Shown: positions 1 through 64,000 of the stretch, piece by piece | How positions within the stretch are numbered: position 1 is the stretch's first letter | How the letters are laid out: each line of letters opens with the position of its first letter | NCBI GenBank assembly: GCA_030657355.1 | Contig: CP131056.1 | Span: 1,384,501-1,448,500, forward strand | Length of the DNA: 64,000 bases | DNA from: Radicibacter daui | GTDB taxonomy: Bacteria > Pseudomonadota > Alphaproteobacteria > Radicibacterales > Radicibacteraceae | Reading direction: 5' to 3' | Translations under genes and position numbers: made by a program | The notes under the pieces: generated by a model | Database searches by the model: none | Told to the model about the DNA's origin: nothing | Seen by the model: the letters and a program-made list of their open reading frames with translations, nothing else

Positions 1-500
1 TTCTGCACGGAAGGCTCCGGCACCTGCTCGTCCTGGTCACCCTGCACTACAAGGCCCGAGGACGGGCAGGGGGCAAGGAAGGTGAAGTCATAGGAATTGG
101 CGGGCGGGGCGATGGAGACGAAACCCGTGACTTCCGGGCGGCGCATCAAGAGCTGCATGCCGATCCACGCGCCGAAGGAGAAGCCGGCCACCCAGCAATA
201 GCGGGCGTTCGGGTTATAGGTCTGCATCCAGTCGAGCGCGGAAGCGGCATCGGAAAGCTCGCCTTCGCCCCGGTCGAACACGCCCTGGCTGCGGCCAACG
301 CCGCGGAAGTTGAAGCGCAGGACCGAGAAGCCCTGGCGCACGAAGCTGTTGAAGAGCGAGAACACCACCTTGTTGTTCATCGTCCCGCCCTGCTGGGGGT
401 TCGGATGCAGGATCAGCGCAATCGGGGCGCTCGGATCCTTGGAGTGGTGATAGCGGCCTTCGAGACGCCCCTCGGGGCCGTTGAAAATAACCTCAGGCAT
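1..500 (-). CDS. Alpha/beta hydrolase, partial (C-terminus outside window)
   Basis: The gene reads leftward from an ATG at 500 and runs off the left edge; 166 codons are visible. It is a small serine hydrolase of the alpha/beta fold, similar to the dienelactone-hydrolase-like COG2945 group. Visible are the HPNPQQGG oxyanion-loop stretch near residue 35, FNFRGVGRS near residue 65, and the nucleophile elbow GFSFG with Ser108. The catalytic Asp and His would lie at or beyond the window edge. There is no signal peptide, so it is probably cytoplasmic. Substrate is unknown. It diverges from cysE, with about 210 bases between them. Family assignment is secure; function is not. Confidence 0.85.
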   Translation of the reverse strand, partial: MPEVIFNGPEGRLEGRYHHSKDPSAPIALILHPNPQQGGTMNNKVVFSLFNSFVRQGFSVLRFNFRGVGRSQGVFDRGEGELSDAASALDWMQTYNPNARYCWVAGFSFGAWIGMQLLMRRPEVTGFVSIAPPANSYDFTFLAPCPSSGLVVQGDQDEQVPEPSVQ

Positions 501-712
501 TTGGCGTCCGGCTTTCGAAGCTAGTGTTGTCCCGGAAGACCCGCGCCCGGCCTCGGCAAAGCGGCCCGGCGTGAAGGCCGGTAAGGGTGCAGTACTTGAC
601 GCAGCCCCCATCAGCGCGCATCTACGAGCGAACGGACTTTTCCGAGGATCCGGGCCTGAAGGGGTCCGGAAGAATATCCTTGTCCGGTGCGTTATTGCAG
701 AGTGACACGCCC

Positions 713-1468
713 ATGTTCAAGCAGCTTCGTGAGGATATCGCCGGGATCATGGCCCGCGACCCGGCCGCACGGTCGGGGCTGGAAGTCATGCTGCTCTATC
801 CCGGTTTCCATGCCGTAGCCTTGCATCGGCTGGCACATTGGCTGTGGAAATATGAGTTCAAGCTGATGGGCCGTACCGTCTCGCAGTTCTCGCGCTGGCT
901 GACGGGCATCGAGATTCATCCGGGCGCCGTCATCGGCCGCCGCTTCGTTATCGACCATGGCATGGGCGTCGTTATCGGCGAGACCGCCGAGGTCGGCGAC
1001 GATGTCATGCTCTATCAGGGTGTGACGCTGGGCGGCACCTCGCTGGAGGCGGTCAAGCGCCATCCGACGGTGGAAGACGGCGTGATCGTTGGCGCCGGTG
1101 CCAAGGTGCTGGGCGCCATCACCATCGGCAAGGGTGCGCGCATCGGCGGCAATGCCGTCGTCGTCAAGGACGTGCCGGCGGGGGCTACCATGGTCGGCAT
1201 TCCCGCCCATGCCGTGGACCGCGACCGCCGCAAGGCCGCCGCGACTACCGCCGAATTTGTGCCCTATGGCACTCCGTGCGACGATACGCTCGATCCGGTG
1301 GACCGTGCCCTGTGCGGTCTCGGCGCCGAGATTGAGGCGCTGCGTCGCCGTGTGGCGGAGCTGGAAGGCCAGGCCGGGGCCCGCGAGGTCATCGACGTCG
1401 AGCTGCCGTGCCGGGCTGAGGAAATGCCGCGCAAGGTTGCCCACGAGCCGGCCAAGCGCGCCAGCTGA
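713..1468 (+). CDS. cysE: Serine O-acetyltransferase (short type)
   Basis: Transfers acetyl from acetyl-CoA to L-serine, giving O-acetylserine, the carbon acceptor for cysteine synthesis. The 251-residue protein has a short N-terminal helical region (about residues 1-65) and then a left-handed beta-helix of hexapeptide repeats (about 65-170), with the typical [12 protein letters not shown] and [10 protein letters not shown] stretches that carry active-site His and Asp residues. A coiled-coil tail ([14 protein letters not shown]) follows. The start at 713 was preferred to an upstream in-frame codon at 587 because family similarity begins at [10 protein letters not shown] weak promoter-like TTGACG lies at 596-601, but no good -10 follows. 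It sits directly upstream of two cysteine desulfurases, so the locus couples cysteine supply to sulfur mobilisation. Confidence 0.93.
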
Positions 1469-1473
1469 GGCGG

Positions 1474-2658
1474 GTGACCCGCTCGTTTCGCCTGCCTTCC
1501 TTAAAAGCCAAGAGGTCGGACCCGTTGAGCCGCCGCCTGACCTATCTCGACCACAACGCCACCAGCCCGCTGCGCCCCGAGGCGCGAGAGGCGATGCTGG
1601 CGGCAATGGATATCGTCGGCAATCCGTCCTCCGTGCATGGCGCCGGTCGGGCTGCCCGCCAGAAGGTGGAGACGGCGCGCGCCGCCGTGGCCGATCTGGT
1701 TGGCGCCGCGCCGGATGAGGTGATCTTCACCGGCGGCGCGACCGAGGCCAACAACATCGCCCTGCGCGGGCTTGGCGTGGAGCGGGTGCTGGTTTCAGCC
1801 ATCGAGCATGACAGCGTGCTGGCCGCCGTGCCGGAGGCCACGCGCATTCCCGTTGACGGGGCAGGTGTTGTCGATCTCGCGGCGCTGGCGGCCTTACTGG
1901 CGGCCGGGCCAGCCAACACGCTCGTCTCCGTCATGCTGGCCAATAACGAGACCGGCGTGATCCAGCCGATGGGCGAGATCGCGAAGCTCTGCGTGCGCCA
2001 TGGCGCACTGCTTCACTGCGATGCCGTACAGGCCGCCGGCAAGCTGCCGCTGCGCAAGGCGGTGCTGGGGGCCGATCTGCTCAGCCTTTCCGCCCACAAG
2101 TTCGGTGGGCCGCAAGGGGTGGGTGCGCTCGTCGTGCCGGCAGCCTTGCCGGTAACCCCGCTTGCCTTCGGCGGCGGGCAGGAACGGCGCCGCCGCCCGG
2201 GCACGGAAAATGTGCCGGCCATCGTCGGTTTCGGCGCGGCGGCCCGCCTGGCGGCGGAGGGGCTTGAGGATTATGCCCTCCGGCTCGCGGCGTTGCGTGA
2301 TGAGGCGGAAGTCCGCCTGAGGGAACTGGCGCCGGACGCCGTGGTATTCGCGGCCGGGGCCGCACGTGCACCGGGCACGCTCTCCATCGCCATGCCGGGT
2401 GTGGACAGCCAGACCCAGTTGATGGCGCTCGATCTGGCTGGCGTTTGCGTCTCCGCCGGTTCGGCCTGTTCGTCCGGCAAGGTCACGGCCAGCCATGTGC
2501 TGATGGCGATGGGCATGCCGGTCGAAGTCGCTGGTTCCGCCATCCGTATCTCCTTCGGCTGGAACAGCACAAACGAGGATGTCGAGGCGCTGGTGGCGGC
2601 CTGGGGGGCGCTTTATCGCCGTCGCAGCCCGGCGGCGCAGCTGGGGGCCGCTTCTTGA
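1474..2658 (+). CDS. Cysteine desulfurase, NifS/IscS-like (first of tandem pair)
   Basis: PLP enzyme that takes sulfur from L-cysteine as a persulfide and releases alanine. Visible are the N-terminal YLDHNATSPLRP, FTGGATEANN, the PLP lysine in SLSAHKFGGPQG and the catalytic-cysteine loop SAGSACSSGK. The longest reading frame starts at GTG 1474, six bases after the cysE stop. A TTG at 1525 has an AAGAGG ribosome-binding site at 1510-1515 and puts YLDHNAT at the usual distance from the N-terminus (377 aa), so 1525 may be the real start. The stop overlaps the start of the next desulfurase. Its active loop differs from that of the second copy, so the two are paralogs with probably different sulfur acceptors rather than a recent duplication. 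Confidence 0.9.
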   Translation: MTRSFRLPSLKAKRSDPLSRRLTYLDHNATSPLRPEAREAMLAAMDIVGNPSSVHGAGRAARQKVETARAAVADLVGAAPDEVIFTGGATEANNIALRGLGVERVLVSAIEHDSVLAAVPEATRIPVDGAGVVDLAALAALLAAGPANTLVSVMLANNETGVIQPMGEIAKLCVRHGALLHCDAVQAAGKLPLRKAVLGADLLSLSAHKFGGPQGVGALVVPAALPVTPLAFGGGQERRRRPGTENVPAIVGFGAAARLAAEGLEDYALRLAALRDEAEVRLRELAPDAVVFAAGAARAPGTLSIAMPGVDSQTQLMALDLAGVCVSAGSACSSGKVTASHVLMAMGMPVEVAGSAIRISFGWNSTNEDVEALVAAWGALYRRRSPAAQLGAAS

Positions 2659-3803
2659 TCTATCTCGACAATCAGGCGACTACCCCCACCGATCCGCGCG
2701 TGGTCGAGGCCATGCTGCCTTTTTTCACCACCCGTTTTGCCAACCCGCATTCCCCCCATGCCATGGGCCGGGATGTCGAGGAGGCAGTGGAGGCAGCGCG
2801 CGGCCAGATCGCGGCGCTCATTGGCGCGGAGCCGCGGGAGATCGTCTTTACCTCCGGTGCCACGGAATCCAACAACCTCGCCATCGCCGGTGCGGCCCGC
2901 TTTCGCCGTGACATTGCGGGGCAGGACCGCACCCGCATCGTAACCCTCGCCACCGAGCATAAATGCGTGCTGGAGAGCGTCGCGGCGCTCGCCCGCGAAG
3001 GGTTCGAGCCGGTGGTGCTGCCGGTGAAGGCGGACGGGCTGGTCGATCTGGAACGGCTCGCGGCAGTGGTGGATGATCGCACCGCCCTTGTCAGCATCAT
3101 GGCTGCCAATAACGAGATCGGCGTGCTGCAGCCGCTGGCCGAAATCGCGGCGATAGCCCATGCGGCGGGTGCGCTCTTCCATACCGATGCGGCGCAGGCG
3201 GCCGGCAAGATTCCGCTCGATGTGCGGGCGCAGGGCATCGATCTCATGAGCCTTTCCGCTCACAAGCTTTATGGGCCGATGGGGGTGGGCGCGCTTTTCG
3301 TGCGCTATCGCCCGCGGGTGCGGCTGGTGGCGCAGATGCAGGGCGGCGGGCAGGAGCGGGGCCTGCGCTCAGGTACTTTACCGGCGCCGTTGTTGGTCGG
3401 GTTCGGCCTCGCCACGGAGCTGGCGGCCAAGGAAATGGCGGCGGAAAGCGCGCGTCTTCTGGAACTGCGCCAGCGCCTCCTCGATGCTCTCAGGGCGCAG
3501 CTTCAGGAAGTGCGGGTCAACGCGGCGCTGGAGCCGCGGCTGCCCGGAAACCTCAATCTCTGCCTGCCGGGCATCGATGCCGAGGCGCTGATGGCCGCCC
3601 TGCCGGAGCTTTGCCTTTCGACCGGTTCGGCCTGTAGCTCTGCAGCGGTGGAGCCTTCCTACGTGCTTCAGGCGCTGGGGCTGGCGGAGGTGGAGGCACG
3701 GGCGAGTTTCCGGGTCGGCCTCGGCCGCTTTACCACCGCGGCGGAAATAGATGCGGCGGCGGCGATGATCGCTGCGGCGGCACGGGGCTTGCGCTCACCG
3801 TAA
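2655..3803 (+). CDS. iscS: Cysteine desulfurase IscS-like (second of tandem pair)
   Basis: PLP-dependent sulfur donor for Fe-S cluster assembly and tRNA thiolation, 382 residues. Features are MIYLDNQATTPTDPRV at the N-terminus, FTSGATESNNLAI, the PLP lysine in LSAHKLYGPMG, GGGQERGLRSGT, and the mobile active-site loop STGSACSSAAVEPSYVL, which is the IscS type. The start is a TTG at 2655 overlapping the TGA of the upstream desulfurase (TTGA), which indicates coupled translation. Longer starts in the same frame run antiparallel to family similarity and are not credible. The ferredoxin gene follows 70 bases downstream. No iscU, iscA, hscA or hscB is visible here, so the scaffold must be elsewhere. 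Confidence 0.93.
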   Translation: MIYLDNQATTPTDPRVVEAMLPFFTTRFANPHSPHAMGRDVEEAVEAARGQIAALIGAEPREIVFTSGATESNNLAIAGAARFRRDIAGQDRTRIVTLATEHKCVLESVAALAREGFEPVVLPVKADGLVDLERLAAVVDDRTALVSIMAANNEIGVLQPLAEIAAIAHAAGALFHTDAAQAAGKIPLDVRAQGIDLMSLSAHKLYGPMGVGALFVRYRPRVRLVAQMQGGGQERGLRSGTLPAPLLVGFGLATELAAKEMAAESARLLELRQRLLDALRAQLQEVRVNAALEPRLPGNLNLCLPGIDAEALMAALPELCLSTGSACSSAAVEPSYVLQALGLAEVEARASFRVGLGRFTTAAEIDAAAAMIAAAARGLRSP

Positions 3804-3873
3804 GGCCCGCGCTAGCAATGCGCCTTCTCCCTTGAGCCTTCTGGCTCACCCTTGCCGGCCAAAGGCCTTTTCC

Positions 3874-4200
3874 ATGCTGCGCCTCACCATCCTCAAGCCA
3901 GACGGCCAGCCCGTGATCTGCTCGGTGGAGCAGGGCACCACAGTGCTGGAAGCGGCCCATGAAAATGGCCTTGAGCGTTATCTGGAAGGCACCTGCGGCC
4001 AGTGCATGGCGTGCGCGACCTGCCATGTGCATGTGGCCGAGGACTGGTATGACCGCCTGCCCGAGCCGAGCGAGGAGGAAGAAGAGATGCTCGATCTCGC
4101 TTTCTTCGTCGGGGCAACCTCGCGCCTCGGCTGTCAGATCGTAATGTCGCCCGCACTCGATGGCCTTGTGGTCCAGGTGCCGCCGGGCAAGGGGGATTGA
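3874..4200 (+). CDS. Adrenodoxin-type [2Fe-2S] ferredoxin
   Basis: Small electron carrier of 108 residues, likely supplying electrons for Fe-S cluster assembly given its position just after two cysteine desulfurases. The cluster motif is C-x5-C-x2-C inside GTCGQCMACATCHVHV, with the fourth ligand in RLGCQI. The acidic helix SEEEEEMLD is typical of the ISC/adrenodoxin class. An extra cysteine (GQC) lies inside the cluster loop, where most family members have a non-cysteine residue. The ATG at 3874 was chosen over an in-frame TTG at 3832 because family similarity starts at MLRLTI. Confidence 0.92.
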   Translation: MLRLTILKPDGQPVICSVEQGTTVLEAAHENGLERYLEGTCGQCMACATCHVHVAEDWYDRLPEPSEEEEEMLDLAFFVGATSRLGCQIVMSPALDGLVVQVPPGKGD

Positions 4201-4208
4201 GGGCGTAA

Positions 4209-5129
4209 ATGGACGACAACAGCTTTCTGGTAACGCTGCCGGTTTTCGGGCTGCTGGTGCTGGGTGTCCTGCTGCGCCGGACGAATTTTCTTAACGAGAA
4301 TTTCTGGCAGCAGACCGAAAAGCTCAATTACCACGTGCTTTTCCCGGTCATGCTGGTGCTCTCCATGGCCAGGGCCGACCTCAGCGGCGTGCGCTTCGGC
4401 GGCATGGCGATCTCGATTTATGGCGCGCTTGCCATCATGACCGGCATCGTCATTTTCCTGCAGCGGGTAATGCGCTTCAGCGGGCCGGAACTGGCCTCGA
4501 TGATTCAGGGCGTCATCCGGCAGAACGCCTTCATCGGCCTTGCCGTGCTGGCGCAGACGCAAGGGGCCGAAGGCGTGGCTGCCGGCGGCGTTGCCATGGG
4601 CCTCATCACCCCCTTCGCCAATATCGTCAGCGTCGCGGCGCTGGTGCGCTGGGGCGGGGCCACCAGCGGCTCCCTGTGGCGCACGCTCTGGCTGCTGATT
4701 TCCAATCCCTTCATCATCGCCATCGTCATCGGTTTCGGCCTCAACCTGGCCGGCATCCATCTTCCAGGACCGCTGGCGTCCGGCATGGGCTTTCTTGCCG
4801 ATGCCGCGCTGCCCATCGGTCTTCTGTGCGCTGGCGCCGCCGTTACCTTCGATGTCGATGCCAAGGAAGCGAGCCTTGCTTTTCTCACCACCGGCCTGCG
4901 GCTGCTGGGTGTGCCCGCCATTACCTACATCCTGTGCGTGATCACCGGCGTGGACGGCGTCTCGCGCATGGCCGCCGTGATTTTCAATTCCTTGCCCACC
5001 GCCGTTGCCGGCTACATCCTGACCCGAAAACTGGGCGGCGATGCACGGCTCATCGCCACCATCATTGCCGTGCAGCTGCCGGCTGCGATGCTGACCTTGC
5101 CGCTGGTGGTGTGGTTTCTCTCCATCTAG
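4209..5129 (+). CDS. AEC (auxin efflux carrier) family permease
   Basis: Integral membrane transporter of 306 residues with about ten hydrophobic segments split into two halves by a short polar stretch. That is the organisation of the AEC/bile-acid-transporter superfamily. Bacterial AEC members move organic acids such as malate or malonate, but the substrate cannot be read from the sequence. Conserved-looking parts include the N-terminal LPVFGLLVLGVLLRR helix and the C-terminal NSLPTAVAGYILTRKLGGD, typical of the family. It starts nine bases after the ferredoxin stop and may be co-transcribed with it, without an obvious functional link. Confidence 0.85.
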   Translation: MDDNSFLVTLPVFGLLVLGVLLRRTNFLNENFWQQTEKLNYHVLFPVMLVLSMARADLSGVRFGGMAISIYGALAIMTGIVIFLQRVMRFSGPELASMIQGVIRQNAFIGLAVLAQTQGAEGVAAGGVAMGLITPFANIVSVAALVRWGGATSGSLWRTLWLLISNPFIIAIVIGFGLNLAGIHLPGPLASGMGFLADAALPIGLLCAGAAVTFDVDAKEASLAFLTTGLRLLGVPAITYILCVITGVDGVSRMAAVIFNSLPTAVAGYILTRKLGGDARLIATIIAVQLPAAMLTLPLVVWFLSI

Positions 5130-5188
5130 GGCCGGCGCCCCGACCTTTGCCGTGCCCGACCAGAGCTTTGCCTGAGGCTCCCTGACCG

Positions 5189-6862
5189 ATGACCGATACG
5201 CTTGCCATCGCCCTCGCCCAGATCAACCCGACCATGGGTGCCCTTGCCGGAAATGCCGCGCTCATCCTTGCCAGCCGCGCCGAAGCGGCAAAGGGCGGGG
5301 CGGATGTGGTGCTCTTTCCGGAACTGAGCGTCACCGGGTACCCGCCGGAGGATCTGGTGCTGAAGCCTTTCTTCATCGACCGGGTTATGGATCAGGTCCG
5401 CGAGCTGGCGGCCGCGACGGCTGATGGCGGTCCTGCCATCATCGTCGGCGCACCGTGGCGGGTTGAAGAGGGCAGCAACAAGGGCAAGATAGAGAATTCC
5501 GCCCTCGTGCTCGATGGTGGCGAGATCGTTGCCCGCGTCGGCAAGGTGCATCTGCCCAACTATCACGTTTTTGACGAGATGCGCGTCTTCGCGCCTGCCG
5601 CTCTCAGCGGCCCGGTGATGGTACGCGGCGTGCGCCTCGGCCTGATGGTCTGCGAGGACATGTGGTTCGAGGATGTAGCCGAATGCCTGGAAGAGAGCGG
5701 CGCCGAAATCCTCGTGGTGCCCAACGGCAGCCCGTGGGAGCGCGGCAAGGACAACCAGCGCCTTGCCCATGCCGCGGCCCGCGTCAGCGAAACCGGCCTG
5801 CCGATCATCTATCTGAATCAGCTTGGCGGGCAGGATGAGCTGGTGTTCGACGGTTCTTCCTTCGTGCTGAACCCCGATCACAAGCCGGCCGTCTGGCTGC
5901 CGGCCTGGCAGCCGCGCATCGAGGTGACGCGCTGGAGCCGGCAGGAGCGGGGCTGGCACTGCGAGGCCAAGCCGGCCGAGCGTGCGCCGGAAGATACCGG
6001 CGACCTTTATCAGGCCATGGTGCTGGCCTTGCGTGACTATGTGGAGAAGAACCGCTTCCCCGGCGTGCTCATCGGCATGTCGGGCGGCATCGACAGCGCG
6101 CTCTCGGCCGCCATCGCGGTCGATGCGCTGGGGCCGGAGAAGGTCATCACCGTGATGATGCCGTCGCCCTATACCAGCCAGGACAGCCTGGACGATGCTG
6201 CCGAGTGCTCGGGTTATCTGGGCGCGACGCTGCATTCCGTCGCCATCGAGCCGGCGATGCAGGCCTTTGGCGCCATGCTGGCACCGGTATTGGGCGAGGC
6301 CAATGACATCACGGCGCAGAATGTCCAGTCGCGCGCCCGTGGCCTGACGCTGATGGCGCTTTCCAACCAGTTCGGCCACATGGTGCTGACCACCGGCAAC
6401 AAGTCCGAGATGGCTGTAGGCTATGCCACGCTCTATGGCGACATGTGCGGCGGCTTCAACGCGCTGAAGGACCTCTACAAGATGCAGGTCTATGCCTGTT
6501 CGCACTGGCGCAACCAGAACCATCTGCCGGGCTTCAAGGGCCCTGCCGGCCGTGTGATCCCCGAGCGCATCATCACCAAGGCGCCTTCGGCCGAACTGAA
6601 GCCCGGCCAGAAGGACCAGGACAGCCTGCCGCCTTATGAGGTGCTGGACGATATCCTGGAATGCCTGGTCGAGAATGAGATGGCCGTCAGCGAGATCATT
6701 GCCCGTGGCCACGACAAGGAAACGGTCAACAAGGTCTGGCGCCTGCTCGACCGCGCCGAATACAAGCGCCGCCAGTCCCCGCCCGGGGTCAAGCTCACCG
6801 CTCGCGCCTTCGGCAAGGAGCGGCGCTACCCGATCACCAACGGCTTCACCAGCCTGCTCTGA
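5189..6862 (+). CDS. nadE: Glutamine-dependent NAD+ synthetase
   Basis: Last step of NAD+ synthesis: amidation of nicotinate adenine dinucleotide using glutamine and ATP. The 557-residue protein has an N-terminal nitrilase-type glutaminase domain (about 1-265) with the catalytic Glu in FPELSVTGYPPEDL, Lys in GKVHLPNYHVFDE and Cys in LMVCEDMWFE. The C-terminal ATP-pyrophosphatase domain has the P-loop GMSGGIDSALS near residue 295 and TTGNKSEMAVGYATLYGD. Domain order and length match the long bacterial NadE. It stands 59 bases after the AEC permease and 59 before gltX. Confidence 0.96.
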   Translation: MTDTLAIALAQINPTMGALAGNAALILASRAEAAKGGADVVLFPELSVTGYPPEDLVLKPFFIDRVMDQVRELAAATADGGPAIIVGAPWRVEEGSNKGKIENSALVLDGGEIVARVGKVHLPNYHVFDEMRVFAPAALSGPVMVRGVRLGLMVCEDMWFEDVAECLEESGAEILVVPNGSPWERGKDNQRLAHAAARVSETGLPIIYLNQLGGQDELVFDGSSFVLNPDHKPAVWLPAWQPRIEVTRWSRQERGWHCEAKPAERAPEDTGDLYQAMVLALRDYVEKNRFPGVLIGMSGGIDSALSAAIAVDALGPEKVITVMMPSPYTSQDSLDDAAECSGYLGATLHSVAIEPAMQAFGAMLAPVLGEANDITAQNVQSRARGLTLMALSNQFGHMVLTTGNKSEMAVGYATLYGDMCGGFNALKDLYKMQVYACSHWRNQNHLPGFKGPAGRVIPERIITKAPSAELKPGQKDQDSLPPYEVLDDILECLVENEMAVSEIIARGHDKETVNKVWRLLDRAEYKRRQSPPGVKLTARAFGKERRYPITNGFTSLL

Positions 6863-6921
6863 GGGCGGGACAAGGCGTGACGCCTTGCTTCCTGCCCGGA
6901 CGATGGCCTATCTGATCGCCC

Positions 6922-8268
6922 ATGACTGACCAGCCTTCGCCTCTCGTCCGTTTCGCCCCGTCGCCGACCGGCCTTCTGCATGTCGGCAATGTGCGCGCCG
7001 CGCTCATCAACTGGCTGTTCGCCCGCCGGTCTGGCGGGCGCTTCATGCTGCGCATCGACGATACCGACACGGTGCGCTCGAAGCCGGAATATGAGCAGGC
7101 GATCCGGCGCGATCTTCGCTGGCTCGGGCTCGATTGGGATCTGGAAGCCCGCCAGTCTGACCGTATGGCGTTTTATGAAGCCGCGCGGGACAAGCTGATC
7201 GCGGCCGGCCGGCTCTATCCCTGCTATGAAACGCCCGAAGAGCTGGAGCTGAAGCGCAAGGCGCGGCTTTCCGCCGGCATGCCCCCGATCTATGATCGTG
7301 CAGCGCTGAAGCTGACGCAGGCGGATCGCGCGAAGCTGGAGGCTGAAGGTCGCACCCCGCACTGGCGCTTCCTGCTGACCCATGAGGATGTGGCCTTTAC
7401 CGACCATATCCGGGGCGAGACGCGGCTTCATGGCGGTGACTATTCCGACCCGGTGCTGATCCGCGCTGACGGGCTTTTCCTCTACACGCTCTGCTCGGTG
7501 GTGGACGATATCGACTTCGCCGTCACTCATGTGATCCGGGGCGAGGATCATGTCGCGAACACAGCGGTGCAGATCCAGCTCTTCCACGCCCTTGGCGCCG
7601 TGGAGCCGGGTTTTGCGCATTATCCGCTGCTCTCCGATCTTTCCGGTGACAAGCTTTCCAAGCGCAGCGGCAGCCTGTCTGTGGAAGAACTGCGGGACGA
7701 GCTGGGCGTGGAGCCGATGGCGATTGCCTCGCTGCTCGCCAAGATCGGCACGTCGGATGCCATCGAGCCGCGCCTGACGCTGGCCGAGCTCGCAGCCGAA
7801 CTGGATTTCTCCCATTTCTCCCGCGGTGCGCCGAAGTTCGACCCCGCGGAGCTGGAGCGGCTCAATGCCCGCATCCTGCACGAAACCCCGTACGAAGCCG
7901 TACGGGAGCGGCTCAAGCCTTATGGCGAGGCGAACGAAGCCTTCTGGCTTGCCGTGCGACCGAACCTTGTCCGCTTTGCCGACGTTGCTGCCTGGGCCGC
8001 CGTGGCGCACGGGCCGGTAACCCCGCTGATCGACGAGCCGGACTTCATAACCGAGGCCGCCGGGCTGTTGCCGCCAGAGCCCTGGGACGCCACCAGCTGG
8101 AAAAGCTGGACGGGGGCAGTTTCCGCCGCCACCGGCCGCAAGGGCAAGCAGCTCTTCCTGCCGCTGCGCCGGGCACTGACGGGCCTCGACCACGGGCCGG
8201 AGCTTGCGGTGCTGCTGCCGCTCATCGGCAGGGAACGGGTGCTGGAGCGCCTCGGCTGTAGCGCCTGA
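6922..8268 (+). CDS. gltX: Glutamate--tRNA ligase
   Basis: Class I aminoacyl-tRNA synthetase charging tRNA-Glu, 448 residues. The HIGH signature is LLHVGNVR near residue 17 and the KMSKS loop is KLSKRSGS near residue 243. [18 protein letters not shown] is the usual glutamate-binding segment. Many alphaproteobacteria carry two GluRS paralogs, one able to mischarge tRNA-Gln for later amidation. This could be either, and I cannot decide from this sequence alone. The C-terminal anticodon-binding part is complete. It lies between nadE and cysS on the same strand. Confidence 0.95.
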
Positions 8269-8360
8269 AGGGTTTTCCGGGCTAGTCTCGCCCTCCCGGA
8301 TTTTTCCGATAAAACAAGAAACAATCTCCGACCCGTCCCCCGACCCGCCAAGGCCGACCG

Positions 8361-9764
8361 ATGCCGCAACTGCGCCTCAACAATACGCTGACCCGCCAGC
8401 TTGAAACCTTCACGCCCATCGATCCGGCGAATGTGCGTTTTTATGGCTGCGGTCCGACGGTTTATGACACGGCGCATCTCGGCAATGGTCGCGCGATGGT
8501 GGTCTATGACCAGTTCTACCGCGTGCTGAAGGCGCTTTATCCCGGCGCCGTCACTTTCGTGCGCAATCTCACGGACGTAGACGACAAAATCATCGCCCGG
8601 GCCGATGAAAGCGGGGAGAGCATCCGCTCCATCACCGAGCGTACAACGGCGGCTTTTCATGCCGATGTGGCAGCACTCGGCTGCTTGCCGCCGGATATCG
8701 AGCCGCGTGCCACCGAGCATATCCCGCAGATGATCGCCATGATCGAGCGGCTAATCGAGCGCGGCCATGCCTATGCCGCTGAAGGGCATGTGCTGTTCTC
8801 CGTCCCCTCCATGCCCAACTACGGCATGCTGTCGCGCCGTGACCGCGAGGAGCAGATTGCCGGTGCCCGTGTGGATGTCGCGCCCTACAAGCGCGATCCG
8901 GCTGATTTCGTTTTGTGGAAGCCGAGCGATACGCCGGGCCAGAGCTGGCCGAGCCCCTGGGGTTCGGGCCGCCCCGGTTGGCATATCGAATGCTCCGCCA
9001 TGTCGGAGGCGCATCTGGGGGAAGTGTTCGACCTGCATGCCGGCGGGCTCGACCTCATCTTCCCGCATCATGAGAACGAGATTGCCCAGTCCGCCTGCGC
9101 GCATCACGGCCAGCCGCATGCCCGCTACTGGGTGCATAACGGCTATCTGATGGTCGAAGGCGAGAAGATGTCGAAGAGCCTCGGCAACTTCTACACCGTC
9201 GCCCAGCTGCTGGAGGAAGGCTGGCAGGGCGAAGCGCTGCGCCTGACGCTGCTGGCCGCGCATTATCGTGCCCCGCTCGATTTTACCCGCGATGGCTTTG
9301 CCCAGGCCAAGGCGGCGCTTGACCGTTGGTACGGTGCGCTGCGTCAGGCCGGGGTGACGGGTGAGGGGATGATGGCGCCGGATGAGGCGGCACGTATGGC
9401 TCCGCCGGCGGTGCTGGAAGCCCTGTGCGAGGACCTCAACACCCCGCTTGCGATTGCTGCCCTGCATGAGGCGGCCGGCGCGCTCAACCGCGCCCAGGAT
9501 GCGGGCGAAAAGCAGGAACTGGCAACGGCGCTCAGGGCCGGCGGCCAGCTCATCGGCCTGCTGGCCGCAGACCCGGAGAGCTGGTTTACCGGGGGCGACA
9601 CTGGCGGCCTCGACGCTGCTGCGATCGAGCAGCTAATCTTGGACCGGGCAGCCGCCCGCAAGGCGAAGAATTTTGCCGAGGCGGACCGGATCCGCGGTGA
9701 ACTGGAGGCAGCAGGAATTGTTCTCGAGGACGGGGCGCAAGGTACGCTCTGGCGGCGGGTTTAA
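8361..9764 (+). CDS. cysS: Cysteine--tRNA ligase
   Basis: Class I synthetase charging tRNA-Cys, 467 residues. Diagnostic parts are FYGCGPTVYDTAHLGN (zinc-ligand Cys plus the HIGH equivalent HLGN), GWHIECSAMSEAHLG, HAGGLDLIFPHHENEIAQS with further zinc ligands, and GEKMSKSLGNF as KMSKS. The DALR-type and C-terminal parts are present, so the gene is complete. Its last 47 bases overlap the start proposed for the downstream lipoprotein gene in another frame. Confidence 0.96.
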   Translation: MPQLRLNNTLTRQLETFTPIDPANVRFYGCGPTVYDTAHLGNGRAMVVYDQFYRVLKALYPGAVTFVRNLTDVDDKIIARADESGESIRSITERTTAAFHADVAALGCLPPDIEPRATEHIPQMIAMIERLIERGHAYAAEGHVLFSVPSMPNYGMLSRRDREEQIAGARVDVAPYKRDPADFVLWKPSDTPGQSWPSPWGSGRPGWHIECSAMSEAHLGEVFDLHAGGLDLIFPHHENEIAQSACAHHGQPHARYWVHNGYLMVEGEKMSKSLGNFYTVAQLLEEGWQGEALRLTLLAAHYRAPLDFTRDGFAQAKAALDRWYGALRQAGVTGEGMMAPDEAARMAPPAVLEALCEDLNTPLAIAALHEAAGALNRAQDAGEKQELATALRAGGQLIGLLAADPESWFTGGDTGGLDAAAIEQLILDRAAARKAKNFAEADRIRGELEAAGIVLEDGAQGTLWRRV

Positions 9765-10620
9765 GGGGCTTTTTCGCGGCGGCTTGCTGGCCTGCGCGGC
9801 GCTTTTGAGCGCTTGCGTTGCTGGTGGCGGCTGGGCTCCCGTCAATGTCGCCATCGCTCCTGATCCGGCGGTCAACGCCGTGCGCGGGTATGAGAGCCTT
9901 GATGCGCGCGGCTTTGCCGAGGCGCATGCGTTGCTGGATGCCGCGGCGGCCCAATACCGGCAGAATGGCGATGTAGAGGGAGAGGTCGCGGCGCTTTACG
10001 GGCGCGGGCTTGCCTCCGCCCGTGCCGGGCGCAACCGCGAGGCGCTCGACACCTACGTGCAGGCACTTCACCTCATGGACGGGGGGCGACGCTATTTAGG
10101 ATGGTCGGCCTATCTGAATCTTGCTGTAGCCGAGATTGCGAGAAAGGGCGATGCTGTGGAGCACGCGCTTTCCTTTTGCACTCGTGGCCGTAACTATCTC
10201 GCTGAAATGAGTGCCTATGACAGAGTGCGGCAGGCTGATCTTTATTGCCTCGATTTGGCATTAAGCCTGAAACGCGACAAGGAAGCAGACGATCTTCTCA
10301 AAGGGTTAGTAGAAGATGCCCGGCGTGACGCCGGGCCGCTTGAACTGGCGCAGGTCATGGTACGGGCCGGTATCCGGTCCTCCGTCGATGCGCCCGAGAA
10401 GGCGAAGAAGACGCTGCAGACCGCCGCGCGCCTGTTTTCTGTGGCAAATGATCCTTTGGCTGCGGATCAGGTGCATAAAATTCTTGGCCGTGTCGGTCGT
10501 AACATCGATCCATTTGACGGTGGTGTTGCGCGGATGCCGGAACCCGAAGGTTCTAGTGATCCACTGCTGTTGGCCTGCTACATGGAAAAAGACGCTGTGG
10601 TCTGCCCGTCCGGCGCGTGA
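9718..10620 (+). CDS. Putative TPR-like lipoprotein
   Basis: Function unknown. The chosen TTG at 9718 has a GGAGG ribosome-binding site nine bases upstream (9704-9708) and gives a clean lipoprotein signal: basic N-terminus (FSRTGRKVR), hydrophobic LLACAALLSAC and a lipobox LSAC, after which the mature protein would begin at Cys. The rest (about residues 60-230) is helical with TPR-like repeats, for example AEAHALLDAAAAQYRQNGD and ALYGRGLASARAGRNREAL. It is probably anchored to a membrane facing the periplasm and holds protein partners. The gene overlaps the cysS 3' end by 47 bases. Base composition becomes somewhat less GC-rich in its second half than in its neighbours. Confidence 0.75.
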   Translation: MFSRTGRKVRSGGGFKGLFRGGLLACAALLSACVAGGGWAPVNVAIAPDPAVNAVRGYESLDARGFAEAHALLDAAAAQYRQNGDVEGEVAALYGRGLASARAGRNREALDTYVQALHLMDGGRRYLGWSAYLNLAVAEIARKGDAVEHALSFCTRGRNYLAEMSAYDRVRQADLYCLDLALSLKRDKEADDLLKGLVEDARRDAGPLELAQVMVRAGIRSSVDAPEKAKKTLQTAARLFSVANDPLAADQVHKILGRVGRNIDPFDGGVARMPEPEGSSDPLLLACYMEKDAVVCPSGA

Positions 10621-10883
10621 CGGTCACCAGAAGCTCGTGTTGAGCAGGCGTCGAGCCGCGGCAACAAACGAGTTTTGTCGCAGCTGCCGGCTCGCGGCTG
10701 CGTAGGTAGTCGCAGGCTAATTGCAGCCTCTGCAGCAGCTTGGCGGAGGGGTCGGTCGCGTCAACTTGGGGCAGGGTGCAAATGCGCCGGGACTCGCCGT
10801 GGGGCCGCCCCTTATGCTAAAGCGGCAGACCCTGCCTCCCGCGCAGGGACTCTTCGTACCAGAGCAAAAGAAAAAGACTGACG

Positions 10884-12488
10884 ATGTCCGAGCGCGTCTA
10901 TCTCTTCGACACCACCCTGCGCGATGGCGCGCAAACCTCCGGGGTCAAGTTCTCGGTGGCGGACAAGATCGCCATTGCTGCCGAGCTGGATGCGCTGGGC
11001 GTTGACTATATCGAAGGCGGCTGGCCGGGCGCGAACCCGACGGATGATGATTTTTTCCAGCGTCCGCCGCGCTTCCTCAATTCCACTTTCACCGCCTTCG
11101 GCATGACCAAGCGTTCCGGTCGCAGCGCGGGCAACGATCCGGGCCTCGCCGCTCTGTTCGACAGCAAGGCGGCGGCCACCTGCATCGTTGGCAAGACGTG
11201 GGATTTCCATGTCGATCTCGCGCTCAAGGTCACCAACGAAGAAAATCTCGAGCTGATCCGCGACAGCATCGAGGAATGCCGCCGCCGCAAGGGCGAGGCG
11301 ATGTTCGATTGCGAACATTTCTTCGATGGCTACAAGGCCAACCCGGACTATGCGCTCGCCTGTGCCCGCACTGCCTTTGAGGCTGGTGCCCGCTGGGTGG
11401 TGCTGTGCGATACCAATGGCGGCACCTTGCCGGACGAGATCGAGGCCATCGTCACGGACGTGGCGCGTCATGTGCCGGGCGATCATCTTGGCATCCACAC
11501 TCATAACGACACCGACAACGCCGTTGCCAATTCGCTGGCAGCCATCAAGGCCGGTGCGCGCATGGTGCAGGGTACGATCAACGGCCTTGGCGAGCGCTGC
11601 GGCAACGCCAATCTCTGCTCGCTGATCCCGACGCTGAAGTTCAAGCTCGGTTACGATATCGGCATGAGCGATGCGCAGGTCGAGCGGCTGACCCATGTCA
11701 GCCGTGTGCTGGATGACCGCCTCAACCGCCAGCCGCAGCGCCAGCTGCCCTATGTCGGCACCAGCGCCTTTGCCCACAAGGGTGGCCTGCATGTCTCCGC
11801 TGTGGAGCGTGACCCGCGCGCCTATGAGCATATCGATCCGGCCCGGGTCGGGAATGAGCGCCAGATCCTCGTCTCCGACCAGGCCGGCCGCTCCAACATT
11901 CTCTCCAACTTCCGCCAGTTCGGTATTGAGCTGGACGCTGCCGACAAGCGCATCCAGCAGCTGGTCGACGAGATCAAGCAGCGCGAATACGAGGGTTATG
12001 CCTATGACGATGCGCTGGCAAGCTTCGAGCTGCTGGCGCGCCGGGCGTTGGGCGAAGTGCCGGAGTTTTTCCGTCTGGCCTCGTTCCGTGTCATCGACGA
12101 GCGGCGCTGGAATGCGCATGACGAGCTGGTGACGCTGTCGGAAGCGACCTGCAAGATCGAGGTTGCCGGCGAACAGGTGATGACGGTTGCCGAAGGCAAT
12201 GGCCCGGTCAACGCGCTCGATACCGCCCTGCGCAAGGGCCTGATGGGGGCCTATCCGGCGCTCGAGGGCATGCAGCTTGTCGACTACAAGGTGCGCATCC
12301 TCACGCCGCGTGCCGGTACCCGCGCCGTTACCCGCGTGATGATCGAGAGCGAGGACCCGGACGGCGAGCGCTGGTCGACCATCGGCGTGTCGGCCAACAT
12401 CATCGATGCCAGCTTCGGTGCGCTTTATGATGCCATTACCTACCGCCTCTATCGCCAGCAAGTAGCCGCACGCCATGCTGTCGCCTGA
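10884..12488 (+). CDS. cimA: Citramalate synthase (LeuA-like acyltransferase)
   Basis: Member of the HMG-CoA-lyase-like family; condenses pyruvate with acetyl-CoA to (R)-citramalate, an entry to 2-ketobutyrate and isoleucine without threonine. The 534-residue length, N-terminal LFDTTLRDGAQTSGVKFSV, DYIEGGWPGANPTDD, metal-ligand HTHNDTDNAVANSL, GTINGLGERCGNANL and the C-terminal regulatory domain (about residues 400-525) match the long CimA subfamily rather than classical LeuA. Homocitrate synthase or isopropylmalate synthase activity is less likely. The upstream 263-base gap holds only inverted-repeat-rich sequence. The gene overlaps the downstream GNAT gene by 14 bases. Confidence 0.9.
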   Translation: MSERVYLFDTTLRDGAQTSGVKFSVADKIAIAAELDALGVDYIEGGWPGANPTDDDFFQRPPRFLNSTFTAFGMTKRSGRSAGNDPGLAALFDSKAAATCIVGKTWDFHVDLALKVTNEENLELIRDSIEECRRRKGEAMFDCEHFFDGYKANPDYALACARTAFEAGARWVVLCDTNGGTLPDEIEAIVTDVARHVPGDHLGIHTHNDTDNAVANSLAAIKAGARMVQGTINGLGERCGNANLCSLIPTLKFKLGYDIGMSDAQVERLTHVSRVLDDRLNRQPQRQLPYVGTSAFAHKGGLHVSAVERDPRAYEHIDPARVGNERQILVSDQAGRSNILSNFRQFGIELDAADKRIQQLVDEIKQREYEGYAYDDALASFELLARRALGEVPEFFRLASFRVIDERRWNAHDELVTLSEATCKIEVAGEQVMTVAEGNGPVNALDTALRKGLMGAYPALEGMQLVDYKVRILTPRAGTRAVTRVMIESEDPDGERWSTIGVSANIIDASFGALYDAITYRLYRQQVAARHAVA

Positions 12489-13272
12489 GAAGGCCGCCGC
12501 GCCGGCTCGCGGCGCCGCCTTTGCCGAGGTCGTCAAGGCACTGGAACTGGTGGCGCGGGCCGGCTGGCCGCCGATCACCACCGAGGAGGCCGGCGGCTGG
12601 CTGCTGCAGCTTGCCGAAGGCACGACCAACCGCAACAGCTGCGCCCTGACGCTGGATTGGCAGGGAGGCGATCCCGGCACCGCGGTGGCGGCGGTGGAAG
12701 CGCGCTATCGCGCTGCCGGTGCTCCCTCGCGCTTCAAGATCGTGCCGGGCACCAAGCCTGCAGAGCTGGATGCCATGCTGGCAGCGCGCGGCTACCGCGA
12801 GGTTACCCCCTCGCATGTGCTCGTCGCCCGCAACAGCGAGGTGCATGAACTGCTGAGCCCGGTGGGCGGACCGGCGGTTACCATTGCCGATGCCTTTGAC
12901 GATGAGTGGCTGGAGACCTGCTGGCAAAAGCCGGCGGAGCTTCTGGAGATGAATGCCCGCGTGCTGGCCCGGCTTCAGGGGTCGGTCGCCTTTGCCATGG
13001 CGCGCGGGAGCGATGGTTCCGCTGCCGGCACGGCACTGGGTGTCGTCTCCGGCAACTGGTGTTACGTCAGCGCCGTCCAGGTCAGCCCCACGCACCGGCG
13101 CAAGGGGGCGGCGCGCGCCCTGATGGCGGCAATTGCCCGCTGGGCGATGCGGCAGGGAGCCGAGGGCTCGGTGCTGCAGGTCGAACGCAGCAATGTGGGC
13201 GCCAAGACGCTCTATGCCGGCGCAGGCTATCATCATGTTTATGATTATTGGTATCGGGTCCGTCTTTCATGA
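12475..13272 (+). CDS. GNAT family N-acetyltransferase
   Basis: Acetyl-CoA-dependent transferase of 265 residues; acceptor unknown. The C-terminal half carries the GNAT core: VSAVQVSPTHRRKGAARALM is motif A with the Q/RxxGxG/A-type acetyl-CoA loop, followed by VERSNVGAKTLYAGAGY, the typical motif B. The N-terminal half (about 1-130) resembles a degenerate second GNAT fold. It starts inside the cimA 3' end and ends in an ATGA overlap with trmJ, so the three genes are translationally coupled. Confidence 0.85.
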   Translation: MLSPEKAAAPARGAAFAEVVKALELVARAGWPPITTEEAGGWLLQLAEGTTNRNSCALTLDWQGGDPGTAVAAVEARYRAAGAPSRFKIVPGTKPAELDAMLAARGYREVTPSHVLVARNSEVHELLSPVGGPAVTIADAFDDEWLETCWQKPAELLEMNARVLARLQGSVAFAMARGSDGSAAGTALGVVSGNWCYVSAVQVSPTHRRKGAARALMAAIARWAMRQGAEGSVLQVERSNVGAKTLYAGAGYHHVYDYWYRVRLS

Positions 13273-14006
13273 GTGCTGACAACCAGCCCATCGTCGTTCT
13301 GGTCGAGCCGCAGATGGGCGAGAATATCGGCGCCTGCGCCCGCGCCATGCTCAATTGCGGGCTGGAGCGCATGCGCATCGTCAAACCGCGCGATGGCTGG
13401 CCCAACCCGGCGGCTGTTGCCAACGCCGCCGGCGCCGACAAGGTGCTGGACGGTGTGGTGCTCTATGACGATCTGCGCGAGGCGGTGGCCGATTGCCAGG
13501 CCGTCTATGTGACCATTGCCTGGGCGCAGAACCAGATCAAACCCGTCATCACCCCGCGCCAGCTGGCAAACGAGACACGGGTGCGGTGCGCAGAAGGGCA
13601 GAAGGTTGCCTTCGTCTTCGGGCGCGAGCGGTCAGGCCTTCACAGCGACGAGATTTCGCTGGGCACCGCCATCTGTACCGTGCCGCTCAACCCGGATTTC
13701 GCCTCGCTCAACCTTGCCCAGGCCGTGCTCTTGATGGCATGGGAATGGCTGATGGCGAATGATGCCACGCCGCCGCGCGTGCTCGTGACCAACAAGACCG
13801 CGCCGGCAACGCGCGGCATGCTGATGAACCTGCTCGATCATCTGAACGGCGCGCTGATCGAAAGCGGCTTTCTTGGCCTGCCGGACAAGCGGCCGACGAT
13901 GATCCGCAACATCCGCAACATCTTCACCCGCCTCGACTGGACCGAGCAGGAGATCAATACCCTGCATGGTATGATCGTGAAGCTGCGGGGCAAGGGGCGA
14001 GGCTAG
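13269..14006 (+). CDS. trmJ: tRNA (cytidine/uridine-2'-O-)-methyltransferase, TrmJ-like
   Basis: SPOUT (SpoU) methyltransferase of 245 residues that 2'-O-methylates tRNA, by homology at position 32. The N-terminal LVEPQMGENIGACARAMLN contains the conserved Asn-x3-Arg-like catalytic region. VAFVFGRERSGL and AICTVPLNPDFASLNLAQAV form the deep trefoil knot that binds S-adenosylmethionine. The ATG at 13269 overlaps the GNAT stop (ATGA); a GTG at 13248 in the same frame is less likely because it lies well inside the upstream gene. Paralogs such as TrmL share the fold, but the length and C-terminal helical tail fit TrmJ. Confidence 0.9.
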   Translation: MSADNQPIVVLVEPQMGENIGACARAMLNCGLERMRIVKPRDGWPNPAAVANAAGADKVLDGVVLYDDLREAVADCQAVYVTIAWAQNQIKPVITPRQLANETRVRCAEGQKVAFVFGRERSGLHSDEISLGTAICTVPLNPDFASLNLAQAVLLMAWEWLMANDATPPRVLVTNKTAPATRGMLMNLLDHLNGALIESGFLGLPDKRPTMIRNIRNIFTRLDWTEQEINTLHGMIVKLRGKGRG

Positions 14007-14048
14007 GGCGCGGCAGGGCGCCAGAGGTCCTGAAAACGGCCTCTGCGC

Positions 14049-14076
14049 TTGACTCCCGTCCGGAAATCCGTATGTT
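14049..14076 (+). promoter_or_regulatory. Predicted sigma-70-type promoter of rpsD
   Basis: TTGACT at 14049-14054 and TATGTT at 14071-14076 are separated by 16 bases. This is the best -35/-10 pair in the gap before rpsD and would start a leader of about 138 bases. Confidence 0.55.
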
Positions 14077-14141
14077 CCGCCCACTTCCCGCGAACGTGGA
14101 TGGTCTGGCGGTGCCGCCCGATAACGAGGCAGCCCCCTTCC

Positions 14142-14192
14142 GTCCCGTCTTTTGTCGTCTCTGTCCGAGACGAAAAGAAGGCTAGGCGGGAC
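14142..14192 (+). promoter_or_regulatory. Structured 5' leader hairpin of rpsD
   Basis: Outer arms GTCCCG (14142-14147) and CGGGAC (14187-14192) enclose an inner stem CGTCTC (14156-14161) / GAGACG (14167-14172) with loop TGTCC, extended by TTTT/AAAA pairing. Ribosomal protein S4 is a known translational repressor in other bacteria, so this may be an autoregulatory site. The regulatory role is inference. Confidence 0.45.
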
Positions 14193-14220
14193 AACATGAG
14201 AGCAAAAGAAAGAGTACGTT

Positions 14221-14835
14221 ATGAGCAAGCGTCTTAACGCCAAGCATAAGATTGACCGCCGCCTTGGCCTGAACCTCTGGGGCCGTGCCAAGAGCCCGCT
14301 CAACAAGCGTGAAGGTGGTCCCGGCCAGCATGGCCAGCGCCGCAAGAAGCCGTCCGACTTCGGTATCCAGCTCTCTGCCAAGCAGAAGCTGAAGGGCTAC
14401 TACGGTAACATCGGCGAAAAGCAGTTCCGTCGTTATTACGACGAAGCCGTGCGTCGTCGTGGTGACACCGGCGAGAACCTGATCGGCCTGCTCGAGTGCC
14501 GTCTGGACGCCGTCGTCTACCGCATGAAGTTTGCGTCGACCGTGTTCGCCGCCCGCCAGACCGTCAACCATGGCCACATCAAGGTTAACGGCAAGCGCGT
14601 CAACATCGCTTCCTACATGGTCAAGGAAGGCGACGTTATCGAACTGCGCGCCGCCATGAAGGAAAACGTTGTGGTCATGGAAGCCATTGCTTCCGGCGAG
14701 CGTGACGTTCCGGATTACCTCGATGTCGACCACAAGGAGCTCAAGGGCACCTTCGTGCGCGTTCCGGCCATGGCCGACGTGCCGTACCCGGTCAGCATGG
14801 AACCGAACCTGGTTATCGAGTTCTACTCGCGCTAA
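14221..14835 (+). CDS. rpsD: 30S ribosomal protein S4
   Basis: Primary assembly protein that binds 16S rRNA in the small subunit; 204 residues, the standard length. The N-terminal part [14 protein letters not shown] and [15 protein letters not shown] are typical of the alphaproteobacterial S4. The S4 RNA-binding domain (about residues 93-155) includes [15 protein letters not shown] and [14 protein letters not shown]. The gene stands alone with its own promoter, a structured leader and a strong terminator, away from the S10/alpha operons, which is the usual arrangement in this class. Confidence 0.98.
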
Positions 14836-14856
14836 TAGCGCGGGAAACCGGACCAA

Positions 14857-14894
14857 AAAGAACGGCGGCGCCCTCGGGTGCCGCCGTTTTTCTT
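14857..14894 (+). terminator. Intrinsic terminator of rpsD
   Basis: Stem AACGGCGGC ... GCCGCCGTT closes a short loop (CCCTCGGGT region) and is followed by a T-rich run (TTTTTCTTT). It lies 22 bases after the rpsD stop. Confidence 0.9.
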
Positions 14895-14916
14895 TGGACC
14901 GGAGTGCGAGGTATGA

Positions 14917-14953
14917 AAAAAAAGCCGCCCCTTTTTCAAGGGGCGGCTTTTTG
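14917..14953. terminator. Bidirectional intrinsic terminator
   Basis: AAAAAGCCGCCCC and GGGGCGGCTTTTT form a long perfect stem with A and T runs on both sides, so it can act in both directions. It lies between rpsD and the convergent methyltransferase gene, whose stop is at 14973. Confidence 0.9.
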
Positions 14954-14972
14954 TCTGTGTCGAAGCTCGATG

Positions 14973-16631
14973 TCAGCTCTCAATGCGGTCGAGATAGATG
15001 TGCACCGAGGTGCGGTCATGTTCGGCCACCAGCCAGACGGTCTGGCCCTTGGTGAGCGCGACCGACTCCGGGAAGGCGTGGAACATGTGCGCCCAGCCGG
15101 AAGCCGGGTTCGGCAGGTCCGGATGGTTCTCGAACACCTCGTCTTCCAGCTGCAGGCGGATCCACTGCACCACGCCCTGGCAGCGCCCGGTCTCGGTCAC
15201 GGTCACGGCGATCTGCCGTGTTTCGGCCGGGAAGTAGGGGGCACCGGCAAAATCGAAATCGAAGATGTCGAGATCGTCGGAATAGCGCGAATAGGGGTAG
15301 TTGCCGCGGCGGATGGAAAAACGCAGCGGTGAGAATTCATTGAACGGGCTGATGTCGAAGCCGGCCGCCTCATGCGCGAAGGTGCGCAGCTCCAGATCGT
15401 CGCCACCGGCGAGGAAGGCGCAAACCGCGCCGGCCGAAGGGATGATGCGCCCACCGGACTTCACGAGGCGGCCGCGCGCATCTTCCATCGCTGGCAGCAC
15501 GCCTTCACCCAGAAGGTCGGAGGAGAGAATTTCGGAGACAAGCACGTCCGCCGGGGCCGGCATGTCCTTGCCGATGATCACATCGTTGGACTTCTTGCCG
15601 ATAACGGTGACGCGGTCGGCAAAGCCGTTGCGCTCGACGATCTCGCGCGCCTTGTCGGCCACCACCGTCACCATTTCGCAGCTGGTCACGGCTTTGGCGC
15701 CGGCGCGCGCCGACATCATGGCCAGCAGGCCGGCACCGGTGCCGATATCCAGCACGCGTGTTTCCGGCCCCACCGCCTTGCGGATCGCCCGCTCATAGGC
15801 CTGGTTGCGGAAAGCGTCGTTCATCATCGGGAAGTGCCAGGCCGGCACCACCTTGCCCAGGGCCTGACGCAGGCGGGCGGTTGCCACCAGATGGCCCGGC
15901 GCGAGGGCGAGGGCGCGGCGGAAGCACTGCGCCGCCTCGTCCACCTTGTCGAGCTTGGCCAGCACCGTGCCCTTGTTGACGATGGCGTCGACATAATCGG
16001 GCCGGAGCATCAGCGCATAGTCGAAGGATTGCAGCGCCTTGTCGTCATCGCCCAGCAACTGGTGCACATGGCCCAGGTTGTTGACCGCCTCGGCATGGTC
16101 ATGGCGCAGGGTGAGGGCGTTGATGAAGCAGGTCTTGGCATCGCTGATGCGGCCGGCGGCCACCAGACAGGCGCCAAGATTGTTGTGCACCTCGGCCGAG
16201 CGCGGCATCAGCGGCAGCGCAAGGCGGAACTGCACTTCCGCGCCGATGCTGTCGCCGCCCGCCTGCAGCAGGCAGCCCAGATTGTAGATGGCTTCGCCAA
16301 ACCCGTTGTCGAGCGAGTAGGTCGCGCGGAAGGCCGTTTCGGCATCCTTGAGCCGGCCCTGCCGCCACAGCGCCATGCCCAGATTGTTGAGCGCCAGCAC
16401 ATAACCTGGCCTGAGGTTCAGGGCAGCGCGGAATTCCGTTTCGCTGGTCTGCCAGTCTTCCTGCTGGAAGGCGAGGGTGCCGAGCAGATAATGGATGTCG
16501 GGCGCCTTGGCGTGCGCGGGCAGCAGGCTGCGATAGGCCGCTGCCGCCTCAATTACCCGTCCGTCCCGGTGCAGGTCCATCGCCCGCTTGAGAGCGATTT
16601 CCGGCTGGGCGGCGCTGGTTTGTTCGTTCAT
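14973..16631 (-). CDS. TPR-repeat protein with PRMT7/PRMT9-like arginine methyltransferase domain
   Basis: A 552-residue fusion. Residues about 10-265 are six or seven TPR repeats (such as NNLGMALWRQGRLKDAETAF), a partner-binding solenoid. Residues about 275-552 are an S-adenosylmethionine methyltransferase of protein-arginine-methyltransferase type: AWHFPMMNDAFRNQAY before the fold, motif I VLDIGTGAGLLAMM (about 291-304), the two-glutamate loop SEILSSDLLGEGVLP (about 366-380), then a beta-barrel with GVVQWIRLQL and WAHMFHAF (about 511). These resemble eukaryotic PRMT7 and PRMT9; PRMT9 also has N-terminal TPRs. The presumed product is a methylated arginine on an unknown protein. No signal peptide. 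It is convergent with rpsD and isolated from rarD by about 150 bases. Confidence 0.82.
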   Translation of the reverse strand: MNEQTSAAQPEIALKRAMDLHRDGRVIEAAAAYRSLLPAHAKAPDIHYLLGTLAFQQEDWQTSETEFRAALNLRPGYVLALNNLGMALWRQGRLKDAETAFRATYSLDNGFGEAIYNLGCLLQAGGDSIGAEVQFRLALPLMPRSAEVHNNLGACLVAAGRISDAKTCFINALTLRHDHAEAVNNLGHVHQLLGDDDKALQSFDYALMLRPDYVDAIVNKGTVLAKLDKVDEAAQCFRRALALAPGHLVATARLRQALGKVVPAWHFPMMNDAFRNQAYERAIRKAVGPETRVLDIGTGAGLLAMMSARAGAKAVTSCEMVTVVADKAREIVERNGFADRVTVIGKKSNDVIIGKDMPAPADVLVSEILSSDLLGEGVLPAMEDARGRLVKSGGRIIPSAGAVCAFLAGGDDLELRTFAHEAAGFDISPFNEFSPLRFSIRRGNYPYSRYSDDLDIFDFDFAGAPYFPAETRQIAVTVTETGRCQGVVQWIRLQLEDEVFENHPDLPNPASGWAHMFHAFPESVALTKGQTVWLVAEHDRTSVHIYLDRIES

Positions 16632-16778
16632 CGAGTTACCGACATCCGGCTTTTGAATCGGGGTTTTGCGCGAACCTTGCCCGACATGCCCGGGGTGCGC
16701 AAGGCACCATACTGCCGCTGACAGTGTTGTGATAGCGGGTCGGACTATTTGTGTATGTGGCGGCCACCAGCCGGCGTT

Positions 16779-17717
16779 TCAGCGTGCCGGTGCCGCCGCC
16801 ACGACCGCGCGGGAGCTGGCCCGCACCCCGTCCCAGCAGAAGATGGCGATACCCACCCAGATGAGAGTGAAGGTTACGGCATGGGCGGGTGTGAATGTCT
16901 CTTCAAAGACCAGCACCGCCAGCAGGAAGGAGAGTGTCGGCGTCAGATATTGCAAGATGCCGATTGTAGAGAGGCGAAGGCGCGCGGCTGCCATCATGAA
17001 GCAGACCATCGGGATGGCGGTGACAGGGCCGGCCAGCATCAGCATGCCGATACCGGTGCCGGAAAAATGGCTTTGCCCCGACCAGTGCAGCCATCCGATA
17101 TAGCCAAGGGAAAGCGGGAGCGCGATCAGGGTTTCAATGAAGATCCCGACGGTGGGGTCAATGCCGTATTTCTTGCGCACCAGCGCGTAGAAGCTCCACG
17201 ACGTGACCAGCGTCAGCGACACCCAGGGCAGCCCGCCGGCGGCAATGACCATCACGCTGCAGCCGCCAAGAGCGAGCACGACGGCGCCGGCCTGCGCAAA
17301 GCGCAGCTTTTCGCCCAGCAGCAAAACGCCCAGCACGACCAGCACCAGCGGCGTCAGGTAATAACCAAGGCTGGTTTCCAGAAGACGATTGTGCCCGGTA
17401 GCCCAGATGAACACGCCCCAGTTGGTAGAAATGAGGAGCGTGGTGATGATATAGACCGGCCAGCGACGCGGACTTGTCAGAATCACCCGCGTCTCTCCAA
17501 GGCGGCCGGACCATGCCACCATGGCGAAAAGGATCAGGAAGGACCACACAACCCGGTGGGCCAGAATTTCCAGCGCCGGTACAGAAGCCATGGCGTGGAA
17601 ATAAAGCGGGGCGGGGCCGCCCCAGAACAGAAAGGCAGCAAGACCAAAGGCAAGGCCAGCCCGGCTGCGGGCCAGTTGATCGGGAACAGGGGAACCGGCA
17701 ACGGTCGCGGACGACAA
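16779..17717 (-). CDS. rarD: RarD-type EamA/DMT superfamily permease
   Basis: Inner-membrane protein of 312 residues with about ten transmembrane helices in two EamA halves. The segments EILAHRVVWSFLI and NWGVFIWATGHNRLLETSLGYY (read in two parts) are typical of RarD, whose substrate is not established. A TTG at 17717 was chosen: it has GAGGAG nine bases upstream (17727-17732) and gives a RarD-like N-terminus. A longer frame starting with another TTG at 17768 has no good ribosome-binding site. It diverges from the histidine kinase gene. Confidence 0.88.
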   Translation of the reverse strand: MSSATVAGSPVPDQLARSRAGLAFGLAAFLFWGGPAPLYFHAMASVPALEILAHRVVWSFLILFAMVAWSGRLGETRVILTSPRRWPVYIITTLLISTNWGVFIWATGHNRLLETSLGYYLTPLVLVVLGVLLLGEKLRFAQAGAVVLALGGCSVMVIAAGGLPWVSLTLVTSWSFYALVRKKYGIDPTVGIFIETLIALPLSLGYIGWLHWSGQSHFSGTGIGMLMLAGPVTAIPMVCFMMAAARLRLSTIGILQYLTPTLSFLLAVLVFEETFTPAHAVTFTLIWVGIAIFCWDGVRASSRAVVAAAPAR

Positions 17718-17890
17718 GGCTAGGAGCTCCTCGAGGGGGAATAATCGCCCCGCCGGTGACGCTAGCAATGCAGGCCCCTTGCGGTGAACTTGAATATTGT
17801 CGCCTTACATTAGAACATAACCGTCTAACGGATTAGCACTCGGCGCCCGGCACTGTCCCCGGCATGGCCGATGCGGAATGGGCAGGGTGA

Positions 17891-19414
17891 ATGGACGCAC
17901 ATGAGGCCGAACCGACGGTAGCGGATGCCGATGCTGCGCTGTTGCGCGGGGCGCTGGATGCCGCCGGTCAGGGGCTGCTGGTGTTTGATGCCGGGCGCAG
18001 CCTGAGGGCCTGGAACCGGGAGGTGGCCCGTCTGTCTCCCGGACTTGCCGCCGATCTCTTCAAGGGGCTGTCGCTGGGCGACGTCTGTGCGCTTCTGGCC
18101 GGTTTCAGCGCCGATGCCGAGGCGACGCGCAGGCTGCTTCATCTTGGCGTCGACCCGGCCGGGCCGGCGGTGCATTTGCCGCTGGTGGATGGCACCGTGC
18201 TGGAGATTGTCTGCCGGGCCTCCACCACGGCCGGCTACGTGCTGGTATTGACTGACGCGACCGACAGCACGGCCCGCGCCGGGCGCGAGATGCACCTGCT
18301 CTCGATGGTCGATCTGATGCCCGTCGCGCTTGCCGTGCTGGACGCGCATGGCCGGCTGGTGATGTGGAACGATGTCTATTCCAGCCTCTGCCGGAATGTG
18401 ACGCTGGAGGCCGGCACGCCGCTCAATCAGCTGCTGCATCGTTTCCAGTCGGCCCGCAGCGAGTGGAAGGATGAGGCGGCGACGGAAGATTTCGTCACAG
18501 AGCGCCTGCGCCGGCACCATGAATATTCCGGCCCGTTCGAGGAATGGATGGGGCCGGATACCTGTGTGCTGACCTCGGAACATCCCATCGGCGGCGGGGG
18601 AACGCTCGTCATCCATACCGATATCTCCCGCCAGAAGCTGGCGGAACGCGAGATGGCGCAGGCACGGCGCATGGCCGAGCAGTCGGCTGCCGCCAAGACG
18701 GCCTTCCTTGCCAATGTCAGCCATGAGCTGCGCACCCCGCTCAATGCCATCATCGGCTTTACCGACCTTATCCTGGGCGAGACGCTGGGGCCGGTGGGCA
18801 ATGCGCGGTATCTCGATTACCTGCGCGATGTGCGCGACAGCGGCACGCACCTGCTCGAGATCATCAACACCATTCTCGACATCACCCGCATCGATGCGGG
18901 CGCGATGACGCTCAATGAGGTGAAGCTGGAGCCGGAGCGCGAGATCCGCGCGGTCGCCCGTCAGCTCAGCCCGCTGGCCGTGCGGCGCAACCTGAAGCTG
19001 GAGCTCGATCTGCCGGACCGGGGGCTGGTGCTGAAGGCGGATAACCGCTCGCTGCGCCAGATGATCACAAACCTGCTCTCCAACGCCATCAAGTTTACCG
19101 TGGCGGGCGGCACGATCCGTATCTCCACCCGGCTGGCAGAGGGGGGCGGCTATGTCATTGCGGTGGAGGATACCGGCATCGGCATCGCCGCCGATGATCT
19201 GGTGCGCGTGATGGAGCCCTTCGGCCAGGTGATCGAGGCGCAGGAACATGCCCCGATGACGGGTACCGGCCTCGGTCTGCCGCTGGTGCGCTCGCTCATG
19301 GAGCTGCATGGCGGCAGCTTTACCCTCTCAAGCGACCTCGGCAAGGGCACGCGCGCTCAGCTGCTGTTCCCGGCAGAGCGGATCGTGCGGTTCGATCCGA
19401 ACGCAGGCGTGTGA
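17891..19414 (+). CDS. Soluble PAS-domain sensor histidine kinase
   Basis: Autophosphorylating kinase of 507 residues without transmembrane segments, so it senses a cytoplasmic signal. Two PAS-like modules occupy about residues 18-130 and 135-255. The HisKA dimerisation helix follows, with the phosphoacceptor His278 in FLANVSHELRTPLNAIIGF. The HATPase domain has the N box MITNLLSNAIKFT, G1 VEDTGIGI and G2 GTGLGLPLVRSLMELHGG. No receiver domain is attached and no response-regulator gene is adjacent, so its partner lies elsewhere. Upstream it faces rarD; downstream are convergent ABC-2 permeases. Confidence 0.93.
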   Translation: MDAHEAEPTVADADAALLRGALDAAGQGLLVFDAGRSLRAWNREVARLSPGLAADLFKGLSLGDVCALLAGFSADAEATRRLLHLGVDPAGPAVHLPLVDGTVLEIVCRASTTAGYVLVLTDATDSTARAGREMHLLSMVDLMPVALAVLDAHGRLVMWNDVYSSLCRNVTLEAGTPLNQLLHRFQSARSEWKDEAATEDFVTERLRRHHEYSGPFEEWMGPDTCVLTSEHPIGGGGTLVIHTDISRQKLAEREMAQARRMAEQSAAAKTAFLANVSHELRTPLNAIIGFTDLILGETLGPVGNARYLDYLRDVRDSGTHLLEIINTILDITRIDAGAMTLNEVKLEPEREIRAVARQLSPLAVRRNLKLELDLPDRGLVLKADNRSLRQMITNLLSNAIKFTVAGGTIRISTRLAEGGGYVIAVEDTGIGIAADDLVRVMEPFGQVIEAQEHAPMTGTGLGLPLVRSLMELHGGSFTLSSDLGKGTRAQLLFPAERIVRFDPNAGV

Positions 19415-19439
19415 TGTCGCGGACGTAGGGGTCTTTGCC

Positions 19440-20264
19440 TCAGTCCTTGAGGCGCCAGCCTCTGGCGACCAGCAGCATGGCGAGGCTGACGAGGAAGATC
19501 GCGACCCCGGCACTGACCCCGGCGGTGAGGGCGAGCGGCAGTTCCGCTTCGCCGGTATAACCATGGCGCAGGCCGGAGATGAGGTAGGTAAGCGGGCTGA
19601 GGTAGGCGAGCGCCTGCCACTTGCCGGGGAGTGCCGATACCGAAACGAAAGTGCCTGAGAGCATCATCATCGGGCTGATGATGATGTCCATGATGAAGGA
19701 AAACTGGTCCCAGCGCTGCGCCCACAGGCCGACCAGCACTCCGAGTGCCGAGAGCATGAAGGCGCCGAGCACAAGAAACAGCCCCAGCACCCAGAAATCC
19801 GGATGCGGGGCGACAAACAGGCTGGCAACGACGCTGACGCCGGCGCCCGTCACCAGCCCCATGCTTACCCCGCCGATGAGGTAGCCGCCGAGCAGGGCAG
19901 CCGGGCTGAGCGGGGCCATCAGCAGGGTGGAGATGCTGTGCTCATGCTTGGAGATGAGCACGGAAGCGCCGGTCATCTGCGCAACCATCTGCAGGCCGAA
20001 GACGGCGATAAGGCCGGGGGCAATATGTTTCAGTACCGATCCGGCATCCGCGGCCATGCCGCCACCGAGCGCCACGGTGAAAACCAGCAGATAAAGCGCG
20101 GTCGAGAACAGAGCGCCGCCAACGGACTCGACGATGAAGCGGCGGGCGAACAGCCATTCGCGATAGGCAATCGCCAACGCCCCGCGCAGTTCCATGGCAA
20201 GGCCGGGGCGCATGGGCGCCAGTGGCACCTCAGCGCGAAGGGGATTGCCCTCGGCCGCCGTCAT
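19440..20264 (-). CDS. ABC-2 type membrane permease
   Basis: Membrane component of an ABC exporter, 274 residues, with six hydrophobic segments after a cytoplasmic N-terminus (residues about 1-45). The ABC-2 pattern is clear: FIMDIIISPMMMLSGTFVSV followed by ALAYLSPLTYLISGLRHG. Such pairs move drugs, lipids or polysaccharides. It begins six bases after the upstream permease stop, so the two form a heterodimer candidate. No ATP-binding subunit is adjacent on either side. Confidence 0.88.
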   Translation of the reverse strand: MTAAEGNPLRAEVPLAPMRPGLAMELRGALAIAYREWLFARRFIVESVGGALFSTALYLLVFTVALGGGMAADAGSVLKHIAPGLIAVFGLQMVAQMTGASVLISKHEHSISTLLMAPLSPAALLGGYLIGGVSMGLVTGAGVSVVASLFVAPHPDFWVLGLFLVLGAFMLSALGVLVGLWAQRWDQFSFIMDIIISPMMMLSGTFVSVSALPGKWQALAYLSPLTYLISGLRHGYTGEAELPLALTAGVSAGVAIFLVSLAMLLVARGWRLKD

Positions 20265-20270
20265 GCGGGT

Positions 20271-21086
20271 TCAGGCCTTCAGCTTGTAGCCGGTGGCAAG
20301 CATGCGCCAGGCCAGCAGGGTAAGGGCAATGTTGATGCCGAGCAGGGTCAGCACACCCGCCGTCAGGCTGCCGCCAGCGGTGCCGATGAAGCCGTAGCGG
20401 AAGCCGTCGATCATGTAGAAGAACGGGTTGAGATGGGCGAGCCACAGGAAAGTCGGGGGCAGGCGGTCAACTGAATAGAAGGTGCCGGAGAGGAAGGTCA
20501 GCGGCGTGATGATGAAGTTGGTGACCGCGGCCATATGGTCGAACTTCTCCGCCCAGATGCCGCCGATGAGGCCGAGCAGGGACAGCATCACCGTCGCCAT
20601 CAGCGCGTGATAGGCGACAAAGAAGACGCTGTGGATGCTGAGCGGCACGAAAAACAGGATGGCTGCTGCCGTGGCAAGGCCCACCAGAATGCCGCGGGTC
20701 ACGCCGCCGGCCACATAGGCCGCCGCGATCTCTACCGGGGCGAGCGGCGGCATCAGCAGGTCGACGATATTGCCCTGTACCTTGGCGATGATGACCGAGG
20801 AGGAGGTATTGGCGAAGGCGTTCTGCGCCATGCCCATCATGATGAGGCCAGGCGCCAGAAATTCCATCAGCGAAACGTTTCCGACCTTGCGCACCACCCC
20901 GCCGAGCGCCAGCGCGAAGATGGCGTAGAAGAGCAATGTCGTGACCACCGGCGCCGCAACCGTCTGCACGAAAACCTTGAGGAAGCGGAACACTTCCTTG
21001 CGGTAAAGGGTATAGGCGCCGATCCAGTTGACGCGGCCATAACGGCGCGGGGTCGGGGCGGTCCGGATGTCAGAGCGGGTGGTCAT
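20271..21086 (-). CDS. ABC-2 type membrane permease
   Basis: Second permease of the pair, 271 residues with six hydrophobic segments. The signature FIITPLTFLSGTFYSVDRLP and LNPFFYMIDGFRYGFIG are typical of the NodJ/DrrB-like ABC-2 family. The ATG at 21086 is preceded by AGGAAA and gives a standard N-terminus (MTTRSDIR); a longer in-frame extension to 21182 lacks similarity. It is the first gene of a two-gene unit with the permease at 19440. The cognate ATPase must be encoded elsewhere or shared. Confidence 0.87.
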   Translation of the reverse strand: MTTRSDIRTAPTPRRYGRVNWIGAYTLYRKEVFRFLKVFVQTVAAPVVTTLLFYAIFALALGGVVRKVGNVSLMEFLAPGLIMMGMAQNAFANTSSSVIIAKVQGNIVDLLMPPLAPVEIAAAYVAGGVTRGILVGLATAAAILFFVPLSIHSVFFVAYHALMATVMLSLLGLIGGIWAEKFDHMAAVTNFIITPLTFLSGTFYSVDRLPPTFLWLAHLNPFFYMIDGFRYGFIGTAGGSLTAGVLTLLGINIALTLLAWRMLATGYKLKA

Positions 21087-21347
21087 TCGTTTCCTGTGGT
21101 CCTGCCGGAAGCCTTGTTGCTGGCGCGCGATGGGTGGCCTCCTGACGAAGGTGGAGGTAAGCGACCATCCGGCAAGCGTCAAGCGACTGGGCCACAGTTC
21201 GCCGCACCCGGGCCGCGGTCGCCGCCCTCGCCGAAAGTCATTCCGGTATCGTTATCGTGAAACCCCGTATCCGGTTTCGCGCCGCCGGGCTGGGGAAATG
21301 CCGCCCGTCATGGTAGGTGTGCGGGGTAAAGGAGGCCTGTTTTCAGC

Positions 21348-21932
21348 ATGACATTCGGCAAGGGCCCCCAGGCGCCGCATCGCCAGCGCCGCCTCACCCC
21401 TCTCTCTCCCGCTTATCTCGAGCGGGCAGCGCTTGCCTATCTGGAGCGTTTTGCCGCCAGCACAGCCTCGCTGAAGCGAGTGCTGATGAACCGTATTCGC
21501 CGGGCAGCCGATGCCGGGGACCCGAACGCCGAGCGCGCCCCGGAATGGGTACAGGTGGTGATCGAGAAGATGATCCGGCTCGGATACGTCAATGACGAGG
21601 CCTATGCCCGCATGAAGGCCGCTTCCCTGCACCGGCGCGGGCTCGGCCGCCGCCGCGTGGAGGCCACGCTGGCGCAAAAGGGCATCGACCGGCGGCTTGT
21701 GGCGAGCGCGCTGTCCGCGGTCGCCGAGGAAGAGGGCGCCGAAGACGGGCCGGCCCTTGAACGGGCGGCTGCCTGGCGTTTCGCCCGCCGCCGCCGGCTT
21801 GGCCTTTATCGTGCCGAGGCGTTGCGGGCTGAAATGCGCGAGCGCGACATGGCCGCGCTGGCGCGGGCCGGCTTCAGCTTCGATATTGCCCGTGAGGTGA
21901 TCGAGGCGGAGGAGCTGCCGGAAGGGCTCTAG
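21348..21932 (+). CDS. recX: RecX family regulatory protein
   Basis: Modulator of RecA filament activity, 194 residues. It has the all-helical RecX repeats: LERAALAYLERFAAS, EKMIRLGYVNDEAYARMKAA and RRGLGRRRVEATLAQKGID, with the characteristic YVNDEAYA-type turn of the family. recA is not adjacent, which is common in alphaproteobacteria. Its stop codon overlaps the stop of the convergent MFS gene by a few bases. Confidence 0.85.
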   Translation: MTFGKGPQAPHRQRRLTPLSPAYLERAALAYLERFAASTASLKRVLMNRIRRAADAGDPNAERAPEWVQVVIEKMIRLGYVNDEAYARMKAASLHRRGLGRRRVEATLAQKGIDRRLVASALSAVAEEEGAEDGPALERAAAWRFARRRRLGLYRAEALRAEMRERDMAALARAGFSFDIAREVIEAEELPEGL

Positions 21933-23149
21933 GCTCGCTGGGGCGCGTCACCGTCCGCTACCGTGCGCCGCGCCGCGAGAAGGGCGCTCAGCAGCATGAG
22001 GCCGAGGCTTGCGCCGGAGAAGAGGGCGCCGGCCAGCGAGGCCCCCGGCCAGCCCAGAAGCGAGATCAGTGCTGCTGTTGCCGGCGGGCCGACCACCGAG
22101 CCCAGATTGCCGAAGGTCGCGACCATGCCGTTGGCAGCGGCGATGTTCTGCGGGCTGCGGGCAATGGCCGGCACATGGCCGAAAGCCGCCGCACCCACCG
22201 CCCCGCCGACGGCAATGCTGATAATGGCACTGGTCATGATGATCGCCATGCCGCCATCCACCAGTGCCGGCTGGAAGACGCCGAAGGAAGCGACTGTCAT
22301 CAGCACCAGTGGCACCGAAACTGCCGGCACGAAACGCAGGCCCCGCCCACCAGCCCAGCCGACCAGCAGGCTGCCTGCCGCGGTGGTAAGGCCGAGGATG
22401 GAGGCAATGGTGCCGGCAGTGGCGGCGTTGAAGCCGGCCTCGTCGTGGAGGAAGAGCGGCAGGAAGGCGAGCCGGCCGAGGGTGGAAGCGGAATAGCAGC
22501 CAAAGCCAATGGAAAACAGCAGCGCGACCGGATCGCCGAGCGGGGCATAGGGCGAATTTCGGCCGGTCGCCGGCCTGGCCGGCGTTCGGTCCGTGATCAG
22601 CAGGAAGGCAAGGCCGGCCAGCGCAATCGGGGCAAGGCTCGCAACGAGCAGGGTGGGCGCAATGCCGCCCAGATGGCTGCCAAGCCAGGTGCCAAGCGCG
22701 ATGCCGAAGGGGATGAAGGTGCCCCAGAGTCCCATCGCCATCGCGCGGTGACGGGGGGCGGCGCTCAGCAGTTTCAGCGTCGGCACGATGATGACGATCA
22801 TCAGATAACCGAGGCCGCAGATGAGCCGGGCACCGAGAAAGGCGAGGGGCGTATGGGCAAGAAGGGCCAGCGCTTCGCCCGCGGCCATCAGAATGAGCCC
22901 GCCCACCATGGCGCGCTTGAGGCCGATGCGCATGGCAAGGCCGCCAGCCGCGAGGCTGAGCGGCACGCCCATGAAATTGATGAGGGATGTCGCCCAGCCG
23001 ACCTGCTCGAGACTGAGGCCCTGCTCGGCGATCAGGGTGCCGGCCAGCGGCGGAATGATGCCGATCTGCAGCGAGGCGGAGAGGCCGCACAGATAGAGAA
23101 GCCCGATCACGGGCCAGCTGGTGCGGGACGGGGCGGCGGTCATGGGCAT
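21929..23149 (-). CDS. MFS transporter
   Basis: Twelve-helix major facilitator superfamily protein, 406 residues, resembling the CynX/NimT-like transporters. Helix-2/3 loop GGLAMRIGLKRAMVGG corresponds to the MFS signature motif A. Substrate unknown. The ATG at 23149 has AAGGA upstream and is preferred to a 25-codon extension. Upstream lies a perfect 6-bp-arm palindrome at 23224-23240 that could be its operator. The XRE regulator gene ends about 115 bases upstream on the same strand, so regulator and transporter may be linked. Confidence 0.85.
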   Translation of the reverse strand: MPMTAAPSRTSWPVIGLLYLCGLSASLQIGIIPPLAGTLIAEQGLSLEQVGWATSLINFMGVPLSLAAGGLAMRIGLKRAMVGGLILMAAGEALALLAHTPLAFLGARLICGLGYLMIVIIVPTLKLLSAAPRHRAMAMGLWGTFIPFGIALGTWLGSHLGGIAPTLLVASLAPIALAGLAFLLITDRTPARPATGRNSPYAPLGDPVALLFSIGFGCYSASTLGRLAFLPLFLHDEAGFNAATAGTIASILGLTTAAGSLLVGWAGGRGLRFVPAVSVPLVLMTVASFGVFQPALVDGGMAIIMTSAIISIAVGGAVGAAAFGHVPAIARSPQNIAAANGMVATFGNLGSVVGPPATAALISLLGWPGASLAGALFSGASLGLMLLSALLAARRTVADGDAPQRA

Positions 23150-23223
23150 CGGGTCCTTGCCGGTCAGCCTGCATTTTTTGAGAAGCAGGCGGCGGCAAGG
23201 TAAGGCCTCGGGGCCGGAAGGCA

Positions 23224-23240
23224 ACGCATGAATTATGCGT
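23224..23240. promoter_or_regulatory. Palindromic operator candidate upstream of the MFS gene
   Basis: ACGCAT-GAATT-ATGCGT, a perfect inverted repeat with 6-bp arms, 75 bases before the MFS start codon. A similar element occurs at 43079-43095. Confidence 0.5.
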
Positions 23241-23263
23241 AACCACCTCGTCCCGGATGAGGA

Positions 23264-23848
23264 TCAGACCTGAACCGGAACAACGCCGAGGCTGGCGAGG
23301 CGATTTTCCGGCGGTGTCGTGACCAGCCGTACCGGCGTGCCATCTTCCAGCAGCAGCCGTTCCCACAGTACCCAGCTGTCATAGATGTGCACGCGCGCAT
23401 CGTCATTGCGGCTGGTGTGGAACAGGATGGCTTCGCTGCCGCCCTCAAACCAGCCCATCTCGAAAAGGCGCCGCTCCGCCCGGCGGATTTCGATCGAGGC
23501 GTAGGGGAAGAGTTCGGTACCGGTCAGGTCGGTGGTCGAGCAGGACCAGCTGGCTTCGCGGGAGGGGGAGGCTGCCAGTAGCCGGTGTGTGCGGTCGCAG
23601 ATGAGATGCACCGGATCGCTGGTGGTTTCCACCAGCCGACGCAGTACCCGGTCAAGCTGGCCGGGTTTGTGCCCGGCAATCAGCTCCTCAAGCCGGACGC
23701 GCTGGGTCGGCGTGGGGTCTATGGCCCCGTTTTCCCAGCGCGAGACGGTGGTCTGGTTGACGTTCAGCAGGTCGGCCAGCCGCTGCTGCTTGATGTCGGC
23801 GCCCCTTCGCCACTGGCGCAGGCGCGTGCCGAAGGGGGCTGTTGTCAC
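23264..23848 (-). CDS. XRE-family helix-turn-helix transcriptional regulator
   Basis: DNA-binding protein of 194 residues. The N-terminal Cro/C1-type HTH (about 8-60) reads FGTRLRQWRRGADIKQQRLA then LLNVNQTTVSRWENG. The C-terminal part (about 75-194) looks like a PAS-like or other small sensory domain that I cannot name. The start is GTG 23848, overlapping the mscS stop (GTGA), so it is translationally coupled to the channel gene. It may regulate the MFS gene just downstream. Confidence 0.85.
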   Translation of the reverse strand: MTTAPFGTRLRQWRRGADIKQQRLADLLNVNQTTVSRWENGAIDPTPTQRVRLEELIAGHKPGQLDRVLRRLVETTSDPVHLICDRTHRLLAASPSREASWSCSTTDLTGTELFPYASIEIRRAERRLFEMGWFEGGSEAILFHTSRNDDARVHIYDSWVLWERLLLEDGTPVRLVTTPPENRLASLGVVPVQV

Positions 23849-26259
23849 CGGTCGTCATCCTCATCATCCGGCCGCGTAATGGCCGGCGGGTTTGTTGGCG
23901 AAGGCTTGTCGGCCTTCTTGCGGCTGCGCTTTGCCGGTGTCTTCCGGGCGGGTTTGGCCGCTTCTGCCGGCTGCTCCGGTACAAGCGCTTCGCCGGAGGT
24001 CTCGGCCTTCAGCTCGCGGGCACGCCGCGCAATATCCTCAAGCCCGGCAATCCGCATCGGCGGGGCATTGCCGCTCTTGTCCTCGCCAAAATAGATCGTC
24101 TGGTGCGGGAACGGAATTTCAATGTTCTCTTCATCGAAACGCCGCTTGAGCCGCAGGTTGAACGCACGGCCCACACCCCATTGCAGGATTGGCGGGGTGC
24201 GGATACGGCCCTTCACCACGATGGCGCTGTCGCCGAAGCTGTCGAGGCCGACCACTTCGATATCCGCGGTAATGTTGGGGCCGACATCCGGGTCCTTGCG
24301 CAGGTCCGCACCGACTTCCTTGATGATGCGGATAACGTTCTCGATATCCTCGCGATAGGCGACGCCGATCTCGAAGACATAGAAGGAGAAGTCCTTGGTC
24401 ATGTTCACGATGCTGGTGATCTGACCGAAGGGGACGGTGTGAACGGCGCCGGAGAAATCGCGCAGCTTGAGCGTGCGGATGGAAATGCCCTCGATGACGC
24501 CGCTATGGCCGCCGACATCGACGACATCGCCGACCGAAATCTGGTCTTCCATCAGCACGAAGGCGCCGGTGATGAAATCACGCACCAGCGCCTGGCTGCC
24601 GAAGCCGATGGCAAGACCGACGACGCCGGCACCGGCCAGCAGCGGGCCGATATCGATGCCGAGCTGCGACAGCACGATGAGGGAGGTCATCAGCACCAGC
24701 AGCACCAGAAAGACACTACGCGCCAGCGGCAGCAACGTGCGGGCGCGGGCGCTGCGCAGGGCGGAGGTGTTCTCCGGATGCAGGTAGCGCTCGATACCGT
24801 TGGTCACCACCTCCCACACCACGACAGCAAGCGCGAGCACGATGAAGATGGTGACGAAGCCGGTGGCGACGTGCTTGCCATTCTGGGTATCGACCCAGGC
24901 AAAGCTGTCGATGCCCCAGGCGCGCAGGATGGAGAGTACGGCGAGCAGGATGATGAGGCCGCTTGCCGCCCAGTTGATGATGCCGAGATAGGCGTTGGCA
25001 CGCCGCTCCAGCGTCGGCAGGCGCCGGCGCAAATCGTCCGAGAGGGCAAAGCCGCGGGTGAGGCCCTGCTGGGCCAGCATGCCGGCGGCAACCGCTACAA
25101 TCAGCACGAACGCGGTGCCGAAGCTGCCGCGCAGCACATAGGTAACCCCGCCTTCGATGCGGAAGCTCCAGGAAATGAGCACGCCGCCCAGCACCAGAAT
25201 GGCGAAGATGTGCCACCAGCCGGCGGCATAGCGGCGCAGGACACTGAGGCTGCGCAGGGCACCGGTTGCCTGTTTCGGCTCGCCGCTTGGCGTGCCGGCC
25301 AGCAGAACCTGAACTGCCCGGCGATTCTGCAGCACCAGGGCAATGACCATGAAGGTCATGAACAGACCGAAGAGGCGGGCAACCAGGCCGATGACGCTGC
25401 CGGAAATGCCAAGCGCGGCCATCAGGACCGTCAGCAGGTAGCCGGCAAAGAAAACGGCAGCGAGGCGGCGCACCCAGATGGCGATATAGGTCGCTGTTTC
25501 ATCCCCGATCGGCAGCGGGCGCAGATCCCGGTTGCCCGGCACCAGCAAGGTGCCGCTGAGGGCCCGCAGCAGGCTGGAGACGGCAATGACGTTGACGACG
25601 GCAAGGGCAACCGAGCGGGGTATGGCCGCCGGCTGCAGGAAGGTGACGGAGGCGAACATGGCGATCACCATGCCGACCACAGGCAACAGATAGACGCAGA
25701 AGAGCAGGAAGAGGCGGCTCACCCGCTGGCGCAGGTTGATCTGGTGCGCGCGGCGCAGCCGGCGCCGCCAGGGCAGCAGGATCAACGAGATGAACCAGTA
25801 TCCGCCAAGGGCAATGGCGGCAAGAATCGCCAGCTGGCTGCCATAACGCTGCCAGCGGTACTGAACCGCCGGATCGGAGAGCGAGGTGGCCGTCAGCCTG
25901 ATCTGGTCCGGCAATGTGCCGAGCGAGGCCAGCATCTCGTTTGCGCGGCGGGCGGTGACATCAATGCCGGCGCCGAGGAAGTTGGTAACGGTTTCCGAGA
26001 CGTTTTCGGCAAGCAGTCCGTGCTGGTCAGGGGCCGGTTGGTCGGCCTGCACCAGGATCTGCAGCTTGTCGATCAGATCCTGCCGGGCCTTGTCGTCCTT
26101 GAGCGTGCCGATCAGCGCCTCGACCTTGGCCTTGTCCACCGTCTGGGCCGCGGCGGTCTGGCTTTGAGCCTCAGCCTGCGGAATGGCGGCGGCCTGCAGC
26201 AGGAAGGCGAAGAGGAAGGCCGCAAGGCTCAGGGGCAGTCGGCAGCGTCGAGAAAACAT
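23845..26259 (-). CDS. MscS-family mechanosensitive channel, large type
   Basis: Tension-gated inner-membrane channel protecting against osmotic downshock, 804 residues, far longer than E. coli MscS and closer to the YbiO class. It has a signal peptide (RLPLSLAAFLFAFLLQAAA ending in AEAQ), a periplasmic helical segment (about 30-150), about ten hydrophobic segments, and the MscS core at about 530-735. The pore helix is GAGVVGLAIGFGSQALVRD, followed by the beta domain VGDVVDVGGHSGVIEGIS. A Lys/Pro/Asp-rich cytoplasmic tail (about 745-804) ends the protein. The gene is coupled to the XRE regulator downstream by a GTGA overlap. Confidence 0.92.
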   Translation of the reverse strand: MFSRRCRLPLSLAAFLFAFLLQAAAIPQAEAQSQTAAAQTVDKAKVEALIGTLKDDKARQDLIDKLQILVQADQPAPDQHGLLAENVSETVTNFLGAGIDVTARRANEMLASLGTLPDQIRLTATSLSDPAVQYRWQRYGSQLAILAAIALGGYWFISLILLPWRRRLRRAHQINLRQRVSRLFLLFCVYLLPVVGMVIAMFASVTFLQPAAIPRSVALAVVNVIAVSSLLRALSGTLLVPGNRDLRPLPIGDETATYIAIWVRRLAAVFFAGYLLTVLMAALGISGSVIGLVARLFGLFMTFMVIALVLQNRRAVQVLLAGTPSGEPKQATGALRSLSVLRRYAAGWWHIFAILVLGGVLISWSFRIEGGVTYVLRGSFGTAFVLIVAVAAGMLAQQGLTRGFALSDDLRRRLPTLERRANAYLGIINWAASGLIILLAVLSILRAWGIDSFAWVDTQNGKHVATGFVTIFIVLALAVVVWEVVTNGIERYLHPENTSALRSARARTLLPLARSVFLVLLVLMTSLIVLSQLGIDIGPLLAGAGVVGLAIGFGSQALVRDFITGAFVLMEDQISVGDVVDVGGHSGVIEGISIRTLKLRDFSGAVHTVPFGQITSIVNMTKDFSFYVFEIGVAYREDIENVIRIIKEVGADLRKDPDVGPNITADIEVVGLDSFGDSAIVVKGRIRTPPILQWGVGRAFNLRLKRRFDEENIEIPFPHQTIYFGEDKSGNAPPMRIAGLEDIARRARELKAETSGEALVPEQPAEAAKPARKTPAKRSRKKADKPSPTNPPAITRPDDEDDDR

Positions 26260-26297
26260 GTCCCGGCTCTACTCCGTCATCAAAAGCAAAGGCGGCG

Positions 26298-27251
26298 TCA
26301 GGCGGATGCCGGCGCTGCCGTTTCGACCCGCTCACCGGCGGGTAGGGGGAAGCCACGCAGAAAGGCCTCGGCCTCGACCGGGGTCTTGCCTGCGCGCTGA
26401 ACGCGCTCAAGCCTTAACGCACCATCCCCGCAGGCGATGGTCAAGTGCTCGTCCAGTGTTTCTCCCGGTGCCGCGCCGTGCTTTTTGTCGAGCGGGCGGG
26501 CGGCCAGAATCTTCACCGGTTCGCCGCGTATGTAACAGGTAACGCCCGGATAGGGCGTAAGGCTGCGTATAAGGCGGTCGATTTCCACGGCGGACCGCTT
26601 CCAGTCGAAGGCGGCATCCTCGCGGGTGATCTTGGCGGCGTAGGTCACGCCTTCTTCTGGCTGCGGTACGGGGGTGATCTTGCCGGCCGCCAGATCGGCC
26701 AGCGTCGGCACCAGCAGTTTTGCTCCCGCCTTGCTCAGGGCGTCGTGCAACTGGCCGGCATCGGTGGCCGGGCCGATGGGAACGGTGGTTCGGGACAGCA
26801 TCGGGCCGGTATCGAGTCCGGCCTCCATCTGCATGATGACGACGCCGCTTTCCGCGTCACCCGCCATGATGGCACGCTGGATCGGCGCAGCCCCGCGCCA
26901 GCGTGGCAGCAGGGAGGCATGCACGTTGATGCAGCCGAGCTTCGGCGCATCCAGAATGGGTTGGGGCAGGATCAGGCCATAGGCGACCACGATCGCCGCA
27001 TCGAGCCCGAGTTCGGCAAAAGCCTGCTGCTCTTCGGGCTTGCGCAGGCTTTTGGGCGTGCGCACCGGGATGCCGCGTTCCTCGGCAAAGGCATGGACCG
27101 GGCTGGGCCGCAGCTTGTGGCCACGGCCGGCCGGCCGTGGCGGCTGGCTATAGACGCACACCACCTCATGCCCCGCCTCGATCAGCGCGGCAAGGCAGGG
27201 GACGGAAAAGTCGGGTGTGCCCATGAAGGCAAGGCGCAGCGGGGCAGTCAT
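26298..27251 (-). CDS. fmt: Methionyl-tRNA formyltransferase
   Basis: Formylates initiator Met-tRNA using 10-formyltetrahydrofolate; 317 residues. The N-terminal Rossmann domain starts [14 protein letters not shown]. The catalytic region contains [20 protein letters not shown], with the Asn and His active-site residues, and GLDTGPML. The C-terminal tRNA-binding barrel is complete (about 205-310). It pairs functionally with def, but a methyltransferase gene sits between them here. Confidence 0.96.
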
Positions 27252-27293
27252 ATCTGTCGCTTTTCCCAGAGGCGGGCAGGCGGGATCGGGTCT

Positions 27294-28082
27294 TCAGGCG
27301 CGGGCCAGCACGGTGACGAGGCGGAAAGCCTCCTCATGGTCCTGGGCGCCGATCTCCTCATCCAGAGCACCAAAATGTGTCACAAGCTTGAGGCCGGCAA
27401 TCTCGCCGATCAGCATCAGCTCCTGCGCGGTATAGCGGCGCTGGGGAACGATGGATTCGATAAGGCGCTTCTTCTCGCCCGGCCGCCTCACGGAAAAGGC
27501 GACGGAGTGGTAGCGCACCTGGGCGATGGGGTCGAAGCGGTCTCCCGGCCGGCCCCATTCCACCAGCACGCTGGCATCGTCGGCTTCCTGCTTCCAGGCA
27601 CCGAGCGTCATGTCGCCGATGCCGAAGGTTTCGGCCGGATGCGGAGTTTCAAGGATGAAGAGCCCACCCGGCACCAGAGCAGCCGCCACGCTCTTGAAAC
27701 AGGCGATGGCATCATCATTGGCCAGCAGATGCGAGACACTGTCGAGCGCAAGGCAGGCAAGATCCACCGGCTTTTCCAGCGTGAAGCGGCGCATGTCGCC
27801 CAGCCGGTAATCCAGCGTCACGCCGGCTTCGGCGGCGCGGGCCAGAGCGTATTCCTTCATCTCCGCCGAACGGTCGAGGCAGATGGCTTCCACGCCGGCG
27901 CGGGCAAAGGCGATGCCGTGCCCGCCGGGGCCGGCGGCCAGTTCCAGCACGCGTTTCGGGCGCTCGGGGCCAAAGCGCTGGCCCCAGTCCAGCATCAGGG
28001 CCGCTTCGGCGTCGAAATCGCGGTAGCCGAAGGCGATGTCGTAGAGCCGGGCTTCGGTGTAGATCTCGTCGCCGCCGCTCAT
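27294..28082 (-). CDS. Class I SAM-dependent methyltransferase
   Basis: Small-molecule-type methyltransferase of 262 residues; substrate unknown. The SAM-binding motif I is RVLELAAGPGGHGIAFARAG near residue 40, followed by LDRSAEMKEYA (motif II acidic residue) and YRLGDMRRFTLEKPVD. The C-terminal half has the mixed-sheet lid common to this group. Its start codon shares one base with the def stop (TGATG), so it belongs to the def-fmt transcription unit. That insertion makes a link to translation or protein modification possible but unproven. Confidence 0.88.
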   Translation of the reverse strand: MSGGDEIYTEARLYDIAFGYRDFDAEAALMLDWGQRFGPERPKRVLELAAGPGGHGIAFARAGVEAICLDRSAEMKEYALARAAEAGVTLDYRLGDMRRFTLEKPVDLACLALDSVSHLLANDDAIACFKSVAAALVPGGLFILETPHPAETFGIGDMTLGAWKQEADDASVLVEWGRPGDRFDPIAQVRYHSVAFSVRRPGEKKRLIESIVPQRRYTAQELMLIGEIAGLKLVTHFGALDEEIGAQDHEEAFRLVTVLARA

Positions 28083-28612
28083 CAGGCGGACTTTCCGGGG
28101 CGGGTTGTCTCGCGCTTCAGCTTCGTCATCTTGCGCAGGATCATCGAGCGCTTGAGCGAGGACATGTGGTCGATGAAGAGTACGCCCTCGATATGGTCGA
28201 TCTCGTGCTGGATGCAGGTGGCAAGCAGCCCGTCCGCCTCGATCTCATGAGCCCCGCCGTCAAGGTCGCCATAGCGTACCTTGATCTTTTCCGGCCGCGT
28301 CACGTCACCGTAAATCTCGGGGATGGAAAGGCAGCCTTCCTGGTAGGTGCGGGTCTCTTCTGACGCCCAGGTGATCTCGGGATTCACCATCACCAGCGGC
28401 TTGCGCGGTGCATCCTCGTCGGCGACATCCAGCACGATCAGGCGCTTCAGGATGCCGACCTGCGGGGCGGCAAGGCCGATGCCGGGCGCATCATACATCG
28501 TCTCCAGCATGTCCTCGGCCAGCTTGCGGATGGCCGGGGTAATCTCGCCGACAGGCTCGCATTTGGTCTTGAGCCGGGTGTCGGGGACGAGAACGATATC
28601 GAGAAGCGCCAT
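28082..28612 (-). CDS. def: Peptide deformylase
   Basis: Metal-dependent enzyme removing the formyl group from nascent proteins; 176 residues. All three motifs are present: GIGLAAPQVG (motif 1), EGCLSIPEI (motif 2 with the metal-binding Cys) and QHEIDHIEG (motif 3 HExxH-type HEIDH). Length and motif spacing fit a type I enzyme. It is the first gene of the leftward def-methyltransferase-fmt unit. Confidence 0.97.
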   Translation of the reverse strand: MALLDIVLVPDTRLKTKCEPVGEITPAIRKLAEDMLETMYDAPGIGLAAPQVGILKRLIVLDVADEDAPRKPLVMVNPEITWASEETRTYQEGCLSIPEIYGDVTRPEKIKVRYGDLDGGAHEIEADGLLATCIQHEIDHIEGVLFIDHMSSLKRSMILRKMTKLKRETTRPGKSA

Positions 28613-28739
28613 GGTGCCTTGAACTCTCCGAGCCGCGCCGGGTCCCGCATCGTTGCGTCCGGCGCTTTTTATCTGAGGCTCTGCTTAAGCAGAGCGGCCC
28701 GGCGGGTCAAGTTTTGTGCCGGTTTCGAGGGGTTCCAGA

Positions 28740-30191
28740 TCAGGAAAGCAGCGCTTCTTCTCCCGCTTCCAGCTTCTGGAGCGAGCGCGGTTGCACTTCC
28801 ACCGGGTTCAGCGCTTCCACGTCCTTGTCGCTGGCCACATGCAGGTCCTTGAGCTGACGCGCCGTGGTCATCACATTGCGCTCCAGCGAACCGACAGCCG
28901 AGTTGTAGGATTCCGTGGCGCGGGAGAGGGCGGTACCCATCTTCGCCATATGGCTGCCGAACACGGCGATCCGCTCGTAAAGCGTCTTGCCCAGCTCGCT
29001 GATGTCACGGGCATTCTCGGCCAGCCGTTCCTGCCGCCAGCCATAATGCACGGCGCGCAGCAGGGCGATGAGGGTGGTGGGCGTCGCCAGGATAACGCGA
29101 TTGGCCACGCCATCTTCGATCAGGCTGCCATCCTGCTCCAGCGCGGCGGCAAAGAAGGCTTCACCGGGCAGAAACAGCACGACGAATTCCGGGCTGTGCT
29201 CAAACTGGTTCCAGTATGCCTTCTGGCCCAGCTGGCGCATATGCTCGCGCACATGGCGCACGTGCCGGGCAAGGGCAGCCTCGCGGCCGGTTTCGTCCAC
29301 ACCCTCGGCCACAGCATCCAGATACCCGTCAAGCGGGGTCTTGGCGTCCACGACCATGGTCTTGCCGCCGGGCAGGCGCACGATCATGTCCGGGCGCAGC
29401 ATGCGGCCTTCGCCATCGGTAACGGAATGCTGTTCCTCGAAGTCGCAATGGTCGAGCATGCCTGCCATCTCGACCACGCGCTTCAGCTGGATTTCGCCCC
29501 AGCGGCCGCGGGCCTGCGGCTTGCGCAAGGCGGTTACCAGATTGCGGGTCTCGCCGCGCAGCTGTTCCTGTTGCACCGACATGGCGGCCACCACCTGCTT
29601 CAGTTCGCCATAGGCGCCGGCGCGGACACTTTCCATCTCGCGCATCTGGGTGTCGACCTTGCCAAGCGCTTCCTTGACCGGGGAGAGCAGGTCGGAAATG
29701 GCCTTTTCGCGCGCGGCGAGTTCCGTCTTGGCGCCGGCGGTCACCTGCTCCAGCGTCAGGCGCGCCTGTTCCAGGAAGTGCTTGTTATTGTCCTTCAGCG
29801 CATCGAGCGACAGCGCCTTGAAGGTCTCGATCAGGCGGGCCTGCGCTTCATTAACGGCGGCGAGTTTTTCTTCTGCCGCCTGCCGCTCCTTGGCGATCTC
29901 GGCGGCAAGGCTGGCGCCACGCTGCTGGGCAACGGCAAGGTCGCCGCGCAGGGCCTCGATCTGGCCCTCCAGCACCGGCAGGCGCGACATGCGCTCTTCG
30001 GCAATCACCCGCCGCTCGCGCTCGCCCTTCAGTTCGCCGTCAATGGCCTCGGCGGCGGCCTCTGTCTCCTCCAGCCGGGCGACAAGGCTGCGGCTGCGGG
30101 CGAAGGCAAAGGCGGCCAGCATGGCGGCAATGAAGAAACCGGCAGCAGGCCAGAACCAGCTTTGGGCGTAGAAGGGAAGATCGGCTGTCAT
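28740..30191 (-). CDS. rmuC: DNA recombination protein RmuC
   Basis: Predicted nuclease-like protein that limits inverted-repeat recombination; 483 residues. A single N-terminal transmembrane helix (about 12-32, FFIAAMLAAFAFAR) anchors it. Residues about 35-200 are a long coiled coil. The conserved RmuC domain follows, with RKPQARGRWGEIQLKRVVEM, FVVLFLPGEAFFAAAL and RVILATPTTLIALLRAVHYG (PD-(D/E)xK-related fold). The start at 30191 puts the membrane helix at the N-terminus; upstream in-frame codons read into the purD region. Confidence 0.92.
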   Translation of the reverse strand: MTADLPFYAQSWFWPAAGFFIAAMLAAFAFARSRSLVARLEETEAAAEAIDGELKGERERRVIAEERMSRLPVLEGQIEALRGDLAVAQQRGASLAAEIAKERQAAEEKLAAVNEAQARLIETFKALSLDALKDNNKHFLEQARLTLEQVTAGAKTELAAREKAISDLLSPVKEALGKVDTQMREMESVRAGAYGELKQVVAAMSVQQEQLRGETRNLVTALRKPQARGRWGEIQLKRVVEMAGMLDHCDFEEQHSVTDGEGRMLRPDMIVRLPGGKTMVVDAKTPLDGYLDAVAEGVDETGREAALARHVRHVREHMRQLGQKAYWNQFEHSPEFVVLFLPGEAFFAAALEQDGSLIEDGVANRVILATPTTLIALLRAVHYGWRQERLAENARDISELGKTLYERIAVFGSHMAKMGTALSRATESYNSAVGSLERNVMTTARQLKDLHVASDKDVEALNPVEVQPRSLQKLEAGEEALLS

Positions 30192-30225
30192 GGCCTGACC
30201 ATACAGCCTCCCCGGCCTGAACGGA

Positions 30226-30251
30226 AGGGGAACAAAAGGCGATGTTCCCCT
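30226..30251. terminator. Hairpin between purD and rmuC
   Basis: AGGGGAACA (30226-30234) and TGTTCCCCT (30243-30251) form a perfect 9-bp stem with an 8-base loop in the 77-base gap after purD. There is no clear T run on the minus strand, so it may be a weak terminator or a processing site. Confidence 0.45.
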
Positions 30252-30268
30252 GCCGGTGCCGTGGAGTG

Positions 30269-31540
30269 TCAGACGGCGCGCCAGCCGATATCGCGGCGGC
30301 AAAAACCTTCCGGCCAGTCGATGAGGTCGACGGCCTGATAGGCGCGCTTTTGCGCCTCGGCGATGGTGGCGCCGGTGGCGGTAACGTTCAGCACGCGGCC
30401 GCCATTGGCAAGGATTTCGCCATTCGGGCCCGCCTTGGTGCCGGCATGGAAAACCTTGACGCCCGGCAGCGCATTGGCGGCCTCGATGCCCTTGATCACG
30501 GTGCCCCTGGCATAGTCGCCGGGGTAGCCGTCGGCGGCCATCACGACAGTCAGGGCGACTTCGTCCTTCCACTGCAGGGCAAAATCATCGAGCACCCCGT
30601 CATGGGAGGCGATGAAGGCCGGCAGGATGTCGGACTTGAGGCGCGTCATCAGCACCTGGGTTTCCGGATCACCGAAGCGGGCATTGTATTCGATGAGCTG
30701 CGGGCCGGTTTCGGTCAGCATGAGGCCGGCATAGAGCACGCCCTTGTACGGCATGCCGGTATCGGCCATGCCGACCAGCGTCGGGTAGATGATTTCCTTC
30801 ATCACCTGCGCTTCAAGCTCTGCCGTCAGCATCGGCGCAGGAGAATAGGCCCCCATGCCGCCGGTGTTCGGGCCTTCATCGCCGTCAAAGACGCGCTTGT
30901 GGTCCTGCGCGGAGACAAGCGGCAGGGCGTTCTTGCCGTCGCACAGCACAAAGAAGCTGGCCTCGACGCCGGTCAGGAATTCTTCCAGCACCAGTTCGTG
31001 GCCGGCGGCACCAAAACGGCCGCCTTCCAGTGCGTCGTCGATGGCGGCATCTGCCGCCTCCAGCGTTTCGGCAATCACCACGCCCTTGCCGGCGGCAAGT
31101 CCGTCAGCCTTCACCACCACTGGCAGTTTACCATGCTCGCGCACCCAGACCTTTGCCGCAGCCGGATCGCTGTAACGACCGAAACCGGCGGTCGGGATGT
31201 TCATCCGGGCGCATAGTTCCTTGGTAAAGGCCTTGGAGCCTTCAAGCTGCGCTGCCGCGGCACCGGGGCCGAAGGCGGGGATGCCTTTTTCAGCCAGCCT
31301 GTCCACCACGCCGGCCACCAGCGGGCCTTCCGGGCCGACGACGACGAAGTCGATCTTCTCGCGCTCGCACAGGGCGAGGATGCCGTCGATATCTTCCGCC
31401 GCGACCGGCAGGCAGGTTGCTTCCTGCGCAATACCGGCATTGCCGGGCGCGCAGAACAGCGCATCCACCAGCGGCGAGCGGGAGATTGCCCAGACCAGGG
31501 CATGTTCACGGCCGCCGGAACCGATGACGAGGATACGCAT
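30269..31540 (-). CDS. purD: Phosphoribosylamine--glycine ligase (GAR synthetase)
   Basis: Second step of purine synthesis: ATP-dependent ligation of glycine to phosphoribosylamine. The 423-residue length matches the family. It begins [19 protein letters not shown]. The ATP-grasp fold shows [28 protein letters not shown] and [12 protein letters not shown]. The start at 31540 was chosen because family similarity begins exactly there. It diverges from xseA with about 125 bases between them. Confidence 0.97.
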
Positions 31541-31664
31541 GCGAGGTCTCCAAAAGGAATCGGGCCAGAAGGAAACAGGCCAACGGATGGGGCCGCCGGC
31601 TTTTTGAGCGGCAGCCCTGAGCTTGGGGGTGTCTTGTGGGCGCGGCTTGTAGCATAAAGCGCAC

Positions 31665-33128
31665 ATGACAGACGACCCGCAAAACGCCGCCGGCGGCAAC
31701 GTTCCGGAATTTTCGGTCAGCGAACTCAGCCTGGCGCTCAAGCGCACGGTGGAGGAGAGCTTTGCCCATGTGCGTGTGCGCGGCGAAATCTCCCGTCCCT
31801 CGATGCCAAGTTCAGGGCATCTTTACCTGACGCTGAAGGATGCGGATTCCACCCTGCAGGCCGTGTGCTGGCGCGGCACGGTCAGCCGTCTCGGCATCCG
31901 GCCGGAAGAGGGCATGGAGGTCATCTGCACCGGGCGCCTTACCACTTATCCGGGCCGCTCGAGTTATCAGCTCATCATCGAGCGTATGGAGCTGGCGGGC
32001 GAAGGCGCGCTGCTCAAGATGCTGGAAGACCGGCGCAAACGCCTTGCCGCCGAAGGTCTTTTTGACGGCGCCCGCAAGAAGAAGATCCCCTTCCTGCCCT
32101 CCGTCATTGGCGTCATCACCTCGCCGACCGGCGCCGTCATCCGCGATATCCTGCACCGGCTGGCGGATCGTTTCCCGCGCCATGTGTTGCTATGGCCGGT
32201 GGCGGTGCAGGGTGAAGGCGCGGCCCAGCAGGTGGCAAACGCCATCGAGGGCTTCAATCGCCTTCGCCCCGGCGATGCCGTGCCGCGGCCGGATGTGCTG
32301 ATCGTCGCGCGCGGCGGCGGCAGCCTTGAGGATCTCTGGGCCTTTAATGAAGAGGTCGTGGTGCGGGCGGCCGCTGCCAGCACCATTCCGCTCATCTCCG
32401 CCGTGGGGCATGAGACCGATACGACCCTGATCGACTTCGCCTCCGACCTGCGCGCGCCCACGCCGACAGCTGCCGCCGAAATGGCGGTGCCGGTGCGGCG
32501 AGAGGTGCTGGCACAGGTGATGGAGCTCGGCGCCCGCCTCGTGGGCGGGCTGACCCGCAGTGTTGAAGTGCGGCGCACCCATCTGGCCGGGCTTGCGCGC
32601 GGCCTTGGCGATCCGCAGCGCCTCTTGGAAACCGCCATGCAGCGCCTTGATGACCGCAGCGAGCGGCTGGACGCCGCGCCGCGCCGCTGGCTGCAGGAAA
32701 AGCGCCTGCTGCTTTCCCATGCCGCCCAGCGCCTCTCCGACCGGCCGCTGCGCCAGAGCGTGACGGAAGGGCGCCGGCGCCTTGCCGACCTGGCCGCCCG
32801 CCACGCCCGCGCCGGCCAGCAGCGGCAGGAGCGTTATGGCGAGCGTCTTGCCGCCCTTGGCCAGCGCCTCGAAAGTGTCTCCTACACCCGCGTGCTGGAG
32901 CGCGGTTATGCGGTGATCCGCGATGCATCCGGCGCGCCGGTTTCATCCGCTGCCGCTCTCTCGCAAGGTGCCGTGCTGGATATCCAGTTCCATGACGGGC
33001 ATGTCGCGGCGGAGGCAACGGGCGAGGGTACGGCCCCGTCATTGTCACCGGCGGCTTCGGCAAAGCCGGCAAAGCCCCGTCCGGCCAAACCGGCGGCTCC
33101 CGCCGAGCAGCCGAGCCTCTTCGAGTAA
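31665..33128 (+). CDS. xseA: Exodeoxyribonuclease VII large subunit
   Basis: Catalytic subunit of the single-strand-specific exonuclease VII; 487 residues. The N-terminal OB fold (about 15-110) includes [13 protein letters not shown] and [20 protein letters not shown]. The catalytic core has [51 protein letters not shown] (first part HETDTTL) and [13 protein letters not shown] coiled-coil region and a Pro/Ala/Lys-rich tail close the protein. The small subunit xseB is not adjacent. waaA starts about 10 bases downstream. Confidence 0.96.
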
Positions 33129-33137
33129 GCGGTGCCG

Positions 33138-34421
33138 ATGTCCATGCTCTACCGGCTTTATCGTGGTGCAACGGCGGCAGGCGGACCGGTCATCGACTGG
33201 TACCTCAAGCGGCGTGAGCAGCGCGGCAAGGAAGATGGCAGGCGCGCCGGCGAGCGTCGCGGCATCGCCGGGGCGCCGCGTCCTGCCGGCAAACTGGTCT
33301 GGGTGCACGGCGCCAGCGTGGGGGAGGCGGTCTCCGCCCTCAGCCTGATCGAGCGGCTGGTGCTGCTGCCCGAGGTGCAGGTGCTGGTTACGACCGGCAC
33401 GGTTACCTCGGCGGCTGTCATGGCGCGCCGGCTGCCGCCCCGCGCCCTGCACCAGTATATCCCGGTGGACCGTCCGGGCTGGGTCGCGAGTTTTCTCGAT
33501 CACTGGCGCCCCGATCTTGCCTTGTGGCTGGAGAGCGATCTCTGGCCCAACATGCTGGCGGGGCTTGCCGAACGCGGCATTCCGGCGGCGCTTGTCAATG
33601 CGCGCCTTTCCGCCCGCTCCTTCGAGCGCTGGCAGTGGGTCTCCGGTACCATTCGCCGGCTGCTGTCCACCTTCTCGCTTTGTCTGGCGCAGGGTAGGGC
33701 GGAGGCGGAGCGGTATTCCGCCCTCGGCATGGCCGAGGTGCAGAACACCGGCAATCTCAAATATTCGGCCGTCCCGCCGCCGGTGGATGAGGATGAGCTG
33801 GCGCGCCTGCGCTCGCTGACATTGGGCCGGCCGATCTGGCTTGCCGCGAGTTTCCACCCGGAAGAAGACGGGCCGCTGCTGGATGCGCATGAGCAGCTTG
33901 CCGGCAGCATTCCCGGCTTGCTGACCGTGCTCTGCCCGCGCCACCCGCAGCGCGGCGAGGATATTGCCGCCATGGCCGCCGGGCGCGGCATCGCCGCTGC
34001 ACGGCGCAGCCTGGGGGAGGAGCCTTCGGGGGCGCTCTATATCGCCGATACGCTTGGCGAGATGGGCACGCTCTATCGCTGGGCGCCGGTGAGCTTCATC
34101 GGCGGTTCCTTCGCGCCGCGCGGCGGGCAAAACCCGATCGAGCCGGCGCTTCTGGGCTCCGCCATCCTGTTCGGGCCCAGCCGCTATAATTTTGCCGAGG
34201 TAACGGCAGAGCTGGAGGCCGCAGGCGGCCTGCTGGCCGTCGCGGATGCCGGCGATCTGGCGGCCAAAGTCGATGGCCTGCTGGTTGACCCGGCAGCCCG
34301 CGAGCGCCTCGTCTCCTGCGCCCGCAATGCGGTGGAAGTGCATCGCGGTACGGCGGACCGGGTGATGCAGGCGCTGGCGCCGCTTTTTGCCCGCGCCGGC
34401 ATCGCCGGAGGGGCGCGGTGA
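33138..34421 (+). CDS. waaA: 3-deoxy-D-manno-octulosonic acid (Kdo) transferase
   Basis: Inner-membrane GT-B glycosyltransferase (family GT30) that adds Kdo to lipid IVA; 427 residues. VWVHGASVGEAVSALSLIERL contains the catalytic Glu; WRPDLALWLESDLWPNML and SFAPRGGQNPIEPA, binding the CMP-Kdo donor, are diagnostic. An N-terminal amphipathic/hydrophobic stretch could anchor it. GTG 33132, ATG 33138 and ATG 33144 are all possible starts. The stop overlaps the lpxK start (GTGA), so the pair is coupled, fitting consecutive lipid A steps. Confidence 0.95.
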   Translation: MSMLYRLYRGATAAGGPVIDWYLKRREQRGKEDGRRAGERRGIAGAPRPAGKLVWVHGASVGEAVSALSLIERLVLLPEVQVLVTTGTVTSAAVMARRLPPRALHQYIPVDRPGWVASFLDHWRPDLALWLESDLWPNMLAGLAERGIPAALVNARLSARSFERWQWVSGTIRRLLSTFSLCLAQGRAEAERYSALGMAEVQNTGNLKYSAVPPPVDEDELARLRSLTLGRPIWLAASFHPEEDGPLLDAHEQLAGSIPGLLTVLCPRHPQRGEDIAAMAAGRGIAAARRSLGEEPSGALYIADTLGEMGTLYRWAPVSFIGGSFAPRGGQNPIEPALLGSAILFGPSRYNFAEVTAELEAAGGLLAVADAGDLAAKVDGLLVDPAARERLVSCARNAVEVHRGTADRVMQALAPLFARAGIAGGAR

Positions 34422-35410
34422 AGGCGCCGGGCTTCTGGCAGCAGCCTGCGGGCACCCTCGCGACCCTGCTGACTCCGCTAGCCGCCCTTTACGCTGCGGC
34501 AACGGCAAGGCACGTGGCGCGGGCGACGGATTTCTCGCCGCCGGTGCCGGTTATCTGTGTCGGAAACCTTTCGGCGGGTGGCACCGGCAAGACGCCGGTC
34601 GTCCAGTCGCTGGTCGCCCGACTGTCTGCTCGCGGTGTCGCCGCACATGTCGTCTCGCGGGGTTATGGTGGTAGCCTTGAGGGGCCGCTCAGGGTTGATC
34701 CTGCCCGGCATGGCGCGGGTGAGGTCGGAGACGAGCCATTGTTGCTGGCCGCGAGCGCGCCGGTCTGGATCGGGCGTGACCGGGCGGCTGCCGCGCGGGC
34801 CGCTGTTGAGGCCGGGGCGGGGCTGATCATCCTTGATGACGGGTTTCAGAATCCGGGCCTGCGCAAGGACCTGTCGCTGGTCGTCGTCGATGGCGGGGCC
34901 GGGTTCGGCAACGGGCGGGTGATCCCGGCCGGTCCGCTGCGCGAGCCCATCGACGCCGGCCTTGCACGGGCATCAGCCGTGGTGGTGATGGGGGCGGACG
35001 AGCGCCATGTCGCCGCCAGCGTTGAGGTGATCGCGCCCGAAATACCGGTGCTTGGCGCAAGCTTGCAGCCGGTCGAGGCGATGCGGTACGCGCTTGCTGG
35101 CCGCCGGGTAATGGCCTTTGCCGGCATCGGACGGCCGGAAAAATTCTATGCCACGCTGAAGGCCATGGGGGCCGAGCTGGTGCGCGTGCGCAGCTTTGGC
35201 GACCATGAGCCCATTGCCCCGCAGATGCTGGACCGGCTGGTACGCGAGGCGCAGTCGCTGGATGCCATGCTGGTTACCACCACCAAGGATGGCGCCCGCC
35301 TCAGCGCCCGCCAGCGGCTGGATGTGGTGGAGGTGGGCGTCGAGGTCAGCTGGGCTGAGCCGGAGCGGCTGGATCAATTGCTGGACCGGCTGCTCGCCGC
35401 AGCGTCCTAG
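34418..35410 (+). CDS. lpxK: Tetraacyldisaccharide 4'-kinase
   Basis: Phosphorylates the 4' position of the lipid A disaccharide precursor using ATP; 330 residues. A hydrophobic N-terminal helix (TLLTPLAALYAAATA) anchors it to the inner membrane. VPVICVGNLSAGGTGKTPV carries the P-loop. SRGYGG, VGDEPLLLA and ILDDGFQNP (with the DDGFQ catalytic region) are all diagnostic. The start is GTG 34418 overlapping the waaA stop, and the stop overlaps the convergent AbrB-family gene by a few bases. Confidence 0.96.
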   Translation: MKAPGFWQQPAGTLATLLTPLAALYAAATARHVARATDFSPPVPVICVGNLSAGGTGKTPVVQSLVARLSARGVAAHVVSRGYGGSLEGPLRVDPARHGAGEVGDEPLLLAASAPVWIGRDRAAAARAAVEAGAGLIILDDGFQNPGLRKDLSLVVVDGGAGFGNGRVIPAGPLREPIDAGLARASAVVVMGADERHVAASVEVIAPEIPVLGASLQPVEAMRYALAGRRVMAFAGIGRPEKFYATLKAMGAELVRVRSFGDHEPIAPQMLDRLVREAQSLDAMLVTTTKDGARLSARQRLDVVEVGVEVSWAEPERLDQLLDRLLAAAS

Positions 35411-36480
35411 GGGCTGCCCACGCGCCGGGCGACGAAGCGGGCAACGGGCGGGCCTGCCAGCATCACGATCAGGAAACGTGCCGTTTGCAGGGCCATGACA
35501 AAGGGCAGATCCACATTGCTGGTGGAGGCCGCGATGATGGCGATGGAATCCATGCCGCCGGGGCTGGTGGCGAGATAGGCCGTCAGCGGATTGACCCCGA
35601 CGAACTTGACCATCAGGAAAGCAAGGCCGCCGCAAAAGGCGATCAGCACACCGATGGAAAGCAGGATCTGAGGCAGCGCTCGGGCTGCCTGTGCCAGGAT
35701 CTTGCGGTTGAAGCCAAGGCCGATATTCCAGCCAAGCGCGGCGTAGACGAGGCCGAGCAGCCATTCCGGCAGTTCCACCGTCAGCACGCCGCTGACATGC
35801 AGCACGATGCCGACAATCATCGGCATCAGCATGGCACCGGAAGGCAGGCGCAATTTGCGTCCCACCCAGGCGCAGGCGAGCGCCAGAGCGACGGTGATGG
35901 CAAAATTCTGCCAGTCGACGGGGGGAAACCAGACGATATCGACACTCGCCCCGCTGGTATCCACCCACAGGCGCGAGATGATTGCGGCAAAGAGCGCGAC
36001 ACAGACGACGCGCATATAGAGCATGAAGGCCACAAGCCGCACGTCGGCGCCGAAGGCTTCCGCCATCACCACCATGGCACTGGCGGCGCCCGGGGCCGAC
36101 CCCCAGACACCGGCAGTGCCGGGCAGGATGCGCCAGCGGCTGAGCAGATAGCCGATGAAGCTGCTCATCGTCACCGTGGCGACCACGGCGCCAATAAAGA
36201 GCGGGCCGTCTTTCATCAGGGTGCCGAGGATCGAAGGTTCGATCACACCGGCGATCATGATGCCGATAATCGCCTGGGCGCCGTAATAGGGCGTGCGCGG
36301 CACGCGTACGCTGGTGCCGCCCAGCCCCATCAGGATCGCCGCGATCATCGGGCCCAGCAGCAGGGCTGCCGGCATGTGCACCGCCTGTAGCGCCGGCACG
36401 AACAGACCCGACAGGATCACCAGCAGGAGCCATTGTGTCGGCTTGGGCAGGCGGGCTATCGGGTCTGTCGGTAGCGGCAT
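35407..36480 (-). CDS. AbrB-family (ammonia monooxygenase-like) membrane protein
   Basis: Polytopic membrane protein of 357 residues with about ten helices in two internally similar halves (the AbrB duplication, COG3180). The repeated pattern GAVWGSAPGAASAMVVMAEAFGADVRLVAF is visible as GSAPGAASAMVVMAEAFGAD in the first half and LATSPGGMDSIAIIAA in the second. Older annotations call these ammonia monooxygenases, but no enzyme activity is supported; transport is more plausible. It ends tail to tail with lpxK. Confidence 0.86.
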   Translation of the reverse strand: MPLPTDPIARLPKPTQWLLLVILSGLFVPALQAVHMPAALLLGPMIAAILMGLGGTSVRVPRTPYYGAQAIIGIMIAGVIEPSILGTLMKDGPLFIGAVVATVTMSSFIGYLLSRWRILPGTAGVWGSAPGAASAMVVMAEAFGADVRLVAFMLYMRVVCVALFAAIISRLWVDTSGASVDIVWFPPVDWQNFAITVALALACAWVGRKLRLPSGAMLMPMIVGIVLHVSGVLTVELPEWLLGLVYAALGWNIGLGFNRKILAQAARALPQILLSIGVLIAFCGGLAFLMVKFVGVNPLTAYLATSPGGMDSIAIIAASTSNVDLPFVMALQTARFLIVMLAGPPVARFVARRVGSP

Positions 36481-36503
36481 GGGGCGGGCTGGTCCTGAAA
36501 GGC

Positions 36504-37076
36504 TTAGCTGGCGAAAGAGATCGTGTCCGAACTGGCAATCCGCGAGATGCGCGGGAAGATTTTGGTCACGGCAAACTCATGCATCTCTGCGGATACGCTG
36601 GTGGTGGCGTCTTCGGCAAGTACCACCTGATAGCCATGCTCCCATGCAGAGCGAGCGGTTGACTCGACGCCGAAATTGGTAGCGATGCCACCGAGTACGA
36701 GGGTGGTGATACCGCGCCGGCGCAATTGCAGGTCCAGCTCCGTGCCATAAAAGGCGCCCCATTGGCGCTTCAGGATCGGGATGTCGCCCGGCTGCTGTAC
36801 TCCGGCGGCAAAGTCGCTCCAGCCGGCCGGCAGGCCGCCGGCCGGGCGTTGCATCGGCGCGTCGACAGTGGCAGGCGGCGCCACGGCGAAGTCCGGCCCG
36901 AAGCCGACATGGACGAGGAAAACCGGCGCGCCGGCAGCACGGAAACGCTCAGCCAGGGCCTTGCCCCGCGCTTCCACCTCCACGGCGCTGTGCGGCGCGA
37001 GAGTGGGCATGCCGAGGATGCCGTTTTGCAGATCGATGAGAACAAGGGCAGAGTGGCGTGGGTCGAGCTGGATCAT
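36504..37076 (-). CDS. Isochorismatase-family hydrolase lacking the catalytic cysteine (YecD-like)
   Basis: Isochorismatase-like alpha/beta protein of 190 residues. Asp15 (LVLIDLQNG) and Lys103 (ILKRQW) of the usual Asp-Lys-Cys triad are present. The nucleophile position reads ATNFGVESTARSAWEHGY, with Gly136 where amidases such as nicotinamidase have Cys. From memory, E. coli YecD and true isochorismatases also lack this Cys, so the protein may hydrolyse a vinyl ether or another substrate rather than an amide. The ATG at 37076, with GGAG upstream, was preferred to a TTG at 37094. It diverges from the TetR gene, whose operators lie in the gap. Confidence 0.85.
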   Translation of the reverse strand: MIQLDPRHSALVLIDLQNGILGMPTLAPHSAVEVEARGKALAERFRAAGAPVFLVHVGFGPDFAVAPPATVDAPMQRPAGGLPAGWSDFAAGVQQPGDIPILKRQWGAFYGTELDLQLRRRGITTLVLGGIATNFGVESTARSAWEHGYQVVLAEDATTSVSAEMHEFAVTKIFPRISRIASSDTISFAS

Positions 37077-37147
37077 TTCCGGCGGCTCCGGCAAAGACGG
37101 GCCGTTGCGGTTGCACCGGGCAAGTGGGAGCCGGTGCAGCAGCGGCC

Positions 37148-37176
37148 TTGAGGTGGACAGGCTATAGCGGATAAAG
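37148..37176 (+). promoter_or_regulatory. Predicted promoter of the TetR gene
   Basis: TTGAGG (37148-37153), a 17-base spacer and ATAAAG (37171-37176). A start site near 37183 would make the mRNA almost leaderless, which fits the lack of a Shine-Dalgarno sequence before ATG 37185. Confidence 0.4.
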
Positions 37177-37183
37177 ATAAAAA

Positions 37184-37230
37184 TATGAGGAATAGCTCAC
37201 AAAAAGAAAATATGAGGGAATCCTCACAAA
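37184..37230. promoter_or_regulatory. Two tandem palindromic operators overlapping the TetR start
   Basis: TGAG-GAATAG-CTCA (37186-37199) and TGAGG-GAAT-CCTCA (37213-37226) are near-identical 14-bp palindromes 27 bases apart, embedded in a direct repeat of about 20 bases. The spacing keeps frame, so the repeat also encodes the N-terminal MRNSSQKEN / MRESSQKS. This is a likely autoregulatory site. Confidence 0.55.
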
Positions 37231-37904
37231 AGTCAACGGCACCGGATGACGCACCGGTGGCGGCAAAACCGGCACGGGTGCGCAAGGCGGCAAGCGTTCA
37301 GGTGGCCAAGGCCCCCCGGCGCGAGCGCGGGCGCCTTCGCGTGGCCTCGCTCCTGGAGGCGGCACAGGCGGTGTTTGCCGAAAAGGGCTTCGATGCCGCG
37401 ACGATGACGGAGATTGCGCAGCGCGCCAAAGCGCCCATCGGCTCGCTCTACCAGTTCTTCGCCAACAAGGACCTGCTCGCCGGCGCACTGCTGGAGCGCT
37501 ATGGCGTCAGCCTCTGGCAGGTCATGGACAAGATTGCGGCGGCGGCGCCCGGCCTGACGGTGGAAACGCTGTCCGACCAGCTGATGGCGGCGCTCGTCTC
37601 GCTCAAGGCAGAGCGCACGGTCGCGCTGGCGCTGATGGAAGTGGCGCATGGCGGGCCGGAAAGTGCGCTTGTGCTGAAGGCGGAGCTGCGCGAGCGGGTG
37701 ACCGCAATCCTGGCGCTCAATTGCCCCAAAGCCCCCGCCGCAAGGCTGCGGCCGCTGGCGATTGCCTATCTCACACTGATGAAATCAGCCGCCACGCTCG
37801 ATGCCGAGGCTGATCTTGCAGAACGGTCCAGCGTGCTTGAGGAAATGCGCGCCGGTGCCCGTGTGTTTCTCGTTGCCCGCCTTTCGGTTCTGGCGGCCTG
37901 CTGA
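37185..37904 (+). CDS. TetR-family transcriptional regulator
   Basis: Repressor-type protein of 239 residues. An unusually long, basic, low-complexity N-terminus (about 1-48) precedes the TetR HTH: RLRVASLLEAAQAVFAEKGF, DAATMTEIAQRAKAPIGSLY and QFFANKDLLAGALL (about 50-100). The C-terminal ligand/dimer domain is all helical. ATG 37185 lies inside the first operator; an alternative ATG at 37212 lies in the second. The neighbouring divergent hydrolase gene is the natural candidate target. A bidirectional terminator follows. Confidence 0.9.
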   Translation: MRNSSQKENMRESSQKSTAPDDAPVAAKPARVRKAASVQVAKAPRRERGRLRVASLLEAAQAVFAEKGFDAATMTEIAQRAKAPIGSLYQFFANKDLLAGALLERYGVSLWQVMDKIAAAAPGLTVETLSDQLMAALVSLKAERTVALALMEVAHGGPESALVLKAELRERVTAILALNCPKAPAARLRPLAIAYLTLMKSAATLDAEADLAERSSVLEEMRAGARVFLVARLSVLAAC

Positions 37905-37911
37905 AAAGAGA

Positions 37912-37944
37912 AAAGACCCTTCGCCTCAGCGGCAAAGGGTCTTT
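37912..37944. terminator. Bidirectional intrinsic terminator
   Basis: AAAGACCCTT (37912-37921) and AAGGGTCTTT (37935-37944) form a perfect 10-bp stem between the convergent TetR and PhyH genes. Confidence 0.85.
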
Positions 37945-37976
37945 GTCTTCTGGCTCTTGCTGCGTCCCGTGCGGGA

Positions 37977-38930
37977 TCAGTCCTGCCAGCTCTTGAGGCC
38001 CAGCAGCTTTTCACCAAGCGGCGTCAGCCGGGCCCGTTCGGCATTGTGCTTTTCCCACTCGCGCGGGTCGCCGGGGAAGGCGCCGCGCTTGGGCGGCTCC
38101 TGGTCACGCCAGCAGGCGATACGGTCCTGCCGTTCGGCGTTGTCGCCTTCATTGGCCGGGGCCATGGAGATGTACTGCGCCATGCGCACCCGGTCTTCGG
38201 AGCGGTTGGGGCGGATGCCGTGGGCAAGCAGGCTGTTGAAGATCAGCATGTCGCCGGCCTTCATCGGCACATTGACGATATCCAGCCCCTCGGGGTTCGG
38301 TGCCCGCGGGTTACGGTCCGGGCCTTGCGTCTTTTCCCATTCGTCGAAGCCCGAGAACAGCGACGGCACGCACTGGAAACCGCCGGTCTCGCTGTCGGTA
38401 TCGACCAGCGACAGCACGCCCTGCACGCCGATGGGCAGCGGACGGACCGAGGTGTCGACATCCCAGTGGATGAAGCCGTTGAAGCTGCGGGCATCGCGAT
38501 TGGGGGTGTTGAGATTGGCGCGGTCGATGGAAACCCACAGATCCTCGCGGTCCCAGATGTCGACGAAGGCGTCGTAGAGCCGCTGCTCCTGCCGGTTATC
38601 CCACAGATACTGGTGGTTATAGATCTCCACCATGCCGCTGTTGTTCAGTTCCTTCATCTTGTGGTCGCGCAGCTGCGGGCGGGACCAGGTGGCCGGATCG
38701 TTCGGGTTCATCTCCTGGAAGCGCCACAGCAGGGCCACCATGCGCTCCACATTCTCGCGCGGCACCGCATTGCGGATGACCACGTAACCGCGGGTAATCC
38801 AGTGCAGCCAGTCTTCCGGCGTCATGACGCGCAGCGGCAGCGCCTTCTTGATGTCCTTGAGCTGCGTGTCGAAGCCCTTGGCCTGGGTGTGCCCGGGATC
38901 GACAGCGGCAAATTTCTCGACGGCAGCCAT
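37977..38930 (-). CDS. Phytanoyl-CoA dioxygenase (PhyH) family protein
   Basis: Fe(II)/2-oxoglutarate-dependent oxygenase of 317 residues; substrate unknown. The iron-binding triad is His155-x-Asp157 in NGFIHWDVD and His237 in LLAHGIRPN, and an Arg shortly after (RPNRSEDRVRM) probably holds 2-oxoglutarate. The start at ATG 38930 has an AGAGGAA ribosome-binding site about eight bases upstream. It diverges from an AraC-family gene, with a 190-base control region between them, so the AraC protein probably controls it. Confidence 0.86.
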   Translation of the reverse strand: MAAVEKFAAVDPGHTQAKGFDTQLKDIKKALPLRVMTPEDWLHWITRGYVVIRNAVPRENVERMVALLWRFQEMNPNDPATWSRPQLRDHKMKELNNSGMVEIYNHQYLWDNRQEQRLYDAFVDIWDREDLWVSIDRANLNTPNRDARSFNGFIHWDVDTSVRPLPIGVQGVLSLVDTDSETGGFQCVPSLFSGFDEWEKTQGPDRNPRAPNPEGLDIVNVPMKAGDMLIFNSLLAHGIRPNRSEDRVRMAQYISMAPANEGDNAERQDRIACWRDQEPPKRGAFPGDPREWEKHNAERARLTPLGEKLLGLKSWQD

Positions 38931-39080
38931 GGAGGTTTCCTCTTCCTTTTGCATCTTGCGGCTCCCACGCCCCAGCCGGCGTCCGGTGGAACCGCATCGG
39001 TTGATGAAAGGAAGATAGGCCGGGCGGAGAAGGCCATGTTGCCATCGCCTTGCCAAAACTGGTACTATTCTGGCGTTTCT

Positions 39081-39099
39081 GATCCGCTTCTGGTGGATC
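39081..39099. promoter_or_regulatory. Inverted repeat in the PhyH/AraC divergent control region
   Basis: GATCC (39081-39085) and GGATC (39095-39099) separated by nine bases, about 22 bases before the araC-type start codon. The 190-base gap is the only shared control region of the divergent pair; no clear promoter was resolved. Confidence 0.3.
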
Positions 39100-39120
39100 A
39101 TCGCATTAATTTGAGCAGTC

Positions 39121-40020
39121 ATGCGCCCTTATCGCGAAACGGTCAGCATTGCCGAGGATCAGAGCTGGACGCTGCTTAACCGGCGCCTTGACGACGAGAT
39201 TCCGTTCCAGTGGCACTACCATCCGGAATTCGAGCTGACGCTGACGCTCAACAGCCGGGGCCAGCGTTATATCGGCGACCATATCGGCCGTTATGACGAC
39301 GGCGATCTGGTACTGCTCGGCCCCAACCTGCCGCACACCTGGTGCTCGGCCGAGCGCATCGATCCGGCGCACCCGCATATCGCCCTTGTCATGTGGTTCA
39401 CGCCCGACTGGGCCCGGCCACTGACGGGAACTCTTACGGAGCTGAAGGCGATGGAGCCGATGCTGGCAGCCTCCGGCCGCGGCCTTGTCTTCTCCGCCGC
39501 TTCCGCGGCCGATGTGCGCCCGCTGGTGGAAAGCCTGCCGGGGCTTGACCCGCCAAGCCGCGTCATCCGCCTGATCGAGATTTTGAGCCGCCTTGCCCGC
39601 CGCGGCGAATATGAGCCGCTGGCAAGCCCGGCGGCCGATGCGATGGCGGCAGCCTCGCCGGACCGCGACCGCATCTCGCGCGTGCTGGACCATTTGCATG
39701 CTCATTACCGCGACGAGGTAACGATCGCGGATCTGGCCGGTATCGCCTGCCTCAGCATCTCTGGCTTTCATCGCCTGTTCCGGCGCCACACCAGCCTTAC
39801 CGTCTCCGACTATCTGGCGCAGCTGCGCATCGGCCGGGCCTGCGCCTTGCTGATCAACGGCCAGCTTCCGGTCGCCCATGTGGCGGATGAGGCGGGCTAC
39901 AGCAATCTCTCGCATTTCAACCGGCAGTTCCGTGCCCTGAAGGGCATGACGCCGCGCGAGTTCCGGCGCAGTTTCGCCCTGCCGGTGCGGCGGGCGGGAC
40001 GGCAGGCCGCTGCCGCCTGA
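39121..40020 (+). CDS. AraC-family regulator with N-terminal cupin
   Basis: Transcription activator of 299 residues. The N-terminal cupin (about 20-110) shows FQWHYHPEFELTL and GDLVLLGPNLPHTWC, the small-molecule-binding beta barrel. The C-terminal double HTH (about 185-285) shows VTIADLAGIACLSISGFHRL and VAHVADEAGYSNLSHFNRQF then FRALKGMTPREFRR, the AraC signature. The effector is unknown. It diverges from the PhyH dioxygenase, the probable target. Confidence 0.93.
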   Translation: MRPYRETVSIAEDQSWTLLNRRLDDEIPFQWHYHPEFELTLTLNSRGQRYIGDHIGRYDDGDLVLLGPNLPHTWCSAERIDPAHPHIALVMWFTPDWARPLTGTLTELKAMEPMLAASGRGLVFSAASAADVRPLVESLPGLDPPSRVIRLIEILSRLARRGEYEPLASPAADAMAAASPDRDRISRVLDHLHAHYRDEVTIADLAGIACLSISGFHRLFRRHTSLTVSDYLAQLRIGRACALLINGQLPVAHVADEAGYSNLSHFNRQFRALKGMTPREFRRSFALPVRRAGRQAAAA

Positions 40021-40129
40021 AGGCCGTCCTACTCCGGGTGGTTATGTTGTCAGAAGCTGCCTAAAGATTTACCGTCAGCGCTCAGGATTTGGCAGGCGTT
40101 TGGGCCGGCTTCTGGAGCGCCGATAGGTC

Positions 40130-40453
40130 ATGAGCGAGCTGATCGAGGTTTGGGTCACCTGTCCTGATAACGACATCGCGCTGGCCATCGCCAATGCCGC
40201 TGTGGAGGCCCGCCTCGCGGCCTGCGCCAACATCGTGCCCGGCATCACCAGCGTCTATCGCTGGGAAGGTGAGCTGGTGCGCGACCGCGAGTTTTCGGTG
40301 ATGCTGAAAACGCGTGCCACCTTGTTTGACCGGCTGTCTGCGGCCATCCGTGCCGAGCATCCCTATGAGGTGCCCGCCATCATCGCCACCCCGGTGGTGG
40401 CGGTAACGGCGGACTATCGTGACTGGGTGCTGGAAGAGACGCTTTCGGCCTGA
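40130..40453 (+). CDS. cutA: Divalent-cation tolerance protein CutA
   Basis: Small trimeric PII-like protein, 107 residues, linked to copper tolerance in E. coli. Signature stretches are LIEVWVTCPDNDIALAIANA, RLAACANIVPGITSVYRWEG and HPYEVPAIIATPV. Length matches the family. It ends two bases before the stop of the convergent aminotransferase gene. Confidence 0.93.
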   Translation: MSELIEVWVTCPDNDIALAIANAAVEARLAACANIVPGITSVYRWEGELVRDREFSVMLKTRATLFDRLSAAIRAEHPYEVPAIIATPVVAVTADYRDWVLEETLSA

Positions 40454-40455
40454 TC

Positions 40456-41637
40456 TCAGGCGGCGATGCGTTTGGCAACAAAGCGCGACAGGCGCTCGAT
40501 ACCCTCGTTCAGCTTGGCCGGGCTTGCCGCATAACACCAGCGCAGCCAGCCTTCGCCTTCCGGGCCAAAGGCGCTGCCGGGCGCAAGGCCGAGCCCGGTT
40601 TCGCTGATAAGCGCGCGCGCCAGCATCATGCAGTCATCAAACCCGGTTATGCGGAAGAACGCGTACATGGCGCCAGTCGCCTCCGGCAGTTCAACACCGG
40701 GCAGCGCGCGCAGGGCGCCGAACAGGCGATCACGTGCCGCCGTCAGTTCGCCCGCCTGCTGCTTCACGTAAGTTTCGCCGCCGGTGATGGCGGCCAGCGC
40801 TCCCGCCTGCACGAACTGCGGCACGCAGGAGGTGTTGAACTCGACGAGCTTGGTAAGGTCGGCGGAAAGGCTCGGCGGCACGGTCAGCCAGCCGACGCGC
40901 CAGCCGGTCATGCTCCAGGCCTTGGAAAAGCTGTTGGCGCTGATGACCCGGTCTTCCGGCTCCGCCAGCGTCAGGAAGGAGGGGGCGGATTTCTGCCCCG
41001 CCTCATAGACAAGCCGCTCATAGACATCATCCGCCAGCACCCAGATGCCATGGCGGCGGCAATGCTCGAAAACCGCCTTCTGCGTCTCGCGGTCAATCAC
41101 CCAGCCGGTGGGGTTGCCGGGGGAGTTGAGGATCAGCAGCCGGGTGTCCGGTGTCAGCGCCGCGATCAGCCGGTCGGCATCCAGCTGCCAGCGCCCGCCG
41201 GTGATGCCGAGCGGCACGCGCTCTACAGTGGCGCCCAGAATGCGCGGGATCTCGACAAGGTTCGGCCAGATCGGCGTTACCGCCACCACCCGGTCACCGG
41301 GCTCCAGCACCAGCTGTGCCGCCAGCATCAGCGCCTGCAGGCCCGAGCCGGTAACACCAACCCGCTCCATGTCGAAGGGGCGGCCATGCAGGGCGGTGAG
41401 ATAGTCGGCAATCGCCTGCCGCAGGGCGGGCTGGCCCAGATTCTGGCTGTAGAAGGTCTCGCCGCGCTGGAGGGACGCCTCGGCCGCCTTGCGCACGAAA
41501 TCCGGCGTCGACTGCTCGCTCTCGCCGAACCAGAAGGGCAGCACATCGGCCCGTCCCATGGCGGCATTGGCGACATCCCGGATGCGGGAGGAGGAGAGGG
41601 CGCGTACGCTGTCGCGGGCCACGGCGGGATAGGTCAT
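40456..41637 (-). CDS. Class I/II PLP-dependent aminotransferase
   Basis: Fold-type I aminotransferase of 393 residues, aspartate aminotransferase superfamily. Visible are FGESEQSTPDFV, the phosphate-binding region GSGLQALMLAAQ, NSPGNPTGWVI, the PLP Asp in VLADDVYERLVY and the PLP lysine in ANSFSKAWSMTGWRVGW. The carboxylate-binding Arg is in GWLRWCYA. Substrate is not determined. The start at 41637 was chosen because similarity begins there. It stands between cutA and a Bcr/CflA transporter without an operon partner. Confidence 0.9.
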   Translation of the reverse strand: MTYPAVARDSVRALSSSRIRDVANAAMGRADVLPFWFGESEQSTPDFVRKAAEASLQRGETFYSQNLGQPALRQAIADYLTALHGRPFDMERVGVTGSGLQALMLAAQLVLEPGDRVVAVTPIWPNLVEIPRILGATVERVPLGITGGRWQLDADRLIAALTPDTRLLILNSPGNPTGWVIDRETQKAVFEHCRRHGIWVLADDVYERLVYEAGQKSAPSFLTLAEPEDRVISANSFSKAWSMTGWRVGWLTVPPSLSADLTKLVEFNTSCVPQFVQAGALAAITGGETYVKQQAGELTAARDRLFGALRALPGVELPEATGAMYAFFRITGFDDCMMLARALISETGLGLAPGSAFGPEGEGWLRWCYAASPAKLNEGIERLSRFVAKRIAA

Positions 41638-41852
41638 AGCGGGGCAGGTGTCCGAAGTAAGGGGCTGATGCAAGCGATAGCGTGAGGTGAAGGAAGGTAC
41701 AACCGTCCCGGTGGTGAAAGTGAGGGTATCCTCGCAATCTTGCCGCAAGTGCCATGATCCGGCCGGGGGACGCCTATGCGCAGAGGGCTGGTTGTGGGCC
41801 TGCGGGGCGGGGCCTATCACCATTATAGAAGACAGAAAGCCGGGACTTCCTG

Positions 41853-43073
41853 ATGAGACTGAAACCGCAATCCTTCGCCTTCACGCTGTTGCTGGGGGCG
41901 CTTTCAGCATTGCCGTCCATCTCGATCGACATGGGTCTGCCCGGTATCCCGGCGCTGGAAGGGGAGTTTACCGATGCTGTCGGGCGGGGCGCGCTGACAC
42001 TCAGCCTTTTCCTTGCCGGTTTCGCCCTTGCCCCGTCCGTGTGCGGGCCGATCTCCGACCGGTATGGCCGGCGGCCGACGGTGATCGTCGGGCTCATCAT
42101 GTTTGCCGCCGCTGCCGGGCTTTGTGCGCTGGCGCCCAGTTTCGGTGTGCTGCTGGTTCTGCGCCTGCTGCAGGGCATGGCTGCCGGTGCCTGCGTCACC
42201 ATGCCGATGGCCGTCGTGCGTGACGTGTTCGAGGGTTTTCAGGCCCGTACCCGCATTGCCCACATCACCACCGTGCTCGGCATTTCACCGCTGGTGGCCC
42301 CGGCGCTCGGCTCCTGGGTTATGAGCTTTGCCAGCTGGCGGATCATCTATGCGACGCAGGCCTCGCTGGCGCTTGTCATCCTTGTCGCCGTCGTGCTCGG
42401 TTTCTCCGAGACCTTGCCGGAGGAGCGGCGGCGTCCGCTGCATCCGCGCCAGCTGCTCGGCACCTACCGGATGGTGCTCGGCAACCGCAGCTTCATCAAT
42501 TACACGCTGGTCTATGCCTTCAGCTTTGCCGGCATGTTCGCCTATGTCTCCACCTCATCGGCGGTAATCATGGGCTCCTTCGGCCTGTCGGCCCATGTGT
42601 TCTCCCTCATCTTCGCCTGCTGTTCCTTTGGCGTCATGCTTGGGTCGATCGTCAGCGGCTATTTCAGCCGCCGCAATGTTCATAGCCATCGCATCCTCAA
42701 TATCAGCCAGCTGGCGCAGTTGCTGGCCGTGGTGGCCGCCTTCCTGCTCTGCTTCTTCAATCTGGAAACGGCACCGACCCTGATGCCGCTGATCTTCCTC
42801 ACCATCTTCAGCTATGGCGTCGGCGCGCCCAATTCCACGCATGAAGCCCTCCAACCCCTGCCCCATGCGGCGGGTGCTGCCTCGGGCCTGATGCGCTGTA
42901 TCCAGATGGTGCTGGGCTCGCTCTCTTCGGCGCTGGTGGCGGCCTTCGCTCCGCTGGGCCATCCGGCACTGACGATGAGCATCGTCATGGTAGCGATGAT
43001 GGCGCTTTCCGGTGTCTTCTACCTCGCCCAGCTGCGCCTTGAGCAGAAAGAGCCGGCGCCCGCGCGGGCCTGA
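41853..43073 (+). CDS. Bcr/CflA-family MFS drug-resistance transporter
   Basis: Twelve-helix proton-driven exporter of 406 residues. The order LPSISIDMGLPGIPALEGEF, GPISDRYGRRPTVIVG (motif A) and LRLLQGMAAGACVTMPMAVV followed by RDVF is diagnostic of the Bcr/CflA subfamily, associated with bicyclomycin, chloramphenicol or other compound efflux. No regulator is adjacent. A palindrome follows at 43079-43095. Confidence 0.9.
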   Translation: MRLKPQSFAFTLLLGALSALPSISIDMGLPGIPALEGEFTDAVGRGALTLSLFLAGFALAPSVCGPISDRYGRRPTVIVGLIMFAAAAGLCALAPSFGVLLVLRLLQGMAAGACVTMPMAVVRDVFEGFQARTRIAHITTVLGISPLVAPALGSWVMSFASWRIIYATQASLALVILVAVVLGFSETLPEERRRPLHPRQLLGTYRMVLGNRSFINYTLVYAFSFAGMFAYVSTSSAVIMGSFGLSAHVFSLIFACCSFGVMLGSIVSGYFSRRNVHSHRILNISQLAQLLAVVAAFLLCFFNLETAPTLMPLIFLTIFSYGVGAPNSTHEALQPLPHAAGAASGLMRCIQMVLGSLSSALVAAFAPLGHPALTMSIVMVAMMALSGVFYLAQLRLEQKEPAPARA

Positions 43074-43078
43074 ACGGC

Positions 43079-43095
43079 GTGCATAAACTATGCGT
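43079..43095. promoter_or_regulatory. Palindromic element between the Bcr/CflA and HAD genes
   Basis: GCATA-AAC-TATGC (43081-43093) inside a 17-base stretch that matches 13 of 17 positions of the element at 23224-23240. It lies 91 bases upstream of the HAD start codon and just after the transporter stop. Confidence 0.4.
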
Positions 43096-43185
43096 GGGCA
43101 AGGTGCCGGGCCTGGCGTTAGGGTAACCAGGCCCGCCTTGCCCTGCCGCTCTGGCGGGCCCGAAGGTTTTTGAAGGCTCTGCCCC

Positions 43186-43914
43186 ATGCGCACGCTCACC
43201 ACCATCGGCTTTGATGCCGACGACACGCTCTGGCACACCGAGCGGGTTTTTCGCCTGACCGAAGAGCGGTTTGCCGAGATTCTCTCCCCCCATGTCGACA
43301 CCAGCAACCTCACCGAGCGGTTGCTGGAGACGGAGCGGCGCACCATCAAGTTCTACGGCTTCGGCTGGAAGGGTTTTGTCCTTTCCATGATCGAGACCGC
43401 GATCGAGGTGACGGAGGGCAAGGTGCCGACCAGCGTGGTACGCGACCTGCTGGAGCTGGGGCGCGAGATGCCGAGCTTTCCGGTGGAGACGCTGCCGGGC
43501 GTGCGCGAGACGCTGGAAGCGCTGGCGGATGACTACCGGCTCGTCCTTATCACCAAGGGCGATCTGCTGGATCAGGAGCAGAAGCTGGCGCGCTCCGGCC
43601 TCGGCGATCTGTTCGATGCGGTGGAGATTGTCAGCGACAAGAAGCGCGACACCTATGAGCGCGCCTTTGCCCGCCATGGGGACGGGGCGGAGCGCAGCAT
43701 GATGGTTGGCAATTCGCTGAAATCCGACGTGATCCCGGCGCTCGAAGCCGGCAGCTGGGGGGTGCATATCCCGCATCCGCTCACCTGGGCGCTGGAAATC
43801 GTCGACCCGCCCCAAGGTGCGCCGCGCTTCCACTCTCTGGAAGAGATCGTGCATCTTCACGGGCTTCTGGAGGGTATTGACCCCGCCCGGGCGCCGCGAA
43901 AGGCAAGCCGCTAG
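43186..43914 (+). CDS. HAD-superfamily hydrolase
   Basis: Phosphatase-type HAD protein of 242 residues. Motif I is GFDADDTLWHTE with the nucleophile and acid/base Asp pair, motif II is LVLITKGD, motif III Lys is in VSDKKRDTY, and motif IV is MMVGNSLKSDV. The helical cap domain sits between motifs I and II (about 20-105). Substrate unknown. It may be transcribed from its own promoter near the palindrome at 43079. Confidence 0.88.
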   Translation: MRTLTTIGFDADDTLWHTERVFRLTEERFAEILSPHVDTSNLTERLLETERRTIKFYGFGWKGFVLSMIETAIEVTEGKVPTSVVRDLLELGREMPSFPVETLPGVRETLEALADDYRLVLITKGDLLDQEQKLARSGLGDLFDAVEIVSDKKRDTYERAFARHGDGAERSMMVGNSLKSDVIPALEAGSWGVHIPHPLTWALEIVDPPQGAPRFHSLEEIVHLHGLLEGIDPARAPRKASR

Positions 43915-44041
43915 GCTATCGCTTGCGGCCAGACGACGCAGGGGCCCTTCCGGGATCCTGCTTTGGTCTTGCCCTCGCCCTTATGCCTGATAGGAAGGGG
44001 CCGGCGACAAGCCGGCGTCATTCCGGGCGGAGGGGACCCCC

Positions 44042-44890
44042 ATGCTGACCTATTTTCAGGCGATCATCCTTGGGCTCCTGCAAGGGGTGAGCGAGCTTTT
44101 CCCCATATCGAGCCTTGGCCACAGCGTATTGCTGCCGCCGCTTGCCGGCTGGCAGATCGACCAGACGCACGGCGCCTTCCTCTCTTTCCTTGTCCTGACT
44201 CATCTGGCAACCGCACTGGTGCTGCTGGGGTTCTTCTGGCGTGACTGGCTCAATCTGCTGATGGGCCTCTTCCGCAGCGTGCGGCGCGGCCGTCTTGCGC
44301 CCGGCGATACGCAGGAAAGACTGATCTGGCTGCTCCTCGTCAGCACCGTGCCGGCGGGGCTGATCGGTCTTGCCCTGCAAAAGAAGATCGAGCTCTTGTT
44401 TGCCGCGCCGGCCATCGTTGCCATCGCGCTCGCCCTCAACGGTCTTGTGCTCTATCTGACCGAGCGGATGCGCAAGCCTGACGAGGCGGAAGGTGAGCCT
44501 GATGACCGGCGTCTTGCTGCCCTTACATGGCGGCAAGCGGTGCTCATCGGGCTTGCCCAGTGCCTGGCCCTTATCCCGGGTTTTTCCCGCACCGGCATTT
44601 CCATGGCTGGCGGTCTGCTGACCGGCCTCAATCACGAAAATGCGCTGCGTTATGCCTTCCTGCTGGCGACACCCATCATTCTGGCCGCTGCCGTGCTGAA
44701 GCTGCCGGGGCTTTTCCTGCAGGGCGCCGCCGGCCTTGGTCCGGCGCTGGCCGGCGCTGCGGCAGCGGCCTTCTCGGCCTTCCTCGCGATTCAATTTCTC
44801 ACCCGCTATTTCAGGGCCCGCACCCTGATGCCCTTTGCCTGTTACTGCACGATTGGCGGCATCCTCTATCTTTCCTGGCTCGTGTACTGA
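44042..44890 (+). CDS. uppP: Undecaprenyl-diphosphatase (BacA/UppP type)
   Basis: Inner-membrane phosphatase recycling the undecaprenyl carrier for peptidoglycan and other cell-wall polymers; 282 residues with eight or so helices. The two conserved motifs are present as GVSELFPISSLGH (usually ...EFLPISSTGH) and IPGFSRTGISMAGGLL (usually PGxSRSG). The sequence is more divergent than the typical housekeeping copy, so this may be a second, paralogous phosphatase. Confidence 0.88.
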   Translation: MLTYFQAIILGLLQGVSELFPISSLGHSVLLPPLAGWQIDQTHGAFLSFLVLTHLATALVLLGFFWRDWLNLLMGLFRSVRRGRLAPGDTQERLIWLLLVSTVPAGLIGLALQKKIELLFAAPAIVAIALALNGLVLYLTERMRKPDEAEGEPDDRRLAALTWRQAVLIGLAQCLALIPGFSRTGISMAGGLLTGLNHENALRYAFLLATPIILAAAVLKLPGLFLQGAAGLGPALAGAAAAAFSAFLAIQFLTRYFRARTLMPFACYCTIGGILYLSWLVY

Positions 44891-45374
44891 GGCTGTTTCG
44901 GGCTCAGTCCGCCGTCGGTGGGCGGCGTTGAACAAGCCGCAAAAAACGGCAGGTTGATGCCGGCTTGTGTGATGAATTGACGCCATAAGTGAAATAATAA
45001 CTTAGGGCTTATGCTTGCCTCAATTGCGCCACTGCCAAAAGTTAACTTCGGGATTCTCGCGCCGGTCCATTTGTTGGCTTGCAAAGCTTAACAAAACTTG
45101 ACGTCTTCCAGAGTGCTGGAATGGCTAAGAATTTATGCATACAGCGCAAAGTGACGATCAGGCGATGACTGACAAGTATGCCGCTAGAGCGCTTGCGTTG
45201 TTGTGAGATTGGCTGGCCGGCAATCTTACACTTATAACGAGTACATGCGTGTGTTTCTGAAGCCGTTTGACTGCCGCCATATGGGAAAAATAACTAAAAA
45301 ACTAGTTTGTTCACTAATGATGCGTAGGCATACTTTCGGTAATTGAAACATACCTGATTATGCCGGGGGTGAAG
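44891..45374. other. AT-rich non-coding gap before the globin chemoreceptor gene
   Basis: About 480 bases without a credible gene and clearly less GC-rich than the surroundings. It holds an inverted repeat TTCCAG-AGTG-CTGGAA (45106-45121), a 10-bp palindrome AAACTAGTTT (45299-45308) and a weak promoter-like pair TTGTTC (45307-45312), 16 bases, CATACT (45329-45334) that would give a leader of about 35 bases for the downstream gene. Confidence 0.5.
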
Positions 45375-46703
45375 ATGCGGGAACGTCTGGGGTCTTTTGG
45401 TATCGATGCGCCGGTGCAGGCCGCACTGGCAGAGCTGCTCCCGATCATCGAGCGTCGCATCGACTGGGTGCTGGATCGCTTTTATGGCTTTGTGCAGGCC
45501 ACGCCGCAGCTTGCCGCGATGTTCACCTCATCGGAGCGGCTGAACCGGGCCAAGCAGCATCAGGTCGGTCACTGGAAGCGCCTGCTCTCGGGCCGCTTCG
45601 ACAAGGATTACGAAGACTCCGTCAACACCATTGCCAATGTGCACAATCGCATCGGCCTGACCCCGCAATGGTATGTGTCCGGTTATGCGCGCATCCTCGC
45701 CGACCTGCAGCGTGTGCTGATCGACAATGCCGAGAGCAACGGGGCGGCCCGCAAATCGCTGACGCGTCATCTGGATGCGGTGACCCGTGCGGTGATGCTC
45801 GATACCGAACTTACCATCTCCGTTTACCTCGATCAGCAGCAGGCGGCCTTCAACAAGCGCCTCTCCGATCTGGCTGACCAGTTCGATGCCCGCCTCGGCC
45901 GCTCGGTCGAAGCCATCGACGGCAATTGCGACAAGCTGCAAACCGTCTCGCAGACGGTGCTGGAAAATGCGACGGACGCGGCAACCCAGACGACCGAAGC
46001 CGCCGGCGCCTCCGAAGATGCGGCCCGCAATGTCGAGGCGGTGGCAAGCGCGGCGGAACAGCTGTCGGCCTCCTTTGCCGAGGTGGCGCAGCAGGTGGAC
46101 CGGGCCGCAAGTTTTGCCGGCCAGTCTTCCGATCTTGCGACCCGTACCAACGGCACCGTGGATGGCCTGGCCGAGGAAACCGAGCGTATCGGCGACGTGC
46201 TGGGGCTGATTGACACCATCGCTTCGCAAACACGCCTGCTCGCCCTTAACGCCACTATCGAGGCTGCGCGTGCCGGAGAGGCGGGCAAGGGCTTTGCCGT
46301 TGTGGCAAGCGAGGTGAAGAGCCTCAGCATGCAGACGCAGACGGCGACCGAGACCATTTCCGCCCAGGTGCACAAGATCAGGGAAGTGGTGGGTGAGACG
46401 GTGGCGGCGATCCGCGAGATCGGCACCTCCATCGAACGGGTGCGCGAAGCATCGGCCACCATCTCCGGCGCGGTGACGGAGCAGACCTCGGTCACGCGTG
46501 ACATCAGCCGCTCCATTGCCCAGGCCGCGCAGGGCTCCTCCGTTGTTTCCGACGTCGTGCGCACCGTCTCCGACGGCGCCTACCAGACCAAGCAGGTGAT
46601 GCAGGAAGCGCTTGAGGTCTCCAACAGCCTGCGCGAAGAGGTCAAGGCACTGCGCTCACGGGCGCGGGAGTTCCTCGACACTGTGCGCTCGCGGGCCGGC
46701 TAA
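45375..46703 (+). CDS. Globin-coupled methyl-accepting chemotaxis protein (HemAT-like)
   Basis: Soluble aerotaxis-type receptor of 442 residues with no transmembrane segment. The N-terminal globin-coupled sensor domain (about 1-155) binds heme through the probable proximal His90 in [19 protein letters not shown], the classic HxRIGLxPxWY signature. The C-terminal MCP signalling domain (about 190-440) has the hairpin tip [20 protein letters not shown] followed by [15 protein letters not shown] 45375 is preceded by GGGGG six bases upstream; an in-frame ATG at 45360 lacks a ribosome-binding site. No che genes are nearby. A strong terminator follows. Confidence 0.93.
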
Positions 46704-46738
46704 CGCTGGCAGCCAGCTTCCGGGGGGAAGCGCCAGCC

Positions 46739-46780
46739 AAAGGCCCGGCAGGGAGAAGACTCCCGCCGGGCCTTTTCTTT
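46739..46780 (+). terminator. Intrinsic terminator after the globin chemoreceptor gene
   Basis: AAAGGCCCGGC (46739-46749) pairs with GCCGGGCCTTT (46765-46775), with an inner GGGAG/CTCCC extension, followed by TTCTTTT. The A run also allows action toward the convergent MFS gene. Confidence 0.88.
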
Positions 46781-46801
46781 TGCCTGGATGGTCTCAGGTG
46801 A

Positions 46802-48049
46802 TCAGGAACGGCGGGGCTCGCCGGCTGCCAGTACGAGGCCGGCCAGGGCAAGAGCCCCTGTGAGCGCGGTAATCGCCGTCCAGCCGCCATGCTGCCAGAA
46901 CCAGCCGCCGGCCGAGCCCGTGATGCTGGAGCCCATGTAATAGAAGAACAGGTAGAGCGATGCGGCATGCCCCTTGGTGGTGCCGGCAAGCGGACCGACC
47001 GAGCCGCCGACGGTGGTGTGGCCGATAAAGAGGCCGGTGGTTACCAGCGCAACGCCCAGAATGATGACGGCGATAGGGGAGGCAAGCGTGGCGAGGATGC
47101 CGGTCAGCATGACCAGGAAGCTGGTCAGCAGCATCCGGCGCCGGCCATGCCGCCCGACAAGGCTGCCGGCAACCGACGAGGAAACGATGCCGAAGCCATA
47201 GGTCAGAAAGATGAGGCTGATCGTGCCGTCGCCAAGGCTGTAGGGCGCGCCGGCAAGGCGGAAGGTGGCGTAGTTGAAGAGCGTGACGAAGATGCTGGTG
47301 AGGAGGAAGCCGATGGCATAGAGCCGGATCAGGCGGCTGTTGAACAGATGGCCGCGCCAGACCGCCAGATGCCAGCCGGGCCGGAAGCCGCGCTCGGCGC
47401 TGAAATTCCGCTGCGGGGGCAGCAGCACGATATAGCCGGCAGCCGCCGCAAGACCGAGCACGCCGATGACGATCAGCGCCGTCTGCCAGTTGGCAAACTC
47501 GGTGAGAAAACCCATGCCCACCCGGCCCATCATGGCGCCGAATGCCGTGCCGGCGACATAGAGCCCGACCGTGCGGCCCAGATGTTTCGGGTCGATCTCT
47601 TCAGACAGATAGGTAATGGCGGTGGAGGGTACGGCCCCCAGCAGCAGGCCTTCCGCAGCCCGCGCCAGCAGCAGGCCGTGCCACCATGGAGTAAGCCCGG
47701 CAGCAATGTTGAGCAGGGCGCCGAGCGCCATGGCAAAGAACATGAGCCCGCGGCGGCCAAACGCCTGCGACAGCGGGCCGGAGAGCAGGATGGAGAAGGC
47801 GAGGAAGCCGGTCGTCAGCGACAGGGCGAGTGAGCTTTCCGCCGGAGTAACGCCGAAGCTGCGGGCAAAGGCCGGCAGCATCGGCTGCACACAGTAGATC
47901 AGCGAGAAATTGGCATATCCCACCAGAAACAGCGCGATACCGGCCTGCCGGTATTCCGCGCTGCCGCGCTCGATCCATCGGGGAGCGGGAGCCGGATTGG
48001 AGATGGGAAAAGCCGGGGCGGTCCCGGCGGAAGCAAGTGGCGCAGTCAT
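46802..48049 (-). CDS. MFS transporter
   Basis: Twelve-helix MFS protein of 415 residues, similar to the YnfM-type group. GPLSQAFGRRGLMFFAMA is the helix-2/3 motif A and AAEGLLLGAVPSTAITYLSE (read in part) is typical of this group. Substrate unknown. It diverges from a LysR-family gene across a 100-base gap that carries two palindromes, so it is the probable target of that regulator. Confidence 0.88.
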   Translation of the reverse strand: MTAPLASAGTAPAFPISNPAPAPRWIERGSAEYRQAGIALFLVGYANFSLIYCVQPMLPAFARSFGVTPAESSLALSLTTGFLAFSILLSGPLSQAFGRRGLMFFAMALGALLNIAAGLTPWWHGLLLARAAEGLLLGAVPSTAITYLSEEIDPKHLGRTVGLYVAGTAFGAMMGRVGMGFLTEFANWQTALIVIGVLGLAAAAGYIVLLPPQRNFSAERGFRPGWHLAVWRGHLFNSRLIRLYAIGFLLTSIFVTLFNYATFRLAGAPYSLGDGTISLIFLTYGFGIVSSSVAGSLVGRHGRRRMLLTSFLVMLTGILATLASPIAVIILGVALVTTGLFIGHTTVGGSVGPLAGTTKGHAASLYLFFYYMGSSITGSAGGWFWQHGGWTAITALTGALALAGLVLAAGEPRRS

Positions 48050-48061
48050 GGTCTTTGGGTC

Positions 48062-48075
48062 CTTGAATCCTCAAG
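48062..48075. promoter_or_regulatory. Palindrome in the MFS/LysR divergent region
   Basis: CTTGA-ATCC-TCAAG, 13 bases upstream of the MFS start codon; possible second regulator site or repressor half. Confidence 0.35.
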
Positions 48076-48095
48076 ACCAGAGCTAGGCGCGCCCG

Positions 48096-48116
48096 CCATA
48101 TCTGTCTAATATATGG
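48096..48116. promoter_or_regulatory. LysR-type operator (ATAT-N7-ATAT) between MFS and LysR genes
   Basis: ATAT (48098-48101), seven bases, ATAT (48109-48112), containing the T-N11-A core, flanked by CC and GG so that CCATAT-N9-ATATGG is also symmetric. This is the textbook binding pattern of LysR regulators in the divergent gap. Confidence 0.55.
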
Positions 48117-48149
48117 TTCTGGCTTTCTTGATATAAAAAATAAATACCA

Positions 48150-49061
48150 ATGGAACTCCGGCACATCCGCTACTTCCTCGCCGTGGCAGAGGAAGGCAAC
48201 TTCACCCGGGCCGCTGCCCGCCTCGGCATCGGCCAGCCGCCGCTCAGCCTGCAGATCCGCGATCTGGAGGCGGAAGTGGGCGCTCAGCTTTTCTATCGTC
48301 TGCCCCATGGGGCGCAGTTGACGGAGGCGGGGCAGGCTTTTCTGGAGCAGGTGGAGGCCATGCCGGCGCAGGCGGCAGGCGCGGCGCTCGCTGCGCGCCG
48401 GGCGGCAAAGGGCGAGACAGGCAGCCTCAGCCTCGGTTTCACCGGCTCCGCCATCGTCAACGCCATCGTCCCCGCCAGCATCAAGGCCTTCCGCCGGGCC
48501 TATCCCGAGGTGGAGCTGAAGCTGGAGGAGGGCAATGCCCTTGCCCTGCTGGCCAATCTGCAGGACGGGCAGCTGGATATGGCCATCCTGCGCCCCTCGG
48601 ATTCCGACCCGCCGGATATCCATATGCAGCTGCTGGCGCATGAGCCGCTGGTGGCAGCGCTGCCCTCAGCCCATCCACAGGCCGGCGGTCAGGGGCCGCT
48701 CGATCTGGCAATGCTGGCCGATACGCCCTTTATCCTGACGCCGCGCTCCGTTGGCGTCAGCCTGAATGACGCGACGCTCAAGGCTTGCCGCGGGGCCGGG
48801 TTCGAGCCCATCGCCGGTCAGCCGGCACCGCATATCGCCTCCATCCTTACACTGGTGTCGGCGGAATTGGGGGTGGCACTGGTGCCGCAATCGATGCGTC
48901 AGTTGAGCGTTGCCGGCATCACCTACCGGCAGATCCAGGAGCCGACGCCGCAGCTTGAACTGGTCGTCGCCTATCGCAGCCAGCGCCCGCCGAAGCTGGC
49001 GCTCAATTTTGCTACGGTTGCCCGCTCTGTGGTCCGCGAGGCCAGCGGCCAGCAGTCCTAG
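48150..49061 (+). CDS. LysR-family transcriptional regulator
   Basis: Regulator of 303 residues. The winged HTH (about 1-60) reads ELRHIRYFLAVAEEGNFTRA then AARLGIGQPPLSLQIRDLE. The effector-binding domain (about 90-295) has LSLGFTGSAIVNAIVP and a periplasmic-binding-protein-like fold, similar to BenM/CatR-type regulators. It probably controls the divergent MFS gene through the operator at 48096-48116. Confidence 0.92.
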   Translation: MELRHIRYFLAVAEEGNFTRAAARLGIGQPPLSLQIRDLEAEVGAQLFYRLPHGAQLTEAGQAFLEQVEAMPAQAAGAALAARRAAKGETGSLSLGFTGSAIVNAIVPASIKAFRRAYPEVELKLEEGNALALLANLQDGQLDMAILRPSDSDPPDIHMQLLAHEPLVAALPSAHPQAGGQGPLDLAMLADTPFILTPRSVGVSLNDATLKACRGAGFEPIAGQPAPHIASILTLVSAELGVALVPQSMRQLSVAGITYRQIQEPTPQLELVVAYRSQRPPKLALNFATVARSVVREASGQQS

Positions 49062-49681
49062 CTGGCAAAGCCGCTGCCGTACTTCTGAAAGCCCGGCCGC
49101 TCGTTCAGCAGGTCATAGTAGCGCTTGATGTTCGGCAGGTCGGCGCGCGGTCGCGGGATGGCAAACCACCGCCGCACGCTGAGCCCCACGCAAATATCTG
49201 CCGCAGTGAAAGCCGGGCCCGCTATATACCCGCCACTGCTGGCGAGTTCCTGGTCCGCGAGGGCCATCAGCCGTGTAAAAGCCTGATCGGACGCTTCGAG
49301 CTGGGCAGGGTCCTGGCAGTCGGCGCGGTTGCGCAGCAGTCCCAGGAACACATAACGGCAGGCGCTTGAAACGTCGGAACCCTGCCAGTCCATCCAGGCT
49401 TCGATCCTCGCACGCTGGACCGGATCGGCCGGCAGGAGATCCGACCGCTCACGGCTGGCTGCCAGATACCGCACGATCGCATTGGATTCGCGCAGGACGA
49501 CCCCGCCATCATCAATGACCGGTATCAGCGAGAACGGGTTTAGCGCCTTGAAGACGGGATCGGCGGTGGGGCGGGTGGTGCCGCCCCAATCCTCACGCTC
49601 GAACCCGATGCCGATCTCCTCGCAAGCCCAGAGGACCTTGCGGACGTTGATGGAATTGGGCTGGCCGTAAACCTTGAGCAT
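49058..49681 (-). CDS. Glutathione S-transferase family protein
   Basis: Thioredoxin-fold N-terminus (about 1-80): LKVYGQPNSINVRKVLWACE and FSLIPVIDDGGVVLRESNAI, including the cis-Pro and the ES motif that bind glutathione. A helical C-terminal domain follows (about 90-207, with FTAADICVGLSVRRW). Length 207 is standard. Substrate unknown. It converges with the LysR gene, sharing a few bases at the stops. Confidence 0.92.
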   Translation of the reverse strand: MLKVYGQPNSINVRKVLWACEEIGIGFEREDWGGTTRPTADPVFKALNPFSLIPVIDDGGVVLRESNAIVRYLAASRERSDLLPADPVQRARIEAWMDWQGSDVSSACRYVFLGLLRNRADCQDPAQLEASDQAFTRLMALADQELASSGGYIAGPAFTAADICVGLSVRRWFAIPRPRADLPNIKRYYDLLNERPGFQKYGSGFAS

Positions 49682-49728
49682 GATGTCCCGGGCTCCTCGC
49701 CTTGTCTTTGTTGTGGCCGGACGGCTTT

Positions 49729-51069
49729 TTAGCCGCCTGAAACCATCATGCCGTCGATGCGCAGGGTCGGGGCGTCGGTGCCGAACTTGAATTCAAGGTC
49801 GCTGGCCGCCGTCAGGTTCAGGAACATGTGCGTGAGGTTGCCAGCCACGGTCGCTTCATTGACCGGGTAGGCGATCTCGCCTTTTTCGATCCAGAAACCG
49901 CTGGCGCCGCGGCTGTAATCGCCCGTCACCATGTTTATGCCCTGACCCATCAGGCCGGTGACATAAAAGCCGGTGCCGACGTCGGCAATCATCTCTTCCG
50001 GCGAGAGCGTGCCGGCTTCCATATAGAAATTGCTGGTGCCCGGCGAGGGCGGGGAGGAGACGCCGCGGCTGGCATGGCCGGTGCTGGCAAGGCCAAGCTG
50101 GCGGGCGGAGCGCAAATCCATGAGCCAGGTGGTGAGTACGCCCTCGTCCACGATGGCGCGGCGGCTGGTGGCAATGCCTTCGCCGTCCACGGCGCGCGAG
50201 CGCAGGCCGCGCAGGCGCAGCGGATCGTCGATGACATTGATGCCCGCCGGCAGCACCTGCTGGCCCAGCTTGTCCTTGAGGAAGGAGGTGCCGCGCGCGA
50301 TGGCGGAGCCGGTGATGGCGCCCGCCAGATGGCCCAGCAGCCCGCGCGCCACGCGCGGATCGTAGATGACGGGGAAACGGCCGGTCGGGATCTTGCGCGG
50401 CTTCAGGCGGCGCACGGTGCGCTCGCCCGCGCTGCGGCCGATGGATTCCGGGGAGGGCAGGTCGCCGGCAAAAACGGCGCTGGCGTGATCGTAGTCCGTC
50501 TCCATGCCGGTGCCCTCACCGGCGATGACTGAGACGGAAAGGCTGCGGCGCGAATTGGCAATCACGTTCCGGAAGCCATTGGAGGCCACAATGATGGCCT
50601 GGCTGCGGCCCCAGCTGGCATCCGCCCCTTCGGAATTGGTGACGCCGGGCACCGCAAGGGCTGCTGCTTCGGCTGCGCGTGCGGCGGCAATCAGCGCCTC
50701 GGCATCCGGCTCTGCGGTATCCACCGTTTCCAGATTGGCATAGGGGCCGGGAGCTACCTGGCTGGCTTCGGCAAGGCCGGCAAACTTGTCTTCCGGTACT
50801 AGGCGCGCCATGGCGACGGCGCGCTCGACGAGGGTGCCGAGCGCTTCCGGCGAGCGGTCGGAGGAGGAGACGATGGCGGCGCGCTGGCCGATGAAGACAC
50901 GCAGGCCCAGATCCTGTGCTTCGCTGCGCTCGACATGCTCGCTCTCGCCCATGCGGCAGGCGATGGAGAGCGAGGCACTTTCCGCCGCCACGGCATCGGC
51001 ACTGTCGGCGCCGGCCTTGAGGGCGCGGTCGATCAGGTCGGAGAGCAGCGAGAGCGTGGCGTCGGACAT
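49729..51069 (-). CDS. pmbA: TldE/PmbA-type metalloprotease subunit
   Basis: Partner of TldD in the TldD/TldE protease that processes microcin precursors and toxin/antitoxin proteins in E. coli; 446 residues. Signature stretches are GLRVFIGQRAAIVSSSDRS, LKPRKIPTGRFPVIYDPRVA and NMVTGDYSRGASGFWIEKGE, followed by YPVNEATVAGNL. The HExxxH zinc site belongs to TldD and is not expected here. tldD is not adjacent. Confidence 0.93.
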   Translation of the reverse strand: MSDATLSLLSDLIDRALKAGADSADAVAAESASLSIACRMGESEHVERSEAQDLGLRVFIGQRAAIVSSSDRSPEALGTLVERAVAMARLVPEDKFAGLAEASQVAPGPYANLETVDTAEPDAEALIAAARAAEAAALAVPGVTNSEGADASWGRSQAIIVASNGFRNVIANSRRSLSVSVIAGEGTGMETDYDHASAVFAGDLPSPESIGRSAGERTVRRLKPRKIPTGRFPVIYDPRVARGLLGHLAGAITGSAIARGTSFLKDKLGQQVLPAGINVIDDPLRLRGLRSRAVDGEGIATSRRAIVDEGVLTTWLMDLRSARQLGLASTGHASRGVSSPPSPGTSNFYMEAGTLSPEEMIADVGTGFYVTGLMGQGINMVTGDYSRGASGFWIEKGEIAYPVNEATVAGNLTHMFLNLTAASDLEFKFGTDAPTLRIDGMMVSGG

Positions 51070-51148
51070 GAAAAGGCTTTCCTCAAAAGAGCGGGCGGCG
51101 GGCCATGAAAGCCCGCGCCCCTTCTAGATGGGGCCATCCGGGGGCGGG

Positions 51149-51170
51149 GTCCAGCCCTGCCGGGCTGGAC
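51149..51170. repeat. Perfect hairpin downstream of kup
   Basis: GTCCAGCCC-TGCC-GGGCTGGAC, a perfect 9-bp stem between kup and pmbA. No T run follows on either strand, so it is only a possible terminator or RNA-stabilising hairpin. Confidence 0.45.
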
Positions 51171-51179
51171 GGGATGGCA

Positions 51180-53105
51180 TCAGAAGCTGATCTGGGTTCC
51201 CACCTCGATCACTCGGCCGGCGGGAATCTGGAAGAAGTCGGTGGCATCCGCGGCATTGCGGGCAAGGGTGATGAAGAGCCGGGCTCTCAGCTCGCCAAAG
51301 CCGCTTTCCGCCGAAGAGCGCAGCGAGCGCCGCGACAGAAAGAAGGAAGTGTTCATGATTTCGAACTTCCAGCCCATCTTGGGAGCATTGCGGGCAAGGG
51401 CGCGCGGTACATTCGGCGTTTCCATGTAGCCGAAGCGCAGTGCCACCCGCACGAAATGGTCGGAGACCGGCAGCAGCTCGAAGCGCTCGGTCGGTTTGGC
51501 GCGCGGCTGGTCCACATAGCTCACCGTCATGATGACGTTACGCTCATGCAGGATGCGGTTGTGCTTGAGATTATGCAGCAGCGCCGCCGGGGCAAAGTCG
51601 GGGTCGCCGGTCAGGAAGATCGCCGTGCCCTGCACCTGGTGCGGCGGGCGCGATTCCAGCGAGGCAACCAGATCGGCAAGCGGCACTTCCGAGCGGCGCG
51701 TCTTGATCATCAGTTTGCGCACGCCGCGCGTCCACGACACCATGATGCCCATGAGGCAGAAGCCGAGGGTCAGCGGCACCCAGCCGCCCTCAAGGATCTT
51801 GAGGAGGTTGGAGGCAAAGAAGGCAAGGTCGACGACGAGGAAGGGCGCCATCAGCAGGGCTGCCGCCCAGACCGGCCATTTCCACACCTTCCAGATGACG
51901 ATGAAGGCCATCAGCGCCGTGACCACCATGGTTGCCGTCACGGCAATGCCGTAGGCCGAGGCAAGACGGTTGGAAGACTCGAACGCCAGCACCAGGATCA
52001 GCACGCCCACCATCAGCATGCCGTTGACGGACGGCATGTAGATTTGTCCGCGCTGCTCGGCCGAGGTGTGGCGGATTTCCATGCGCGGCAGGAGGCCGAG
52101 CTGGATTGCCTGCTGGCTCAGCGAATAGGCGCCGGTGATGACGGCCTGGCTGGCGATGACGGTGGCGATGGTGGCCAGAATGACTGTCGGCAGCAGGGCC
52201 CAGTTCGGCACCATCAGGAAGAACGGGTTTTCGATGGTGGCCGGGTTGTCCAGCACCAGCGAGGCCTGGCCGAAATAGTTGAGCATCAGCGCCGGCAGCA
52301 CGAGGCCGAGCCAGGCGACGCGGATCGGCTTGCGGCCGAAATGCCCGAGGTCGGCATAAAGCGCCTCGGCACCCGTGACGGCCAGGAACACGGTGCCGAG
52401 CGCCACCAGCGCGCCGGAGCCATGATGGCCGAGATAATAGAAGGCATAATAGGGATTGAACGCGCCCAGCACCTCGGGATGCCGGAAGATGTGCGGCAGG
52501 CCGGCAGCGGCAATGACGATGAACCACAGCACCGTGATCGGGCCGAAGAACACGGCAATGCGCTGGGTGCCGCTGCTCTGCACGGCAAAAAGCCCGATGA
52601 TGATGGCGACCGTGATCGGGATGACATAGGGCGTGAACATCGGCGCCACCAGCTCAAGACCCTCGACCGCGGAAAGGACCGAGATGGCGGGGGTGATGAT
52701 GGCGTCGCCGTAAAACAGCGCTGCGCCGGCAACGCCGAGCGCAAAGATGATGCCGGCGCCGCGACCAAGCGCGCTGCGCGCCAGTGCCATCAGCGAGAGC
52801 GTGCCGCCTTCGCCGTTATTGTCGGCGCGCAGCAGGATGATGACGTATTTGAGCGTGACGATGAGCAGCAGCGCCCAGAGGATGAGCGACAGGACGCCCA
52901 AGATCTCGATGCGCTCCAGCGAGCCGTCAGAGGCGGCGGTGACCATCGCTTCGCGCAGCGCGTAAAGCGGGCTGGTGCCGATGTCGCCATAAACAACGCC
53001 CACGCTTCCCAGAGCGAGGGTCCAGAAACCTGCTTTGCTCGTTCCGGAATCGTTGTCGTCCAGAGTGGCCTCGGGGAGGCCTGCGGACTGGTTCAGCGAT
53101 GCCAT
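51180..53105 (-). CDS. kup: Low-affinity potassium transporter Kup
   Basis: K+/H+ symporter of the KUP/HAK family, 641 residues. About twelve transmembrane helices occupy residues 25-450 and a cytoplasmic tail follows. Diagnostic stretches are [53 protein letters not shown] and [17 protein letters not shown]. The ATG at 53105 with AAGG upstream gives the normal N-terminus; a longer frame reaching 53270 reads through the gap and is rejected. Confidence 0.95.
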
Positions 53106-53264
53106 GGAAACCTTATTAGCTGTTCCGCCCCATTGTGGCGTGCCGCGCCTTTTAGCACCGCCGACGCGACGGATAAACAGATCTGGCATATTGCGAATGG
53201 TCGCAAGGGCCATCTGAAGCCAAACGCTCCGCCATGCGGTTTTTTGAGGCGCCGGGAAGAAAAT

Positions 53265-53293
53265 TTGCAAGTGTGATCAAAAATCCACAAAAT
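53265..53293 (+). promoter_or_regulatory. Predicted promoter of the candidate small RNA
   Basis: TTGCAA (53265-53270), 17-base spacer, CAAAAT (53288-53293); four of six matches at each box. It points rightward from the kup upstream gap. A TTCG-loop palindrome GTGAG-TTCG-CTCAC (53294-53307) follows directly. Confidence 0.4.
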
Positions 53294-53299
53294 GTGAGT

Positions 53300-53434
53300 T
53301 CGCTCACTGGCCGCCGGGAAAAAATGCGCCAGATTAGGTCTTACCGGGACAACAGGTGGTGCCCGGTAGTTCCCCTCAAGCAGACTTCAGAAGGCCGCAT
53401 CCCTTTCCCCCTTGGCGATGCGGCCTCTTTTTTT
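53300..53434 (+). ncRNA. Candidate small RNA with intrinsic terminator
   Basis: About 135 bases in a gap between divergent genes, bounded by a promoter-like pair on the left and a strong terminator on the right, with no coding frame that resembles a protein. Inside is a perfect stem TACCGGG (53342-53348) / CCCGGTA (53362-53368) with loop ACAACAGGTGGTG, followed by an unpaired CU-rich stretch. I could not assign it to a known RNA family. It could also be a 5' leader with an attenuator for the gene starting at 53530. Confidence 0.4.
53392..53434 (+). terminator. Intrinsic terminator upstream of the hypothetical gene
   Basis: AGGCCGCAT (53392-53400) pairs with ATGCGGCCT (53418-53426), followed by CTTTTTTT (53427-53434). 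It faces rightward, although the only gene to its left (kup) reads leftward, which implies a transcript from the gap. Confidence 0.85.
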
Positions 53435-53529
53435 GTGCCTTTCCGGCCCGGTGACCGGATTTCTGGTCTGTTTCTTGCTTGTTTGCGTACGCCTTGCGCG
53501 CCAACCCGGCAAAAAAGGACCACCCGGCC

Positions 53530-54258
53530 ATGAACCTCAACGATCTCGCTTCCCTTCCGTTTTCGCCCTTGTCGGCCATCCAGCCGGTCAAGTCGGCTGC
53601 CAGCAGCAAGGCTGCGGCGGATCAGGCGGTGGACGCGGCCTCCGAGGTTGCCGGGACCGCGATGGTCGGGGGCGATGTGATTTCGCTGAGCGGCGCGGCC
53701 TCTGCCGCCGCAACGGATGACACGCAGTCTGCGCAGACGATTTCGGCCAGTGGAGGCCTGAAGGTCGAGCAGCCGTCCGACCCGTTCCGCGCCTATCGCG
53801 ACGAAAACGGCGCCATCTCGCTCAAGGCCATCATGGAGATCGACGCCCTGCCGCCGAAGCTGCGCGAACTGGGCAAGGCGCTCAAGGAAGCGCAGTCGAT
53901 GAAGCGCGAGCTGGACGGCATGAAGGACAGCCTTCCCGCCAACCAGGACAAGTACGACTCACTGAATGCCGAGTACCAGGCAAAACTTGCCGATATCGAA
54001 GACATGATGGACAAGCTTGGTCTCAAGGATGAGATGAAGAAGGACGGTATGTCGCTCGACGATCTGGTTCAGGGCGGCATTTCCGGCCTGAAGCAGCTGG
54101 CCAAGGTCGACAGCTCGGATGACGACGACGATCAGGACAAGGGTACGGCCGATGTCTCCAAACCGTCGACGATGGCGCGTCTCTTCACCCTCTTCGGCAA
54201 GAGCGACAAGGCCGGCAGCGCCGCCCAGCAGGGATTTGATGATGCCATTGCCGGCTAG
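53530..54258 (+). CDS. Hypothetical charged helical protein
   Basis: I do not recognise this 242-residue protein. It has no signal peptide or membrane segment. Residues about 1-85 are Ala/Ser-rich and low in complexity (GGDVISLSGAASAAA). Residues about 95-170 form a strongly charged helical, probably coiled-coil region (KALKEAQSMKRELDGMKD and SLNAEYQAKLADIEDMMDKL). An acidic cluster SSDDDDDQDK follows near residue 198, then a short basic tail. The ATG at 53530 has AAGGA about ten bases upstream. Good codon use and one clear frame support a real gene. It stands between a terminator and a convergent LysR gene. Confidence 0.7.
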   Translation: MNLNDLASLPFSPLSAIQPVKSAASSKAAADQAVDAASEVAGTAMVGGDVISLSGAASAAATDDTQSAQTISASGGLKVEQPSDPFRAYRDENGAISLKAIMEIDALPPKLRELGKALKEAQSMKRELDGMKDSLPANQDKYDSLNAEYQAKLADIEDMMDKLGLKDEMKKDGMSLDDLVQGGISGLKQLAKVDSSDDDDDQDKGTADVSKPSTMARLFTLFGKSDKAGSAAQQGFDDAIAG

Positions 54259-54272
54259 GGCCGGCGGGTGCA

Positions 54273-55169
54273 TCAGCTGAACAGCGGATTGTCCGCGATC
54301 TGCTGGCGGAAGAGCTCGTAGAGCGCCTTGACGTACACATTCTCGCGCAGGAACTGCGACTCTCCGAAATAGACCTTCACCCGGGGCAACTGGTCCAGCG
54401 AGACCTGGCGCAGCGTCCTGTCCTCCGGTGCCACGCACCAGGAGGGGATGATGGCAAAACCCAACCCTTCCTCGACGCAGCGCTTCACGCTTGATGTGCC
54501 GGAGGTGGCGATATCCGGCTGGATATTGCCACCCTCGCGGTTGAGGAAATCGAGCGTCAGATTGCGCAGCGTCTGCCCCGGCTCATAGCTCACGAACGGG
54601 CGGTTCTCGGCCCAGCGGGGAACATCGGCGGCAGCAGGCGGTTCGCCCCAGCCCGCCGGATAAACCAGCGACAGGCCATAGGTGCCGAGCAGTCGCTGCG
54701 GCACCACCGGGTCGCCGAAAAACCGCTCGCTGATGCAGACATCAAGGCTGCCGTTCTTCACCAGCTCGGCCAGCACGGTGTCGCGCTCATAGGCCACGAT
54801 CTCGACATCGGGGTGCTGCTGGCGAAAGGCGCCGAGAACCGGCGGAAACAGAAAGTAGAAAATCGCCTGCGGCAGGCCGATGCGCACCAGCGCGCGCTGG
54901 TTCTCCACCACGATCGACAGCCGGTCGAGCATGATGTCCAGCTCGGGATGCAGCAGATTGTAAAGCGTGCGTCCGCGCGGCGTCAGCGTAATGCGTTTGG
55001 CGCCTTGCTCGGACTCGACCAGGCGATCCTTGAGGATCTGCTCCAGCCGTCGCACATGGTTGGCCGCCGACTGATAGGTAAGGTTCAGCTCCCGTGCCGC
55101 CGCGGAATAGGAGCCGTGGCGGGCAACCAGATAGAAGGTCTGGATAAGGGTAAGGCTGACTTCCGACAT
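54273..55169 (-). CDS. LysR-family regulator of the adjacent oxidase operon
   Basis: Regulator of 298 residues. HTH at about 1-60 reads TLIQTFYLVARHGSYSAAAR then ELNLTYQSAANHVRRLEQIL. The effector domain spans about 90-295. It diverges from the long operon beginning at 55355, with a 185-base gap that contains a GTTG-N7-CAAC element of the LysR type, so it is the likely controller of that operon. The inducer is presumably the operon's substrate or an intermediate. Confidence 0.92.
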   Translation of the reverse strand: MSEVSLTLIQTFYLVARHGSYSAAARELNLTYQSAANHVRRLEQILKDRLVESEQGAKRITLTPRGRTLYNLLHPELDIMLDRLSIVVENQRALVRIGLPQAIFYFLFPPVLGAFRQQHPDVEIVAYERDTVLAELVKNGSLDVCISERFFGDPVVPQRLLGTYGLSLVYPAGWGEPPAAADVPRWAENRPFVSYEPGQTLRNLTLDFLNREGGNIQPDIATSGTSSVKRCVEEGLGFAIIPSWCVAPEDRTLRQVSLDQLPRVKVYFGESQFLRENVYVKALYELFRQQIADNPLFS

Positions 55170-55297
55170 GAGGGCTAAGGCCAGGGCAAGGGCCGGCAGG
55201 GGCCGGCGAAGGGTGCTGAGACCTTAGCAGGGCGCTTGCGGCGGTAATTACAAAAAAACGGGGGCAGCGGGGCGGCTCATTTGTATCGTCCTTGCCA

Positions 55298-55337
55298 GTT
55301 GGCTCGTTCAACTCTTGAAGGCAGCAGCAATCAAGAG
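55298..55337. promoter_or_regulatory. LysR operator candidates upstream of the oxidase operon
   Basis: GTTG-GCTCGTT-CAAC (55298-55312) is an inverted repeat with the T-N11-A core. It abuts CTCTTGA (55312-55318) and TCAAGAG (55331-55337), a perfect 7-bp inverted repeat with a 12-base spacer, ending 18 bases before the first start codon. The two could be activator and promoter-proximal sites, or the second could fold in the mRNA leader. Confidence 0.5.
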
Positions 55338-55354
55338 CGACCACCGGCCAGCTT

Positions 55355-56557
55355 ATGCTTTCGCCATCATTTCATAACGACGCGGCGCCGCCAGTAAACG
55401 ACCCCGGCCATGTGGTGATCGTGGGGGCAGGTATTGTCGGCATATCGGCCGCCTTCTTTCTGTCCCGGCGCGGCGTGCAGGTCACGGTGCTGGAGGCTGC
55501 TGCCCCGGCCGCCGGCGCTTCCGGTGCCTCGGATGGTGCCGTGTCGGTTGCCAGCAAGCGCCCCGGGCTCATGATGCAGCTTGGCCTTGCCGGCATCGCC
55601 ACCTACCGGGCACTCGCCTCCGGGGGCGTTCTGGCCGGTGAATTTCGCGAACGTCCTACCTTCATCGTTGCGTCCAATGCCGCCGAGGCAGAGGTGCTGG
55701 CGGAGCATGCTGCCGCCCTTGCCGGTGCCGGGGTGACGGTGCGACTGCTGGCGCGCGCCGAGATAACCGGGCTGTTGCCGATGGTGAGCGAAGAGGTGGT
55801 GGCGGTTGCCCGTGTCGAGGGTGAGGGCCACGCCATCGGCTACCGTGTGGTGGAGCGGCTCGCTCGTGCCGGCCGGTTCACCCTGCGCCGCAGCGCCCCG
55901 GTTGACGGGTTCGTCCGGGACAAGACCGGGCGGGTCACCGCTGTCAGCACCGGCCAGGGTGGGCTGATTGCGGCGGACGCCGTGCTGGTTGCGGCGGGCA
56001 ATGGGTCGGAGCGGTTGCTCGGCCTTTCCGGCGCGCTCATCCCGCGCAAAGGGCAACTGCTGCTGACGGAGCGCGCTGCCGGCCGGCTTGGCGCCCCGGC
56101 GGGGCCGCTGATGTCCAGCCGCTATCTGCTGAGCAAGGGCGCAGCAAAGGGTGGCCCTGCCGATGCCGCACGCAGCTTCGGCCTTGTTATCGATCCTCTC
56201 GCTACCGGTCAGTTTCTGATCGGCGGTACACGTGAGGACGGGGTGACGAATACGCACAATGATCTTGCCGCCGTGCGCCATATCCTGAGGGAAGCCGTGA
56301 CCCTGATGCCGGATCTGGCAAGGCTGCGGCTGCTCCGGGCCTTCTCCGGCATCCGGACGGCCACGGTCGACAGGTTACCCATTGTTGGCGCCGTGCCGGG
56401 TGCGGAAAATCTCTTCGTCGCCACCGGCTTTGAGGGCGATGGCATCTGCCTCGGCCCCTTCATGGGCGAACTGGTGCATCGACTGATCTGCGGTGAGCCG
56501 GCGGCCGTCGATATCAACGCCTTGTCTCCGGCCCGTTTCACGCCGAGGGCAGCATGA
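55355..56557 (+). CDS. FAD-dependent DAO-type dehydrogenase subunit (beta, HcnC/LhpE/OoxB-like)
   Basis: D-amino-acid-oxidase-fold flavoprotein of 400 residues. HVVIVGAGIVGISAAFFLSR (about 19-38) is the dinucleotide-binding site, and SGIRTATVDRLPIVG near residue 335 is the conserved FAD-contacting C-terminal segment. In three-subunit dehydrogenases such as D-hydroxyproline dehydrogenase, octopine/nopaline oxidase and hydrogen cyanide synthase, this subunit oxidises a C-N bond and passes electrons on. The next two genes supply the other subunits and overlap, so the assignment to this class is firm while the substrate is open. Confidence 0.88.
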   Translation: MLSPSFHNDAAPPVNDPGHVVIVGAGIVGISAAFFLSRRGVQVTVLEAAAPAAGASGASDGAVSVASKRPGLMMQLGLAGIATYRALASGGVLAGEFRERPTFIVASNAAEAEVLAEHAAALAGAGVTVRLLARAEITGLLPMVSEEVVAVARVEGEGHAIGYRVVERLARAGRFTLRRSAPVDGFVRDKTGRVTAVSTGQGGLIAADAVLVAAGNGSERLLGLSGALIPRKGQLLLTERAAGRLGAPAGPLMSSRYLLSKGAAKGGPADAARSFGLVIDPLATGQFLIGGTREDGVTNTHNDLAAVRHILREAVTLMPDLARLRLLRAFSGIRTATVDRLPIVGAVPGAENLFVATGFEGDGICLGPFMGELVHRLICGEPAAVDINALSPARFTPRAA

Positions 56558-56835
56558 GCGCGTCCTTCTTTTTCTGGCGGGGCGAAAAGCTCGAATTCCA
56601 GCCTGGCCAGACAGTTGCGCTGGCGCTGGAGGCTGCCGGCCAGCGTGATTTTGGTCCGTCCGCAACAGGGCTGCGGCAGCGCTATTTCTGCGGGATCGGT
56701 GCCTGCCAGGGTTGTCTCGTGCGCATTGACGATACGGTGGTGGAAGCCTGTTTGCGGCCGGTCGAGGCCGGCATACGCGTGGAGCCGCTTGTGGCCGGCC
56801 CTTCGGTGGATACCGATGGAGGCCGCCATGACTGA
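56554..56835 (+). CDS. (2Fe-2S)-binding subunit (gamma, HcnA/LhpF/OoxC-like)
   Basis: Small ferredoxin-like subunit of 93 residues carrying a plant-type [2Fe-2S] cluster. The ligands are Cys46, Cys51, Cys54 and Cys66 in YFCGIGACQGCLVRI and VVEACLRPV, spaced x4, x2 and x11. It relays electrons between the two flavin subunits in the dehydrogenase complex. Its start overlaps the beta-subunit stop (ATGA) and its 3' end overlaps the alpha-subunit start, so the three are translated together. Confidence 0.92.
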   Translation: MSASFFFWRGEKLEFQPGQTVALALEAAGQRDFGPSATGLRQRYFCGIGACQGCLVRIDDTVVEACLRPVEAGIRVEPLVAGPSVDTDGGRHD

Positions 56836-58204
56836 GTGGAAATCCATGGATATCGACCTGCTGGTGGTGGGCGGCGGCCCGGCCGGAATGGCTGCGGCGG
56901 TCGAAGCGCGGCAGGCCGGCCTTCAGGTGCTGCTTGTCGACCAGCGCGAGCGGCTGGGCGGCGCCATTTATTGCCAGCCCGATCCGGGTTGCGCCCCGGT
57001 TGCGATGTCGGCCCGGCATCGGGCCCGCTGGCAGGCGCTGAGCCGCGAGTTTGCGGCGTCTGGCGCCGCCGTTGAGTTTCACACCAGCTTTGCCGGGCTT
57101 GATAGCGAAGGGCTGGCGCTGCTGGAACGCCGGGCCTCGGCGGGTGAGGCGGGCAGGGTGCTGCCGGTCAGGGCGCGGGCGGTGGTCCTTGCCGTCGGCG
57201 CTGTCGAGCGTATTGCGCCGCTGCCGGGTTGGGAGTTGCCGGGCGTGATGAGCGCCGGCGGCCTGCAGATGATGATGAAGCGGCGCGGTGCGGTGCCGGT
57301 CGGGCGCACGCTGCTGGCAGGCAGCGGCCCGCTGCTGCTGGCGGTCGCAAGCCAGATGGTGGCGCTTGGCCAGCCGCCGGTTGCGATCATCGAGCGGGCA
57401 AGGCCGTTCGGGCAGCCGGCCGAGCTGCTGAAGCTGCTGGCAACGCCGGGTTATCTGCGCGAGGCGCTCGCTATCCTGGCGCGCCTGCACAAGGCCCGCG
57501 TGCCGGTGCTGCACGCCACGCAACTAACGTCCATCCGGCTCGCGGCCGGGGGAGGGCTTGAGGTCGAGTGCCGGGGGCAGGGCGACGAACGCCGCTTCTC
57601 CGTCGACCGGGTGGCACTTCATGACGGTATCCGCCCGAATGATTTCGGTCTGCCGGGTGGGGCCGCGACGGGCGGTCCGGTGCTCTCGCGGGCGGGGGAT
57701 TGCCGCGAGGCACTGGGCGCCGTCGCGGCCATTGAAGATGGCAAGCGGGCCGGGCGCGAGGCCGCGCGGATGCTCGGGCTGAAATTGCCCGCTATGTCCC
57801 TTCAACCTGTCAAGCGCGAGCGCCGGGCGCAGGCGGTGCTTGCCCGCCTGTTTTCGCCGGCGCTCACCACCCCGCCGGCCGATCTGCCGGACGAGACGGT
57901 TATCTGCCGCTGTGAAAACCGCACCGCCGGCGACTTGCGGGGCCTGCTTGCCGGCCATGACGGGCTTTCGGCACGGGAGGTGAAGCTGAATGGCCGCTTT
58001 GCCATGGGCTCCTGTCAGGGGCGTTTCTGTGCCGATGCCACGGTCGATTTTCTGCGCCGTTGCGGCGCCGGCGCTGAGGCGCTCGAAGCCTCCCACCTCA
58101 CGGGGCGCCGCTGGCCGGTAAGGCCGGTCGGAATTGCCACCCTGCTTGCGGAAGGCGGCGCTGCTGCCGACCCCGCTTCTGTTATCCGGATCGAAGAGGA
58201 ATGA
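56828..58204 (+). CDS. FAD/NAD(P)-binding dehydrogenase subunit (alpha, HcnB/LhpB/OoxA-like)
   Basis: Pyridine-nucleotide-disulfide-oxidoreductase-type subunit of 458 residues. DIDLLVVGGGPAGMAAAVEA (about 8-27) is the FAD site and GRTLLAGSGPLLLAVASQM near residue 160 is the second nucleotide fold. The C-terminus carries a BFD-like [2Fe-2S] domain with Cys360-x-Cys362 (ICRCENR) and Cys396-x4-Cys401 (SCQGRFC). This matches the alpha subunit of hydroxyproline and opine dehydrogenases. ATG 56828 with GGAGG six bases upstream was chosen over an in-frame ATG at 56816. Confidence 0.9.
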   Translation: MTEWKSMDIDLLVVGGGPAGMAAAVEARQAGLQVLLVDQRERLGGAIYCQPDPGCAPVAMSARHRARWQALSREFAASGAAVEFHTSFAGLDSEGLALLERRASAGEAGRVLPVRARAVVLAVGAVERIAPLPGWELPGVMSAGGLQMMMKRRGAVPVGRTLLAGSGPLLLAVASQMVALGQPPVAIIERARPFGQPAELLKLLATPGYLREALAILARLHKARVPVLHATQLTSIRLAAGGGLEVECRGQGDERRFSVDRVALHDGIRPNDFGLPGGAATGGPVLSRAGDCREALGAVAAIEDGKRAGREAARMLGLKLPAMSLQPVKRERRAQAVLARLFSPALTTPPADLPDETVICRCENRTAGDLRGLLAGHDGLSAREVKLNGRFAMGSCQGRFCADATVDFLRRCGAGAEALEASHLTGRRWPVRPVGIATLLAEGGAAADPASVIRIEEE

Positions 58205-58208
58205 TCAA

Positions 58209-59606
58209 ATGACGGCCGCTCTCAAACAGGCGCCCGCCGATGCGGTGCGGCTTGCTGTACACAGCCCCTATGACGGCCGGTTTGTCGGCGACGTGCCGGT
58301 CGCATCGGCCACGGAGATTGCCCATGCCGTAGCCCAGGCTCACCGTGCGGCGGCAGCCTTTGCAGCAAGCCAGCCTTTCGAGCGGCGCGAACTGCTGAAC
58401 CGTCTGGCCGCTTGTATCGCCGGCGCTGCCGATGAGCTGGCCGCGCTGATCAGCGCCGAGATGGGCAAGACGCTGGTCGAGGCACGCAACGAGGTACGCC
58501 GGGCGCAAAACACCCTGCGCCTCTCCGGAGATGCCGCGACCTTCCTTGATGGCGAAGTGCTTCATTGCGGCATCGTTTCCGGCGGTGTCGACCGGCAGGC
58601 GGTGGTGACTTACCAGCCCGTCGGCGTTGTCGGCGCCATCACGCCCTTCAATTACCCGCTCAATCTGCTCTGCCACAAAATCGGCCCCGCCATTGCCGCC
58701 GGCAATGCCGTTGTCGCCAAACCATCGCCCAAGGCGCCGTTGATCGCCGCCCGGCTGGCGGAACTGGCAATCGCAGCCGGCTTTCCGGCCGGGCTCTTCC
58801 AGGTGGTCCATGGCGGCGCCGAGCAGGCGCTGCAACTGGCCCGCGCGCCGATTGATCTTTTGAGCTTTACCGGCGGCCCTGTCGCCGGCCTTGCCCTCAA
58901 GCAGGCGAGCGGCCTTGTGCGCTGCCTGATGGAGCTGGGCGGCAATGATCCGCTCTTCGTCCTGCCCGATGCCGATCTCGATGCCGCCGCCGCAACGGCA
59001 ATGGCTCAGCGGTTCGAGATTGCCGGCCAAAGCTGCGCGGCGGTGAAGAAGCTTTACCTGCATGAGGATATTGCCGAGGCGATGCTCGCCCGGCTGGAAG
59101 CCGGAGTAGGCGGGCTGAACTATGGCGACCCGGCCGATCCGGCGGTGGTCATGGGGCCGGTGATCGATGAGGCGGCGGCGCTGAAGGTTGATGAGAAAGT
59201 GGCCGATGCCCTCGGCCGGGGCGCCCACCTGATTGCCGGTGGCGAGCGTTCGGGTGCAGTGATGGCGCCGACACTGCTCGATCAGGTGCCGCCGGACGCG
59301 GCGCTGATGGCTGAAGAGACCTTTGGTCCGGTTATCGCCGTGCGCCGCTTCCGCGATGCCGGGCAGGCGATTGCCGAGGTGAATGCCGGCGATTACGGGC
59401 TGCAGGCCGGTCTGTTCAGCAACGATCACCGTCTGATCCAGCGCTTCTGCCGTGAGCTGAAGGTGGGCGGCGTGATGGTCAATGAAGGGCCGGACTTCCG
59501 CGCCGAACACGTGCCGTTCGGCGGCATCAAGAAAAGCGGGCTTGGCCGCGAGGGCGTGCGTATTGCCCTGCGCGAAATGTCCGAACCCCGTGTCGTTATC
59601 GACTGA
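58209..59606 (+). CDS. NAD(P)-dependent aldehyde dehydrogenase
   Basis: Aldehyde dehydrogenase superfamily member of 465 residues. The general base is Glu242 in MELGGNDPLF and the nucleophile Cys276 in IAGQSCAAVKKLY. Cofactor-binding parts are GVVGAITPFNYPLNL and LSFTGGPVAG. HVPFGGIKKSGLGREGV is the conserved C-terminal stretch. The sequence resembles the lactaldehyde/non-phosphorylating GAPDH group more than the 2-oxoglutarate semialdehyde enzymes, but its place after a C-N-oxidising dehydrogenase suggests it finishes an amino-acid carbon skeleton. ATG 58209 has GAGG upstream and follows the previous stop by four bases. Confidence 0.93.
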   Translation: MTAALKQAPADAVRLAVHSPYDGRFVGDVPVASATEIAHAVAQAHRAAAAFAASQPFERRELLNRLAACIAGAADELAALISAEMGKTLVEARNEVRRAQNTLRLSGDAATFLDGEVLHCGIVSGGVDRQAVVTYQPVGVVGAITPFNYPLNLLCHKIGPAIAAGNAVVAKPSPKAPLIAARLAELAIAAGFPAGLFQVVHGGAEQALQLARAPIDLLSFTGGPVAGLALKQASGLVRCLMELGGNDPLFVLPDADLDAAAATAMAQRFEIAGQSCAAVKKLYLHEDIAEAMLARLEAGVGGLNYGDPADPAVVMGPVIDEAAALKVDEKVADALGRGAHLIAGGERSGAVMAPTLLDQVPPDAALMAEETFGPVIAVRRFRDAGQAIAEVNAGDYGLQAGLFSNDHRLIQRFCRELKVGGVMVNEGPDFRAEHVPFGGIKKSGLGREGVRIALREMSEPRVVID

Positions 59607-59632
59607 AAAGCCGCCGGTGGAAGGAGAAAACC

Positions 59633-60379
59633 ATGCGTATTGCCGTCTACGGCGCCAGCGGCCGGGTAGGCACCCATCTGGTAGAAGCCATTGTTGGCAA
59701 TCCCGGGCTCGATCTGGCCGCGGCCCTCGTTTCTCCGGGCTCGGCGCGGCTTGGTGCGCCGGTGGCCGGCGGGGCGATGGAATATCGCTCCGCGGAGGCG
59801 GCCATCAACTGCCACTGCGATGTGATCATCGATTTTTCCACGCCCGCGGCCAGTCTCGCGCTTCAGGACATGCTGGGGGACAAGCCGCTGCCGACCGTCA
59901 TCGGCACGACCGGCTTTGACGAAGCGCAGCGTGAGGCGCTGGGCGCCGCGGCTGCCCGCCGACCGCTGCTGGCCAGTGCCAATTTCGCCATCGGTTTTGA
60001 GCCTTTTGCGGCGGCCGTCAGCTGCTTTGCTGGATTGCAGCCGGGAGCCGAGCCGCATGTCGAGGAAGTTTATCACGCCCGCAAGAAGCGCGAGGCGTCG
60101 GGCACGTCGCGCCGTCTGGTCGGGGCGATTGCCGAAGCGCAGGGGCCGGAAGCCGGGCCGGCGCATCTGCGGGTCATGCGGCGCGGCGACACTGTCGGCG
60201 TCAACAGCGTGCGCTTCGACATGGGCAGCAGCGAAGTAACGGTGAGCTTCAAGGTCCACCGGCTCGCGGCTTATGCCGAAGGCGCGCTGGCGGCTGCCCG
60301 CTGGCTGCTGACGGCAGCGCCGGGCAACGGGCTTTTCAGTTTTGCAGACACGCTGGTGCCGGTTGCCGCCCGGGGATGA
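59633..60379 (+). CDS. DapB-like (dihydrodipicolinate reductase family) protein with altered active site
   Basis: NAD(P)H-dependent reductase fold of 248 residues. The N-terminal domain is canonical: IAVYGASGRVGTHLVEAI, IIDFSTPAASLAL, VIGTTGFDEAQREAL and SANFAIGFEPF. The catalytic signature, normally E-x-H-x3-K-x-D-x-P-S-G-T-A, reads EVYHARKKREASGTS: the catalytic His is Tyr147, Lys151 is kept, the Asp and Pro are lost and SGT is kept. It is therefore probably not the lysine-pathway enzyme, which should be encoded elsewhere. AAGGAG precedes the ATG. Its stop overlaps an in-frame start of the next gene. Confidence 0.85.
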   Translation: MRIAVYGASGRVGTHLVEAIVGNPGLDLAAALVSPGSARLGAPVAGGAMEYRSAEAAINCHCDVIIDFSTPAASLALQDMLGDKPLPTVIGTTGFDEAQREALGAAAARRPLLASANFAIGFEPFAAAVSCFAGLQPGAEPHVEEVYHARKKREASGTSRRLVGAIAEAQGPEAGPAHLRVMRRGDTVGVNSVRFDMGSSEVTVSFKVHRLAAYAEGALAAARWLLTAAPGNGLFSFADTLVPVAARG

Positions 60380-60423
60380 CGGGCGACAGGGCATCGGAGT
60401 TTAAGGAAGGGGAGTTTCTGGAA

Positions 60424-61377
60424 ATGGAATTCGATATGGCGCGCCTTGGCGGCGTCTTTACCGCACTGGTCACGCCCTTTCGCGGCGGGGCCGTTGATAT
60501 CGAGGCATTCGAGGCGCTGGTCGAGCGTCAGATGGAGGCCGGGGTCACCGGGCTGGTGCCGCTCGGCACCACCGGGGAAGCACCGACGCTCAGCACTGCC
60601 GAGGCGGAAGACCTGATTGCTCGCACCGTGCGGCTCAGTGCCGGCCGGGCCTTCGTGCTGGCCGGGGTGGGCACCAATGATACGGCGCGCACAGTAGAAA
60701 AGGCCCGCCGGGCGGAGCAGTTGGGCGCCGATGGCTGCCTTGTCATTACGCCCTATTACAACCGACCGACCCAGGAGGGGCTCTTCGGTCACTTTTCCAC
60801 CGTCGCTGCCGTCACCGGCCTGCCGCTGATGCTCTACAGCGTGCCGGCCCGCGCCGGCGTTGAAATTGCGCCAGAGACAGCGGCCCGGCTGGAGGACCGC
60901 TGCCAGAACATTGTGGCGATCAAGGAAGCCGGCGGCAGTGCGGCCCGGGTCAGCACGCTGCGCCGCCGCTGCCAGCGCCTTGCGATCCATTGCGGCGATG
61001 ACGGGCTGACGCTCGCCTTCCTGTCGCTGGGCGCGGTGGGGGTAACCAGCGTGCTCTCCAATTATGTGCCTGAGGCTGTGTGCGAGATGGTTGCGGCCTG
61101 GCAGCGCGGCGATGCGCCGGCAGCCCTTGCCTGGCACGACTATCTGCTGCCGCTTGCCGAGGCGATGTTCATCGAGACGAGCCCGGCACCGGTCAAGGAA
61201 GCGCTGGCGATCCAGGGGCTTGCCAGTCCCGAACTGCGGTTGCCGCTGGCCCCGCTGACGCGGGAAAGCCGCGCCCGGCTGCGCCTGGAGCTGGACCGGT
61301 TTGCAGCGTCGGCAGCCCCGGCCGCTCTTACAAAAAAACCGCTAAGCAACCGGATACCCTTAGCGTTGAACGGGTGA
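60424..61377 (+). CDS. DapA-like (dihydrodipicolinate synthase family) aldolase/lyase
   Basis: Class I aldolase-fold protein of 317 residues. Schiff-base Lys167 is in VAIKEAGGS. The GTTGE loop, TPYYNRPTQEGL, LYSVPARAG (the usual substrate-carboxylate Arg) and ETSPAPVKEAL are close to genuine DHDPS. A 20-odd-residue tail (ALTKKPLSNRIPL) extends beyond the normal end. In hydroxyproline operons a homolog deaminates pyrroline-4-hydroxy-2-carboxylate; here the motifs look more DHDPS-like, so an aldol addition or cleavage is equally possible. ATG 60424 with AAGGAAGGGGAG nine bases upstream was preferred to ATG 60376, which overlaps the previous stop. Confidence 0.88.
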   Translation: MEFDMARLGGVFTALVTPFRGGAVDIEAFEALVERQMEAGVTGLVPLGTTGEAPTLSTAEAEDLIARTVRLSAGRAFVLAGVGTNDTARTVEKARRAEQLGADGCLVITPYYNRPTQEGLFGHFSTVAAVTGLPLMLYSVPARAGVEIAPETAARLEDRCQNIVAIKEAGGSAARVSTLRRRCQRLAIHCGDDGLTLAFLSLGAVGVTSVLSNYVPEAVCEMVAAWQRGDAPAALAWHDYLLPLAEAMFIETSPAPVKEALAIQGLASPELRLPLAPLTRESRARLRLELDRFAASAAPAALTKKPLSNRIPLALNG

Positions 61378-61505
61378 AGACCCCGTTCCAAAGTCATGAG
61401 GTGCCAGGGTGGGCGACTGTTCCTTAATACTTTGGCGCCTCGTGAAAATAAAAAACAAGACCAAGAATTGTGCTTGCGGAGACTTCATCGGAAGGGAGCA
61501 GTAGA

Positions 61506-62348
61506 ATGAACGGCTTGACGAAATTCCTTTGCGCGGCGGCGCTGGCTCTTGGCCTGTTACCGCTCGCCGGCAGCGCGAGTGCTGCCGATGCCAAGAGCAC
61601 TGTCGACACGATCCGCGAACGCGGCGTGCTGCGGGTGCCCGGCATCCTCAATGAGGACCCCTATTTCAACAAGGACCCGCGTACCGGCGAATGGCGCGGT
61701 TTCGCCATCGAGATGGCGCGCGACGTCGCCAAGACGCTGGGCGTGAAGCTTGAGGTGGTGGAGAGCTCCTGGGCCAACTCCATCCTCGACGTGCAGTCCG
61801 GCAAGGCCGATATCGCCTTCGCGCTGACCGCCGTGCCGACGCGGGCGCTCTCGATCGCCTTCTCGGCCCCCACCTATTACAACAGCTTCGTCATCGTCTC
61901 GCCCGATGCCGCGCTCTCCGGCCTCAAATGGGCCGAGCTGAACGATCCGAAATACAGCTTCGCGGTCGATCTCGGCTCCTCGCAGGACCTCATCACCCAG
62001 CAGTACCTGCCCAAGGCCAACATCTTGCGTTTCAAGACGCGTGATGAAGCCATTGTTGCCGTGGCGACCGGCAAGGCACAGGGCCTCGTCAGCACCGCGC
62101 TCAACGGCATGGTGATCGCCAAAAAGACCACCGCACTCGGCAAGGTTTATGTGCCGGGTCCGGTGCTGTCCTCCCCATCGGTGATCGGCATCAATTATGC
62201 CGCGGACGAGCAGTTCAAATCCTTCATCTCTGCCTGGGCGGAATATAATCGCCGGGTCGGCAACAACCAGACCTGGATCGTGAAGGGGCTGGAGCCGTTC
62301 GGCATCACCCTCGATGACCTGCCCGCAGGCTTTGATTTCGGCGGCTGA
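61506..62348 (+). CDS. Amino-acid ABC transporter substrate-binding protein (family 3)
   Basis: Periplasmic solute-binding protein of 280 residues for polar amino acids or related opines. Signal peptide: KFLCAAALALGLLPLAGSAS followed by an AxA-type cleavage site near residue 24. The mature part contains DTIRERGVLRVPGI, WRGFAIEMARDVAKTLGVKL and VQSGKADIAFALT, typical of family 3. It captures the operon's substrate in the periplasm. The 128-base gap upstream has a weak hairpin at 61368-61388 with no T run and no promoter I could resolve, so it may still be read from the upstream operon. Confidence 0.93.
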   Translation: MNGLTKFLCAAALALGLLPLAGSASAADAKSTVDTIRERGVLRVPGILNEDPYFNKDPRTGEWRGFAIEMARDVAKTLGVKLEVVESSWANSILDVQSGKADIAFALTAVPTRALSIAFSAPTYYNSFVIVSPDAALSGLKWAELNDPKYSFAVDLGSSQDLITQQYLPKANILRFKTRDEAIVAVATGKAQGLVSTALNGMVIAKKTTALGKVYVPGPVLSSPSVIGINYAADEQFKSFISAWAEYNRRVGNNQTWIVKGLEPFGITLDDLPAGFDFGG

Positions 62349-62401
62349 TGTGTTTGCTCCGGGCCGCCCGGCGGCCCGGAGCCCTTTGGAGACGGCCACC
62401 G

Positions 62402-63064
62402 ATGTACCATTGGGACTTTCAGGTAGTCTGGCAATCCTGGGACCTGTTCCTGTGGGGCGCCTGGATTACCCTTGCCTACACTTTCGCCTCGATCCTGCTC
62501 GGGATCGTCATCGGCCTTGCCACCTGCTTCGCACGGCTTTCCAACAGCACCCTCCTGAACGGCATCGCCCGCATCTATCAGGAAGTCTTCCGCTGTACGC
62601 CGCTGCTGGTGCAGCTGCTGTGGTTCTACTACGCGTTTCCGCTGCTGGTCGGCGTCGAGATGAACAACAGCACCGCGGCCATCCTGACCTTGTCGCTCTA
62701 TGTCGGTGCCTTTTATGCCGAGATTTTCCGCGGCGGCATTCTGTCCATCGAACGCGGTCAGCATGAGGCTGCCGCCGCGCTGGGCATGTCCAGCGCCAAG
62801 GCGATGTGGCGCATCATCATGCCCCAGGCCGTCAAGCGCATGCTGCCGGCCTTCATCAACCAGTCGGTCACCCAGTTCAAGAACACCTCGCTCATTTCGG
62901 TGATCTCGGTGGCGGAGCTGGCCTACATGGCCGCCGTCGTCAATGGGCAGACCTATCGCCCGCTGGAATCCTACACGCTGGTGGCGGTGATCTACTTCCT
63001 GCTGCTGTTCCCGCTGACCCAGGCCGCCGATTACATCGAGCGCCGCATGAGGGTGAGCGACTGA
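62402..63064 (+). CDS. Amino-acid ABC transporter permease (His/Glu/Gln/Arg/opine family)
   Basis: Inner-membrane permease of 220 residues with five helices. The EAA loop is HEAAAALGMSSAKAMWRIIM, where the ATPase docks. RIYQEVFRCTPLLVQLLWFY and LYVGAFYAEIFRGGILSIE are typical of the polar amino-acid/opine class. Only one permease gene is present, so it probably forms a homodimer. Its stop shares a base with the ATPase start (TGATG). Confidence 0.94.
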   Translation: MYHWDFQVVWQSWDLFLWGAWITLAYTFASILLGIVIGLATCFARLSNSTLLNGIARIYQEVFRCTPLLVQLLWFYYAFPLLVGVEMNNSTAAILTLSLYVGAFYAEIFRGGILSIERGQHEAAAALGMSSAKAMWRIIMPQAVKRMLPAFINQSVTQFKNTSLISVISVAELAYMAAVVNGQTYRPLESYTLVAVIYFLLLFPLTQAADYIERRMRVSD

Positions 63065-63870
63065 TGGAGAGCGTCATGACGACGAGCAAGCCCGTCCGGC
63101 AAGAGGCAGCGCCAGCCGGTGAAGTGGTGCTGGAGGTGCGCGGGCTGCTGAAGAGCTACGGCAGGCACGAGGTGCTGAAGGGCGTCGATCTCGCCCTGCA
63201 TCGCGGGGAGGTCCTGGCGGTCATCGGGCCCTCCGGGTCCGGCAAGTCCACCATGATCCGCTGCCTCAACATGATGGAGGTACCGACCGGCGGCACGCTC
63301 TCTTTCCTCGGCCGGCCCATCGCGCCGAGCTTCAAGGGCAAGGGAGAGGCTATCGGCTTCGGCGAACTGCGTCGGCGCGTGGGCATGGTCTTCCAGCACT
63401 TCAACCTCTTTCCGCACAAGACGGTGCTGCAAAACGTGACCGAAGGTCCGATTGCCGTGCTCGGCCTGCCGCGGCAGGAGGCGGAGGCGATTGCCATGGA
63501 TCTGCTGGGCCGTGTCAGCCTTGCCGACAAGTGCAACGCCTATCCCAACCATCTCTCCGGCGGGCAGAAGCAGCGCGTGGCGATTGCCCGGGCGCTGGCG
63601 ATGAAGCCGGAAGTGTTGCTGCTGGACGAGGTGACGAGCGCGCTCGACCCCGAACTGGTGGGGGAGGTGCTGAAGGTTATCGGCTCCCTTGCCGCCGACG
63701 GCATGACGATGGTGATCGTGACGCACGAAATGGCCTTTGCCGCCGATGTGGCAAGCCGGGTGCTGTTCATGGATGGCGGCGTGGTTGCGGCGGAAGGCAG
63801 TGCCGAGGAGATTATCCGGGCACCGGCAAATGAGCGGCTGCAATCCTTCCTTGCCCGCTTTCACGCCTGA
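63064..63870 (+). CDS. Amino-acid ABC transporter ATP-binding protein (GlnQ-like)
   Basis: ATPase of 268 residues energising the importer. Walker A is VIGPSGSGKSTM, the Q loop is VFQHFNLFPHKT, the signature is NHLSGGQKQRVAIARALA, Walker B is EVLLLDEVTSALDPE, and the switch His is in MVIVTHEM. The start at 63064 overlaps the permease stop. A second Met at 63076 is possible. Confidence 0.95.
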   Translation: MESVMTTSKPVRQEAAPAGEVVLEVRGLLKSYGRHEVLKGVDLALHRGEVLAVIGPSGSGKSTMIRCLNMMEVPTGGTLSFLGRPIAPSFKGKGEAIGFGELRRRVGMVFQHFNLFPHKTVLQNVTEGPIAVLGLPRQEAEAIAMDLLGRVSLADKCNAYPNHLSGGQKQRVAIARALAMKPEVLLLDEVTSALDPELVGEVLKVIGSLAADGMTMVIVTHEMAFAADVASRVLFMDGGVVAAEGSAEEIIRAPANERLQSFLARFHA

Positions 63871-63889
63871 GCGAGGGGGAGAGGCACGC

Positions 63890-64000
63890 ATGTCTTCCAG
63901 CGCGGATGGAAAAGCCATTCTGGTCGTCGGCGCCGGCCGTGTCGGGCCGGTTCTCGCCGCTATGCTGTCTGCCGTGGGCGGATATCGGGTCACGCTGGCC
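63890..64000 (+). CDS. Rossmann-fold NAD(P)-binding protein, partial (saccharopine-dehydrogenase-like?)
   Basis: Only 37 codons are visible before the right edge. The start ATG 63890 has GGGGGAGAGG upstream and follows the ATPase gene by 19 bases, so it belongs to the same operon. AILVVGAGRVGPVLAAMLSA is a GxGxxG dinucleotide-binding motif. The spacing and the following GYRVTLA resemble saccharopine-dehydrogenase-family proteins, but other NAD- or FAD-binding families cannot be excluded from so short a piece. Confidence 0.55.
   Translation, partial: MSSSADGKAILVVGAGRVGPVLAAMLSAVGGYRVTLA

Follow-up and report, generated by a model that had tools for sequence, protein, structure and literature searches.

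The gene on the reverse strand at positions 14973..16631 of the window, i.e., the entire 64,000-nucleotide stretch of DNA analyzed here, encodes a 552-residue, single-module TPR-PRMT that resembles PRMT7 and PRMT9, and is probably a SAM-dependent protein arginine N-methyltransferase that acts on a substrate captured by the TPR repeats to generate mono- or symmetric dimethylarginine. The fusion of TPR repeats to a PRMT at this position, proposed in a preliminary description of this DNA, was indeed found, in the form of a single intact ORF, reading from ATG to TGA, in which a complete PRMT module follows seven TPR repeats. The codon-position GC values of this ORF (0.68/0.44/0.84) follow the pattern of a real gene. 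By contrast, a 449-residue ORF on the opposite strand (15372-16721) presents values of 0.82/0.45/0.70 and, as such, looks like a shadow of the TPR-PRMT gene. The gene is present in one copy in the 5.06-Mb, two-contig genome, rated as 100% complete, with the nine other matches to the protein in this genome all falling on the TPR part.

Slicing the N-terminal part of the protein at a period of 34 residues gave seven TPR repeats of equal length (residues 10-247; 15891..16604, reverse strand, as are all parts of the protein given below), matched by Pfam TPR_2 at 1e-31 and appearing as seven helix pairs in the predicted model. In that model, a capping helix (residues 248-259; 15855..15890) lies at the junction of the TPR array and the methyltransferase. 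The PRMT module, comprising a Rossmann part and a beta-barrel, covers residues 262-552 (14976..15848), as delimited by profile, model and fold matches.

The residues of the module were considered in an alignment of 98 bacterial and seven eukaryotic domains. The 98 bacterial rows, which are not independent, some coming from close relatives, comprise 28 from two genome samples (after removal of the broken copy L035 and of hits that did not reach 1e-40) and 70 from a scan of named genomes, from which ORFs of less than 200 bits or less than 200 profile positions, type-I-like ORFs included, were excluded. The WHxxMxNDxxRN signature, WHFPMMNDAFRN (residues 265-276; 15804..15839), has WHFIMLNDTKRN as its PRMT9 counterpart in a phmmer alignment from the PDB; in the bacterial rows, H266 and R275 are found in 98/98, W265 and D272 each in 95/98 and N276 in 90/98. 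Motif I, VLDIGTGAGLL (residues 293-303; 15723..15755), the site of SAM binding, contains G297 and G299, both present in every bacterial row, and G301, present in 97 of the 98. E319 (15675..15677), at a position occupied by Glu in 97 bacterial rows as well as in each of the six eukaryotic rows listed, is presumably the acid that holds the SAM ribose. Finally, the double-E loop, SEILSSDLLGEG (residues 366-377; 15501..15536), offers E367 and E376, nine residues apart, both of which align with Glu in six eukaryotic PRMTs. E367 is found in 97 of the bacterial rows and E376 in 82; the second catalytic Glu is, therefore, absent from 16/98 relatives, such that the family may contain other chemistries. 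In 12 of the 98 homologues (L011, L014, L016, L045 and others; e.g., SELINVGMLAPNML), position 376 is Pro, with the SAM-binding residues being retained. Across the 98 bacterial rows, H266, R275, G297, G299 and S348 are invariant, the last being common to PRMT7 and PRMT9 and absent from PRMT6 and PRMT8.

The beta-barrel part, with its strands seen in the model, spans residues 400-552 (14976..15434) and includes VVQW (residues 487-490) and SGWAHMF (residues 511-517). As such, the motif I, two-Glu loop and C-terminal barrel earlier claimed for this protein were each located. The WAHMF segment claimed together with them is present as well, although it occupies the site of the THW loop, with Thr and His replaced to give SGW. 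In this THW-loop equivalent, SGWAH (residues 511-515; 15087..15101), W513, found in 96/98 bacterial rows, is kept and the His is replaced by Gly. Position 512, that of the THW His, is His in 59 of the 98 bacterial rows, Gly, as here, in 15 and Cys in 10; in human PRMT9, this position is also Cys.

The placement of the protein was addressed by searches of the PDB and Pfam. With the methyltransferase part alone as a phmmer query, PRMT7 (8.8e-35) and PRMT9 (8.2e-31) were the best PDB matches, at values that exclude chance. When a profile of 18 bacterial domains was used, mouse PRMT7 was matched with 310 bits (1e-91), PRMT9 with 279 and 276 bits (4e-82), worm and trypanosome PRMT7 with approximately 207-209 bits, and PRMT1, PRMT2, PRMT3, PRMT6, PRMT8, CARM1 and a plant PRMT at 1e-44 to 1e-32, with at most 155 bits, all among the best 60 of 76 matches. 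In Pfam, the window protein matched TPRs and generic methyltransferase cores, the strongest core being PrmA (1e-9). PRMT_C (PF22528) was matched by 38 of 52 family members and not by the window protein at E 0.01. A profile search that placed the domain outside the PRMT family had been named beforehand as grounds for dismissing the assignment; the domain instead falls inside this family. Accordingly, profile, predicted fold and residues together point firmly to the window protein being a member of the PRMT family, and the earlier claim of nearness to PRMT7 and PRMT9 is borne out by sequence profile, fold and trees. Of the tandem modules that mark the PRMT7/PRMT9 branch, the window protein has a single one, which runs to its C terminus; for want of the other, it is not assigned here to PRMT9 or to animal PRMT7.

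An AlphaFold2 model of the monomer, built from an alignment of 52 sequences (pLDDT 95.7; pTM 0.88), contains fourteen helices arranged as seven pairs, followed by the capping helix, the Rossmann part and the barrel. In a Foldseek search with this model, bovine PRMT9 was the top match (429 columns), followed by T. brucei and mouse PRMT7. In VIA-align comparisons, PRMTs overall gave Z values of approximately 28 to 32 over some 280 to 320 residues, with T. brucei PRMT7 at Z 32.2 (rmsd 3.2; 312 aligned), human PRMT9 at Z 30.9 (rmsd 2.3; 287 aligned) and type I enzymes at Z of about 28. For the predicted model, PRMT7 and PRMT9 thus come out ahead of the type I enzymes, if not by much. Bovine PRMT9 aligned with model residues 112-552 in a loose fit (393 aligned; rmsd 5.2) and, as the alignment begins at residue 112, covers part of the TPR array. 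The likeness of the TPR part to that of PRMT9, suggested before, accordingly finds backing in this alignment as well as in profile and trees.

Like the window protein, human and bovine PRMT9 carry TPR repeats ahead of the PRMT module, a WHFxMLNDxxRN signature and a GEG double-E loop, and lack the THW His, having Cys where the window protein has Gly. Whereas PRMT9 has a second, degenerate module, the window protein consists of seven TPRs and one module, and the two share 22-24% identity. In the case of PRMT7, the mouse enzyme gave the best sequence-profile score with the bacterial family and the T. brucei enzyme the best structural Z with the window model. The alignments of the matched PRMT7 chains, however, are confined to the PRMT part, most of them starting at or beyond model residue 220, and identity is 24-29%. 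Mouse and worm PRMT7 hold two modules, as opposed to the one of the window protein; Trypanosoma PRMT7, as described in PMC8399567, likewise comprises one module.

In a 56-row tree, PRMT7, PRMT9 and the bacterial family fell on one side of a branch with support of 100/99, the other side bringing together eukaryotic PRMT6 and PRMT8 with five other bacterial PRMTs. The window protein lay within a bacterial clade of 16 rows (100/100). A single clade of all eukaryotic PRMTs was rejected, both with the 56 rows (p 2.4e-6) and with 51 rows (p 2.3e-4), the latter set lacking five of the 56, of which four were long branches. In the unconstrained trees, PRMT7 and PRMT9 were scattered among bacterial rows, with weak inner supports around both in the 51-row tree. 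One clade of all bacterial PRMT7/9-like rows was not rejected (p 0.42 with 56 rows; p 0.31 with 51 rows) and, as such, the trees are compatible with PRMT7 and PRMT9 being either nested within the bacterial family or sister to it; one clade of the five eukaryotic PRMT7/9 rows was likewise not rejected (p 0.31 with 56 rows). It is conceivable, if on balance doubtful, that bacteria hold both great PRMT branches and that the eukaryotic PRMT7/PRMT9 lineage descended from a bacterial TPR-PRMT. Were this the case, TPR-guided protein arginine methylation would be an old bacterial system inherited by eukaryotes. The origin and duplication of PRMT7 are said in PMC8399567 to be a topic that 'warrants further investigation', and the existence of single-module, TPR-bearing bacterial relatives of PRMT7 and PRMT9 bears on both.

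Homologues were found in eight bacterial phyla, namely, Pseudomonadota, Thermodesulfobacteriota, Cyanobacteriota, Bdellovibrionota, Bacteroidota, Actinomycetota, Acidobacteriota and Kiritimatiellota, with many coming from MAGs. The description of PRMTs as mainly eukaryotic hence needs to be qualified. In a first set of 58 genomes, 20 contained a match at 1e-3, nine of which reached 1e-40. In a sample of the class, 37/289 genomes matched at 1e-8, the weaker of which need not be orthologues, and in a sample of the phylum, with scoring limited to the top five candidates of each genome, 25 of 398 genomes matched the profile at 1e-25. A scan of named genomes confirmed at least 174 relatives among 585 candidate stretches, of which 80 were kept; the four lowest (L132-L135) corresponded to the SAM-binding part only. 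Among the 72,556 plasmid records of PLSDB, 16 contained a match, with 12 of the best 15 of these 16 being longer than 200 kb, while none of 50,697 phage records contained a match to the TPR-PRMT. Using a profile built from the seven repeats of the window protein and a cut-off of 1e-4, TPRs were detected in 38 of 78 PRMT-like ORFs (a set that includes the query and a few type-I-like ORFs, and in which 75 have a testable N-terminal part), showing the arm to be common, not universal; its length also varies. In six homologues, identity was 31-38% in the TPR part and 41-49% in the methyltransferase part. Together, these results define a gene family for study that spans several phyla, retains the PRMT catalytic residues and in many members has a TPR arm. 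Few descriptions exist of bacterial arginine methylation; Rv1988 is a mycobacterial arginine methyltransferase. A 2021 paper speaks of 'increasing evidence' for arginine methylation in prokaryotes (PMC8466066). In the literature listings on bacterial PRMTs and their origin that were examined, which covered few subscription papers, no paper on bacterial TPR-PRMTs was found.

Several variants were encountered in the course of these surveys. In Tistlia consotensis, two TPR-PRMT genes lie side by side in the same orientation (L101:6357-8861 and 8872-10305). A 3.1-Mb contig of a Kiritimatiellae MAG encodes a 691-residue protein with two tandem PRMT modules (L117:7050-9122), of which the first has neither the glycines of motif I nor the two-Glu loop and the second is complete. 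This is the reverse of the order described for PRMT7 and PRMT9, where the first module is active. In L029 (G033:C3:105062-105742), a PRMT-like domain lies within an open frame of approximately 2200 residues that also contains sequence resembling an adenylation domain, with similar matches seen in G161 and G259. Five bacterial PRMTs are type-I-like (L126, L127, L128 and L130, each at about 7.7-9.0 kb, and L131:6357-7361), three having a SEW(L/M)G..E loop and three having THW. When profiled together with L121, the five had PRMT6, PRMT8 and PRMT1 as top PDB matches. Bacterial PRMT-like L030 gave two matches only in a PDB search.

Within the window, the TPR-PRMT gene converges on rpsD, encoding 30S ribosomal protein S4 (14221..14835, forward strand; NCBIfam rpsD_bact, 1.2e-73). 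Between the two lies a terminator-like hairpin with a T run (14928..14943) that would be usable from both sides, one of three sites found in the region as compared to a shuffle mean of 1.5, which alone is weak evidence. Upstream, on the same strand and after a gap of 147 bp, is a gene encoding a RarD-type EamA transporter (16779..17768, reverse strand; NCBIfam rarD, 9.7e-56). The scanned neighbors (rpsD, trmJ, rarD and others) are, accordingly, ribosomal, tRNA-methylase and transporter genes. To compare neighborhoods, genes were clustered using a codon-position filter against shadow ORFs in GC-rich DNA. No recurrent partner of the window gene was found in 76 named-contig loci and the window, a 77-locus clustering in which many recurrent neighbors come from close relatives (Actinomadura, Azospirillum), nor in 49 loci, the window included, chosen as being alphaproteobacterial (L076 and L080 among them coming from a bacterium of uncertain name). 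Against the 48 other neighborhoods of this second set, three of the near neighbors of the window gene each had a single direct match, with no others being matched.

Given the family and residues described above, protein arginine methylation by the window protein can reasonably be inferred. The superhelix of seven TPR repeats would capture a protein partner and present its arginine to the PRMT module, where motif I and E319 would bind SAM, and E367 and E376 would grip the guanidinium. The product is most likely mono- or symmetric dimethylarginine, not the asymmetric form, since the double-E loop is of the PRMT7/9 type (SEIxxxxLxGEG) rather than the type I form (SEWMGYxxxxESM). Self-association might stand in for the missing second module. 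The profile and fold matches, the conserved catalytic residues, the TPR arrays in the PRMT-like ORFs and the single genome copy favor this explanation, against which are to be weighed the Gly at the THW His position, the lack of a PRMT_C match at E 0.01, the 16 relatives devoid of the second Glu and the absence of a conserved neighbor that would indicate a substrate.

The main rival explanation holds that the substrate of the window protein is free arginine or some other small guanidino molecule, with the TPRs serving assembly or localization only. Such activity is known from SznE/StzE, a bacterial enzyme that methylates the guanidino group of arginine to give free N-methyl-arginine, used by SznF in streptozotocin synthesis, as stated in PMC11705231, and a low-identity relative of SznE led to the saskemycin cluster, according to a preprint. 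SznE/StzE resembles the predicted TPR-PRMT in being bacterial and in targeting the arginine guanidine; it acts, however, on free arginine, and the window gene lacks such a biosynthetic neighborhood. In 13 of the 77 neighborhoods, all actinobacterial, the homologue is found within approximately 8 kb of a member of one shared gene family, the one scanned copy of which was assigned to Haem_oxygenas_2 (1.2e-22), a domain of the type found in SznF. Nine of these 13 loci (L089:5897-7360 and 12 others) also place the homologue near a second family, the scanned copy of which is an ATP-grasp protein. These loci are possible natural-product clusters around a methylated guanidine. Some bacterial relatives, therefore, probably act on small molecules, and a division in which the 13 actinobacterial members are small-molecule enzymes and the TPR-bearing members protein modifiers is probable. 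It is these actinobacterial members that action on free arginine fits better than it does the window protein. None of the 13 presents a clear TPR array (L089 and L110 being borderline, at 7e-4 and 1e-3), as compared to 38 of the 78 PRMT-like ORFs; the window region is not among these 13 loci and contains no haem-oxygenase-like neighbor, its near neighbors do not recur beyond the single matches noted above, and the PRMT9 fold match extends into part of the TPRs. As such, action of the window protein on free arginine is considered fairly unlikely.

Also unlikely is that the window protein retains the PRMT fold and no longer methylates arginine, acting instead as a TPR scaffold or upon another type of residue. 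Replacement of the THW His is in line with such a change, as is the loss of the second Glu in 16/98 relatives, which points to changes of chemistry having occurred in the family. The window protein, however, retains the SAM-binding residues as well as the two Glu, and in the six homologues compared, the catalytic part is better conserved than is the TPR part. Finally, some family copies bear the label of PrmA, which methylates ribosomal protein L11, including four of the best 15 of the 16 PLSDB plasmid matches ('L11 methyltransferase' or '50S ribosomal protein L11 methyltransferase'). PrmA is a source of automatic annotation here: Pfam PrmA matches all 52 family members scanned, in addition to the window protein itself, and PrmA indeed shares the Rossmann SAM-binding part. 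Yet the prmA model matched the window protein with 34-35 bits, over positions 157-258 of 288, i.e., the SAM-binding part only, whereas a stronger PrmA candidate at C1:3236897-3237580 of this genome scored 129 bits over positions 65-287. Both fall below the prmA cut-off of 183, exceeded in only four of 14 control genomes, such that the cut-off alone settles nothing. With its match limited to SAM binding, a better candidate elsewhere in the genome, and PRMT-type features in its double-E loop, its barrel and its PDB profile matches, identity of the window protein as PrmA was rejected, its likelihood being next to nil.

Elsewhere in the genome, one 292-residue ORF (G000:C1:2688621-2689253; L158:1261-2139) belongs to the arginine-deiminase superfamily and could be a methylarginine-degrading enzyme.
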